Shown in pieces: positions 1 to 52,978 of a stretch of 52,978 nucleotides of DNA. Made by a program: the position numbers and the translations under genes. The DNA comes from Bacteroidales bacterium. Its GTDB lineage: Bacteria > Bacteroidota > Bacteroidia > Bacteroidales > F082. Under the pieces are notes generated by a model, which ran no database searches, was not told the origin of the DNA, and worked only from the letters and a program-made list of their open reading frames with translations. Position 1 is the first letter of the stretch; the number at the start of each line of letters is the position of its first letter. Location: positions 1-52,978 of the forward strand of contig WGDP01000056.1 in assembly GCA_015493215.1 (NCBI GenBank), in the 5' to 3' direction.

Positions 1-1879
1 CCATGTTGTGAACCCCCTGCCCCATCTCGGTCCAGCCGTGTTCGAGCCTGATATGTTTGGGTGAGAGAATTTCGATTTTCACGGTTGAGTCGTCCACCAT
101 GCCGTTTCCCACACCTGAGTTTTTGATGGCACAAGCCAGGCCGGCATACTTGGCATTGTAAAAATCCTCCTTGACCGCCTCAAGGCAGGCACGGATGCCC
201 ACTCCCTGCAACTTTTGGCCCGTAGAAGTGGAAAGCCCGTCCACCAAAGCGTTGTCGTAGCGGAACTGCCAACGGTCGAACCCGCCCTGCCGGCAGATAT
301 CGTCAATACAACTTTCAAGGGCAAAAGCCACCTGGTTGGCTCCAAAACCACGCATGGCTCCGCAAGGGATGTTGTTGGTATAAACGGTTTTAGCTTCGAT
401 GTCGATGTTGGGAACATAGTAACCTCCCGAAGCATGGCCGGCCACCCGCTCGAGCACCTTATCTCCCACTGAAGCATAGGTACCCGTATCGCCTACCGCC
501 CTGAGTTTGAGTGCCGTTAACTTGCCATTTTCGTCAGCAGCAATTTCCATATCCATAAAAACAGGATGTCTTTTAGGATGCACTCTTATTGACTCTTCGC
601 GAGTTAGCGTTATTTTAACAGGTTTATTCATCAGAAATGAAAACAGAGCAGTATGTCCCTGAATCGAAAGATCTTCTTTACCTCCAAAGCCTCCTCCGTT
701 GGGCACCAAAACAACTCTTACTTTATCTTCGGGAAGTCCCAGTATTAGTGCCACCTGCCTGCGGTCTTCGTAAACCCCCTGGCTTTGACTGTATAAAACA
801 ATTCCTCCCTCACCGTCGGGCATGGCCACGGCTGCCTCCTTTTCCAGAAAAGCATGCTCAATACGCTGGGTTTCGTAATGACCTTTGGAAACATATTTGG
901 CATTGGCAATCTCCTCGTCAACTTTACCGATGGTAAAGCTTGTCGTGCTAAAATTGTTGGGTCGTTCGGGATGAATCCGTTTGGCCGTAAGGGCTTCAAA
1001 TACATCGGTAACAGGCTCATAAACCTCATATTCAACCTCAATCAACTCAACAGCTTTGCGGGCAATGGCATCGGATTGAGCCACTACGCCTGCCAATACA
1101 TTGCCAATGTAATGGGTAGTTTCGCCAACGCCAATCATCACAGGCCAGTCGGGAATAATCAGGCCAACCTTATGTTGTCCGGGAATATCACCGGCAGTAA
1201 ATACACGATAAACTCCTTGCAGCTTTTCTGCTTTGGAAGTGTCAATTTTAAGCACCTTTGCCGAAGGATGATTGCTGAACTTTAAGGCTCCGAAAAGCAT
1301 ACCGTCAAACGCAAGGTCGTCCACAAATTTACGCTGTCCCAAAGCAGTTTCATAGGCCTGGTACTTGGGTTGCCGCTGTCCGATTTTACCATCGGTATTG
1401 GCAATTTCGAGCTGTTTGTGTTGACGTAAAGTTTCGCCGGCAAAAAGAATTGCCTCTTCAATTTTTTTATAACCGGTACAACGGCACAAATGCGGTTTGA
1501 TGGCTTTTTGTACCTCTTCTATTGTCGGGTTAGGATTATCCTGTAACAACACTTTGGTGCGACTGATGAAGCCGGGGGTACAAAAACCACACTGCACGGC
1601 ACCTTTGTTAACAAAAGCTTTGGCAATGGTATCTTTAACATATTCGGGAAAGCCCTCGGGGGTAAATATTTCGGCGCCATCCACTTTGGACATCTTAATG
1701 ACACACGACAATTTGGCTTTACCGTTTATTTCCACCGTACAGGCACCACAGGCTGCCTGTCCCGAGCAACCGTCCTTTACCGCAGTAAGCTGTTTTTCGT
1801 TACGCAGATATTTTAACAACGACAAATCAGGGTCGCCGTTAAAATGCTGTTGTTCACCATTTAAAGTAAAAGTAATCAT
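1..1879 (-). CDS. xdh: Xanthine dehydrogenase-like molybdenum hydroxylase (fused 2Fe-2S + Mo-binding domains; Se-dependent XDH type), C-terminus beyond the window
   Basis: My translation from ATG at 1879 (MITFTLNGEQQHFNGDPDLSLLKYLRNEKQLTAVKDGCSGQAACGACTVEINGKAKLSC...VQCGFCTPGF...CRCTGYKKIEEA...) shows both [2Fe-2S] motifs, then Mo-domain sequence (NGGGFGGKED, GAMRGFGANQVAFALE, GWTEMGQGVHNM) to the window edge in frame. Not in the ORF track because there is no stop in the window. Confidence 0.9.
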   Translation of the reverse strand, partial: MITFTLNGEQQHFNGDPDLSLLKYLRNEKQLTAVKDGCSGQAACGACTVEINGKAKLSCVIKMSKVDGAEIFTPEGFPEYVKDTIAKAFVNKGAVQCGFCTPGFISRTKVLLQDNPNPTIEEVQKAIKPHLCRCTGYKKIEEAILFAGETLRQHKQLEIANTDGKIGQRQPKYQAYETALGQRKFVDDLAFDGMLFGALKFSNHPSAKVLKIDTSKAEKLQGVYRVFTAGDIPGQHKVGLIIPDWPVMIGVGETTHYIGNVLAGVVAQSDAIARKAVELIEVEYEVYEPVTDVFEALTAKRIHPERPNNFSTTSFTIGKVDEEIANAKYVSKGHYETQRIEHAFLEKEAAVAMPDGEGGIVLYSQSQGVYEDRRQVALILGLPEDKVRVVLVPNGGGFGGKEDLSIQGHTALFSFLMNKPVKITLTREESIRVHPKRHPVFMDMEIAADENGKLTALKLRAVGDTGTYASVGDKVLERVAGHASGGYYVPNIDIEAKTVYTNNIPCGAMRGFGANQVAFALESCIDDICRQGGFDRWQFRYDNALVDGLSTSTGQKLQGVGIRACLEAVKEDFYNAKYAGLACAIKNSGVGNGMVDDSTVKIEILSPKHIRLEHGWTEMGQGVHNM

Positions 1880-3126
1880 TGTAAAAGTTTTTCTAATTCC
1901 GACAACTCAGGTTTGATGGCTTTTGGAAGTTTTAGCCTGCTGCTCACCGTGTTGATATCTTTTAATCCGCTTCCGGTAAGCAACACAACATTATCCGAAT
2001 CCGGTTCAAGCTGCCGGTTATCACGATAATACAGCAGTCCGGCAAAAGCTGTGGCAGCGGCCGGTTCGGAAAAAATTCCGGTATTTTTTGCCAGCACCGA
2101 TGATGCCTCCATAATTTTGTCATCGGATACCGAAAGCCATTCGCCCTGATATTTTTTAAGGTATTGAGCCGCCATAAAGTAGTTTCGCGGAACATCAACC
2201 GAAATGGAATCGGCAAGGGTATGGCTAACTTTCACTTCAAATGTATCGTTGTTGAGGTTACGAACCAGGTTGTCACTTCCTTCTGACTGCACCGCCACAA
2301 TAACCGGCATTTTGTTAATGATTCCCAACTCAAGCAAATCCTCAAATCCCTTATAAACTCCCGATATAATTACGCCATCGCCCACCGGGACAAAAATACG
2401 GTTGGGAATTTTGCCGTTCATTTGAGCAAACATCTCAAAGGCCACGGTTTTTTTCCCTTCGATGGTCACGGGGTTAAAAGCCGTATTCCGGTTATACCAG
2501 CCAAACTTTTCGGTGGCGGCCATGCTTAAATCGAAGGCATCATCGTAGGTGCCTGCCACGGGAACAATAGTGGCGCCGTACATCATAATTTGTGTAAGCT
2601 TGGCCAAAGGCGCCGACTGTGGCACCATAATAATGGCTTTTTGCCGTTGAGCCGCACAAATTCCCGCCAACGACGAACCGGCATTCCCGGTGGAAGCCGC
2701 CACAATGGTGGTATGGTTATGCTCTTTGGCATAGGCCGAAACCAAAGCGGAAGCCCTGTCCTTAAATGAGAAGGTGGGATTTTGCCCGTCATCTTTTAAA
2801 AAAAGATTAAAATCCTGTTCCTTGTCATCCAGTTTACCAATTTTGTAAAAGGGTGTTTGGCCAATACGCAGGGGTGGCATACTGTCAAGCGATTTTACAG
2901 GCAGCAAGTCAAGAAAACCCGAATTGGCTAACGAAGAAAAATCCACTCCTCTTTCCTTTAACAAATCGTACCTGTAAACCGTTTTTAAAACCCCTTTGGG
3001 AGGCAGCCCGGGAGTGTTTTCCGCTGCACACTTGGGACAGAGGTATTGCACCTCCGTGCTGCTATACTGCCGGCTACAGTTTACACACTGAAACAGATAC
3101 TTGCTATGATTATGATCGAATGACAT
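1876..3126 (-). CDS. Threonine synthase-like PLP fold-type II enzyme with N-terminal zinc ribbon
   Basis: N-terminal FQCVNCSRQYSS...YLCPKCAAEN zinc ribbon, FSFKDRASALVSAYAKEH PLP-Lys region, STGNAGSSLAGICA; ATGA overlap with the downstream xdh start. Confidence 0.85.
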   Translation of the reverse strand: MSFDHNHSKYLFQCVNCSRQYSSTEVQYLCPKCAAENTPGLPPKGVLKTVYRYDLLKERGVDFSSLANSGFLDLLPVKSLDSMPPLRIGQTPFYKIGKLDDKEQDFNLFLKDDGQNPTFSFKDRASALVSAYAKEHNHTTIVAASTGNAGSSLAGICAAQRQKAIIMVPQSAPLAKLTQIMMYGATIVPVAGTYDDAFDLSMAATEKFGWYNRNTAFNPVTIEGKKTVAFEMFAQMNGKIPNRIFVPVGDGVIISGVYKGFEDLLELGIINKMPVIVAVQSEGSDNLVRNLNNDTFEVKVSHTLADSISVDVPRNYFMAAQYLKKYQGEWLSVSDDKIMEASSVLAKNTGIFSEPAAATAFAGLLYYRDNRQLEPDSDNVVLLTGSGLKDINTVSSRLKLPKAIKPELSELEKLLQ

Positions 3127-3239
3127 TGGTTGATGTTTCCTTAGTTATTGAACTTATTTAAATTATTTTATTTGAACTACTGGTAAAATAATGCAAACCA
3201 GAAAAGTGAATATATTTTCTCATAGACCCACCCCTTTAT

Positions 3240-3255
3240 CCCCTCCAAGGAGGGG
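3240..3255. repeat. REP-like palindrome CCCCTCC-AA-GGAGGGG
   Basis: 7-bp perfect arms in intergenic DNA, read directly. Confidence 0.5.
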
Positions 3256-3326
3256 AATATGGAATTCATTTTCTGATTTACAATATTTTACACTCATTAT
3301 CATTAGGTTAACTTTAAACAAGTTCG

Positions 3327-4799
3327 TTACAAATACTTCTTTAATAATCCGGTACGTTCGTTAAACTCCTCAATTTCCTGATCCCACTCATCCACTTTGG
3401 CGTAGCGCGATTTCCAATAGTTATGATCGTACCATTGCGCATTGAGTTCTTCGGAAGTTTTACCCTGCTGCTCAACCCATGTAAAATATTTAAGGTTGTG
3501 CATCCGTTTTTTCTCGTAGTAGTTCATCTCAATCATGGCATCGGTGCTCAAGCCAAGCATGTCGGCCTCAAAACTTATGGCCGCATCACGATTGGTAAAC
3601 TCTCCGTGCAATTCGGTTTCTTCTTTCAGGCGGCTTTGGTACATCTCCATGGAATCGGTGGCTACGGTAAAAATCATATCGTTTTCATCCATTTCGTGCC
3701 ATTTGGCCAATTTGATGGATCCCATAAGGTTGGCAATGGATGAGATACCGAGCAATTCCAGCTTATCAACCAGTTCCGGATCAATTTTCAGTTCATTTTT
3801 AAGATACTCTTTACCGGCAGGTTCGTTAAAGAGGCGCATAAGGCGGATATTGGGATTGTCGTCGATGCCGGCAACCATATCCATGTTGCGGATGTTGTGA
3901 ATCCAAGGCACATGTTTATCGCCAATACCTTCGATGCGATGCTCGCCAAAGCCGTTGTATAGCAGGGTTGGGCACTGTAAAGCTTCGCCGGCACAAACTT
4001 TAAATGTGGGGAATTTTTCGCGAAGGTAGTCGGTACTTCCAAGGGTTCCGGCCGAGCCTTGCGTTAAGAAAACGCCGCTAAAGCGATTGTCGTCCTTTTT
4101 AATTTTATTATAAACTTCCTCCATGGCCGGGCCGGTAACAGCATAGTGCCACAGCGAGTTACCAATCTCTTCAAACTGGTTTAGGTTTACAATTTCGTCG
4201 CCACGTTCGGCCAACAGCTCTTTTACCTTGTCGTAAATTTCTTTAACATTGCTTTCGGTTCCGGGGGTAGCAAAAACTTCGGCACCTACCTTATGCAGCC
4301 AGTCGAAACGCTCCTGCGACATCCCTTTGGGTAATACGGCAATGGATTTACAACCCAACAAATAGGAGTCGTAAGCTCCTCCGCGACAATAATTTCCGGT
4401 GGATGGCCAAAGCGCTTTCTGACGTGAAGGATCAAAGCGCCCGGTTACCAGTTTTTCAACCAAAGGGCCAAAGGTGGCTCCCACTTTATGTGCTCCCGTT
4501 GGAAAAAATTTGCCGATAAGCATCACAATACGGGCTTTTACTCCGGTAAGTTCAGGGGGCAACTCAATATAGTTAACGCCATCAAATTTTCCACCGAATT
4601 TTACCGGTTCGTTTTTCCAGGTAATACGAAACAGATTTAAGGGATTCAGATCCCAAAGTCCGATATTTTTTAATTCGTCTTTAATTTTTTCAGGAACCAG
4701 GTCGGGGTTCCTCATCTGTTTGTAGGTAGGAAGAATAATATTTTTCTCTCTGCACTGCTTTACTGTGTTTTCCAACACTTGTCTTTCTTGTTCTGTCAT
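3327..4799 (-). CDS. PLP-dependent enzyme, fold type II (tryptophan synthase beta-like superfamily), 490 aa
   Basis: GKFFPTGAHKVGATFGPLVEKLVTG (PLP lysine), WPSTGNYCRGGAYDSYLLGCKSIAVLPKGMSQERFDWL, GSAGTLGSTDYLR. Confidence 0.8.
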   Translation of the reverse strand: MTEQERQVLENTVKQCREKNIILPTYKQMRNPDLVPEKIKDELKNIGLWDLNPLNLFRITWKNEPVKFGGKFDGVNYIELPPELTGVKARIVMLIGKFFPTGAHKVGATFGPLVEKLVTGRFDPSRQKALWPSTGNYCRGGAYDSYLLGCKSIAVLPKGMSQERFDWLHKVGAEVFATPGTESNVKEIYDKVKELLAERGDEIVNLNQFEEIGNSLWHYAVTGPAMEEVYNKIKKDDNRFSGVFLTQGSAGTLGSTDYLREKFPTFKVCAGEALQCPTLLYNGFGEHRIEGIGDKHVPWIHNIRNMDMVAGIDDNPNIRLMRLFNEPAGKEYLKNELKIDPELVDKLELLGISSIANLMGSIKLAKWHEMDENDMIFTVATDSMEMYQSRLKEETELHGEFTNRDAAISFEADMLGLSTDAMIEMNYYEKKRMHNLKYFTWVEQQGKTSEELNAQWYDHNYWKSRYAKVDEWDQEIEEFNERTGLLKKYL

Positions 4800-4905
4800 A
4801 ATTGATTATTTTTCGTTCTGTAACTATTTGTTAATACACATCGTTTTCAAATCTTTTAATTTTTGATGTGTGATTCTTTCTCCATTTTTATATATTACCA
4901 TATTT

Positions 4906-5781
4906 TCACTCAATATGGTTCCCATTTTTAATGTTCATAATCATATCCATCGCTTCTATTTCCATTTTTGAAAAGGCAAACCATTTTTTACCCAAATCTT
5001 TTAAACTTGCTCCAATATGATATATTACTTTTTCATCAATAATTAAAAAGCGGTCGTGAGCTTTACTGAATTTTTGTATCTCTATTTTTGGATATTGTAT
5101 GTTATATTTTTCTAAATCTTGCTTTAATATTTTTGTAATGTTTTTAGTGTAAATTTTTACTTCTACATTTTTATTTCGTTTGGTAAAAAGCTGTAATACT
5201 GTTTCATCGATATAATTATCAATCAAGAGTATAGATTTTTTTGCAGATTTAATTAAATCAGCAACAAAAACATAAGCATCAAAAACCTGCCCATCGTAAA
5301 AAACACCTTGATTGGGTGGTAAATTGGCTTGTATTTGCAAATCAATACCTTCAACTTTTTCGACAAGTTTATGAAAATTATCTTCTAAGCGGTTCATTCG
5401 TTGGTTTAGAGCATATCCTTTTAGTAAATAATCTTTCAGTATTTTATTTGCCCAAATACGGAATTGTGTACCTTGCTTTGATTTTACTCTATAACCTACT
5501 GAAATAATTACATCAAGATTGTAGTATTCAACATTTTTAATCTGTGTTTTTCCTTTAATGGCACCGTGCTGAGTGGTATGTGCAAAATATGCACAGACCT
5601 CTTCTCTTTTTAATTCACCTTCTTTAAAAATATTGTTGATATGTCGGCTGATTACACTCCTGTCACGACCAAACAGTGAAGAAATTTGTTCTTTGTTTAA
5701 CCAGACAGTTTCTTCACCAACCCTTACTTCAATATGCTGAGTAAGCTCTTCTGATTTATATAGTATAATTTCGTTTTTCAT
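4906..5781 (-). CDS. RhuM-family protein
   Basis: EVRVGEETVWLNKEQISSLFGRDRSVISRHINNIFKEGELKREEVCAYFAHTTQHGAIKGKTQIKNVEYYNLDVIISVGYRVKSKQGTQFRIWANKILKDYLLKGYALNQ is the typical RhuM/Fic-associated N-terminal signature. Confidence 0.85.
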   Translation of the reverse strand: MKNEIILYKSEELTQHIEVRVGEETVWLNKEQISSLFGRDRSVISRHINNIFKEGELKREEVCAYFAHTTQHGAIKGKTQIKNVEYYNLDVIISVGYRVKSKQGTQFRIWANKILKDYLLKGYALNQRMNRLEDNFHKLVEKVEGIDLQIQANLPPNQGVFYDGQVFDAYVFVADLIKSAKKSILLIDNYIDETVLQLFTKRNKNVEVKIYTKNITKILKQDLEKYNIQYPKIEIQKFSKAHDRFLIIDEKVIYHIGASLKDLGKKWFAFSKMEIEAMDMIMNIKNGNHIE

Positions 5782-5982
5782 AAGCTAAACCCAATTTTAG
5801 AAAGTTGCGTTGTAATTTTTTAGTATAACCCGGCTTCTTTATCCATCTGCAGTTTTAATGTAGCTGTATGGTCTTCCCTTTTTTCTTCAAAACTGTTATT
5901 ACCTGTTTTTGCCATATATTTTAATTTCCTTTATTCGTTTTCGGTATTCTCTTTCTTGCATTGGGCACAACTATCTTAAACG

Positions 5983-8900
5983 CTAACTATCTCCAAAAAA
6001 CGACAATACACCATCCAATATCACCATCATTTTAACGGGTTCATCCAAAATTGCTTCAAAATTACTATTTTCCTTAACTTTAAGGTCAACTATATTAAAG
6101 TTGTTTTTGTCAAACAGAACTTCTGCATTTTTCAAAGAAAACCTATATCCGGTTTTTTCAGACTTTAATTCAACATATTGTCCGTTTAAATTGCTTTCCA
6201 GCGTACCCGATTTCCTGTTAAACCAGTAACCATCACCATTGCTTTCAAAGCTTGATTTGTTTAAATAAAGATGCGGCTTATCAAGATAGGGTTTTCCTGC
6301 TGTGGGGCAAAAAGTTGCGCAGTTCCCACACTCGTTACACCAGTCGGCAAGATGCAAAATCTGTTGTTTTTGTGAGATGGTAAAATCATCCGTTTTATTG
6401 ACGGTTGTTTTACCGTTGTTGACTTCTACTTTCCAAACGGGATAGGTGCGCGGAGTGGTTTGATAGGAGTGAAAAGCCACATTGGGGCACACTGTTGTAC
6501 AAACGTTACATACCTCATCGCAAAGCAAACAGCGTGATGCCTCCTCCATGGCCTGCTCTTTGGTAAGGGGAGTTGTAACCTGATTAAAATTTTTCCGGTC
6601 AGTCAGCGGTGTTTCAACAATCTGCAAGGGTTTGGTTTTAACGGCCCTCTTAAGTGTATGATTTAATAAGGTAACGGAGGCTCTTTCGGGTTTGCCAACT
6701 GCAAGTTCTTCCAGCTTTGCTTTGGCAATCATTTCGTTGGCAGCTTTACGTCCGTCGCCAATGGCATTGATGGCTGTGGAAGCTCCACGAAGCGCATCGC
6801 CACCCACAAAAACATTCTCCAATTGCGTTTGATAACTTCCCTGTTTTGTTTTAAGCAGTTTCGGATTGGCAACATCAATGGCCAGGTCTTGCCCAACGGC
6901 AGGGATAACCGTATCAAATTCCATATCAAACTCCGAGCCGGCCACAGGTACGGGACGCGACCGGCCACTGTCATCCTTTTCGCCAGGTTTCATTTTAATG
7001 CAGGTTATCGACTTTACTTTTCCATGAAACGTGTTTATTTTGATGGGCGAAACCAGCTCCATTATCTCCATCCCCTCTTCCAAAACCGCGGTTATTTCCC
7101 CCTGATCTGCAGGCATTTCGTGAACACGACGCCGGTATAAAATGGTAACCTTACCATCGTTACCGATAAGCCGGTAAGCCGTACGGGCTGCATCCATGGC
7201 CGTGTTGCCACCACCAATAATGGCTACCTTTTCACCAAGATTTACGGAATGGTTTTCCTTCACATTAAACAGAAATTCCAACGGGTCTAAAACACCTTTG
7301 GCATGGCAGCCTTCAATGGATAGCTTTCTGGATTTTTGTGCACCCGCAGCAAGATAAACAAACCTGTTATCAGCACGTAGCTGCTCAAATTTTTGTTTAT
7401 CAACAGGTGCATTGAAGTGCACCTTAACACCAAGGGCTTCAATTCGGTGAATATCAATATCCACAGCTTCATCGGTAAGGCGGAACGAAGGAATAGCACC
7501 CGAAACCATGCCTCCCGGCCGGCCTTTGGCTTCGTAAATCTCCACCTCAAAACCTGCCTGCGCCATAAACCATGCACACGACAATCCGGAAGGCCCTGCT
7601 CCCACAATGGCAACCTTTCCTTTTCCCTTTTGATGGGCAGTTGCATAATTAAGATTGTGTTCCACGGCATATTCGGCAACAAACCGTTTTATTTCACGAA
7701 TCAACAAGGGGCTGTCGTAGTTTATTCGCGTACACTTTGTGGTACACTGATGGTCGCATATCATTCCGGTGGTATTAGGAAACGGATTGGTACGCATAAT
7801 CACCTCGAAAGCCTTGTCAAAATCGCCGTGAGCAGTATGGTACATGTAATCGGGGATGTCCTGATTGGTGGGACAGGTATCAACACACGGGGCATGAACA
7901 CAATCGAACGCACCCAACGGCCTTGTTGTTTTAATGCTAGGCGTGTGTAAGGTTATCTTTTTATATCTTTTGCTGCTTACCGTTTTTTGGGCATAATTAT
8001 TCAGGTTAGTTAGCAACTGCTCCGTTAAACTTTTACCGGATTCGGCACTTTTTTTTGCAATGAAACCATGGGTGGAAACCGCCTCAGATTTTTCAAAAGC
8101 ATTTCGCAACTCATCCAAATACTGATGAAGCCGTCCGTAACCACCCGGTTTTAAAATATCGGAACAAACGGTAACAGGCGACAGGCCACAGGCAATCAGG
8201 TCGGCCATGTTATATGCATCGGCACCCCCCGAAAAGGAGATGTCCAGTTCGCCGTTAAAATAATTTTGAATTTTTGCTGCAAGGTTCACCGAAATGGGAT
8301 GTAAAGCCCTACCGCTCATGTACATCATCTCCTCCGAAGGTGCAAAAACATTTTTATTGTTTCTGCTTTCAAGCGTGTTGGTGAGCTTTAACCCGAAGAA
8401 AAGGTCATTTTCTTTTGCCGACTGCCTGAGGTTTGAGATAATTTTTACAGCTTCCGGAAATTTTAAATCGTGTTCAAAAGCAATGTCGGGAACCTCGGTA
8501 TTGAATCCTGAGCTTTTAAGAATAGCATGAAGGTTTTCTTTTCCAAGCAGCGTGGGATTTAGTTTAATGGTGGTGTGTAATTTCTTTTCATTGATGAGAT
8601 AATGACCGATTTTTTCGATTTCATCGGGCGGGCAACCGTGCATGGTGGAAAGGGTAATATTGTCGGATAGAAGAGATGAAATTTCAATGTTTTCTATTTC
8701 GGGATAGACGGGTTTTATTTCATTGATTTTGGCCTTCAGCTCCAGCGATGCATCTTGCATCTTGTTGAAAAACCACTGTACATTGGGTTTCATAATGCCT
8801 TCGTAGTCGTACCCCACGCTCATGTTAAAAACAAACCCGGGTTCTGTTTCATCCCAGCCCAATTCATGTTTTAAAATATGGATGATTATCCAGGCATTCA

Positions 8901-9273
8901 GGTATTGTTCGAACGACTGATGTATTTTCAGCTCCTGCGACCACTCACAATTGTATCCTTCGTCCTGCATATCGATACAGGGTTTTGAAACGTCCAGCTC
9001 ATCAAGTGTTTGAACGGTTTTAAGCTCAATAAAACGTGCTCCCGTTAGCCAGGCAGTAATGATGTTTTGCGCCATTTGGGTGTGGGGGCCGGCAGCCACA
9101 CCCAGCGGATTTTCAAGTAACTGCCCGAAACGCCTGATACGAAAGGGATCGGATTTTTTCGGTTCAAAAAACAACTCGCGAGGTATATTAAATACAGTGT
9201 TTCTCTGTTTTAACTGTGCCAAGACAATTTTGGTAAGCTCTTTTACCGGAATTATTTCAAATCTATCGGTCAT
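5983..9273 (-). CDS. ygfK: Putative selenate reductase subunit YgfK-type oxidoreductase (DHOD-like N-terminus + GltD-like FAD/NAD domain + Fe-S motifs), 1096 aa
   Basis: MTDRFEIIPVKELTKIVLAQLKQ N-terminus; GltD-like CVDTCPTNQDIPDYMYHTAHGDFDKAFEVIMRTNPFPNTTGMICDHQC; VAIVGAGPSGLSCAWFMAQAGFEVEIYEA; C-terminal CLLCDEVCNVCTTVCPN and CNECGNCATFCP clusters. Confidence 0.9.
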   Translation of the reverse strand: MTDRFEIIPVKELTKIVLAQLKQRNTVFNIPRELFFEPKKSDPFRIRRFGQLLENPLGVAAGPHTQMAQNIITAWLTGARFIELKTVQTLDELDVSKPCIDMQDEGYNCEWSQELKIHQSFEQYLNAWIIIHILKHELGWDETEPGFVFNMSVGYDYEGIMKPNVQWFFNKMQDASLELKAKINEIKPVYPEIENIEISSLLSDNITLSTMHGCPPDEIEKIGHYLINEKKLHTTIKLNPTLLGKENLHAILKSSGFNTEVPDIAFEHDLKFPEAVKIISNLRQSAKENDLFFGLKLTNTLESRNNKNVFAPSEEMMYMSGRALHPISVNLAAKIQNYFNGELDISFSGGADAYNMADLIACGLSPVTVCSDILKPGGYGRLHQYLDELRNAFEKSEAVSTHGFIAKKSAESGKSLTEQLLTNLNNYAQKTVSSKRYKKITLHTPSIKTTRPLGAFDCVHAPCVDTCPTNQDIPDYMYHTAHGDFDKAFEVIMRTNPFPNTTGMICDHQCTTKCTRINYDSPLLIREIKRFVAEYAVEHNLNYATAHQKGKGKVAIVGAGPSGLSCAWFMAQAGFEVEIYEAKGRPGGMVSGAIPSFRLTDEAVDIDIHRIEALGVKVHFNAPVDKQKFEQLRADNRFVYLAAGAQKSRKLSIEGCHAKGVLDPLEFLFNVKENHSVNLGEKVAIIGGGNTAMDAARTAYRLIGNDGKVTILYRRRVHEMPADQGEITAVLEEGMEIMELVSPIKINTFHGKVKSITCIKMKPGEKDDSGRSRPVPVAGSEFDMEFDTVIPAVGQDLAIDVANPKLLKTKQGSYQTQLENVFVGGDALRGASTAINAIGDGRKAANEMIAKAKLEELAVGKPERASVTLLNHTLKRAVKTKPLQIVETPLTDRKNFNQVTTPLTKEQAMEEASRCLLCDEVCNVCTTVCPNVAFHSYQTTPRTYPVWKVEVNNGKTTVNKTDDFTISQKQQILHLADWCNECGNCATFCPTAGKPYLDKPHLYLNKSSFESNGDGYWFNRKSGTLESNLNGQYVELKSEKTGYRFSLKNAEVLFDKNNFNIVDLKVKENSNFEAILDEPVKMMVILDGVLSFFGDS

Positions 9274-9328
9274 GCCTGTTTGTTTAAAAAATAATCAACA
9301 AAAGTAATATAATATGGAGTTCAAAGTC

Positions 9329-9349
9329 GGTCAGATTACAAATCTGACC
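9329..9349. repeat. REP-like palindrome, family A copy 1: GGTCAGATT-ACA-AATCTGACC
   Basis: Perfect 9-3-9 inverted repeat; second copy at 9521 with similar 3' flank. Confidence 0.75.
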
Positions 9350-9520
9350 AAGCTTTTGTGGTTTAGCAGGTTCGAGCTTTAGTGGACCGGTCAGTCCTTT
9401 CAGGTCGAGGCCTATCTGTCGGCCGACAGGCTTACAGGTGGAGAGCTGAAAGGCCGGAAACAGGGAGATAACAGTCATATTATAAATGCAATATGGGATG
9501 TCGTATCGGCGATGTCGGTC

Positions 9521-9541
9521 GGTCAGATTACAAATCTGACC
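9521..9541. repeat. REP-like palindrome, family A copy 2
   Basis: Same 21-mer as 9329..9349. Confidence 0.75.
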
Positions 9542-9623
9542 GAGCTTCAATGGTTTTAACACAGTATCTTTCAGGACACCAACGCACGTATCTACCTCGA
9601 CCCGAAAGGTTTTTCAAGGCTAC

Positions 9624-9662
9624 AAAAAAACCTCGTGAGCAAAGGCAACACGAGGTTTTTTT
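9624..9662. terminator. Bidirectional intrinsic terminator
   Basis: AAAAAAACCTCGTG - 11 nt - CACGAGGTTTTTTT, 14-nt perfect arms, just downstream of the minus-strand ALDH stop. Confidence 0.85.
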
Positions 9663-9679
9663 AGCAATTGATTTTTTAA

Positions 9680-11236
9680 CTAAACATCAAACTTAATTCC
9701 CTGTGCCAAAGGCAAGTCGGTACTATAGTTGATGGTGTTGGTTTGACGGCGCATGTAAATTTTCCATGCATCGGAACCCGATTCGCGTCCGCCACCGGTA
9801 TCTTTTTCACCACCAAAGGCGCCACCGATTTCGGCACCCGAAGTACCGAGGTTTACATTGGCAATACCACAGTCGGAACCGGCATAGGAAAGAAATGTTT
9901 CGGCTTCGCGCATATCCAGCGTAAAGCAAGCCGACGAAAGTCCCTGCGGAACGTCATTCTGAATTTCAATGGCGTTGGTAATGTCACCTTTATATTTAAT
10001 AAAGTAAACAATGGGGGCAAAGGTTTCTTCCTGTACAATTTTAAAATGGTTTTCTGCTTCGGCAATACAAGGCACAACATAATTTCCCGATTCGTACCCT
10101 TCGCCATCAAGCACTTCGCCGCCAAAGAGGATTTTTCCACCCTCTTCCTGCACTTTCTTAACGGCGTTTTGGAACAGCTCAACCGAATATTTGTCAATCA
10201 AAGGTCCAACCAAATAGTCTTCGTCCAAAGGATTGCCTATTTTAGCAACCACATTTTTATAAGCACCGATAAATTTATCACGCACTTCATCGTAGATATC
10301 TTCGTGAATAATTACACGGCGGGTGGTGGTACAACGCTGTCCGGCAGTTCCAACGGTTCCAAAAACCGTTGACATCACGGCCATTTGAATGTCGGCGCTG
10401 GGTGCAATAATTACGGCATTGTTTCCACCCAGTTCGAGGATGGTTTTTCCAAGGCGTTTGCCCACAATTCCGCCAACACGTTTACCCACAGCGGTTGAGC
10501 CTGTTACCGACATCAACGGAATACGCTTGTCGGCAAGGAAGTTATCACCCATTACCGATGACTTGGCAACAACAAGGTTAAACACACCTTCGGGTACATT
10601 GTTTTCTTTTAATACATTGTTGATGATGCGCTGTGTGGCAATGGCTGTCAGCGGTGTTTTTGAAGATGGTTTCCAAATTACAACATCACCGGCGATGGCA
10701 GCAAGGGCTGTATTCCATGCCCAAACGGCAACAGGGAAGTTATAAGAAGTAACAATACCAACAATTCCCAACGGATGATACTGTTCCGACAAACGATGGT
10801 TAACGCGCTCCGATTGCAGGTTGGTACCATTGATTAAACGTGACTGACCGGTGGCAAAATCACAAATATCAATCATTTCCTGTACTTCGCCAAGGCCTTC
10901 CTGATAAATTTTACCCATCTCAAGGGTAACCAAAGCACCAAGAGCCTCTTTTTTCTCACGCAGGGCAAGACCTATTTGACGAACAACCTCGCCTCTTACG
11001 GGAGCAGGCACTTTACGCCATACTTTAAAAGCTTCCTGTGCTTTTTTAATCACTTTCTCGTAATCGTCGAGAGTAGCATTTTTTACTTTGGCAATTTCTT
11101 TGCCATCAATGGGTGATGAAGATGAAGTAACGGCACCTTCGGTATCGAACCACTCCGACCCGGTGGATACTCCTTTATTGATTTCTTCAATTCCTAACTC
11201 TTTTAAAACAGAGCTAATATCAGTTATCTTACTCAT
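9680..11236 (-). CDS. Aldehyde dehydrogenase, ALDH7 (aminoadipate-semialdehyde dehydrogenase)-like
   Basis: SYNFPVAVWAWNTALAAIAGDVVIWKPSSKTP, ILELGGNNAVIIAPSADI, GTAGQRCTTTRR. Confidence 0.88.
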   Translation of the reverse strand: MSKITDISSVLKELGIEEINKGVSTGSEWFDTEGAVTSSSSPIDGKEIAKVKNATLDDYEKVIKKAQEAFKVWRKVPAPVRGEVVRQIGLALREKKEALGALVTLEMGKIYQEGLGEVQEMIDICDFATGQSRLINGTNLQSERVNHRLSEQYHPLGIVGIVTSYNFPVAVWAWNTALAAIAGDVVIWKPSSKTPLTAIATQRIINNVLKENNVPEGVFNLVVAKSSVMGDNFLADKRIPLMSVTGSTAVGKRVGGIVGKRLGKTILELGGNNAVIIAPSADIQMAVMSTVFGTVGTAGQRCTTTRRVIIHEDIYDEVRDKFIGAYKNVVAKIGNPLDEDYLVGPLIDKYSVELFQNAVKKVQEEGGKILFGGEVLDGEGYESGNYVVPCIAEAENHFKIVQEETFAPIVYFIKYKGDITNAIEIQNDVPQGLSSACFTLDMREAETFLSYAGSDCGIANVNLGTSGAEIGGAFGGEKDTGGGRESGSDAWKIYMRRQTNTINYSTDLPLAQGIKFDV

Positions 11237-11385
11237 AATTAAATAGTTTTTACTGTTTTTGGGTTTATTTCAATATTTGGCGCAAATGTATAAAAAGGCT
11301 TTCTGTTTACCTACTTGTTTTTTCATAAAATTTTGAAACGGATAATTAGTTATTGAGACGAACGTCCGTTTGTCTCATCATTTAT

Positions 11386-12594
11386 TTACGAAACCAGCAT
11401 AACAACAACTTCAGCACCCAGCCCTATTAAAAATATCCATAAAATGTTAAGCTTAAAATACCTGACCATGATAAAACTTCCCACTGCCCAGATAAACAGT
11501 GAAGGTGATTTCAGGCTTGTTTCACCCAAACTTAATAAAACCCAGGCCAGCATCCCTGTAAAGGCACCCATCACCCCTTTAACAGCACTGCGAATCCATT
11601 TGTTCGATTTAATTTTTTCATAAACTTCGGTAACTATCAGAGTGTAAAAAAAGGAGGGAAAAAACATACCCAATGTGGCCACAATACTTCCGGTGATGCC
11701 TGCCATTTTATACCCGATAAAAGTGGCGGTAATTAAAAACGGCCCGGGTGTTATCTGACCAAATGCAATGCCATCGGCAAACTGTTGCATGGTTAACCAA
11801 TGATGAGAGATTACCACCTCCTGCTGCAAAAGGGGCATAATGGTAAAACCGCTTCCAAAGGCTACTGAACCAATTTTAAACATGGAAAATATTAACTGTC
11901 CCCTTAAAGAGCGGTCAAAAATACCTATCAAAATAAAAGTCAGGAAAACCAGACCTGAAACAACAATCCCCACCATTCTGTAATTAAACTTTCCGGGGAG
12001 TTTTTGAGCTGAAAAGGTTTTCTCAACAGCTTTTTGTTCATTTTCCTTATCAACAATAAACCTGTTAAGGATTAATTCAAGTACAATGGCTGCCACAATA
12101 ATGAGCAACGCATTAACATGAAACAGTAAAAACAAAAATGAAACTCCGGCAATTACGGCAGCCTTTGAATTGTTTATGTATCGTTTCCCAAAATCAAGAA
12201 AAACCTGCAAAACAACCCCCACCACCATGGCTTCCAATGCAAAAAAGAGCGGCTTTACCCACGCCACTGCACCGTAAGTAAAATAAACCCACGACAAAAA
12301 CAGCATCAGCAGGTAAGAGGGCAGCAAAAAGAAAAAAGAAGCAAGAAACGCTCCCCAAAATCCTTTTAATTTGTAGGAGCAATAGGTTCCGAGATTAAAC
12401 ATAACGGGACCCGGATAGAGCTGAACCATGGCAACACCTTCGTCAACTTCGCTGCGTGAAAGCCACTTTTTGTTGATTACCGTTGCCTTTAGCTGCTGCA
12501 AGATAGCCATTCCGTAAGCTGTTACGCCAATCTTAAAAAAGGCGGCTATCAGCGTGAAAAGTGACAATCTCTGTTTACCTTCTGTTTTTTCCAT
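11386..12594 (-). CDS. chrA: Chromate transporter, CHR family (two-domain)
   Basis: FKIGVTAYGMAILQQL...DEGVAMVQLYPGPVMFNLGTY and repeated half FKIGSVAFGSGFTIMPLLQQE...FADGIAFGQITPGPFLITATFIGY. Confidence 0.9.
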   Translation of the reverse strand: MEKTEGKQRLSLFTLIAAFFKIGVTAYGMAILQQLKATVINKKWLSRSEVDEGVAMVQLYPGPVMFNLGTYCSYKLKGFWGAFLASFFFLLPSYLLMLFLSWVYFTYGAVAWVKPLFFALEAMVVGVVLQVFLDFGKRYINNSKAAVIAGVSFLFLLFHVNALLIIVAAIVLELILNRFIVDKENEQKAVEKTFSAQKLPGKFNYRMVGIVVSGLVFLTFILIGIFDRSLRGQLIFSMFKIGSVAFGSGFTIMPLLQQEVVISHHWLTMQQFADGIAFGQITPGPFLITATFIGYKMAGITGSIVATLGMFFPSFFYTLIVTEVYEKIKSNKWIRSAVKGVMGAFTGMLAWVLLSLGETSLKSPSLFIWAVGSFIMVRYFKLNILWIFLIGLGAEVVVMLVS

Positions 12595-12698
12595 TAAGAT
12601 ACTTTTTCATCGCAAATGTACGATGAATATTGTTTGAAAATTTAACATAGCTGTAACTATTTATTGTCTAATTTTATACTGTTAAAAAAAATAGCGTT

Positions 12699-14078
12699 AT
12701 GAATGAACAACACGACAATTATATTCAGTTCCTCGGAGCAGCAGGAACAGTAACCGGATCCAAATATTTATTGGCAATCGACGGCTTTCACATGCTGGTT
12801 GACAGCGGATTATTCCAGGGCGTGAAACAACTACGTGAGCGTAATTGGAAGGATATTCCTTTTGACGCATCAAAAATAGACTGCGTTATTTTGACGCATG
12901 GACACCTTGACCACACCGGATATTTACCACGGCTGGTAAAACAGGGGCTGCGTTGTCCGGTATATTGTACCGAGCCAACAGCCGACCTGACCGGTATTAT
13001 TTTAAACGACAGTGCCAAAATTCAGGAAGAAGATGCCGAGCACGCCAACAAGCATGGTTATTCAAAACATGAACCGGCAGAACCGTTGTACAACCTAAAG
13101 GATGTTGAAAAAACATTGCCTTTGTTAACACCTCAGCCTGCCGAAGAGTTTATCAGGTTGAACGACAACATTCAATTCCGTTTCAGAAAAAATGCACACA
13201 TACCGGGTGCAGCTTTTATTGAAATGGATATTAAAGGAAAACGGTTTGTTTTTTCGGGAGATATCGGACGGCCGGGCGACAAAATGCTGGTTCATCGCGA
13301 AAAACCGGAAAATGCCGATGTGCTTTTCATTGAATCAACCTACGGCGACCGGTTACACCCTTCCGACAAAACTGCTGATGTAATTAAAAAGGTAATTGAC
13401 CATGCCGTTTTTAACCACGGGCCACTCATTGTTTCCAGCTTTGCCGTTGACCGTGCTCAGGACTTTATGTACGAAATATGGAAACTTAAAAAGGATGGAA
13501 AGATTCCGGATTTACCCGTTTATCTCGACAGCCCCATGGGCGTTGATGTGAGCAAGCTGTTTTTGAAATATCCCGAATGGCTCAGCCTCGACCCCGGCAT
13601 TTTTACAGAAGTATTTAAAAACACCCGTATTGTAACCTCCATTAAGGAGACCTTTGTGCTGGCAAAAGACAAGTCGCCAAAAATAATTATTGCCGGAAGC
13701 GGCATGATGAACGGAGGCCGCGTTTTATACTATCTCGAAAACCACTTAAAGAACCCTGCCGCCACTTTTGTTTTACCCGGTTTTCAGGCTGTTGGTACGC
13801 GTGGCAGAATGCTTAGCGAAGGCATTCAAGAGATAAAAATTCATGGTAAATATTACGAAGTAAAAGCCACGGTTGAGCATATAAAAACCATGTCGTCACA
13901 TGCCGACCAGGCTGAATTATTATCATGGATGTCAGGGATAAAGCAGAAACCGGAAAAAATATTTATTGTCCACGGTGAGCCTCAGTCATCGGATGCGCTA
14001 CGGGTAAAAATTAAAGATACCTATGGCTGGAACAGCACCTTACCCGAGATGTATGAAAAGGTGCCATTGGAATTTTAG
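12699..14078 (+). CDS. MBL-fold / beta-CASP RNA-processing exonuclease-like hydrolase
   Basis: LGAAGTVTGSKYLL, LTHGHLDHTGYLPRL, FSGDIG, beta-CASP SFAVDRAQDFMYEIWKLKK, SSHADQAELL, C-terminal IFIVHGEPQSSDAL. Confidence 0.9.
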   Translation: MNEQHDNYIQFLGAAGTVTGSKYLLAIDGFHMLVDSGLFQGVKQLRERNWKDIPFDASKIDCVILTHGHLDHTGYLPRLVKQGLRCPVYCTEPTADLTGIILNDSAKIQEEDAEHANKHGYSKHEPAEPLYNLKDVEKTLPLLTPQPAEEFIRLNDNIQFRFRKNAHIPGAAFIEMDIKGKRFVFSGDIGRPGDKMLVHREKPENADVLFIESTYGDRLHPSDKTADVIKKVIDHAVFNHGPLIVSSFAVDRAQDFMYEIWKLKKDGKIPDLPVYLDSPMGVDVSKLFLKYPEWLSLDPGIFTEVFKNTRIVTSIKETFVLAKDKSPKIIIAGSGMMNGGRVLYYLENHLKNPAATFVLPGFQAVGTRGRMLSEGIQEIKIHGKYYEVKATVEHIKTMSSHADQAELLSWMSGIKQKPEKIFIVHGEPQSSDALRVKIKDTYGWNSTLPEMYEKVPLEF

Positions 14079-14237
14079 ACAGGCTGTTAATCCGGGCGAA
14101 ATAGCTTATAGCATGCAGTTGAAAGTTACAGGGTATAAAGCTGTTTAAAGTTAACATATTGTCCCGTAATAATATATAAATCGGAAAACAAATACTTATT
14201 CATTTTCCCTATTATAAGTATGCTTTTTGACAAGATT

Positions 14238-14324
14238 AGGCTTGTGCGAAAGGCTTTTTCGTGCAATTTGGCAACCTGCCTGCGGAACGGGCAGGTGCGC
14301 TTGAATGCGAAGCCTGGTTTTTTT
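14238..14324 (+). terminator. Possible terminator / structured repeat with nested hairpin
   Basis: AGGCTT...AAGCCT outer arms, inner CCTGCC-tgcggaac-GGGCAGG-like hairpin, followed by a T run. Confidence 0.4.
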
Positions 14325-14409
14325 ATTGTTCATAATTTTCATATTTTTATTTTAGTCTATTCCTGTCAGATAAACTTGTAATTGTATTTCAGTCTGATAT
14401 TAAATACGG

Positions 14410-17400
14410 TTACTTTACCAACATAACCGTTCCCATTTTTGTTTCAGAAGCACCACCGGGAGAAGTGTTGTAAGTAACCTTAAAAACATACGAACCACTT
14501 TGGCAGGCGGTGCCGTTGTAAGTGCCGTCCCAACCTTGCGTGATATCGTCGGTTTGGTAAACAAGCGCTCCCCACCTATTAAAAATGGACAATGAAAACA
14601 GACTGATATTAGTTGCGGATGTAACAACTTTAAACTCATCGTTAAGTCCGTCACCGTTTGGTGTAAAAGCATTCGGAAAATACACCTTGATGATTTCCGG
14701 TGGTGATATAAACAAAACGTAAGAGGAATCTTTTCCAATACAACCCTGATTTGATTTAAGCGCTACGGAATACCAGCCGGAAGTGTCAACCCATATAAAT
14801 TGTGTTGTATCGCCTGTGCTCCATAGATAGGATAAAAAGTCGGCTCCCGCATCCAAATCAAAAGGGTTATCAGCAAAAATAGTATCACTATTTGCAAATT
14901 CAGGTAAGGGTGTTTCAAAAACAGTAACGTCAACCGATGATTGAAAAGAACATCCGGCGGTATCGGTAACTATTAGTGAATAGGTACCTGATTGGCCGGT
15001 GGTTACGTTGTTTATTTCCAATGTTTCAGTGTTTTGGACAGAGCTGTCTGGCAATGTCCAGTTATAAGAAACCTGTCCGTTGCTCGACCAAAGAGAGGGC
15101 TGTAATATAATTGTGTCGCCCTGACATGCGTTTTTTGAGGTTTCCAACGAAAAGTAAACCTCTTTAAAAATTATAACTTCGCCCACATGATAATCAACCG
15201 GTATTTGATTTCCCGATGAGTTATAAAAAACATTGGCTCCTGCCGAACCATCCCATTCAATTAAACTGCCACCCGTTGTGTTTGCCTCAAATACCAGCGA
15301 TACAAGGTTACTGCTGGCAGGAAGCGTTACCGGAGGTGCATGCCAGTTTAATTCCACCTTGCCTTCGGCAGGGAAAAGCATTATTTGTAACGAATCCTGT
15401 ATCATTGCATTCGGGTTTATAAATCCCTGACAAGTTAGTTTGTCTTTATCAAATAAAAGTGTAGCCTTGAAACGTGCAACATCGTTAAAATTTGTAACAA
15501 TCAACGGTACATGAGCCACGTTACCCGGGCACACTCCTGCCTGTCCCGCAACAGCCTTAAGTGTTACTGCAAAACTTTCCGGGACTTCCACCACAAAAGT
15601 AGTATCGCATCCAAATTTATCGCTTACAACACAGGTGTAAAAACCCGCAGAAAGGTTTGTAAACAATCCGTTATTAATTTGAGACGAAACCCCTCCGTCG
15701 TTTGAATAATATATTGTATCACTTTGTGAAGTTGCCGTAATATTTATCTGTCCGTTATTCATACCTGTTGTTTCAGGGGTTACCTGAACATTGGTTATTT
15801 GGGGATGTAATTGATTTTCAATTATTACCGGATTCATATCATATACATCTTCGCATAAAGTTGAATCGTGAACCCTTACGGCATACGACCCCGCTGTGAG
15901 ATTGGTAAATTCCCCAAGATTTTGCACGTAGCTTGCTCCGTTATCAATGGAATAATACAGCATATCGCCCAGTCCCGATGTTGCAGTTACCAGTATTTTC
16001 CCGTCATGCTGATTGCAATGTTCATTTATAAAAGTAACATTATCTACAAGAACATCTCCGGCATCGACAATGGAATAGGTACCAATGGTTGTAGTGCAGT
16101 TGTTTCCGTCGGTTACCAACAGGGTATAATTTCCTACCGGTAGTTGATACAGGTCGAGTGTTGTTGCAACCGGATTACCCAAATCATCAATCCATTGATA
16201 GTTAAAAGGTGCCGCACCAACAATATTCAGCCCTCTGATGGCACCGGTGCTTCCGCCGCAGGTGGTGGGGCTTATTATTAAATTTGAAGTATCGGCCATG
16301 GCGGCTGCATAGTTTGAAATATGGATAGAGTCGTATGCAAAACACCCCCCGTCGCTGGTAACTTTTACCCAGTACCACCCTGTATCACTAACGGTTATGT
16401 GGCTTGTACCGAAAGCTCCTGTACTCCATAAATAGGAATAATCGCCACATTCGGCATCAAGTGTAATGTCGGCAGCATAACAAACGGTGGTATCGGGGCC
16501 AAGGTCCGGCTCGGGTGAATATTCCACTTCCACTTCACGCGAAGTCTCTTCTACTCTGCCGTTTGGATAAACAACATGAACCGATACTTCGTAAGTGCCG
16601 CCATCGGTAAATTTGTGGGAAGCATGAGGTATATCAGATGTATTACTACTACCTGACATGGGATCGCCAAAATTCCACAATATAGAGTCCGGTTCCGGAA
16701 AAAACCATGGGTCGAAGGTAAAAGTATCGCTTTCGCAATTGCCCTCAAAATCGAACCTGTAAAGAAAATCGGGGGCGAAGTTTACAAAGGGGAGACCAAC
16801 TGTGCCATTGTTAATCCAAAAAGCATTTGGTTGGTAGTTACAGTCTATTCCATATTTGTCAGGCTCATGAATGATACCAACAAAATTGTTTTGAGGAGTA
16901 AGGTTCCATCCTGATTTTGTAAAACAGTATATCTTACCATCAGATGCCAATTGAATATTTACACCTTGACTCTCTCCAATTTTTATTGCAGACAGCTTAA
17001 AAAGTGTAGGGTTCTCAATATACTGCATGTCAAATTGGTAAATATCAGAAATTGAGTCGAATCCCCTTTCTCCTGCTAAGTACATAAACTTAGAAGATGG
17101 TGCAAATTCACAATTGTGCGTCAGTATTGTTGGATTTCCTACAATAATATCCCTGAGTTTAAATGAATATAAAAAATCAATATCTCCAGTTTCATTGTTA
17201 AACTTGCATATTTCAACATTTGATTTGCTTAACCCGTTGCCGCGAAAACAGGTTACCAGGTACTTCTTGTTATAAGAAATCTTCATATAGCCCCAATTAT
17301 TATTGTCAATTGGAATTCTGTCAGGGGCATCACTTAATACAGGCTCTGAGGAGACACCCGATTCACTTACAAGATAGGCAGCATATTTGCTTTCCCTGTA

Positions 17401-17955
17401 TTTACGCGTAATTACCCAATAATCCTTTTTATTATTCTTGTATGAACATGTAAGTTGCTCAGATGCATCCCAACCAGATAAAAGAGTATCTTTATCGATA
17501 ACACTACCCAGTCCGCTATTACCAGACATATTAATAATGTAATAAAACATAGGATTGCTTACTTGAAATGATTTTGCTGTAAAAATATAGTATAAGCTAT
17601 CAGAATTAGGTACAGGCATGCAAAGAGCTCCTTGTGTACCTGGTTGAAATTGAGAACCTGAATATCCACCTATCATCTGTTGATGTTCATTGTTCCAAAC
17701 ATGTTTTCCATTTGAGTAAAAGAGCAAATTGCCATTTGTATCACACATTATTGAAGTGCCATTAGTTCCAGAACCATAAACAATACCTGAGTAATCCTCT
17801 ACAGGTACTCCGCTATTAAAATCCAATCCAACTGAATCAGCAAAATACCAAAAGTTTGTGCGTTTGTTAGGTTGGGCATTTATATTTAATCCTGCTAATA
17901 TTAATAATAAAACAACAATTGTAATTATGCTTTTAATAGGATTGTATTTAATCAT
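14410..17955 (-). CDS. Large secreted PKD/cohesin-like protein with T9SS type B (CHU_C) sorting domain, 1181 aa
   Basis: Signal peptide; PKD region (TFDPWFFPEPDSILWNFGDPMSGSSN...HKFTDGGTYEVSVHVVYPNG); cohesin-like VPLIVTNFNDVARFKATLLFDKDKLTCQGF; C-terminal YFPNAFTPNGDGLNDEFKV...FNRWGALVYQT...WDGTYNG. Confidence 0.88.
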   Translation of the reverse strand: MIKYNPIKSIITIVVLLLILAGLNINAQPNKRTNFWYFADSVGLDFNSGVPVEDYSGIVYGSGTNGTSIMCDTNGNLLFYSNGKHVWNNEHQQMIGGYSGSQFQPGTQGALCMPVPNSDSLYYIFTAKSFQVSNPMFYYIINMSGNSGLGSVIDKDTLLSGWDASEQLTCSYKNNKKDYWVITRKYRESKYAAYLVSESGVSSEPVLSDAPDRIPIDNNNWGYMKISYNKKYLVTCFRGNGLSKSNVEICKFNNETGDIDFLYSFKLRDIIVGNPTILTHNCEFAPSSKFMYLAGERGFDSISDIYQFDMQYIENPTLFKLSAIKIGESQGVNIQLASDGKIYCFTKSGWNLTPQNNFVGIIHEPDKYGIDCNYQPNAFWINNGTVGLPFVNFAPDFLYRFDFEGNCESDTFTFDPWFFPEPDSILWNFGDPMSGSSNTSDIPHASHKFTDGGTYEVSVHVVYPNGRVEETSREVEVEYSPEPDLGPDTTVCYAADITLDAECGDYSYLWSTGAFGTSHITVSDTGWYWVKVTSDGGCFAYDSIHISNYAAAMADTSNLIISPTTCGGSTGAIRGLNIVGAAPFNYQWIDDLGNPVATTLDLYQLPVGNYTLLVTDGNNCTTTIGTYSIVDAGDVLVDNVTFINEHCNQHDGKILVTATSGLGDMLYYSIDNGASYVQNLGEFTNLTAGSYAVRVHDSTLCEDVYDMNPVIIENQLHPQITNVQVTPETTGMNNGQINITATSQSDTIYYSNDGGVSSQINNGLFTNLSAGFYTCVVSDKFGCDTTFVVEVPESFAVTLKAVAGQAGVCPGNVAHVPLIVTNFNDVARFKATLLFDKDKLTCQGFINPNAMIQDSLQIMLFPAEGKVELNWHAPPVTLPASSNLVSLVFEANTTGGSLIEWDGSAGANVFYNSSGNQIPVDYHVGEVIIFKEVYFSLETSKNACQGDTIILQPSLWSSNGQVSYNWTLPDSSVQNTETLEINNVTTGQSGTYSLIVTDTAGCSFQSSVDVTVFETPLPEFANSDTIFADNPFDLDAGADFLSYLWSTGDTTQFIWVDTSGWYSVALKSNQGCIGKDSSYVLFISPPEIIKVYFPNAFTPNGDGLNDEFKVVTSATNISLFSLSIFNRWGALVYQTDDITQGWDGTYNGTACQSGSYVFKVTYNTSPGGASETKMGTVMLVK

Positions 17956-18024
17956 TGCTATTTTTTTAATGCAGTAAAAAGGTGATAGGAATCGAAATTA
18001 CTATCACCTCTTAAATCAAATAAA

Positions 18025-18417
18025 TCAATTCATAATTATATATAACGTTTCTGTTCCATTATATAATTCATCCCCATCATATATTCCTGAATTCCATCCA
18101 GAACAACATTTAGTTGGGTCATAGTATGTTACCCTTGCTGCAAAAACATAACGATCTTGAGCATCATAAATTATCGAATCATTGCCACATAATTCATAGG
18201 GTTCATTACTAGTTAAACCTATTGAACCATTGCTAATTATAGTTTGTGTAACATTGTCCGTTAATTCCCATTCGAGAGTCATTCCGGTAACTGTATCACA
18301 ATTACAATTAGAATCATCAAAATCAATTGTAATACACCATTGTGCTGTTGCTTTGAGTGTGCCAGCAAAGAATAATGCTATTGCAAGACTTATTATTATA
18401 AAAAGTGATTTTTTCAT
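18025..18417 (-). CDS. Small secreted Cys-containing protein, unknown function
   Basis: Signal peptide MKKSLFIIISLAIALFFAGTLKATAQ; mature part carries several Cys (WC, NCNC, LC, CC); same strand and immediately upstream of the T9SS type B gene. Confidence 0.65.
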   Translation of the reverse strand: MKKSLFIIISLAIALFFAGTLKATAQWCITIDFDDSNCNCDTVTGMTLEWELTDNVTQTIISNGSIGLTSNEPYELCGNDSIIYDAQDRYVFAARVTYYDPTKCCSGWNSGIYDGDELYNGTETLYIIMN

Positions 18418-18759
18418 ATTTGTATTTTTTTAAGGTTAAAGCTTTGTAAGTTAGGTTTAGTAAATCCAATTACCTGAATTGTTTATTGCCAACACGTGTT
18501 GTAATTGTTAGTAACTTGCACGTGAGGCTACAAGTAATGAATCTGTTCCCTCCCAACAAAAAAATAGTTTTGTTTGAGCAAAAAATAGTTTGAGTATTGT
18601 TATTTTCATAAGTAACTTTAGATGCATAGCATACGGCTTTGTCAGTGGTAATGTAGAATATATTTTTATAAAACAGAACATAAAAAGGGTGAATAAAGAA
18701 TCTTTGAAATACTAATAGAAGTAAGTTTAAAACCTTTGACAAGTCTATGGAAACTAAAT

Positions 18760-18770
18760 GGGGGGGGGGG
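18760..18770. repeat. Homopolymeric G tract (11 G on + strand)
   Basis: AAATGGGGGGGGGGGTATAA read directly. Confidence 0.8.
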
Positions 18771-18958
18771 TATAACTACCATTAATACAACGTATTACGC
18801 AATACAATATATCGCATGCTTTAGAGTGTTGTCTTAAAAGCTTGTATGATAACCCAATTCTCGTCATTATAATGGTTGTTGTACTTTGTTTATGTTCGCA
18901 ATAAGTTTTTCAAATGTAATATATTTTTGTCAGGAAAACAAGTTTTATTTTTTGAAGC

Positions 18959-19095
18959 ATGAAAGCAAAAACAGAATACATAAGTCGCTTAATTCGGAAT
19001 GCAATCCATTTGATTGACCCCAAAGCAGAAGTAATCAGATTATGACTATTGAGGAAAGAAAGGAATATGTAAGCTACAGGAACTTCTACACATAA
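18959..19095 (+). pseudogene. Relic of an MNT-nucleotidyltransferase / HEPN toxin-antitoxin pair
   Basis: MKAKTEYISRLIRNAIHLIDPKAEVIRL* (18959..19045) resembles an MNT N-terminus cut just before the GSRARG motif; ATGA-overlapping MTIEERKEYVSYRNFYT* (19042..19095) resembles a HEPN N-terminus. Confidence 0.45.
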
Positions 19096-19895
19096 TCGTC
19101 CGGGTGTTGCTTATAGATTTCCGAAAGAATTTTATACAGCTCCGGATGACGACTTTTCATTTTTTCAGGGTTATCGAAAAAATATTCGCTAACTACCGCC
19201 AAAAACTCAGCATTATTGGTTAAGGCATAAGGGCTGATGTCGGAGTGGCCGCTTTTTATCTTTCCCATCTCTTTTTTAATCTCCCTAATCCATGGTAAGG
19301 AGTATGAGTGGGTAAATAAAATTTCGGGAACGCCATCAACCGAACCATCTGCTTTGTCGATGAGGTGTACAAACTCGTGAATCCCCACATTGCTTCGGTG
19401 GCGGGTTCCGTTAAAGGCAGCCTCAAGGTCAGGTTTCGATAAAACAACAACACCATTTAAAAACCCATCACCAATCATGCCAAGTATATTGCGCTGTCCC
19501 ACTTCATCGTTGGTTTGAAATTTTTCATCAAATGAATTAGGATACAGCACCACCTCTCGCACATTGCGGTAATTGTAGGCTGGAAAAGCAAACAGCGGAA
19601 TAACTGCAGAAGCAGCCACCAAAAGTTTATCGGTATCGGTAACCTCAACATCGGCACCGTTAATTTTTTTCTCCGCTAAAAATTGCTTTACACGATTCTC
19701 AAATTCTAACTTCTTATCGGGTGGAAGATTCTTATAATACAAAACTCTTTGCGATAAAATTTTGCGCCACTCATCGGGAAAAGGTTTTTCCAATAGTTCT
19801 TTATTTACGCTGTTTGTTTTAAAAACAAAGCGAAAAATAACATACGCGGCAGCCAAAACAATCAGCGCAGCAAAAATTAAAGTCAACTGGTTCAT
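19086..19895 (-). CDS. M90/MtfA-family zinc-dependent peptidase
   Basis: LVAASAVIPLFAFPAYNYRNVREVVLYPNSF, NVGIHEFVHLIDKADGSVDG (HExxH), NAEFLAVVSEYFF. Confidence 0.9.
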   Translation of the reverse strand: MNQLTLIFAALIVLAAAYVIFRFVFKTNSVNKELLEKPFPDEWRKILSQRVLYYKNLPPDKKLEFENRVKQFLAEKKINGADVEVTDTDKLLVAASAVIPLFAFPAYNYRNVREVVLYPNSFDEKFQTNDEVGQRNILGMIGDGFLNGVVVLSKPDLEAAFNGTRHRSNVGIHEFVHLIDKADGSVDGVPEILFTHSYSLPWIREIKKEMGKIKSGHSDISPYALTNNAEFLAVVSEYFFDNPEKMKSRHPELYKILSEIYKQHPDDYV

Positions 19896-19978
19896 AAAAT
19901 CAAAATAAGTTTAAAGTCTGGTTTTCAAACAATACAGTGGTGTCAAGTAAACCTCAAAGTGACGTATTGAGATTGCTC

Positions 19979-19992
19979 CCGATAGCTATCGG
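19979..19992. repeat. REP-like palindrome CCGATAGCTATCGG
   Basis: Perfect 14-nt palindrome between two genes; related core at 32035..32061. Confidence 0.5.
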
Positions 19993-20069
19993 AAGACGAA
20001 GCAGTCTAACAGCCAAAAGATACATGACTTGACAACAGTCTGATTAATAATTATCTCACTGTTAAAGTA

Positions 20070-20969
20070 CTACTTTACCACCAGCATGGGAACCGTATTA
20101 TTTTTTGAAATAACCTTTTCGGCAAAACTACCCAAAAGTACGGCATCGAGCATTGAATGGCTTTTAGTGCCTAAAATCAACAAATCCGTATCATTAGTTT
20201 TAAGGTAGCTAAGCAACGAATGATAGGGTTTACGAGTATCCCCCACAAAATCAACATTTAACTTTGTACTATGGTAATTTTTTGTACTGTCCTTTATAAA
20301 ATTTTCAAAACTTTCTTTCAGGTCTTTGGTATAATCGTCATAAATCTTTTTAAACTCACTCATACTTAACTGATGGGTTTCGCCAAACATTTCAGCCAAC
20401 TGGGCATGACTGGGCATATGGCCTATGTGTAAGCAGGTTATTGTAGGGGCACCGGATACCAGCCCGCAAAACTCCAGTGCTTTATGAAGAATCTTTTCTG
20501 ACAATTCGGTTTGATCGAGAGCAATAACAATGTTCGACAGTTTACGCTTTGATTGTTCAGGTACAATTAAGGTTTGCGAAGGTATATGCCTGATAATAAC
20601 CTTGTTCATTGAACCATGTGACCCGTTTTCTTTGCCCATCACTATTAAATCGGTTTCCTTGCGGTTAAACTGATGATAAAACTTTTGAACAAACAAACCT
20701 GCTTCCGCATGATTTTTAATATGTTTAATCTTTTTGTACTGCGGCGTTATGGTCTCATTCATTTTTTGTTTGATGGATGCCAGTAATTCGTCTCCATCCT
20801 TTTTACCCCCATCTTGTTGAAGTGCATCAAACGAGTTACGTGCTGTAAACACAAATAAATTATTTACCGTTCGAATAGGAATTTTTGTTGACAGAAAATC
20901 AACATATTTTATTACCGTTGTGTCTAACTTAGTAAAGTTAACACCAACTATTGCATTGTCTGTTTTCAT
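20070..20969 (-). CDS. Universal stress protein (tandem UspA-like)
   Basis: C-terminal DLLILGTKSHSMLDAVLLGSFAEKVISKNNTVPMLVVK; internal DLIVMGKENGSHGSMNKVIIRHIPSQTLIVPE repeat of the same motif. Confidence 0.82.
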   Translation of the reverse strand: MKTDNAIVGVNFTKLDTTVIKYVDFLSTKIPIRTVNNLFVFTARNSFDALQQDGGKKDGDELLASIKQKMNETITPQYKKIKHIKNHAEAGLFVQKFYHQFNRKETDLIVMGKENGSHGSMNKVIIRHIPSQTLIVPEQSKRKLSNIVIALDQTELSEKILHKALEFCGLVSGAPTITCLHIGHMPSHAQLAEMFGETHQLSMSEFKKIYDDYTKDLKESFENFIKDSTKNYHSTKLNVDFVGDTRKPYHSLLSYLKTNDTDLLILGTKSHSMLDAVLLGSFAEKVISKNNTVPMLVVK

Positions 20970-20994
20970 GATTTTTAATTTTTATTGCTAACCA

Positions 20995-23577
20995 CTAAAT
21001 ATTCATTTTACCCCTGCGTTTGTAAAATCTGAGCACCAGCATTTTTACCACATCGTTAAATACAAACCATGTAAGCGCATAGGCCCATGCTAGGCCAGCC
21101 CACTTCCAACCGGTTGGTGTAATCAGTCCAAAACCATAAATGGCAATAAGCGAGCCAATAACGGCTGACAGGAATGAAGCGTTGAAAAGTATTTTAGCAG
21201 GAAATGGCTTCTTCCAAAACCAGTTGGTGGTACGGGTATTGTAAATGGTACCGTGGCCTGCCACAATAAGTTTCATAAAAATAACCGACTGTATCATTTC
21301 AGCCGAAAGCTTGAAATAATCGCGCAACAGGAAAAAGGCAAGGAACGAAGAGATAACTCCTGCAAACCCAAGCCAACTTGAAAGAATCAGAATTTCCGAC
21401 ATGTCCCACGACACCGGTTTCTTATTAATTTTTGTATTGTCATAAGCAATGGTTAAAATAGGAATGTCGTTAAGCAATGCAAGGATGATAATCATCAAAG
21501 CCGTTACCGGATAAAACTGAAAAATCACAATGGAAGCTGTCATAAACAGAATCACCCGGATGGTTTCGGCAATTCGGTAAATGGTGTATCCTTTCATTCT
21601 TTCAAAGGTAATACGAGCCTGTTTAACCGCATCGTTAATCACCCTTAATCCGGGTGACATTAATACTATATCTGCTGAAGCGCGGGCAGCATCGGTAGCG
21701 CCACTGACGGCAATACCGCAATCGGCTTTTTTGAGCGCCGGGGCATCATTAACACCGTCACCGGTCATACCGATAATGTGTTTAGCTTTTTGCAATTTAT
21801 CTACAATAAAGTATTTGTCCTCAGGAAATACCTGCGCAAAGCCATTGGCTCCTTCAATAATTTCTACAATCTCCGATTCGTGTTGCTTGATGTGTCCTTT
21901 GGGCAGCGGAATGTTTTCCAACTCCTTCTGAACCTCCTTGACCACCTCATTTGAATATTCATCGGCTTTGGCTTTATCGTTATATACCTTATTAAAGATG
22001 GTTTCCGAAATTACCTTGGCCAGCAGGTCATACTCTTTTGTATCGTGGCCTTTAAGCTGATTGATGTTTTCGATTTCGGTTCCAATGTTAAGCACCCCCG
22101 AAATGTACTGAGCCACGGCAAGGTTGTCGCCTGTAACCATTTTTACATCTACGCCGTGCTCTTTTAAATCGGAAATGGTTTCCTTTGAGTCATCGCGGGG
22201 CGGGTCGAACAACGGGATGAGGCCAACAAGCTGAAACTCTTTCTCTCCCTTTTTCTTAATGGCAACCCCCAATGTTCTAAAACCTTTTTGAGCATATTGA
22301 TTAACGGCAACATTAAGCTTTTCCTCATCAAAATTCTTTTTACTCAAATCTGCAATAACCTGAGGAGCTCCTTTGGTTACCGTCAATTCGTTATACTCGG
22401 CTTCGGTACGTTTGCTAACAGGATCGAAGGGAATAAACTTTTTAAGTTGAAAACCGGCCAGCTTAGCACTAAGATTTTTTTCTTTAAGATAATTGAATAT
22501 TGGTTTTTCAATGGGGTCGTTGTTTTCCTCTTTTGAGGCCAACGCACCGTAAAACAGCACATCATCCGCGCCATAGCCATCCACAAACCAGGGGTCGGAA
22601 ATGGTCATCTCATTTTTAGTGAGGGTACCTGTTTTGTCGGAGCAGAGGATGTCCATTCCTGCCAACTCTTCGATGGCTTGCAACCTGCTGACAATGGCCT
22701 GCTTTTTAGCAAGGTTAACAGCACCTACGGCCATGGTTACGGTAAGCACTGCCGGAAGGGCAACCGGAATGGCCGCAACCGTAAGAACCAGTGAGAATTC
22801 AAGCAGATCAAAAATATTTTCGTGTCGGAAAAGGCCCACAAAAATAATAACTGCAACCAGCACTACCGTTATTAAAATAAGAAAATTGCCCACGGTAACC
22901 ACCATTTTTTGGAAATGGCTTCGCTGTTCTTTTTCGGCTTTTGCCACCAGTTTCACTGTTTTTCCAAAGTAGGTATCCAGTCCGGTTTTGGTAACTCTGG
23001 CAATCATTTCACCTTTTTTGATGATGGCGTTACCATATATTTCGTCACCTACATTTTTTGTAACAGGCAACGATTCTCCTGTAAGTGCCGACATGTCAGC
23101 AAGCAAATATTCGCCCTGCAACAATTGGGCATCCGCCGGAACAATGTCGCCAATTTTCAGTTTTACAATGTCGCCGGGCACAATTTCTTTGGCATCCAGC
23201 TCAAACCATTTCCCGTCGCGCAGCACCAGTGATTTTTGTGCCAGCGATTGCTTTAGTGCCTTAATGGCGTTCAGGGCTTTCGACTCCTGGTAAAAGTCCA
23301 AAACGGCATTTACCAGCAGCATGATAACGATAATGGTAAAATCTTCCCATTTTTTTACCGCAGCCGACAAAATGGCAGCCACCTCAATCATCCATGGAAT
23401 AGGCCCCCAAAACCTCCTGAATATCCTATGAAACAGCGTTTCCTCTTTATCAGGAATCTCATTAAGACCATATTTTTCCAACCGTTTCTTAGCTTCAGCA
23501 GATGACAACCCCTGTACTGATGAAGGAGCTTCTGCATTCGCTGACTTCGAGACTTTCTTTTCTTTAAAATCATTCAT
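20995..23577 (-). CDS. Plasma-membrane proton-efflux P-type ATPase (P3A-like)
   Basis: SALTGESLPV, CSDKTGTLTKNEM, MVTGDN, MTGDGVNDAPALKKADCGIAVSGATDAARASADIVL, RFWGPIPWMIEVAAILS. Confidence 0.9.
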   Translation of the reverse strand: MNDFKEKKVSKSANAEAPSSVQGLSSAEAKKRLEKYGLNEIPDKEETLFHRIFRRFWGPIPWMIEVAAILSAAVKKWEDFTIIVIMLLVNAVLDFYQESKALNAIKALKQSLAQKSLVLRDGKWFELDAKEIVPGDIVKLKIGDIVPADAQLLQGEYLLADMSALTGESLPVTKNVGDEIYGNAIIKKGEMIARVTKTGLDTYFGKTVKLVAKAEKEQRSHFQKMVVTVGNFLILITVVLVAVIIFVGLFRHENIFDLLEFSLVLTVAAIPVALPAVLTVTMAVGAVNLAKKQAIVSRLQAIEELAGMDILCSDKTGTLTKNEMTISDPWFVDGYGADDVLFYGALASKEENNDPIEKPIFNYLKEKNLSAKLAGFQLKKFIPFDPVSKRTEAEYNELTVTKGAPQVIADLSKKNFDEEKLNVAVNQYAQKGFRTLGVAIKKKGEKEFQLVGLIPLFDPPRDDSKETISDLKEHGVDVKMVTGDNLAVAQYISGVLNIGTEIENINQLKGHDTKEYDLLAKVISETIFNKVYNDKAKADEYSNEVVKEVQKELENIPLPKGHIKQHESEIVEIIEGANGFAQVFPEDKYFIVDKLQKAKHIIGMTGDGVNDAPALKKADCGIAVSGATDAARASADIVLMSPGLRVINDAVKQARITFERMKGYTIYRIAETIRVILFMTASIVIFQFYPVTALMIIILALLNDIPILTIAYDNTKINKKPVSWDMSEILILSSWLGFAGVISSFLAFFLLRDYFKLSAEMIQSVIFMKLIVAGHGTIYNTRTTNWFWKKPFPAKILFNASFLSAVIGSLIAIYGFGLITPTGWKWAGLAWAYALTWFVFNDVVKMLVLRFYKRRGKMNI

Positions 23578-23670
23578 AGATACTCAACTTTATTTAATAA
23601 GTAAATACTCACTTGCAAAATTACAATATTTTTTTCGTACAATCAAACAAATGTAAGTATTTTCACTATA

Positions 23671-23689
23671 TTTAACACCATGAGTTAAA
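23671..23689. promoter_or_regulatory. Candidate operator TTTAAC-N7-GTTAAA in the divergent ATPase/permease intergenic region
   Basis: 6-bp inverted arms read directly, between divergent genes. Confidence 0.3.
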
Positions 23690-23761
23690 ATATTATAACA
23701 AACAATATATGGCATTTTAATTGATAAAAGGATTTACTTTGTAAAAATATACTTAAACAAT

Positions 23762-25057
23762 ATGGCAAAAGATAAGAAACTCTCACTTGTGGAAGTGATA
23801 TCCATGGCAGTAGGCACCATGATTGGAGCCAGCATTTTTTCTATTTTTGGTTTGGGTGCTAAAATTGCCGGTCACGATTTGCCGGAGGCATTTATATTGT
23901 CGGGAATTTATGCATTGGCGGTTGCCTATTCGTACGCCATTTTAGGCTCAAAAATAATATCAAATGCCGGGCCGATAGCATTTATATTAAAAGGACTTGG
24001 TGACAACATTGTTACAGGAGCGTTAAGCATATTAATGTGGCTCACCTACATTGTTTCTATTTCGTTGTTTACCAAAGGATTTGCCGGGTACTTTTTACCA
24101 CTGTTTCATTTATCCTCCACTCCTCTTTCGTTAGGTATTGTAGAAGTTCTGCTTATTTCATTTTTCACGGCGCTCAACTTTTTTGGTAGCAAGGCAGTTG
24201 GAAAAGCCGAATTTTATATTGTACTAACCAAACTGTTAATTTTGCTGGTATTTATTTTGGGAGGCATCTTTACCATTAAAAGTAGTTTAATTCAACCGGC
24301 TTTTGATCATTCCCATTCCATGGGCTTGCTCAATGCTTCGGTAATCTTCTTTTTGTCGTACATGGGTTTTGGATTAATTACCAATGCATCCGAAAATATT
24401 AAAAACCCTGCCAAAAATGTTCCCCGGGCTATTTTTATCAGCATTGGCGTGGTAATGATTATTTACATATTAATTTCGTTGGTAACCATTGGCAACCTGC
24501 CTCTGCCTGAAATTATTAAAGCACAGGAGAATGCACTTGCAGAAGCGGCTCGCCCGTTTCTTGGTAACTTTGGGTTTTTACTAATCTCCATTGGGGCTTT
24601 GTTTTCTATCTCATCGGCTTTAAATGCCACCATTTTCGGCGGAGCCAACATAGCCTATTCACTGGCAAAAGATGGAGAACTACCGGAAATTATTGAACGT
24701 AAAATATGGTTTAAATCAACCGAAGGATTGTATATTACGGCCGGACTGGGTTTGCTGTTTGCATTGCTTTTCGACCTAAGTGAAATAGCCACCATCACAA
24801 GCAGCGTATTTACGGTAATCTACATTTTCGTTCTAATATCACACCTTAAACTATACAAGGAGTTTGGCGGAAAACGGGTATTAATAGGGTTTAACCTCCT
24901 ACTTTTGATAGCCGTTTTTATTGCATTAATGGTATATCAATGGCATACGCAAATGAGTGCCTTTTACGGAAGCATCGTTATTTTTGGTGCAGCTTTGATT
25001 GTTGAGTATTTTTACAGAAAAATATCGAAACGTGTATTTATAAGTAAAAAAGAATAG
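23762..25057 (+). CDS. APC-superfamily amino-acid permease (paralogue 1)
   Basis: MAKDKKLSLVEVISMAVGTMIGASIFSIFGLG; 12-TM pattern; paralogous to 25774..27069. Confidence 0.87.
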   Translation: MAKDKKLSLVEVISMAVGTMIGASIFSIFGLGAKIAGHDLPEAFILSGIYALAVAYSYAILGSKIISNAGPIAFILKGLGDNIVTGALSILMWLTYIVSISLFTKGFAGYFLPLFHLSSTPLSLGIVEVLLISFFTALNFFGSKAVGKAEFYIVLTKLLILLVFILGGIFTIKSSLIQPAFDHSHSMGLLNASVIFFLSYMGFGLITNASENIKNPAKNVPRAIFISIGVVMIIYILISLVTIGNLPLPEIIKAQENALAEAARPFLGNFGFLLISIGALFSISSALNATIFGGANIAYSLAKDGELPEIIERKIWFKSTEGLYITAGLGLLFALLFDLSEIATITSSVFTVIYIFVLISHLKLYKEFGGKRVLIGFNLLLLIAVFIALMVYQWHTQMSAFYGSIVIFGAALIVEYFYRKISKRVFISKKE

Positions 25058-25085
25058 ATTTTTTAACCTTTAAAATTATATAAAA

Positions 25086-25634
25086 ATGACAACTTTATTA
25101 GAAACACAAATTAAACATTGGTGGATTTCCTTACTGTTAGGAATCCTTTTTGTAGGTATGGGTATATGGGTGGTATTAACCCCTATTGCAAGTTACCTTA
25201 CTCTGAGCATCTTTTTTAGCGCCGTTATTTTTACCTCCGGTATTTTCGGAATCATATTTTCTGTTGCCAACAAAGAACATATGAAAGGTTGGGGATGGCA
25301 TCTGATTGGTTCGATACTGGACTTAGTAATTGGAACCATTTTGCTGATATATCCCTCATTAAGCATGGTTGTTTTACCATTTGTTGTTGGATTTTGGTTT
25401 ATGTTTAGCGGATTTGCTACCATCGGGATTTCAGGAGAATTTAAATCAATGGGGTGGAAATCATCAGGTTGGGGTATCGCCTTCGGAATACTGATGATAC
25501 TTTTTTCATTCTTGCTGATTGTTAATCCTTTAATTGGAGCCGCAACGGTTGTTTATATGACATCCATGGCATTTTTTACTTTCGGTTTCTTTAGGATTTA
25601 TTTGGCGTTTCAGCTTAAAAAGCTTAATGGCTGA
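25086..25634 (+). CDS. hdeD: HdeD/DUF308-family membrane protein
   Basis: WWISLLLGILFVGMGIWVVLTPIASYLTLSIFFSAVIFTSGIFGI...GSILDLVIGTILLIYPSLSMVVLPFVVGFWFMFSG. Confidence 0.85.
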   Translation: MTTLLETQIKHWWISLLLGILFVGMGIWVVLTPIASYLTLSIFFSAVIFTSGIFGIIFSVANKEHMKGWGWHLIGSILDLVIGTILLIYPSLSMVVLPFVVGFWFMFSGFATIGISGEFKSMGWKSSGWGIAFGILMILFSFLLIVNPLIGAATVVYMTSMAFFTFGFFRIYLAFQLKKLNG

Positions 25635-25699
25635 TGCCATGTTGATTAAAATATGCTTTAAGCAAAAGTTTATTTCCTTTGTAAAAGCAAAAAGTACTT

Positions 25700-25725
25700 C
25701 TACCACGGGCTAAACCCCGTGGTAG
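25700..25725. repeat. REP-like palindrome CTACCACGGG-CTAAAC-CCCGTGGTAG
   Basis: 10-bp perfect arms in intergenic DNA. Confidence 0.7.
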
Positions 25726-25773
25726 AGGAGATGCAATCTGGTAAAAGTATAACCGATTTACTTAATTTACAGT

Positions 25774-27069
25774 ATGGCAAAAGATAAAATAGGTTTGTTA
25801 AGTGCCGTTTCCATTGGGATTGGCGGCATGGTTGGCGGTGGAATATTTGCCGTACTGGGTTTGTCGGTTGAGCTTGCAAAGGGAGGAACGCCGGTGGCTT
25901 TTTTGGTGGCTGGGGTTATCGCATTCCTCACTTCTTACTCTTACGCAAAACTCTCGCTCGCCTTTCCAAATACCGGTGGCACAGTTGAATTCATTAATCA
26001 GGGTTATGGCCGTAATGTTTTTAGCGGAGGCCTTAACAACCTGTTGTGGATTAGCTACGTAATCATGCTGTCGCTCTATGCTTCTGCTTTTGGTTCGTAT
26101 GGTGCCAGCCTGATAAAAATTACAGGTAACTTTGCATGGGATAAACACATTCTTCTTTCGGCAATTATTATTTTCAGCACCTTATTAAATTATATCAGCT
26201 TTAAAGCGGTGAGCATTACCGAAAGTTTTGCCGTGTACATCAAAATTTTCATTTTAATAATTTTTGTTGTTATCGGCTTTTGGGGGCTGGGAAGCAATCC
26301 CAACCTTCATCAACTTGAATTGGTTAACTGGGTTGGCCCGTTTAAGCTGCTAAGTGGTGGCATGGTAATTTTTGTGGCTTACGAAGGCTTTGAACTTATT
26401 GCCAATGCCGTACCCAATATTAAAAATCCTAAGAAGAATATATCCCGTTCTTACTACTATTCCGTGCTTTTTGTAATTCTGCTTTATATTTTAATCGCCA
26501 TCATCACCGTTGGTTCTGTTTCGTTTGACAACATTGCCAAAGCACAGGAATATGTGCTGGCTGTGGCCGCCGAGCCTATGTTGGGAAAAGCGGGTTTTAT
26601 GATTATTGGTATTACTGCCCTTATTTCAACATTTTCGGCCATTAATGTCAGTTTATATGGTGGCAGCCGTGTAAACTACGAGCTGGCTGAAGACGATGAA
26701 CTATCCCATGAGTTTACCACTAAGTTTTGGAATCAGCCCATTGGTTTGCTGATAATTGCACTGTTGACACTTACCGTTGCCAATGCATTTAATCTGGAAA
26801 GCATTTCCACTTCGGGAAGTGCCGGCTTTTTGCTGATATTCGGATTGGTAAATCTGGCAAACTATAAACTTGCCAAACAAGTTAACGCATCAAAATGGTT
26901 GGCAATGACGGGCTTTCTGCTTTGTATGGCAGCATTGGCAGCCTTGCTGGCTCAACAGTTCGACACAAATCCGGCAGGTGCATTGATAGGTATTTCGATT
27001 ATTTTTGTGTCGTTTATTTTGGAATGGATTTATAAAGCTTTCGATAAAAAAAATAACCCGTCAGCATGA
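25774..27069 (+). CDS. APC-superfamily amino-acid permease (paralogue 2)
   Basis: MAKDKIGLLSAVSIGIGGMVGGGIFAVLGLSVELAKGG; ATGA overlap with downstream gene. Confidence 0.87.
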   Translation: MAKDKIGLLSAVSIGIGGMVGGGIFAVLGLSVELAKGGTPVAFLVAGVIAFLTSYSYAKLSLAFPNTGGTVEFINQGYGRNVFSGGLNNLLWISYVIMLSLYASAFGSYGASLIKITGNFAWDKHILLSAIIIFSTLLNYISFKAVSITESFAVYIKIFILIIFVVIGFWGLGSNPNLHQLELVNWVGPFKLLSGGMVIFVAYEGFELIANAVPNIKNPKKNISRSYYYSVLFVILLYILIAIITVGSVSFDNIAKAQEYVLAVAAEPMLGKAGFMIIGITALISTFSAINVSLYGGSRVNYELAEDDELSHEFTTKFWNQPIGLLIIALLTLTVANAFNLESISTSGSAGFLLIFGLVNLANYKLAKQVNASKWLAMTGFLLCMAALAALLAQQFDTNPAGALIGISIIFVSFILEWIYKAFDKKNNPSA

Positions 27070-28349
27070 GCCATATTGTTAATAACCTGTCCCCCGATTT
27101 TTTAAAGTTCATATTGGTAACAATATTTTCGTTGCTTATTGGACTGGAACAGCGCAGGCAGCATATTGGCGAGCAGGAAGAGCAAACTTTTGGTGCCGAC
27201 CGAACCTTTACTTTTGTAGGCATTCTGGGTTTTATACTGTACATTGTTGCTCCGGACACATTACTTCCGTTTTTGCTGGGAGGTGTGGCCTTGACAGTTT
27301 TTCTTGCTATTTTTTATCTGAAAAAAATTGAAAAGCAAAAGCTCTTTGGTATAACTTCACTGGTTGTTGTTTTAATTGTTTATAGCCTCGGCCCGCTAAT
27401 TTACATGAAACCTTTGTGGTTTAGCATGCTGGTAGTTACTACTGTATTAATTATGGTTGAGTTGAAACCTCAGTTTAAATTACTTACCAAACGGTTTGAC
27501 AACGATGAATTTATTATTCTCGCCAAGTTTTTACTAATGGCAGGCATTGTACTTCCGCTGCTGTCAAATAATGAAATAAGCCCTGCAATCCCAATTTCAC
27601 CCTATAAAATATGGCTGGCAGTGGTTGTTATTTCCGGTATTTCTTATTTGAGCTACCTAATTCAAAAGTTTATTCTTCCATCCAACGGAATGATCATCAC
27701 CGGATTGCTTGGCGGTATGTACAGCAGTACTGCCACCACTGTTGTGTTGGCTCGTAAAAGTAAAAGCAGCAACGCTTCCATTTGTCTGGTTTCATCTTCA
27801 ATAATCATGGCCACGGGAGTGATGTTTATCCGTGTTTTGCTGTTGGCTTTTGTTTTTAATGCCTCTGTTGCCAAAACATTGCTTTTGCCACTGACAATTC
27901 TTACGATATTTACTTTTGCAGTGGCCTGGGTAGTGTTTAAGTTTGGTGATAAGGGTCGTGACGATAAACTTGAAAACAACAAAGCCCGCAACCCGCTGGA
28001 ATTTAAAACAGCCATTTTATTTGCAGTATTGTTTGTGGTTTTTGCACTGCTTACACGCTACGTTATGAATACTTACGGAACCAAAGGGTTAAACCTTTTA
28101 TCGCTGGTTGTTGGTGTTACCGATATCGACCCGTTTTTACTGAGTTTGTTTACCGGAAAATATCACATTACCATGGATGCACTGGCACAGGCAACACTTA
28201 TTGCCGTTACCAGTAACAACGTCATCAAACTTGGATATGGTCTGTTTTTAGGCGATAAAAAGCTTTACAAAACACTGATTCTTGGCTTTTCTGCAATTAT
28301 TGCCGTAAGTGTTGTGCTGATATTGGCATGTCTAAATTCAATATCTTAG
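27066..28349 (+). CDS. MgtC/SapB-like membrane protein with DUF4010
   Basis: LVTIFSLLIGLEQRRQHIGEQEEQTFGADRTFTFVGILG (MgtC-like), GLLGGMYSSTATTVVLARKSK, VVGVTDIDPFLLSL. Confidence 0.82.
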   Translation: MSHIVNNLSPDFLKFILVTIFSLLIGLEQRRQHIGEQEEQTFGADRTFTFVGILGFILYIVAPDTLLPFLLGGVALTVFLAIFYLKKIEKQKLFGITSLVVVLIVYSLGPLIYMKPLWFSMLVVTTVLIMVELKPQFKLLTKRFDNDEFIILAKFLLMAGIVLPLLSNNEISPAIPISPYKIWLAVVVISGISYLSYLIQKFILPSNGMIITGLLGGMYSSTATTVVLARKSKSSNASICLVSSSIIMATGVMFIRVLLLAFVFNASVAKTLLLPLTILTIFTFAVAWVVFKFGDKGRDDKLENNKARNPLEFKTAILFAVLFVVFALLTRYVMNTYGTKGLNLLSLVVGVTDIDPFLLSLFTGKYHITMDALAQATLIAVTSNNVIKLGYGLFLGDKKLYKTLILGFSAIIAVSVVLILACLNSIS

Positions 28350-28458
28350 CGCAATAAAATTAGCAACAATCTTGTTATATGCTCGATGAGTGGAATTTTT
28401 GCACTTAATAGCCGATAGGTTTTTAAAAACCAAGTATTCATATTTAAAAATTAAAAAC

Positions 28459-30222
28459 ATGCACAAAATATTACTTGTTATTTTAACGCTTGTATCTTTC
28501 AATACACAGGCTCAAAACACGTACTATATCAACTTGTCAGGAAATAATTCAAATGATGGTTTAACAGAAAATACTGCCTGGCGAACGCTTAGCTATGCGG
28601 CATCATCATCAAGTCCGGTAACAGCCGGGGATACTGTATATATTAAGGCTGGCGACTATGGAAATGACGATGTATTTATTGATAAAAATTATGATGCAAA
28701 TGATGCTCGTATTTCATTTATTGGCTATCAAAATGTTCCGGGAGATATATCAGATTTTAATTTTACCTATGGTGACAATGTAGATCCTTCACTCATGCCA
28801 TTGATAAATCCCGGAGACAGGAATACCGGTGAAGGAATTAATCTGTCTGATATTTATTCAATAACCCTTAAAAATATCCAAATAGCTAATTGCCTGTCGG
28901 GAATCAGCATCTGGAATACTACCTCTATAAATTCAAATCATATTTTTGAAAATATTTTTTTACAAAATATCGGCTGGGAATATTCTACGGCAATTGCATT
29001 AAAAGAAGCAAACAACAACAGCATAAAAAACTGTCTTATAGTTAATTCCACAGGGGCAGGAATGGATATTTGGGGTGATAATAATCATATTGAGAATTGT
29101 AAAATTTACAGCAACGAAAGTCAGTTAATTTCAGATGGCACCTACACTTCAATGGATTATTATATTGTTGTAAAGGGAGATAATAATTTGATAAAAAACT
29201 GTTATGGTGAGCGCGATGGCGACTTGGAAGATGTCGGCCATGGATTTGAAATAAAGGAAAGTGGTCAAAATAATCTGTTTGTTGATTGTACGGTAAAAAA
29301 TATGATTGCCGGATGTTTTAGTGTTCGATGGGCAGGTGTACAGAACAATGAATTCAGAAATTGCCAAGCCATTGGAGGTATATCGGATGATGTTTCGGCT
29401 TTTATGATACGGGAAGGGGCAAACAACAATACATTTAATGCTTGTATATCGGATGGCTGTCAGGCCGGAATCCGTTTTTTATTGGCGGGAGAAGATGCGG
29501 ATACCTGTGGATATAATAACTCATTCAATAATTGTATTATTAAAAATTCAAAGTGGGCAATCGATCTAAATCCATACTATTACAATAGTGCTCCGGTGAA
29601 TGATAACAGAATAGCAAACTGTGTGATTGATAATGCAACCTATCTTTTTAATTGTGAAAGGCCAAATACCGGAAATCAGCTGGTAAACTGCATTATCACT
29701 AATGTTGATTCCTTGTCGACAGGGGATAATACGTTAAATTTTGAATATCAGTACTCCGATTTTTTTAATAATGGTTTTACCATGTTGTCAGGTTCGGGCA
29801 ATATCTCCACCGACCCTTTATTTATGGATGCATCGTCAGGAGATTATCTTCTGCAAAAAACAAGTCCATGTATCGATTCCGGAACATCACAAAATGCCCC
29901 TTTGGTAGATTTTGAAGGTGTTAGCCGTCCACAGGGAGCCGGATTTGATATGGGAATATACGAATACCATGAACCGTTTGGAACCATTGAACTCAATACC
30001 AATAAAATGGAAGTCTATCCAAATCCCACAACAGGGAAGGTCAATCTTCCAAGCCAATATCTCCACCAACATTACGATATTGTTTCCACAATGGGGAGTG
30101 TTGTAAAAAGGGGATTGCTTAAAGATGTCACAATCGATTTATCAGCCTTAGAGACAGGCATCTATTATATTATTATTAACGATGGGAAAACCGATAATGT
30201 AGGGGTAGTAATTAAGGAGTGA
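28459..30222 (+). CDS. Secreted right-handed beta-helix protein with T9SS type A C-terminal tail
   Basis: Preferred start MHKILLVILTLVSFNTQAQ (residue 24 of the listed ORF); NCxxxNN-type helix repeats; C-terminal MEVYPNPTTGKVNLPS...DLSALETGIYYIIIND. Confidence 0.85.
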   Translation: MHKILLVILTLVSFNTQAQNTYYINLSGNNSNDGLTENTAWRTLSYAASSSSPVTAGDTVYIKAGDYGNDDVFIDKNYDANDARISFIGYQNVPGDISDFNFTYGDNVDPSLMPLINPGDRNTGEGINLSDIYSITLKNIQIANCLSGISIWNTTSINSNHIFENIFLQNIGWEYSTAIALKEANNNSIKNCLIVNSTGAGMDIWGDNNHIENCKIYSNESQLISDGTYTSMDYYIVVKGDNNLIKNCYGERDGDLEDVGHGFEIKESGQNNLFVDCTVKNMIAGCFSVRWAGVQNNEFRNCQAIGGISDDVSAFMIREGANNNTFNACISDGCQAGIRFLLAGEDADTCGYNNSFNNCIIKNSKWAIDLNPYYYNSAPVNDNRIANCVIDNATYLFNCERPNTGNQLVNCIITNVDSLSTGDNTLNFEYQYSDFFNNGFTMLSGSGNISTDPLFMDASSGDYLLQKTSPCIDSGTSQNAPLVDFEGVSRPQGAGFDMGIYEYHEPFGTIELNTNKMEVYPNPTTGKVNLPSQYLHQHYDIVSTMGSVVKRGLLKDVTIDLSALETGIYYIIINDGKTDNVGVVIKE

Positions 30223-30266
30223 TGAAAATAGAGTCTGATTTACGTACCATCTTTCGTACCAGAAAT

Positions 30267-30306
30267 AAAAAATGGCTACCTGTAACTAACAGATAACCAT
30301 TTTTTT
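30267..30306. terminator. Intrinsic terminator after beta-helix gene
   Basis: AAAAATGGCTACCTGT-aacta-ACAGATAACCATTTTTTT. Confidence 0.7.
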
Positions 30307-30320
30307 AACAATACTTTTTG

Positions 30321-30394
30321 TGATCCCGGCAGGACTCGAACCTGCGACCCGCAGCTTAGAAGGCTGCTGCTCTATCCAGCTGAGCTACGAGACC
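30321..30394 (-). tRNA. tRNA-Arg (anticodon TCT)
   Basis: Reverse complement ggtctcgtagctcagctggatagagcagcagccttctaagctgcgggtcgcaggttcgagtcctgccgggatca folds as a cloverleaf; anticodon loop CTTCTAA. Confidence 0.93.
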
Positions 30395-30447
30395 AATTTG
30401 GCGTAAAGCGGCTGCAAAATTAACAATAATTGTCTATTGTCAAATAG

Positions 30448-30975
30448 TTACTTCAATAATTCTTCAATCTTCTTTACCATTCCGTCAAACTCTTTGGTGT
30501 CGTACAGCCTGGTAAGGTAAACAATGGTGCCCGTAGTATCAATAACCACGTTGCGGGTAACCCCTGCTTTTTTGTTGGCAAATTTCCCAAAGATATCAGC
30601 ATGGGGATCCAGCGAAAAGGGGTAAGTAACCTTCATCTGCTCTTTAAAAGCTTTTACTTTGTTAATGGGTTCGTCGTAATCAACACCTATTAAAATAAAG
30701 TTTTGGTCCTTAAACCGTTGCCACACCTCTTTTTCCAGATGAGGCATCTCCTTGCGGCACACTGAGCACCAGCTAGCAGTAAACTGAAGCACGACAATTT
30801 TGTCGCGTAGCTCCGACAATTTTATCGTGTCGCCCGTTAACATGAAAAGAGAAACATCGGGAGCTTTATCACCAACCTTTACAATATAACCTCTGTCTTG
30901 CGGTTCGGAGTGCTGACTTTTAGCCGTAACACCCATCACTGCCAACAACACCATCAAAAATAGTTTATACTTCAT
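30448..30975 (-). CDS. TlpA-like thioredoxin-fold thiol-disulfide oxidoreductase
   Basis: KVGDKAPDVSLFMLTGDTIKLSELRDKIVVLQFTASWCSVCRKEMPHLEKEVW; start moved to MKYKLFLM signal peptide. Confidence 0.87.
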   Translation of the reverse strand: MKYKLFLMVLLAVMGVTAKSQHSEPQDRGYIVKVGDKAPDVSLFMLTGDTIKLSELRDKIVVLQFTASWCSVCRKEMPHLEKEVWQRFKDQNFILIGVDYDEPINKVKAFKEQMKVTYPFSLDPHADIFGKFANKKAGVTRNVVIDTTGTIVYLTRLYDTKEFDGMVKKIEELLK

Positions 30976-31076
30976 AGCTTTGAATTTTCGGCAAAAGTAC
31001 ATATTTCCGAACCGTTATTAGTTGATAAGTTTTATGGCATTAATCATACCACAGAAAACAGCAATAAGAATATTTT

Positions 31077-31084
31077 TATCTTTG
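31077..31084 (+). promoter_or_regulatory. Bacteroidetes -7 box TATCTTTG upstream of fabI
   Basis: Matches TAnnTTTG, 26 bp before the start codon. Confidence 0.45.
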
Positions 31085-31109
31085 CCCATGTTTTTATAAA
31101 GAAAATCTT

Positions 31110-31964
31110 ATGGCTTACAATTTACTAAAAGGAAAAAGAGGAATTATTTTCGGCGCGTTAGACGACAAGTCAATTGCCTGGAAAGTTGCCGAGCAGGCAC
31201 ATGCCGAAGGTGCCATTTTTACCCTGAGCAACACCGAAACAGCCTTGCGTTTTGGTATGACCAGCAAGCTGGCAGAAAAAACAGGCTCATCAATTATTGC
31301 TGCCGATGCCACCAGTGTGGACGATTTATACAATGTTTTTGAAAAGTCGATGGAAATATTAGGCGGGAAGGTTGATTTTGTACTTCATTCCATAGGTATG
31401 TCGCTCAATGTACGTAAAAAACGTGTTTATAACGACCTCAATTATAGCTACCTTCAAAAAACCCTTGATATCTCTGCTATTTCATTTCATAAAATGCTTC
31501 AGGTTGCCTATAAGCTGGATGCCATTAACGAATGGGGATCGGTAATTGCTCTTTCCTATATCGCTGCCCAGCGGGTTTTGTACGGATACAACGACATGGC
31601 CGATGCAAAATCGTTATTAGAGTCGATTGCCAGAAGCTTTGGATACATTTACGGCCGTGAAAAAAAGATACGTGTTAACACCATTTCCCAATCACCCACC
31701 ATGACCACAGCCGGATCAGGCGTAAAAGGAATTGACGGGCTGATGGATTTTACCAACAGAATGTCACCTCTTGGCAATGCCGATGCACAGGAGTGTGCCA
31801 ATTACTGCGTAGCCATGTTTTCGGATTTGACCCGTAAAGTTACCATGCAAAACCTTTATCATGATGGCGGATTCTCCAGTATGGGTATGAGCTTGCGTGC
31901 CATGAGTATGTATAACAAAAGCCTTGAAGCCGCTATAAAACTTGATGATTTAGACCTGGATTAG
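31110..31964 (+). CDS. fabI: Enoyl-[acyl-carrier-protein] reductase
   Basis: GKRGIIFGALDDKSIAWKVAEQAHAEGA, VDFVLHSIGMS, SYIAAQRVLYGYNDMADAKSLLES, VNTISQSPTMTTAGSGVKG. Confidence 0.9.
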   Translation: MAYNLLKGKRGIIFGALDDKSIAWKVAEQAHAEGAIFTLSNTETALRFGMTSKLAEKTGSSIIAADATSVDDLYNVFEKSMEILGGKVDFVLHSIGMSLNVRKKRVYNDLNYSYLQKTLDISAISFHKMLQVAYKLDAINEWGSVIALSYIAAQRVLYGYNDMADAKSLLESIARSFGYIYGREKKIRVNTISQSPTMTTAGSGVKGIDGLMDFTNRMSPLGNADAQECANYCVAMFSDLTRKVTMQNLYHDGGFSSMGMSLRAMSMYNKSLEAAIKLDDLDLD

Positions 31965-32034
31965 CTCGAAATACTTATCCTCAATAATTATCGGAGAGGA
32001 GAAGTGAAGATAAAGTCGTAATATTATCCTCTCT

Positions 32035-32061
32035 CCCCCGATAGCTATTAGCTATCGGGGG
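32035..32061. repeat. Palindrome CCCCCGATAGCT-ATT-AGCTATCGGGGG
   Basis: 12-bp perfect arms, 3-nt loop. Confidence 0.75.
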
Positions 32062-32128
32062 GGTTAGCCCGTGGGAGATACGTATTGCATGAATATTTGT
32101 TTTTTTGAGTTCTTATGGTTTAGATTAT

Positions 32129-32358
32129 TGAGTTCTCACGGTTGCAAACTGTGAGAGAGGTGCAGTACAAACTGTGAGTTCTCACGGTTACAAACTGTGA
32201 GAGAGGTTGTTATTAAAGAAAATTCAAATTTATTTGAGTTCTCACGGTTACAAACCGTGAGAGAGGTGTAGTACAAACTGTGAGTTCTCACGGTTGCAAA
32301 CCGTGAGAGAGGTATAGTACAAACTATGAGTTCTCACGGTTGCAGACCGTGAGAGGGA
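32129..32358. repeat. Array of five palindromic repeats, consensus GAGTTCTCACGGTTRCAAACYGTGAGAGAGGTRYAGTACAAACTRT
   Basis: 21-nt palindrome copies at 32135, 32181, 32241, 32287 and 32333; spacings 46, 60, 46, 46 bp. Confidence 0.9.
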
Positions 32359-32412
32359 GTTTATCTTTTATAAATTGGGTTTTACAATTCTTATTGCTAC
32401 CCGAACCTTATG

Positions 32413-34035
<1,623 letters not shown>

Positions 34036-34129
34036 TTAGGCAGGATGATGGATTAACGCATGCAAAGAAACTATAAAAAAAAGGGTTTTAAAAATTAAAA
34101 GCCAATTTTTAATTAACAACATAAAAAGA

Positions 34130-34163
34130 AAAAGGAGGCTGTCAACATTAACAACCTCCTTTT
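34130..34163. terminator. Intrinsic terminator after GAPDH
   Basis: AAAAGGAGG - loop - CCTCCTTTT. Confidence 0.65.
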
Positions 34164-34185
34164 AAAAATATCTGTTTGTGTCCCA

Positions 34186-35649
34186 TTAAAAATAGGCTGG
34201 ACGAAGCACACCCGAAACATATTTGGCAACCCTGATTACCTGCATGGCATAACCATACTCATTATCGTACCAAACATACATGATAAGGTTTTTATTATCA
34301 TGCGACACTTTTGTTGCCAGACTATCGTAAATAGAAGTTACCGGCTCACCAATAAAATCGGATGAAACTGCATCAGCCGAGGAGGAATATTTGATTTGCT
34401 CAACAAGACTTCCTTCCAACGAAGCTTTACGCATCAGTTTATTCACCTCTTCAACAGTGGCCTCCTTTTTCAACGAAAGTGACATAATTACCAACGATAC
34501 ATCAGGAGTAGGTACCCTGATGGCGTTTCCGGTAAGTTTTCCCTCAAGCGACGGAATAGCCTTGGCAACAGCCTTGGCAGCTCCTGTTTCGGTAATTACA
34601 AGGTTTAAAGGTGCCGAGCGTCCACGGCGGGTTTTTTTATGAAAGTTATCCAACAGGTTTTGGTCGTTTGTATAGGAGTGAACCGTTTCGATGTGGCCCT
34701 TCTCAATGCCAAAGTTTTTCTCGATAACCGAAAGCACCGGAACCGACGCATTGGTTGTACACGATGCAGCCGAAAATACCTGTTCCTTTTCAATTTCATA
34801 TTCATCCTGATTAACACCGTAAACAATGTTCGGGATATCACCTTTTCCGGGAGCCGTTAATAAAACCTGGCTCACACCATTGGCTTTTAAATGGCGCGAC
34901 AAGCCCTCCCTGTCACGAAAGATTCCTGTATTATCAATTAAAATGGCATCGTTTATACCGTATTCGGTGTAGTCAATATTTTCGGGGCTGTCTGCCGCCA
35001 AAAACAGTACTTGATGGCCGTTTATATACAAACTTTTATTGTCGATGTCCTCAATGGCAACACCTCTAAATTGCCCATGAATAGAGTCGTGACGAAACAA
35101 CGAAGCCCTTTTAATAATTTGTTGCGCATCATTACCCCGCGTAACAATTGCCCGCAACCGTAACTGTTCGCCATTGCCCTGAATAACCAGTTCACGGGCT
35201 AAAAGACGTCCAATCCGGCCAAAACCAAATAAAATAACGTCCTTGGGTTTTTCGGGTTTACCTCCTGTGCCGTTAATAAACTTTTTAAGCTTATGGCTGA
35301 TAAAATCATCCACATCCAAATAGCTTTTCCGTTCGTTCACCCAGTCGTTGTTAAGTTTTCCAATGTCAATTCGCGAAGGTTTGATGTTGCAATGCAAAAT
35401 GGCTTTTGCAAGTTTTAATGAATCTTTTACAAGCAGTTTTCTACCGATAATATTTTCAGCATACGAATGCTTGTACAATATCATACTGGAACTGCGATCG
35501 ATAAGCTGGTTTTTGAAAAAGAGCAACTCAATGGATTTATCATAAAACAGTTTATAAATTACATTGATAAATTCGTTGCTAAGTTGTTCCTGGAAGACCC
35601 AGTCTTTTAGGAAACTCTCATAGTCTCCATTCATGTTTTTTTTTGTCAT
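34186..35649 (-). CDS. gap: Glyceraldehyde-3-phosphate dehydrogenase, long form with N-terminal extension
   Basis: ILFGFGRIGRLLARELV, SAASCTTNASVPVLSVIEKNFGIEKGHIETVHSYTNDQ, WYDNEYGYAMQVIR. Confidence 0.92.
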   Translation of the reverse strand: MTKKNMNGDYESFLKDWVFQEQLSNEFINVIYKLFYDKSIELLFFKNQLIDRSSSMILYKHSYAENIIGRKLLVKDSLKLAKAILHCNIKPSRIDIGKLNNDWVNERKSYLDVDDFISHKLKKFINGTGGKPEKPKDVILFGFGRIGRLLARELVIQGNGEQLRLRAIVTRGNDAQQIIKRASLFRHDSIHGQFRGVAIEDIDNKSLYINGHQVLFLAADSPENIDYTEYGINDAILIDNTGIFRDREGLSRHLKANGVSQVLLTAPGKGDIPNIVYGVNQDEYEIEKEQVFSAASCTTNASVPVLSVIEKNFGIEKGHIETVHSYTNDQNLLDNFHKKTRRGRSAPLNLVITETGAAKAVAKAIPSLEGKLTGNAIRVPTPDVSLVIMSLSLKKEATVEEVNKLMRKASLEGSLVEQIKYSSSADAVSSDFIGEPVTSIYDSLATKVSHDNKNLIMYVWYDNEYGYAMQVIRVAKYVSGVLRPAYF

Positions 35650-35891
35650 TGTCCATTTTTTTGATTAACGATGTTTAATAATAAGCTGTGAAGCAAAGAT
35701 AAAAAAAGATAGAGTTATTTAAATATTAAAGCATTTATTTAGAACTTAAATAAAGAAAAGGGGAAATTCCCATTTTAATAGGCAAAAAAGTTTGTGTTTA
35801 AAAATGCAACTACATCTTTTAAATGCCAAACCATAAAGTGAATCAACATGAATACTCATCAGCGAAACCTGAGGTTAAAACAACGAATTTT

Positions 35892-37157
35892 TTAGTACTT
35901 GATAAATTTGCGTACAAGCGTTTGACCTTTATCATTGGTTATGCTTAACAAATAAACACCTGCCGCCAATGATGACACATCTTCTTTGATGATTTTACCC
36001 TCCGGATAAAAAACATCTTTTACAATTTGCTTTCCGCTTGCAAGGTTTGTTATTTTTAAAACACAGAGTTCCACATTATTATCAATGGATATCGTTAAAA
36101 TATCTGTTGCCGGATTTGGAAAAAGAGCAGCATAAATACCGGAAACATTGTCAACGCTGTTACCGATATCAACAACCGTTTGGCTTCTGAATAAGCTATC
36201 ATCAAAACGTGTGGTAACAAACAAATAGCTCTCGGGACTGTATTTTAATAATCGAATATTATCGGTATAAAGGTTATTGGTTATCTCATTCCAGCTAAAC
36301 CCGTTATCTGATGAATAAAAGATCCCGCCACCCGGCGGCCCCTGATCGTCACAACCTATGGAAATTTCATCATATTGGTTAATATCCAATTTTGAAATCA
36401 AACGAGAATTAAAAACCTTGTACCATGTATCCCCTCCATCGTCCGATTTAAAAACACCCGATTCACCGGTATAATATTGGCCACGTGCGCCTGCATAAAG
36501 TTCATCGTTTGAGTTTATGGCCAATGATGAAACAAAATAATAGTCAAGGTTTGACATTTCCCAGGTGAGGCCATTATCGAAAGAACGCCTTATGCCTCCC
36601 GGGGAAAAGGTTGTTTGGAATGCTATAGAACCGCAAAACAGGGTTCCCTCGCTATTCCTGGCAAAATCATAGAAGATTTCAACGTTATATGTGTCAAACA
36701 GATGTGTCCACTCACCGGTGCTTTCCGAATATCTGAAGAGGCCTCGCATTCCGCCTAACAGTATTACGCTATCGCCAAGTGTAATTATACTGCTTATTCC
36801 GCTCCAGGGGTAATAAAAAATTGAGTCCCATGTAATTCCTCTGTCAAAAGACCTCCAAAGTTCGTACCCTCCCGCATAAACAGTATTATTCTCATTAACG
36901 TAAAGTGTACCTAATGGTTTTGTAAGACTCGTTTGCTGCCAATTAATTCTATCATCTGAAAAATAAACCCCATATTCAGTTATAATATAGCATCTTCCGG
37001 TACTATCAAAATCAATGGAATATGTTTTGGTGCTGTCCGGAAGATTAACCGGTTCCCAAACAACCTGCGCTACAGTAGTATAAACATTCATTATTGCAAT
37101 TAATAGCATAAAAAACAAAAAAGGGAACAGGTTCTTCATAGCTTTTTGATTTAACAC
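35892..37157 (-). CDS. Secreted BNR/sialidase-like beta-propeller protein with T9SS type A tail
   Basis: Repeated S-x-D-x-G-x-T-W-type motifs (SFDRGITWDSI, SFDNGLTWEMS, SDDGGDTWYKV, SSDNGFSWNEI); C-terminal ALFPNPATDILTISID...VSSLAAGVYLLSITNDKGQTLVRKFIKY. Confidence 0.87.
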   Translation of the reverse strand: MLNQKAMKNLFPFLFFMLLIAIMNVYTTVAQVVWEPVNLPDSTKTYSIDFDSTGRCYIITEYGVYFSDDRINWQQTSLTKPLGTLYVNENNTVYAGGYELWRSFDRGITWDSIFYYPWSGISSIITLGDSVILLGGMRGLFRYSESTGEWTHLFDTYNVEIFYDFARNSEGTLFCGSIAFQTTFSPGGIRRSFDNGLTWEMSNLDYYFVSSLAINSNDELYAGARGQYYTGESGVFKSDDGGDTWYKVFNSRLISKLDINQYDEISIGCDDQGPPGGGIFYSSDNGFSWNEITNNLYTDNIRLLKYSPESYLFVTTRFDDSLFRSQTVVDIGNSVDNVSGIYAALFPNPATDILTISIDNNVELCVLKITNLASGKQIVKDVFYPEGKIIKEDVSSLAAGVYLLSITNDKGQTLVRKFIKY

Positions 37158-37311
37158 GACAAAAGTTCAAAGGTATTAAATTCCGGCATGTAACTAAATA
37201 AGGTATTTTGTAATAAATCCGAAGGATTATTCCGGCTAACTACCAATTCCTATTTTGACGTGACAGTGCTTTTGTTATGTACTAATATCTATCTTTTTAA
37301 ATATATCTTGT

Positions 37312-37319
37312 TACTTTTG
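37312..37319 (+). promoter_or_regulatory. -7 box TACTTTTG upstream of multihaem cytochrome
   Basis: Matches TAnnTTTG immediately before the gene. Confidence 0.4.
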
Positions 37320-37335
37320 TAAAAAAAATAACAAG

Positions 37336-39747
37336 ATGAAAAAACTTTTCCTGCTACCTCTTATATTTTCCCTGTCGCAAATACTTTTTGGACAAACAAA
37401 CAACAGTGGCTTTCCGGCTCCTAAGCAAGGCTGTTTGTCGTGCCACAACGGCATTGAACCCATCAGGCAGCATCAAACAAAAATGATGAAGGAGATATAC
37501 AAGCTGGGCGCAAAAGCCGGCGATCCCAACGGATGTGTTGTTTGTCACGGAGGCAATCCCGAAGCAACCACCGCTCTGGCAGCACATACCGGCACACCGG
37601 ATTATTTTTTCAATCACAAAGGACCAAAAAATTTCTATCCCGACCCGGGCAGCTCATGGATAAATGAAAACACGTGCGGACAATGCCACACCGAACAGGT
37701 AAGTGCTCAAATGAACTCGTTAATGATGTCGGAGCAGGGAAAAATACAAGGTGCCTTGTGGAGTTTTGGTGCCATGGAAGGGTACAATCATACGGTTGGA
37801 AACTATGTAACCAAAAACCCCGACGACCCTCACGCACGCCTCGGCACCGAAGACTACCGGGCCTACATGCAGGCATTGCACGCTAAAAACCCACAGGTTT
37901 ATCCTGACAAGATGACCAAGCTTCCCGAAGCACCCACAGCCGACGAAGTACAACAAAACCCGCAACTGGCGGCATACACTTACCTGCGTCAGGAGTGTTT
38001 AAGGTGCCATACCGGTTCCAAAGGGCGCCAAAAACGAGGCGACTACCGCGGTATTGGCTGCTCATCGTGCCACATACCATACTCCAACAATGGGTTTTAC
38101 GAAGGCAACGACCCCACCATCGACAAAAACCAACCCGGACACTTTTTGGTTCACAGCATCCAGTCGGGCCGCAATGCCAAAGTTACCGTTCACGGCACTA
38201 CCTACTCGGGCGTACCGGTTGAAACCTGTACCACCTGCCACAACAGAGGCAAACGCATAGGCGTTTCCTATCAGGGGTTGATGGAAACCGCCTACTCCCC
38301 CACCTTCGACAAAGAGGGAAACAGCCAGCCCAAGCTACACACCAAACGCTACCTGCATTTAAAAGAGGACATCCACTATCAAAAGGGAATGCTCTGTCAG
38401 GATTGCCATACCACCAACGATTTGCATGGCGACGGATTTCTTTCGGGAACCACCCTTGCTCCGGTTGAAGTGGAGTGTCAGGACTGTCACGGCACAACCA
38501 AAAAATACCCTTGGGAGCTTCCTTTGGGATATGGTGATGAATACGACACCATCCCCGCTACGGGGAAAAGCCGCGGCCTCATTCAGCAGCTGGCCAAATA
38601 CCTTGAAAAGGGTACAACCTACGATAAAAAAGAGGGCTATTTGAGAACTGCAAGAGGCAATCCTTTTAAAAATGTGGTAAAAACCGGCGACAGTGTGCTG
38701 GTACATCTTGCCAGCGGGAAAGACCTTGTACTGCAACCCCTTAAAAAGCTTAAAGAAGATAACAAACTCAACATAGCTGCGCTGGCAGCCATGGATCAGA
38801 TAAATGTTCATACCGACCGCATGGAATGTTACAGCTGCCATGCCACCTGGGCACCACAATGTTACGGATGCCATGTTAAAATAGATTACAGCAAAGGCGT
38901 AAAACACACCGACTGGCTGGCTTCCGCCTCTGACCATGACGAACACGGACTTACCGCTTGTGCCCGTGGTGACTTAAGCAAACATAAAATTGAGGGGGTG
39001 GTTTCCGAAACCCGAAGCTATCTGCGTTGGGAAAATCCGCCCCTGTCGCAAAACGGCGAAGGACGCATATCGCCCACCATTCCGGGCTGCCAGACAACCA
39101 TTACCGTTATTGGAAAAGATGGCAAAGCACTGATTCAAAACCAAATATTTAAAATTCCGGGGGTGGAAGGTGCCGGAAAGGAAGGCCAGCTGGCCATCGA
39201 TATGTCGCCCGTGCAGCCACACACCATACAAAAAAAGGCTCGCGACTGCGAAGAGTGCCATGCCACCGCCAAAGCCATGGGCTACGGCATTGGAGGAGGA
39301 CTTATTTTTAGCGACCCTTCACAGGATTTTGAAGTGGACTTAATGACCGCAGACGGTAAAGTGCTACCATCCAAAACAACCACACAAAAACCCGGTATTA
39401 AGAATCTGAAAATGGATTGGTCGCGGTTTGTAACCGAAAAGGGGAAACAGCTGCAAACAGTGGGGCACCATTTTAAACTGTCAGGGCCATTAAACAATCA
39501 AACCCGTTCAAAACTCGACCGGCGGGGAGTCTGCCTCTCATGCCACAAAACCATCCCGGACCAGGATTTGGCCGTTTCGCTGATGAGCCATGTTGCAAAA
39601 TATGCAGGTGTAACAATCGACAACCACGAACACCAATCCATATTAAACAAACTGGTATTTCTCGGTGCATGGGGCCAGCTTTTACTGGGCATCATCGTTG
39701 TGCTTGGAGTGGTGTTTTTAAGCCTTAGGATTTTTGGGAAGAAATAA
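37336..39747 (+). CDS. Multihaem c-type cytochrome (12 CXXCH), signal peptide and C-terminal TM helix
   Basis: CLSCH, CVVCH, CGQCH, CLRCH, CSSCH, CTTCH, CQDCH, CQDCH, CYSCH, CYGCH, CEECH, CLSCH; C-terminal LVFLGAWGQLLLGIIVVLGVVFLSLRIFGKK. Confidence 0.92.
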   Translation: MKKLFLLPLIFSLSQILFGQTNNSGFPAPKQGCLSCHNGIEPIRQHQTKMMKEIYKLGAKAGDPNGCVVCHGGNPEATTALAAHTGTPDYFFNHKGPKNFYPDPGSSWINENTCGQCHTEQVSAQMNSLMMSEQGKIQGALWSFGAMEGYNHTVGNYVTKNPDDPHARLGTEDYRAYMQALHAKNPQVYPDKMTKLPEAPTADEVQQNPQLAAYTYLRQECLRCHTGSKGRQKRGDYRGIGCSSCHIPYSNNGFYEGNDPTIDKNQPGHFLVHSIQSGRNAKVTVHGTTYSGVPVETCTTCHNRGKRIGVSYQGLMETAYSPTFDKEGNSQPKLHTKRYLHLKEDIHYQKGMLCQDCHTTNDLHGDGFLSGTTLAPVEVECQDCHGTTKKYPWELPLGYGDEYDTIPATGKSRGLIQQLAKYLEKGTTYDKKEGYLRTARGNPFKNVVKTGDSVLVHLASGKDLVLQPLKKLKEDNKLNIAALAAMDQINVHTDRMECYSCHATWAPQCYGCHVKIDYSKGVKHTDWLASASDHDEHGLTACARGDLSKHKIEGVVSETRSYLRWENPPLSQNGEGRISPTIPGCQTTITVIGKDGKALIQNQIFKIPGVEGAGKEGQLAIDMSPVQPHTIQKKARDCEECHATAKAMGYGIGGGLIFSDPSQDFEVDLMTADGKVLPSKTTTQKPGIKNLKMDWSRFVTEKGKQLQTVGHHFKLSGPLNNQTRSKLDRRGVCLSCHKTIPDQDLAVSLMSHVAKYAGVTIDNHEHQSILNKLVFLGAWGQLLLGIIVVLGVVFLSLRIFGKK

Positions 39748-39752
39748 TACTG

Positions 39753-40730
39753 TTATTGCACGTTTGCCCTGCCTATTTCTTCGCCCATTTTAACATAGGT
39801 TTCCAATCCTCTTTTTGTGTTTTCAAGAAGGTCATTGTCAATATTAACGGCACCCTTTTTAAACAGTAAAACTATCGATGAGCCACCAAATTTAAAATAG
39901 CCTTTTTCCCTGCCTTTTACAGCTTTGGTTCCCTGATAAGTTTGCACAATACTACCCACCATGGTTGCACCTATTTCTGCCATAACCACATCGCCAAAAC
40001 GACGGTTGGCAAGGATAATGTATTCGCGTTTGTTTAACAGAAAAATATCAACCATGCTGTGCAGAGCAATGGGCGAAACCGAATAGAGTTCGCCGTTAAT
40101 TTTAACATCAGGCGAAATCGTGCCCCCCAACGGAAAGTGATAACGGTGATAATCGACCGGACAGAGGCGTAAAGAAATCAGGCTCCCGTCGCGGTATAAA
40201 TTTGCCAGCGAATCGTTGTTCAGAAAGGTATTTAAGTTAAACCTGTAACCTTTAATTATAAAGTCCTGATTGGAAATGTTTTGATAGGCCAGCACTCTTC
40301 CGTCGCCCGGCGAAACCACCACATTACTGTCGTTGTTTACCGGACGGGCATCCGGTTTGAGCTTGCGGATAAAAAAGTCGTTAAACGTTTCAAAATGTTG
40401 CTTCTGAGCAATACTGAGGTCAATATTGAAATCTTTAACAAACGGTTCAATTTTTTTTGCCGACCATTTTGTGTCCATTAGCCAACCGTAAAATTCCGAT
40501 ACGAACTTACGTTTTACAAGCGTTTGTAGCGCAACCTCACCCAAAGGGTTGTAATACAACCACTTTAGCCATGCCTCCCCGGCAATTTTTTCGGTTTTAA
40601 TTTCGTGGGTTTGCCGGTCAACGTACTTTACAGGTTGTATGTTAGGTGTGGGGTAAAAACCCAGCCCCAACAAAATTATCAGTAACGAAACCCAGATTAG
40701 AAGTTTAGTCGTTTTTTTTCGCTCCGGCAT
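39753..40730 (-). CDS. psd: Phosphatidylserine decarboxylase-like
   Basis: FETFNDFFIRKLKPDARPV, VVSPGDGRVLAYQNI, LCPVDYHRYHFPLGG, EIGATMVGSI, YFKFGGSSIVLLF cleavage motif. Confidence 0.9.
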   Translation of the reverse strand: MPERKKTTKLLIWVSLLIILLGLGFYPTPNIQPVKYVDRQTHEIKTEKIAGEAWLKWLYYNPLGEVALQTLVKRKFVSEFYGWLMDTKWSAKKIEPFVKDFNIDLSIAQKQHFETFNDFFIRKLKPDARPVNNDSNVVVSPGDGRVLAYQNISNQDFIIKGYRFNLNTFLNNDSLANLYRDGSLISLRLCPVDYHRYHFPLGGTISPDVKINGELYSVSPIALHSMVDIFLLNKREYIILANRRFGDVVMAEIGATMVGSIVQTYQGTKAVKGREKGYFKFGGSSIVLLFKKGAVNIDNDLLENTKRGLETYVKMGEEIGRANVQ

Positions 40731-40735
40731 ATTGT

Positions 40736-41518
40736 TTACTCTTCAAAATAATCATCAAATTTTGAGGCATGCACTTCAAGCAGTCCTTTGTATTTTTCAC
40801 CCTCTTCCATACTTTTGGCTTCCATCAACCGGTGCATGTTGTTTTCGAGGCCATGAAAAAAATTGTGAAGTTGTTCAAAGTCTTCTCCTTTGTTATTTTT
40901 ATCCAAAATAACCTTTTTAGCTTTGGCAAAAACCTCTTTTCCAAGAGCGTGGTAGTCAGCCAATTCCTTTCCTTTAAAACTATTTAGCAATTGGTTAACC
41001 TCATCCATTGTTTTTATGGTTTCAGTATCCACCTTCCATTTTTTGCCATCATTTAATGTGATGGCCGATTTTTCACTCATCATTTTATGATTACCATTTT
41101 CAGCCTGCATTTTTTTCATCATGGCAGGCTTATCCATTTCATGGTCAAAAATGTACGAGGCGATGGCTTCCAAATCTTCCTTTGGATAGGCAAGCGGGGG
41201 CATAATTTTAAATTTACGTACTGCTCCCGGCATTAAAACCCTTTCGGGTGAAGGATGATGCACCCAGCTAACAATGGCATTAACAAAATCTTGTTTAACA
41301 GGATAATTGGGTTTGTAATGACGCTTCACCATCATCATGGGAGGTGCCAACATTTTATCATGGCTTGTTACATTTGGATTGTGACAAACATAACAAAAGG
41401 TTTTCATTAACTGATAACCCTTTTCCTGCGAAGTTGTTTTATCCTGCTGCGCAGTTAATGCGGTTGTAAAAAGAAGAAAAAAAATAACCGGTAAATAGAA
41501 CTTTAAGCTTTGATTCAT
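40736..41518 (-). CDS. Periplasmic monohaem cytochrome c-like protein
   Basis: MNQSLKFYLPVIFFLLFTTALTAQ signal peptide; single FCYVCHNPNVTSHDKMLAPPMMMVKRHY haem motif. Confidence 0.75.
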   Translation of the reverse strand: MNQSLKFYLPVIFFLLFTTALTAQQDKTTSQEKGYQLMKTFCYVCHNPNVTSHDKMLAPPMMMVKRHYKPNYPVKQDFVNAIVSWVHHPSPERVLMPGAVRKFKIMPPLAYPKEDLEAIASYIFDHEMDKPAMMKKMQAENGNHKMMSEKSAITLNDGKKWKVDTETIKTMDEVNQLLNSFKGKELADYHALGKEVFAKAKKVILDKNNKGEDFEQLHNFFHGLENNMHRLMEAKSMEEGEKYKGLLEVHASKFDDYFEE

Positions 41519-41538
41519 AGCGTATTTTGATAATATGT

Positions 41539-41715
41539 TTACTGTGCCGCGTAATAGCATCTTTTGGGAGATACAATTTTATTTTCCACCTTTAGTTTTT
41601 TAATGGCTTTGTCAACTTCTTTTTTGTCGATGCCGCTCATTTGGGCAATTTCACCCGATTTTAAAGGTTTGTCGGTGTTTTTTAGGGTCTCTAATACTTT
41701 TTCTGTTGTTTCCAT
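41539..41715 (-). CDS. Small winged-helix DNA-binding protein
   Basis: [58 protein letters not shown]; start moved to the internal Met. Confidence 0.7.
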
Positions 41716-41794
41716 AATGAATAAGTTGTTTATAATATAAGGATGATGGCGTGCCATTATTTTAGCACTCTATCATCCTTTACAAAGATTGTTG

Positions 41795-43042
41795 TTAATC
41801 CAATTCGTGAATAACCAGTCCCGAGCGAAGTTTTGGCTCGAACCAGGTAGTTTTTGGCGGCATAATCAAACCGCTGTCAGCAATATTGATAAGCTGTTTC
41901 ATGCTAACGGGGTTGAGTGCAAAAGCCACTTTCATTTCGCCACTGTCAACCCGTTTTTTAAGTTCGCTCAATCCGCGAATACCGCCCACAAAATCGATAC
42001 GCTTCGAAGTACGCAAATCCTCAATACCCAGTATAGGGTTTAAAATTTCGTTGGTAAGAATGGTAACATCCAAAACACCAATGGGGTCGTCATCGTTGTA
42101 AGTTCCGGGCTTGGCAGTTAATTTGTACCAATGTTTGTTAAAATACATTGCAAACTGATGCAGGTTTGATGGCTTATATATTTCGGTACCGATATCTTCA
42201 ACAATAAAACTTTTGTTGAGCTTTTCCAAAAACTCATCATCCGATAATCCGTTTAAGTCTTTAACTACACGGTTATAATCAATAATAGTTAACTGCGTAT
42301 CAGGAAAATGCACTGCCAGAAAAAAGTTATACTCTTCGTTACCGGTATGATTGGGATTGTTTTCTCTTTTTTCTTTGCCAACCAAAGCTGCCGCTGCCGT
42401 ACGATGGTGGCCATCGGCAACATACACTGCGGGCATTGCCTCAAAGTGTTTGATTATTTTTTGAATCATGGCTTTATCCGAGAGCACCCAAAACTGATGG
42501 CCTACCCCGTCGTCAGCGGTAAACTCGTACTCAGGCGTATGGGTTATGGCGTACTCCATAATCATGCTATCGAGATTGGCATTTGCCGGATACGAAAAAA
42601 ATACCGGTTCCATGTTTGCATTGGTAACCCGCACATGTTTCATTCGGTCTTCCTCTTTGTCTTTCCGGGTTAGTTCATGCTTTTTAATAACATTGTTCAG
42701 GTAGTCGTCAACACTGGCACACCCCACAATACCATACTGGGTTCTCGACCACATGGTTTGAGCGTAGATGTACAGTTTATCTTCATCATCCTGCTTTAAC
42801 CAGCCATTTGCCTTGAATTTATCAAGGTTTTCTTTAGCCTTGTTATAAACTTCCTCGCTATAGAGGCTGGTTCCCTCCGGCAGGTCGATTTCAGGTTTGA
42901 TAATGTGCAACAATGAATATTCGTTGCCTTCAGCCTCTTTACGTGCTTCATCTGAATTTAGTACGTCATAAGGGCGTGACGCCAGTTTTGCGGCGATTTC
43001 TTTTGGTGGGCGAAGCCCTTTGAATGCTTTAAGTGTAGCCAT
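41795..43042 (-). CDS. DUF1015-family protein
   Basis: LKAFKGLRPPKEIAAKLASRPYDVLNSDEARKEAEGNEYSLLHIIKPEIDLP, VYVADGHHRTAAA. Confidence 0.88.
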   Translation of the reverse strand: MATLKAFKGLRPPKEIAAKLASRPYDVLNSDEARKEAEGNEYSLLHIIKPEIDLPEGTSLYSEEVYNKAKENLDKFKANGWLKQDDEDKLYIYAQTMWSRTQYGIVGCASVDDYLNNVIKKHELTRKDKEEDRMKHVRVTNANMEPVFFSYPANANLDSMIMEYAITHTPEYEFTADDGVGHQFWVLSDKAMIQKIIKHFEAMPAVYVADGHHRTAAAALVGKEKRENNPNHTGNEEYNFFLAVHFPDTQLTIIDYNRVVKDLNGLSDDEFLEKLNKSFIVEDIGTEIYKPSNLHQFAMYFNKHWYKLTAKPGTYNDDDPIGVLDVTILTNEILNPILGIEDLRTSKRIDFVGGIRGLSELKKRVDSGEMKVAFALNPVSMKQLINIADSGLIMPPKTTWFEPKLRSGLVIHELD

Positions 43043-43120
43043 TGTTTTAGGGTTTTTTTTTGGAAAATGCTGTTTTTATAAATTGATTTCCAATAAAAAT
43101 TGGATTTCAAACGGGTAAAA

Positions 43121-43153
43121 AAAATCCGACTACTCCCTAAGTAGCCGGATTTC
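43121..43153. terminator. Intrinsic terminator between four-helix gene and DUF1015 gene
   Basis: AAATCCGACTAC-tccctaa-GTAGCCGGATTT flanked by A/T runs. Confidence 0.65.
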
Positions 43154-43167
43154 TTAAAAAATATCTG

Positions 43168-43710
43168 TTACATTCTATCCATATAATCGGTGTTGCCCAT
43201 CGAGTTATAAGGATCGTAATTGGATTCTCTGTTGTTGTTGTAACGATTATTATGATCGTAACTATTATTATAGTTAGGATTGTTGTAATTGTTTGATCGT
43301 TGCAACGACGAAATAAGTGCACCAATCATTTTGGTCATTTCCATTAATACGCCTCTTGATTCCTCTTCGGCAGTATCGGTAAGCAGGTTTTGGCGAACAG
43401 CCAGCGTTGTATAAACAACACACTGACGAATAGAACTTTTCGCCATTTTCAGGTAGTGGACAAATTGGCTTTTGTTGCGCGCTGACCCTTCAGAAATATA
43501 AAGGGAAATACTACGGGCAGCTTCGTTAAAACGTAAAGCAAGTTTAGTCCTGTCTTCTTCAGGAAAAAGCATGGTTTTTTCTTGTACCCAGTTAACATAG
43601 TCAAGCGATTTGTGATAAATCCTCAAATCTTCAAACCGGAAAAAGGTTACCGGTCTTTCTTCACTTTCTTGTCTTTCCTGTCTCTCTGGTCTCTCATCTT
43701 GATAGCTCAT
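43168..43710 (-). CDS. Four-helix bundle (S23/IVP-like) protein with Asn/Tyr-rich C-terminal tail
   Basis: FRFEDLRIYHKSLDYVNWVQEKTMLFPEEDRTKLALRFNEAARSISLYISEGSARNKSQFVHYLKMAKSSIRQCVVYTTLA then NNYNNPNYNNSYDHNNRYNNNRESNYDPYNSMGN. Confidence 0.8.
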   Translation of the reverse strand: MSYQDERPERQERQESEERPVTFFRFEDLRIYHKSLDYVNWVQEKTMLFPEEDRTKLALRFNEAARSISLYISEGSARNKSQFVHYLKMAKSSIRQCVVYTTLAVRQNLLTDTAEEESRGVLMEMTKMIGALISSLQRSNNYNNPNYNNSYDHNNRYNNNRESNYDPYNSMGNTDYMDRM

Positions 43711-43802
43711 ATCACATTAATTTAGGTTTGTAAATAATAAATTTAATTTTGGTTTTTCTATTTTTTGGGATTGTTGGTTATTCCTTGGTTGTTGTATGAT
43801 GA

Positions 43803-44723
43803 TTAATTAACTTTAAAAGTTGCATCACCCTTTTCAATAAAAGCAATTATTTGATTGGCGGCAGCCTTACCTGCGTTGATATTGGCTTCGGCAGTTTGCG
43901 CTCCCATTTTTTTAGGTGTAAAGAAAAATCTTCCTTCAAATTTTTCAGCAATTTCCGATTTGTTATCGGGTGCAATGTCCGAAATGTACTGAAAGCCTTC
44001 TTTTTCTTCAAAAATCTTTATAAGGTCATCTTCATCAATAACCTCTTTTCGGGCTGTGTTAACCAAAACAGCATTGTCTTTCATAATTGATAACAACTTA
44101 TGATTGATGCTTTTTATGGTGTGTTGGTTGGCCGGAATGTGAAGGCTGACAAAATCGCACGAAGCATACATATCTTCAACCTTATCAAAAACTTTTACAC
44201 CATCGGCTTCAATGGCTTCTTTTGGCACAAACGGATCGAAAGCAGCCACTTCCATACCAAAACCTTTGGCAATACGGGCAACATTTTTACCAACATTACC
44301 GTAGGCATGTATTCCGATTGTTTTTCCTTTTAACTCGTGGCCGGAGGTTCCGTTGAAATGGTTTCGGTATTGAAAAACCATCATACCCATAACAAGCTCG
44401 GCTACGGCATTTGAATTTTGCCCCGGTGTGTTCATCACCGTAACTCCTTTGGCAGTGGCAGCTTCGAGGTTAACATTGTCGTAACCGGCACCTGCGCGCA
44501 CCACAATTTTAAGGTTTTTGGCGGCATCAATAACGGCAGGTGTAACTTTATCGCTTCTGATAATCATTGCGTCAACATCCTGCACGGCATTAATCAAATC
44601 CTCTTCTCCGGCATATTTTTCCAGAAAAACATATTCGTAACCGGCGTTGTCAAATACCGATTTTATTTGGTCAACGGCAGCTTTTGCAAAAGGTTTTACG
44701 GTGGCAATAAGTACTTTTGGCAT
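43803..44723 (-). CDS. serA: D-3-phosphoglycerate dehydrogenase-like (SerA)
   Basis: VVRAGAGYDNVNLEAATAKGVTVMNTPGQNSNAVAELVMGMM, GKTIGIHAYGNVGKNVARIAKGFGM; adjacent to serC. Confidence 0.9.
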   Translation of the reverse strand: MPKVLIATVKPFAKAAVDQIKSVFDNAGYEYVFLEKYAGEEDLINAVQDVDAMIIRSDKVTPAVIDAAKNLKIVVRAGAGYDNVNLEAATAKGVTVMNTPGQNSNAVAELVMGMMVFQYRNHFNGTSGHELKGKTIGIHAYGNVGKNVARIAKGFGMEVAAFDPFVPKEAIEADGVKVFDKVEDMYASCDFVSLHIPANQHTIKSINHKLLSIMKDNAVLVNTARKEVIDEDDLIKIFEEKEGFQYISDIAPDNKSEIAEKFEGRFFFTPKKMGAQTAEANINAGKAAANQIIAFIEKGDATFKVN

Positions 44724-44744
44724 AACAGTAAATTTTATGGTTTG

Positions 44745-45818
44745 CTATTTATTATCATTTTCAAAATCCTGCATGCATTGAACCAACGCTTCTACGCTTT
44801 CGATGGGCAGGGCATTGTAAGTAGATGCTCTGAAACCGCCTACCGAGCGATGGCCTTTAATGCCAACCATTCCTCTTTCAGTGGCAAAATCAAGAAATGC
44901 TTTCTCTTTGTCTTCGGCACCATCGTTCATAACAAAACAGATATTCATAATAGAACGGTCCTCTTTGTTGGTAACGGTTCCTTTAAACAGGCTGTTTCTG
45001 TCAATTTCATCATACAACAATGCGGCTTTCTGCTGATTATACTCATGCATTTTTTCAACGCCGCCACGACCATCAATCCATTTTAAGGTTTGCAATGCAG
45101 CAAATACCGGAAGCACCGGAGGTGTGTTGAACATGCTGCCTTTGTCGATGTGTGTTTGATAATTGAGCATGGTTGGAATGTTTCTGTCCACTTTGCCCAA
45201 TATGTCGTTGCGAATAATTACAAAAGTAACGCCCGCCGGAGCCAGGTTTTTTTGTGCTCCGCCATAAATCAACACATATTTTGAAATATCAACCGGACGG
45301 CTCAAAATGTCGGATGACATGTCGGCAACCAACGGTACAGGCGAATCGATATCGGTTTTTATCTCGGTACCGTAAATGGTGTTATTGGTTGTAATATGAA
45401 AATAATCAGCATCTTCAGGAATTTTATAATCCTTTGGGATATAGTTAAAAGTAGCATCTTCCGAAGAGGCAACCACATCAACTTCACCAAAATTTTTGGC
45501 TTCTTTAATGGCCTTTTTCGACCAGGCGCCGGTATTTAAATAGGCAGCCTTTTTGTTAAACAGGTTAAAAGGAACCATAGCAAACTGGGTACTGGCACCT
45601 CCTCCAAGAAAAAGTACCGAATATCCGTCGGGAATATTTAAAAGCTTTTTAAAAAGTGACTGGGCTTCATCCATTACAGCAACAAATTCTTTGCTTCGAT
45701 GCGAAATGGACATCAGGGAAATGCCGGTACCGGCAAAATCACGAACAGCTTCTGCTGTTTTTTCTATGGTATAATCAGGTAAAATAGACGGACCTGCATA
45801 AAAATTATGTTTTGTCAT
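44745..45818 (-). CDS. serC: Phosphoserine aminotransferase
   Basis: [67 protein letters not shown]-like region. Confidence 0.95.
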
Positions 45819-46014
45819 GTTCCTTTATTTTTTTGGTTTTATAATAAGTGGGGCAAAGATAATATTCTATTGAACTTTTTAAACATTTTTAAGGTTAGAA
45901 TTATCCTAAATAATATTAAATAAACAGCTCTTTTTTAACCTTGTGCGTCAACAATCCTCAAAAAATGATTTTTATCATGTATTTTTTTTGTAAACCGGGC
46001 TATGGTGCATTTGT

Positions 46015-46022
46015 TATATTTG
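46015..46022 (+). promoter_or_regulatory. -7 box TATATTTG (TTTG -33-like at 45987)
   Basis: TAnnTTTG match with TTTG upstream at 24-nt spacing. Confidence 0.4.
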
Positions 46023-46024
46023 CA

Positions 46025-46130
46025 CGCAACGTGTCCGGGAAGTGTCAGGTTTATTATTTTAAGGTTTTCTCTGTCATGCGTGGATGAAGCCTACAACCAA
46101 TGGCCGGAGAACCTTGTCATTTAAGTTGCG
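46025..46130 (+). ncRNA. Candidate structured 5' leader RNA of the DUF1573 gene
   Basis: CGCAAC (46025-46030) complementary to GTTGCG (46125-46130), enclosing AAGGTT..CTC (46061-46071) / GAGAACCTT (46107-46115); starts just after a -7 box. Confidence 0.35.
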
Positions 46131-46170
46131 GTTATTAAAAAATGATTTGCCATTTAAAAATTAGTAACAA

Positions 46171-46998
46171 TTGAAAAAACGGTCGGTATTACTTTGGTTT
46201 GTGCTTTTCAGCGTGATGCTTTTTGCTCAAAAAAAAGAGGCTAAAAAAATAAAACTCAAAGAGGGCTATGGTTTTGTGTTGGGAAATATTGGCTTTGCAG
46301 TTGACAGCTCCGACTTTTTTATTGGCGATGTTCAGTCGGGAACACAGTCCACTTATAAACTGAAGATGTACAATTATGGAAAAGAAGAGGTGGTGTTTTC
46401 TCCCGGAAAAAGCAGTCAGCTTATTTCGGTAACATACGATAATTCAATTCTTTATCCGCACACTGAAGGGGTGGCCAATGTCCATTTTAATGCTGTACGC
46501 GAGTTACCACCCGGCCCGGTGCAATTGGAAGTTGTTATTGAAACAAACGACGAACTGAATCCATGGAAGTTTTTGTATCTGAATGCCAACATTATTAAAG
46601 GAGGTGGTATCGAAATAGGCAAAACACATTATATAGATACTGTTCCGAGAATGGTGTTTAACCATTATAACTTTGAGTATGGCCACAAAATCTTCAATGG
46701 ACGCGTCCGGCACGATTTTATGTTCTCAAATATGGGATCGAAAGAACTGGTAATTAAAAAAATTGAATTGTGTAACGGATGTGTTTTAAAAGGGAAACCC
46801 AACAGGGTTATTGAACCCGGTGAAAGCGGCAGCCTGGTACTTGCTATTAAAACCCGCGGAATAGGGGTAGCTCACCGAAGCATTAAGGTTTACACCAACG
46901 ACCCTGTTAATCCGGTTATTTATCTTGGCATTCATGGCACCGTAACTTTTAGCGGCCCCGCAAAAAAAGACCCCGCCTTTTGTAAAGAGAGCTTTTAA
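46171..46998 (+). CDS. Secreted DUF1573-like protein (TTG start)
   Basis: Signal-like KKRSVLLWFVLFSVMLFAQ; FIGDVQSGTQSTYKLKMYNYGKEEVVF, HDFMFSNMGSKELVIKKIELCNGC, VYTNDPVNPVIYLGIHGTV. Confidence 0.78.
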   Translation: MKKRSVLLWFVLFSVMLFAQKKEAKKIKLKEGYGFVLGNIGFAVDSSDFFIGDVQSGTQSTYKLKMYNYGKEEVVFSPGKSSQLISVTYDNSILYPHTEGVANVHFNAVRELPPGPVQLEVVIETNDELNPWKFLYLNANIIKGGGIEIGKTHYIDTVPRMVFNHYNFEYGHKIFNGRVRHDFMFSNMGSKELVIKKIELCNGCVLKGKPNRVIEPGESGSLVLAIKTRGIGVAHRSIKVYTNDPVNPVIYLGIHGTVTFSGPAKKDPAFCKESF

Positions 46999-47053
46999 AG
47001 GTTGCTATATTAGCTAATTCTTACTTTGATTTAATAAAAGTACTATCATATCA

Positions 47054-47144
47054 AATAGTACACTGATTTTTATGATTTGACTGATTCGACTGATTTTCTT
47101 CTTATCATAACAATCAGTTCTATCAGCCCGATCAGTGTACTATT
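47054..47144. repeat. Long hairpin element with 14-nt perfect terminal arms AATAGTACACTGAT / ATCAGTGTACTATT
   Basis: Arms read directly; complementarity continues imperfectly inward (TGAT, CTGATT blocks). Confidence 0.75.
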
Positions 47145-47291
47145 AAAAGACAGAAAGTTTATGTCGCTTATGGAACAACAACACAGCAAAATGGTTCTAA
47201 ATAAATTGTAACATCAAAATATTAATTAGCCAAACCTGGCCATCAGAATACTTCTTGTAAAAATCTTCTTTCTTATGAAACTAATAATGTT

Positions 47292-47299
47292 TACTTTTG
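47292..47299 (+). promoter_or_regulatory. -7 box TACTTTTG upstream of rubrerythrin
   Basis: TAnnTTTG match about 30 bp before start. Confidence 0.45.
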
Positions 47300-47328
47300 A
47301 GAAAATAATTTTTTAATAAAATACCATT

Positions 47329-47904
47329 ATGAAATCAATCAAAGGAACACAAACCGAGCAAAACCTGCTTAAGGCTTTTGCCGGTGAATCACAGGCACGT
47401 ATGCGTTACGATTATTTTTCAAAACAGGCCAAAAAAGAAGGCCTTGAACAAATTTCAGCCATTTTTAACGAAACGGCGCTAAACGAAAAAGAGCATGCAA
47501 AGCGATTTTTTAAATTCCTTGAAGGGGGAATGGTTGAAATAACAGCTGCTTATCCGGCAGGCATTATCGGCACCACCCTCGAAAATTTAAAAGCTGCCGC
47601 CGATGGCGAAAATGAAGAGTGGTCAGAATTATACCCCGAATTTGCCGATGTGGCCGAAAAAGAAGGGTTTAAAGATGTTGCCATTGCATTCAGGATGATT
47701 GCCCGCGTGGAAAAGGCACACGAAGAACGCTACAGAAAGTTATATGACAATCTGGATAGCGGAAGAGTCTTTGAACGTGAGGGAGTTATCGTATGGAAGT
47801 GCCGTAACTGCGGTTATTTACACGAAGGCAAAAAAGCACCTAAAAAATGCCCGGCCTGTTTGCACCCTCAATCCTATTTTGAAATTCAGGAAACTAATTT
47901 TTAG
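47329..47904 (+). CDS. rbr: Rubrerythrin
   Basis: [49 protein letters not shown], rubredoxin-like [28 protein letters not shown]. Confidence 0.95.
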
Positions 47905-48308
47905 GTTTATTCAATTTGGTAATTACGGTTATCCATTTTCGTAATTGGATATAAAACATCCGGCAAAACCAAATACTGTTTTGCCATAATGTGCGCAGTT
48001 TCAATCACTCCCTGTTTTTGGCACGCGTATTGGTAAAGAAGTGCATCATCAGGAGGGAACCTGCTGGTAAATGTAAATTTGGTTTTGGTGAATCAGGTCG
48101 GTGTAACAAACTCCGGCCTTTTTCTTTTTTATGTGTTCATACTCAACCATTTTGGAGGTTTAAATACAATACAAACCGCGGCAGGCATCAACGGCATAAA
48201 TAAAACAGCTTAGTTTATATTCCTTCTGAATTATCTTTTTCGCTTGTTTACAATACTTCTATTGTTTATTTTTACACAGCTAATATTATCAATATAAAAA
48301 TTATCAAT

Positions 48309-48722
48309 ATGAAGTCACACGTTTCGCTTGAAGTCCAATGTCCGTTTTGCATGAAATCATTTATGTGTGAAGAGCACAAGTTGCACCATTTTCCCAGCAT
48401 CAAATTAAATGTAATGACCCCAAAGCAGAGAGGAACCATTCATCTGTGTTCGGTTTACGAATGTTTTGATCACTATTCGGATATTGACATCCCCGACAAA
48501 ACCATTGTTGAGTTTACCTGCCCCCATTGCAACAAAGAGCTATTGGTAAAAGAGGAGTGTAAAATTTGTGGCGCCCCCATGGTTTCGCTGACTTTAAAAA
48601 CGGGAGGCCGGGTAAACATTTGTTCACGCAAGGGCTGCTCAAATCACTATGTGGCTTTTGAAGACCTTAACAGCGAACTGCTTAGCTTTTACGAAAAATT
48701 TAAATATGGACATCACAAATAA
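48309..48722 (+). CDS. Small multi-zinc-ribbon protein, unknown function
   Basis: CPFCMKSFMC, CPHCNKELLVKEECKICGAP, CSRKGCSNHY. Confidence 0.7.
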   Translation: MKSHVSLEVQCPFCMKSFMCEEHKLHHFPSIKLNVMTPKQRGTIHLCSVYECFDHYSDIDIPDKTIVEFTCPHCNKELLVKEECKICGAPMVSLTLKTGGRVNICSRKGCSNHYVAFEDLNSELLSFYEKFKYGHHK

Positions 48723-48747
48723 TAACTGCTATTGTCTATCTATTACT

Positions 48748-49644
48748 CTACAACAAGTTAGCATCAAAAGCACTATATTTCTCTCTTATTTTAAATGCTC
48801 CGGCGTTAACAATTGTGCCATCTTTAAACAGCAAATCAGCAGGCTCAAAAACCTCTTCTATCATCCAGCGCGAACGGTTAATAATCTCATCCGATACCTC
48901 TTTTGTTCGCTGAAAAACAGTTGCAGGCTTGTTTTCGAGTTTTTGACTTATCAGCATCCAAACGGACTGCATAATTTCAGCAGGTTCATACCCACTGATA
49001 ACAACTCCTTTATTATAGGTGAGTGAAATTGATGAATAGGCACCCGGTCCCGTGTTTAATCCCACCTTCAAAGGAATTATAAAACCATCAATGTTATGTT
49101 TGCCGGAGGCCAGTGCTTTAATAATACCCGGCATTTGACAATGCTGCTGAAACACAAAAAAGTTTCTAAACCCAACGGTTTTTGCTTTAGCCAACCCTGC
49201 CGCCGTTACCAGGGCTTCATCTTCGTATCCTGTAATGGCATACAACACTTTGTTCCGGCGTTTTTTTGATGCCACCACCATGGCACCGAGAATATCATCA
49301 ACAATTCTGATGTCAGCGCCGGACTCCATCTGATCCTTAAGGTTTGATTGCGAACCCGGTAAGGATAAATAGTGCTCTTTAATGGTAAGAATAGCCTTTT
49401 CCGATTTGGAAAAATCAATCATCCTGTCCACAAAATCCGTGTCCTCACAAAATAAACCAAAATCCGTTTCGCTCTTCAACGAAATCCAATCGGGCAACCA
49501 ATCCTCCAATTCATATTTTTGCACTATATTCCTTAAGTCGGCACCCGGCATCAAAATTGTAAAAGGCTCTGCCTCAACATCGTTTATCAACGAAGCAAAA
49601 TGTTTTACCACATCGCGGTCTATGTAATTTTCCGGTAAACTCAT
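48748..49644 (-). CDS. HypD-like protein lacking catalytic cysteine motifs (putative pseudoenzyme)
   Basis: LSLPGSQSNLKDQMESGADIRIVDDILGAMVVASKKRRNKVLYAITGYEDEA...NFFVFQQHCQMPGIIKALASGKHNIDGFIIP...VVISGYEPAEIMQSVWMLISQKLE...NAGAFKIREKYSAFDA aligns with HypD; start moved to MSLPENYIDRD. Confidence 0.8.
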   Translation of the reverse strand: MSLPENYIDRDVVKHFASLINDVEAEPFTILMPGADLRNIVQKYELEDWLPDWISLKSETDFGLFCEDTDFVDRMIDFSKSEKAILTIKEHYLSLPGSQSNLKDQMESGADIRIVDDILGAMVVASKKRRNKVLYAITGYEDEALVTAAGLAKAKTVGFRNFFVFQQHCQMPGIIKALASGKHNIDGFIIPLKVGLNTGPGAYSSISLTYNKGVVISGYEPAEIMQSVWMLISQKLENKPATVFQRTKEVSDEIINRSRWMIEEVFEPADLLFKDGTIVNAGAFKIREKYSAFDANLL

Positions 49645-49784
49645 TATATAACAATTTACATCCCCTACTCTATCGGGCACAAAATTAACCCTTTTATACT
49701 TGTCAAAAAAACATCTGCACCTTAATATCGAAGTTGTTTATAAGACTAATTCAAATCAATTTATATTGTTTCTAAATTTTATAT

Positions 49785-49802
49785 CTGTTAAAACTTTAAC
49801 AG
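49785..49802. promoter_or_regulatory. Candidate operator CTGTTAAA-AC-TTTAACAG upstream of hox operon
   Basis: 8-2-8 perfect inverted repeat ending 10 bp before a TATATTTG -7 box (49813-49820). Confidence 0.5.
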
Positions 49803-49812
49803 TAATATGATT

Positions 49813-49820
49813 TATATTTG
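49813..49820 (+). promoter_or_regulatory. -7 box TATATTTG of hox operon
   Basis: TAnnTTTG match, about 55 bp upstream of hoxF. Confidence 0.5.
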
Positions 49821-49875
49821 CTGTGAAATTATTAACAAATAGAAATGCCCATTAATTTTAATAAAACATAACGTT

Positions 49876-51690
49876 ATGCAAGACCTCATAACCAAAATAG
49901 TTAAGCGCTATCAGAGCGACAAAACCCGGCTGATGGATATACTGATGGATATCCAAACCGAGCGTGGTAACTTGTCGCGCGACGATTGCGGCCGGCTGGC
50001 ACAAAAACTTAAAATGTCAACGGCAGAAGTTTGTGAAACAGCCAGCTTCTATCATTTTTTAACCTGCAAAGAGGCTCAGTATAAGATTTATCTTAACAAC
50101 AGCATCACCTCCGAAATGGCAGGGCGTAAAATAGTTGCCGAAGCATTTGAAAAGGCATGTAACACATCATTTGGAGAAGTATCTGACGATGGGATGTTTT
50201 TTCTGGAGCATACCTCCTGCATCGGGATGAACGATCAGGAGCCTGCTGCACTTGTCAATGGCGTACCATTTACACAACTAACTCCTTACCGGGTTAAGGA
50301 GTTGATTACCGAATTGAAAAAAGGAAAATCACCCAAAGAAGCCATGTATGAAGCGCTTGGCGACGGCAGAAACAGTAACAACCTTATTCATAGCATGGTA
50401 AACAACCACATCAGAAAAAGAGGAGCAATTCTCACCAATGACTACCAACCTTTTGAAGTGGTAAAAACCAAACTTTGCGAACGCTCACCCGAAGAGATAA
50501 TCACCATAGTAGAAGGTTCCAACATTCGCGGTCGTGGCGGTGCAGGTTTTCCTACCGGGTTAAAATGGAAGTTTGGCCGGCTAACCAAAGCCGAACACCG
50601 GGTTATAATTTGTAATGCCGATGAAGGAGAACCCGGAACATTTAAAGACAGGGTGTTGCTTACCGAATTTCCTGAACTGGTATTTGAGGGCATGCTAATA
50701 GCTGCCTTTGCCACAGGTGCCGACATTGGTGTTTTGTACCTGCGCCATGAGTATAAATATCTGCTTAACTATCTCAACAGCATTTTGGAAAAGATGCGTA
50801 AAGATGAATTGTTGGGCAACAAAATAAACGGATGTAAGCACTTCAATTTTGATATCCGCATTCAACTCGGTGCTGGTGCCTATGTATGTGGTGAGGAGTC
50901 GGCCTTAATTGAATCGATGGAAGGAAAACGGGGAGAACCTCGCGACAAACCGCCATTCCCTGTGGAAAAGGGTTATTTGGGATATCCAACCATTGTTAAC
51001 AATGTGGAAACGCTGGCATCGGTGGTAAAAATTATTAAAAATGGTGCCGCCTGGTTCGATAATATGGGCACTTCCGATTCGGCCGGGACAAAAATTCTTA
51101 GCATTTCGGGCGACTGTCTCCATCCGGGTATTTACGAAGTGGAATGGGGCACCACCGTAAGAGAAGTTCTTGACATGGCAGGAGCTTACGATGTTCAGGC
51201 AATTCAGGTGGGCGGACCGTCGGGTATCCTGCTTTCCGAAAAAAGTTTTGACCGAACCTTAAGTTATTCCGACCTCGCCACCGGAGGCTCCATGATTATT
51301 TTTAACCACTCACGTGATATTCTGCGCGAGGTAGTTTTAAACTTTATGGACTTCTTTATCGAAGAATCGTGTGGCTCTTGTTCTACCTGCCGAATTATGC
51401 CAGTGGTGTTAAAAAACAAACTGCAAAAAATATTAAACGGACATGGCGTAAAACAAGATTTGGAAGATCTTGCTTCGTGGGGAAAACTTTTAAAAATCAG
51501 TCGTTGCGGACTTGGGCAAACAGCAGGCAATCCTGTGTTAACCAGCCTGGCCAACTTTAGAAAACTGTATGAAAACTTAATACAGCAGGATAAGGAGTTC
51601 GACACGGGCTTTGATTTGGAGAAAGCTGTGGTTGAGTCGTGCAATTTTGTGAATCGCAAACCGGTTTTAGAAACAAAAAATTTGAATTAA
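49876..51690 (+). CDS. hoxF: NAD-reducing [NiFe]-hydrogenase diaphorase subunit HoxF (with NuoE-like N-terminal domain)
   Basis: RYQSDKTRLMDILMDIQTERG...ETASFYHFLTCK, RGRGGAGFPTGLKWKFG, ICNADEGEPGTFKDRVLL, GAGAYVCGEESALIESMEGKRG, ESCGSCSTCR; close in layout to Ralstonia SH HoxF. Confidence 0.93.
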   Translation: MQDLITKIVKRYQSDKTRLMDILMDIQTERGNLSRDDCGRLAQKLKMSTAEVCETASFYHFLTCKEAQYKIYLNNSITSEMAGRKIVAEAFEKACNTSFGEVSDDGMFFLEHTSCIGMNDQEPAALVNGVPFTQLTPYRVKELITELKKGKSPKEAMYEALGDGRNSNNLIHSMVNNHIRKRGAILTNDYQPFEVVKTKLCERSPEEIITIVEGSNIRGRGGAGFPTGLKWKFGRLTKAEHRVIICNADEGEPGTFKDRVLLTEFPELVFEGMLIAAFATGADIGVLYLRHEYKYLLNYLNSILEKMRKDELLGNKINGCKHFNFDIRIQLGAGAYVCGEESALIESMEGKRGEPRDKPPFPVEKGYLGYPTIVNNVETLASVVKIIKNGAAWFDNMGTSDSAGTKILSISGDCLHPGIYEVEWGTTVREVLDMAGAYDVQAIQVGGPSGILLSEKSFDRTLSYSDLATGGSMIIFNHSRDILREVVLNFMDFFIEESCGSCSTCRIMPVVLKNKLQKILNGHGVKQDLEDLASWGKLLKISRCGLGQTAGNPVLTSLANFRKLYENLIQQDKEFDTGFDLEKAVVESCNFVNRKPVLETKNLN

Positions 51691-51691
51691 A

Positions 51692-52387
51692 ATGGCTGAT
51701 ACAATTAAAATAAAAATCGACGGTAAAGAAATCGTAACATCAAAAGGGAAAACCATACTGGAGGCAGCAACCGACAACAATGTTTATATTCCCACACTTT
51801 GCCATTTCCCCGGGGTACCTCCCAAAGGCTCATGTCGCATTTGTACCGTAAAAGTCAACAACAGGTTTATGACCTCCTGCTCCACACCTGCAGCCGACGG
51901 CATGACCATTAACAACAATCACGATGAAATTCTGGACTTCCGGAAAAGCATTGTAGAGCTACTTTTTGTGAGCGGCAATCACTTTTGCCCTGCCTGCGAA
52001 AAAAGTGGTAACTGTGAGCTTCAGGCGCTGGCATACCGACTGGGCATGTTGGTACCACGGTTTCCGTTTTTATTCCCTAAAAAAATGGTGGACGCCTCCA
52101 GCCCAAAAATTATTAAGGAGCAAAACAGATGCGTTTATTGCAAACGTTGTATAAAAACCATTAAGGACAAAGAGGGCAGACACTATTTTGCCTTTAACAA
52201 CCGTGGCAACAAACTGGAAGTTGTTTTAGACAAACAAATGGGAAACACCATTTCCGACAAACTGGCCCAACAAGCCATGGATAACTGCCCGGTAGGCTCT
52301 ATTATCTATAAAGGAAGAGGATTTTCGCAGCCCATAGGGACAAGAAAATATGACAAGGAACCCATTGGCAGCAACATTGAAGATTAA
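51692..52387 (+). CDS. hoxU: Hydrogenase diaphorase Fe-S subunit HoxU
   Basis: IPTLCHFPGVPPKGSCRICTVKVNNRFMTSC, HFCPACEKSGNCELQALAYRLGM, CVYCKRCIKTIKDKEG. Confidence 0.92.
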   Translation: MADTIKIKIDGKEIVTSKGKTILEAATDNNVYIPTLCHFPGVPPKGSCRICTVKVNNRFMTSCSTPAADGMTINNNHDEILDFRKSIVELLFVSGNHFCPACEKSGNCELQALAYRLGMLVPRFPFLFPKKMVDASSPKIIKEQNRCVYCKRCIKTIKDKEGRHYFAFNNRGNKLEVVLDKQMGNTISDKLAQQAMDNCPVGSIIYKGRGFSQPIGTRKYDKEPIGSNIED

Positions 52388-52404
52388 TTGAAAAACAGAA
52401 AATC

Positions 52405-52953
52405 ATGGAAAAAAAAGTAATAGCTACCACCTCATTGGCAGGATGTTTCGGTTGCCACATGTCGTTTTTAGACATCGACGAAAGACTGCTTGATTTAATA
52501 GAACTGGTAGAATTTAACAAATCGCCCATTGACGACATTAAAAAGTTTACCAAACCTGTTGACATTGGCATTATCGAAGGCGGTTGTGCCAACAGCGAAA
52601 ATGTGGAAGTATTAAAATATTTTAGGGAGAACTGTAAAATTCTTGTTTCGTTGGGCGAATGTGCCATTATGGGCGGGCTTCCGGCCATGCGCAACGGAAT
52701 TCCCATCGACGAATGTATTGAGGAGGCCTATCTGAACGGCCCCACGGTACAGCTGAACAAGGAAAAGATTTTACCCAACGACGATGAGATACCCATGTTG
52801 TTAGACCGTGTGGTACCTTGCCATGAAGTGGTAAAAATTGATTATTTCCTTCCGGGTTGTGCACCTCGTGCCGATCTAATTTGGGACGCGCTGGTAGCCA
52901 TTGTTACAGGCAAAGAAATGGACTTGCCGTACGAAGTTGTAAAATTTGATTAA
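52405..52953 (+). CDS. hoxY: [NiFe]-hydrogenase small subunit HoxY
   Basis: TTSLAGCFGCHMSFLDIDERLLDL, DIGIIEGGCANSENVEVLKYFRENCKILVSLGECAIMGGLPAMRN, FLPGCAPRADLIWDAL. Confidence 0.93.
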   Translation: MEKKVIATTSLAGCFGCHMSFLDIDERLLDLIELVEFNKSPIDDIKKFTKPVDIGIIEGGCANSENVEVLKYFRENCKILVSLGECAIMGGLPAMRNGIPIDECIEEAYLNGPTVQLNKEKILPNDDEIPMLLDRVVPCHEVVKIDYFLPGCAPRADLIWDALVAIVTGKEMDLPYEVVKFD

Positions 52954-52956
52954 AAC

Positions 52957-52978
52957 ATGAAAAGCAAAATATTATGTC
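52957..52978 (+). CDS. Start of next gene, expected hydrogenase large subunit HoxH (7 codons visible)
   Basis: ATG 3 nt after hoxY stop; identity inferred from operon order only. Confidence 0.4.

Follow-up and report, generated by a model that had tools for sequence, protein, structure and literature searches.

How could a homologue of the maturation protein HypD in which all known functional residues are replaced have come to stand beside a hydrogenase operon, and what might it do there? The question arises from a 52,978-nucleotide stretch of a Bacteroidales genome (the window), in which an open reading frame on the minus strand (48748..49644) encodes a 298-residue protein, here termed the disarmed HypD homologue, that is without the catalytic cysteines, the Fe–S domain and the pocket residues of HypD. 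The frame is intact from its ATG at 49644 to its stop at 48748, and the coordinates, strand and quoted peptides of a first-pass annotation of this DNA proved correct. The homology to HypD claimed there was also well founded: the Pfam HypD family (PF01924; cut-off 25 bits) matched with 143.3 bits (E value 1.3e-41) over profile positions 31–289 of 351, and a profile of the five sequences from the genus aligned with one built from 12 canonical HypDs (hhalign) at a probability of 100% over 300 columns. Among solved structures, HypD of Thermococcus kodakarensis was the sole significant match. The NCBIfam hypD model TIGR00075, for which the equivalog cut-off is 192.8, gave a lower score of 143.8 bits, and a structure prediction from three sequences reached a mean pLDDT of 36. 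A defence-system identity for the gene was considered and dropped, as no match was found, and a search of viral contigs yielded no further usable homologues.

When the disarmed protein was aligned with the HypDs of related genomes (58 canonical sequences), all known functional HypD residues were seen to be substituted. The Fe-binding Cys41 of CGGHT(H), a cysteine in 58 of 58 canonical rows, falls in GADL in the window protein and is variable in its relatives, and at the thiol–disulfide pair Cys69/Cys72 of GPGCPVC the five sequences of the genus share no conserved cysteine at all. The equivalent of D98 (E. coli numbering) is H, Q, H, E and K in the five proteins, GFETT has become GYEDE, and GHVS reads LKVG or LKTG. 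The C-terminal [4Fe-4S] domain with its four cysteines and Glu357 are absent, the protein stopping at about HypD position 300. The five sequences contain 2, 0, 0, 1 and 0 cysteines, none of them conserved; the two in the window protein are residues 66 and 169, and the single cysteine of one relative is unrelated. The alignment thus bears out the loss of CGGHTH, GPGCPVC, GHVS and the Fe–S tail first proposed from the window alone. A frameshift or sequencing error, correction of which might have restored the motifs, is ruled out, the same intact, cysteine-poor frame being found in all five genomes. In E. coli HypD, exchanging C69, C72 or the Fe–S cysteines abolishes hydrogenase activity, and exchanges in GFETT alone have little effect (PMC9900092); interaction with HypE requires D98 (PMC12130793); and the modelled surroundings of the Fe(CN)2CO group comprise C41, H44, C69, F147, T149, H201, F227 and E357 (PMC11565642). 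Loss of the known HypD chemistry from the disarmed protein is as good as established.

The surroundings of the gene are those of a hydrogenase locus. A gap of 231 bp, earlier given as about 0.2 kb, separates it from the divergent hoxF (49876..51690, plus strand), which encodes the diaphorase subunit of an NAD-linked hydrogenase with a fused HoxE-like domain. There follow on the same strand hoxU (51692..52387) and hoxY, for the hydrogenase small subunit (52405..52953), and then, on contig C164, hoxH, hoxW and a dihydroorotate-dehydrogenase-like gene (dhod). On the other side lies a convergent gene for a 137-residue zinc-ribbon-like protein (48309..48722, plus strand), which in sister genera comes after hypE. 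The sister-genus locus reads dhod-hoxW-hoxH-hoxY-hoxU-hoxF, divergent from hypF-hypC-hypD-hypE and then the convergent zinc-ribbon gene (in a few loci one gene was undetected or lay outside the stretch read). Within the genus, the disarmed hypD alone is divergent from hoxF, and hypF, hypC and hypE are missing there; the zinc-ribbon gene adjoins it in the window and in genomes G001 and G002. Two of these neighbours recur throughout the family. The zinc-ribbon-like protein (133–137 residues; no Pfam family at cut-off) is consistently encoded, in convergent orientation, next to hypE or the disarmed hypD (L027, L030, L034 and others), and the dhod gene, a member of the PRK07565 subfamily, comes after hoxW in the hox operons (L093:2119-3102, L030, L034, L036). 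In one genome, G011, the HoxH match (G011:C68:34860-36297) is broken by several in-frame stops and frame changes, reflecting either a decayed gene or an assembly error.

The proposed linkage to hox held in part. It was seen in the window's genome (G000), G002 and G004, which are all three genomes whose contigs can show it; in G001, both relevant contigs end between hox and the disarmed gene. The G003 member is unlinked: in this genome (98% complete) the gene lies beside an lptF-like gene and the native hox operon is absent, the hydrogenases remaining being a different NAD-linked [NiFe] hydrogenase and one represented by a large subunit that is more distant. The second-type hox operon of G003 encodes HoxU and HoxY in one 421-residue frame and is divergent from hypF-hypD-hypE (L023:3565-4830). 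At least one group-3-type [NiFe] hydrogenase is present in all five genomes of the genus. The earlier label 'group 3d' was not confirmed, no curated model of the large subunit having reached its cut-off and the best, VhuA, scoring far below it.

Synteny identifies the disarmed gene as the descendant of the hypD that is linked to hox in the sister genera. Of 40 alignment columns by which sister-genus HypD can be told apart from the canonical HypD of the genus itself, the disarmed sequences agree with the sister type at 21, with their own canonical type at 2 and with neither at 17. A tree constrained to join the disarmed proteins to sister-genus HypD had a log-likelihood 2.4 above that of the free tree (p-AU 0.58), and one joining them to their own canonical HypD was 10.1 lower (p-AU 0.23). 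An origin as a copy of the genus's own canonical hypD is therefore disfavoured by the diagnostic columns (21 to 2) and by synteny, without formal rejection at that p-AU. Because the branch leading to the disarmed clade is very long, the tree alone is weak, and it is synteny that carries the argument.

As the first-pass annotation had proposed checking, a canonical hypD exists elsewhere in the window's genome (G000:C145). Such a gene, of another lineage, is present in four of the five genomes, and in a tree its product clusters, at full support, with HypDs from the order's other families. Searches with sister-genus HypF and HypE found no more than a single full-length set in any genome, and that of the other type (35–38% and 46–49% identity); in G002, which is 77% complete, neither hypE nor a canonical hypD was found. 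HypC occurs once, besides a contig-end overlap in G000, where an odd match that had suggested a cysteine-less HypC partner turned out to be a gene cut by the contig end.

We next consider whether the disarmed gene is a functionless relic of the lost hypFCDE cassette in slow decay. Such a reading would account for the loss of all active-site residues together with the Fe–S domain, and for a dN/dS about six times that of canonical hypD in the same genome pair (0.116 versus 0.019, G000–G001). Against it, the frame is intact in all five genomes (G000–G004), the four other copies being 91, 62, 62 and 50% identical to that of the window; dN/dS stays near 0.12 (0.128 for G002–G004); a block of 60 residues contains 46 invariant positions; and the gene has been retained in the different context of G003. 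The disarmed gene is clearly under purifying selection, though less strongly so than canonical hypD. Its dN/dS and conservation disfavour a pseudogene, and we regard a useless relic as very unlikely and strongly disfavoured.

The gene is confined to one genus of uncultured Bacteroidales in the genomes searched: genomes from the family (174), the order (394, sampled) and the phylum (398) yielded no member outside it, and scores fell from 520–582 bits for genus members to at most 223 in these genomes. Cysteines are kept in the 29 best matches that the order yielded beyond this family and in those canonical copies of the family that were inspected. As to the suggested survey of the cysteine-less clade against hox operons, co-occurrence is limited to this one genus; many other hox-carrying relatives are without the gene. 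The sample of members comprises five genomes of a single genus, mostly fragmented assemblies. We found no description of a cysteine-less HypD in the literature searched, which covered few subscription journals.

Constraint within the protein is inverted relative to canonical HypD. The segment that held CGGHTH and GPGCPVC (residues 30–68; codons 49441..49557, minus strand) is the least conserved today, and the most conserved is residues 109–168 (codons 49141..49320, minus strand), in which GYEDE replaces the GFETT of HypD. Between G003 and the other four genomes, identity is 22% in the former and 84% in the latter, compared with 63% and 54% (5–95% range 45–62% for the second) across 417 pairs of canonical HypDs that have diverged overall to a similar degree. 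Invariant columns number 46 of 60 in residues 109–168, across five species, and 118 of 294 overall (hypergeometric P 1e-10, assuming independent columns and for a segment picked after the alignment was seen). Newly invariant residues include KRRNKV, GYEDE and PLKxGLNTG. Constraint has moved from residues 30–68 to 109–168, and the conservation pattern is that of a changed function rather than of decay.

This shift, with its new invariant residues, would also suit a protein neofunctionalised outside hydrogenase biology, the Rossmann-like half binding a metabolite or nucleotide and the adjacency to hoxF being merely historical. The survival of the G003 gene, unlinked beside an lptF-like gene and without a native hox operon, points the same way, as does the sign of a promoter of its own: the element TAATTTTG, resembling the Bacteroidota -7 box, lies at 49680..49687 on the minus strand, 43 to 36 bases before the ATG, and is found upstream of the gene in G000, G001, G002 and G004 and is absent in G003. 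We take this box to be a probable promoter element. The group-3-type [NiFe] hydrogenase in each of the five genomes and the fact that at least three species still have the gene at the hox promoter region speak against such a role, which we consider the chief alternative, possible but rather doubtful.

The remainder of the divergent region suggests redox control. Two inverted repeats of the form TGTKAA-N4-TTMACA occupy the 231-bp gap, TGTTAAAACTTTAACA at 49786..49801 and TGTGAAATTATTAACA at 49822..49837, the second immediately upstream of hoxF; they are the window's only exact copies (0.03 expected, for a pattern picked after the sequence was seen). They resemble the Rex operator, TTGTGAA-W4-TTCACAA (PMC2883068). 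With one mismatch allowed, such repeats recur at a near-identical position in each of the 14 sister loci, as well as in G002 and G004, one locus having one and the others two, and genes with a Rex-type N-terminal domain were present in all eight genomes checked. Across the family, the tandem Rex-like repeats stand about 35 bp apart in the hoxF/hyp divergent region (for example, L030 and L041). Rex probably controls this region, and the tandem arrangement suggests NADH-responsive control of the hydrogenase. Proximity to a redox-type operator region would fit a competitive regulator that binds HypC or HypE unproductively and so throttles maturation by the second hyp set, as would a HypD-like length retained through both Rossmann-like domains. 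Substitution of D98, needed for the HypE interaction in E. coli, and the lack of conservation in the HypC-facing cleft residues around C41 argue against it, and we consider such a regulator unlikely.

Together, these observations lead us to favour, at about even chances, a hypD that a second hyp set rendered redundant and that was retained as a non-catalytic protein, probably a hydrogenase-related scaffold or regulator. Its origin is plain: the ancestor was an ordinary hypD, inherited vertically in place, in a hypF-hypC-hypD-hypE cassette that diverged from the hox operon in orientation. A second hyp set, related only distantly to the first, is present in the genus today and can make the Fe(CN)2CO group; by comparison with sister genera, the native hypF, hypC and hypE have gone and hypD has shed its redox chemistry and Fe–S domain, in an order that we can only infer. 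The protein has not decayed: its second Rossmann-like half has become the constrained part, with KRRNKV, GYEDE and PLKxGLNTG newly invariant. The product most likely acts by binding, without catalysis, in the biogenesis or control of hydrogenase; it may, for instance, hold the apo-large subunit or a chaperone of the HypC type, or sense a nucleotide in a remodelled cleft. We prefer a hydrogenase accessory because of where the gene came from and where it lies, and because each of the five genomes has a [NiFe] hydrogenase; against this, the G003 copy has been retained away from hox, in a genome that has no native hox operon. The first-pass description of a HypD-fold, non-catalytic hydrogenase accessory accordingly stands as to homology and loss of catalysis, and, as one member is not hox-linked, its hydrogenase-related function is one that we infer.

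More tentatively, and short of probable, the HypD cleft for Fe(CN)2CO and ATP may have been rebuilt around GYEDE, KRRNKV and PLKxGLNTG into a ligand-binding or signalling protein after the second hyp set took over. If so, the locus would document an in-place pseudoenzyme transition in metallocofactor assembly. HypD is regarded as fully cysteine-dependent, and here a natural lineage that has lost all of these cysteines keeps the remaining protein under selection, offering a route to separating HypD chemistry from other roles of the fold. It would also be an unusually clear record of one maturation cassette displaced by another, with a single gene left and repurposed. For annotation, a Pfam HypD match does not imply a maturase.

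Among known systems, a HypD-like paralogue in genus g3 (L035, L104) is another divergent HypD-type gene within the same bacterial family; unlike the disarmed gene, it has CSGY, GCxAC and the Fe–S cysteines, with no GHVS, and adjoins an FAD-linked oxidase rather than hox. It lies (L035:8963-10039, L104:6356-7441) beside genes for this oxidase (about 995 residues) and a lipoate-ligase-like protein, and in G021 a g3-type paralogue is the only HypD-like gene, no HoxH-type large subunit having been detected there. Compared with HypD itself (TIGR00075, PF01924), the disarmed protein is homologous across both Rossmann-like domains, has a hox-linked gene position and retains P51, G97, D111, R113, G139, E141, N161, H168, G218 and E220 among others, but is without CGGHTH, CPVC, D98, GFETT, GHVS, the Fe–S cysteines and about 60 C-terminal residues, and its gene is without adjoining hypC, hypE and hypF. 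The hox-linked HypDs of the sister genera (L027, L030, L034 and others) differ in being about 360 residues long, in having all functional residues and in lying within a hypF-hypC-hypD-hypE cassette, but they share with the disarmed homologue the divergence from hoxF, the zinc-ribbon neighbour, the operator-like repeats and 31–36% sequence identity.
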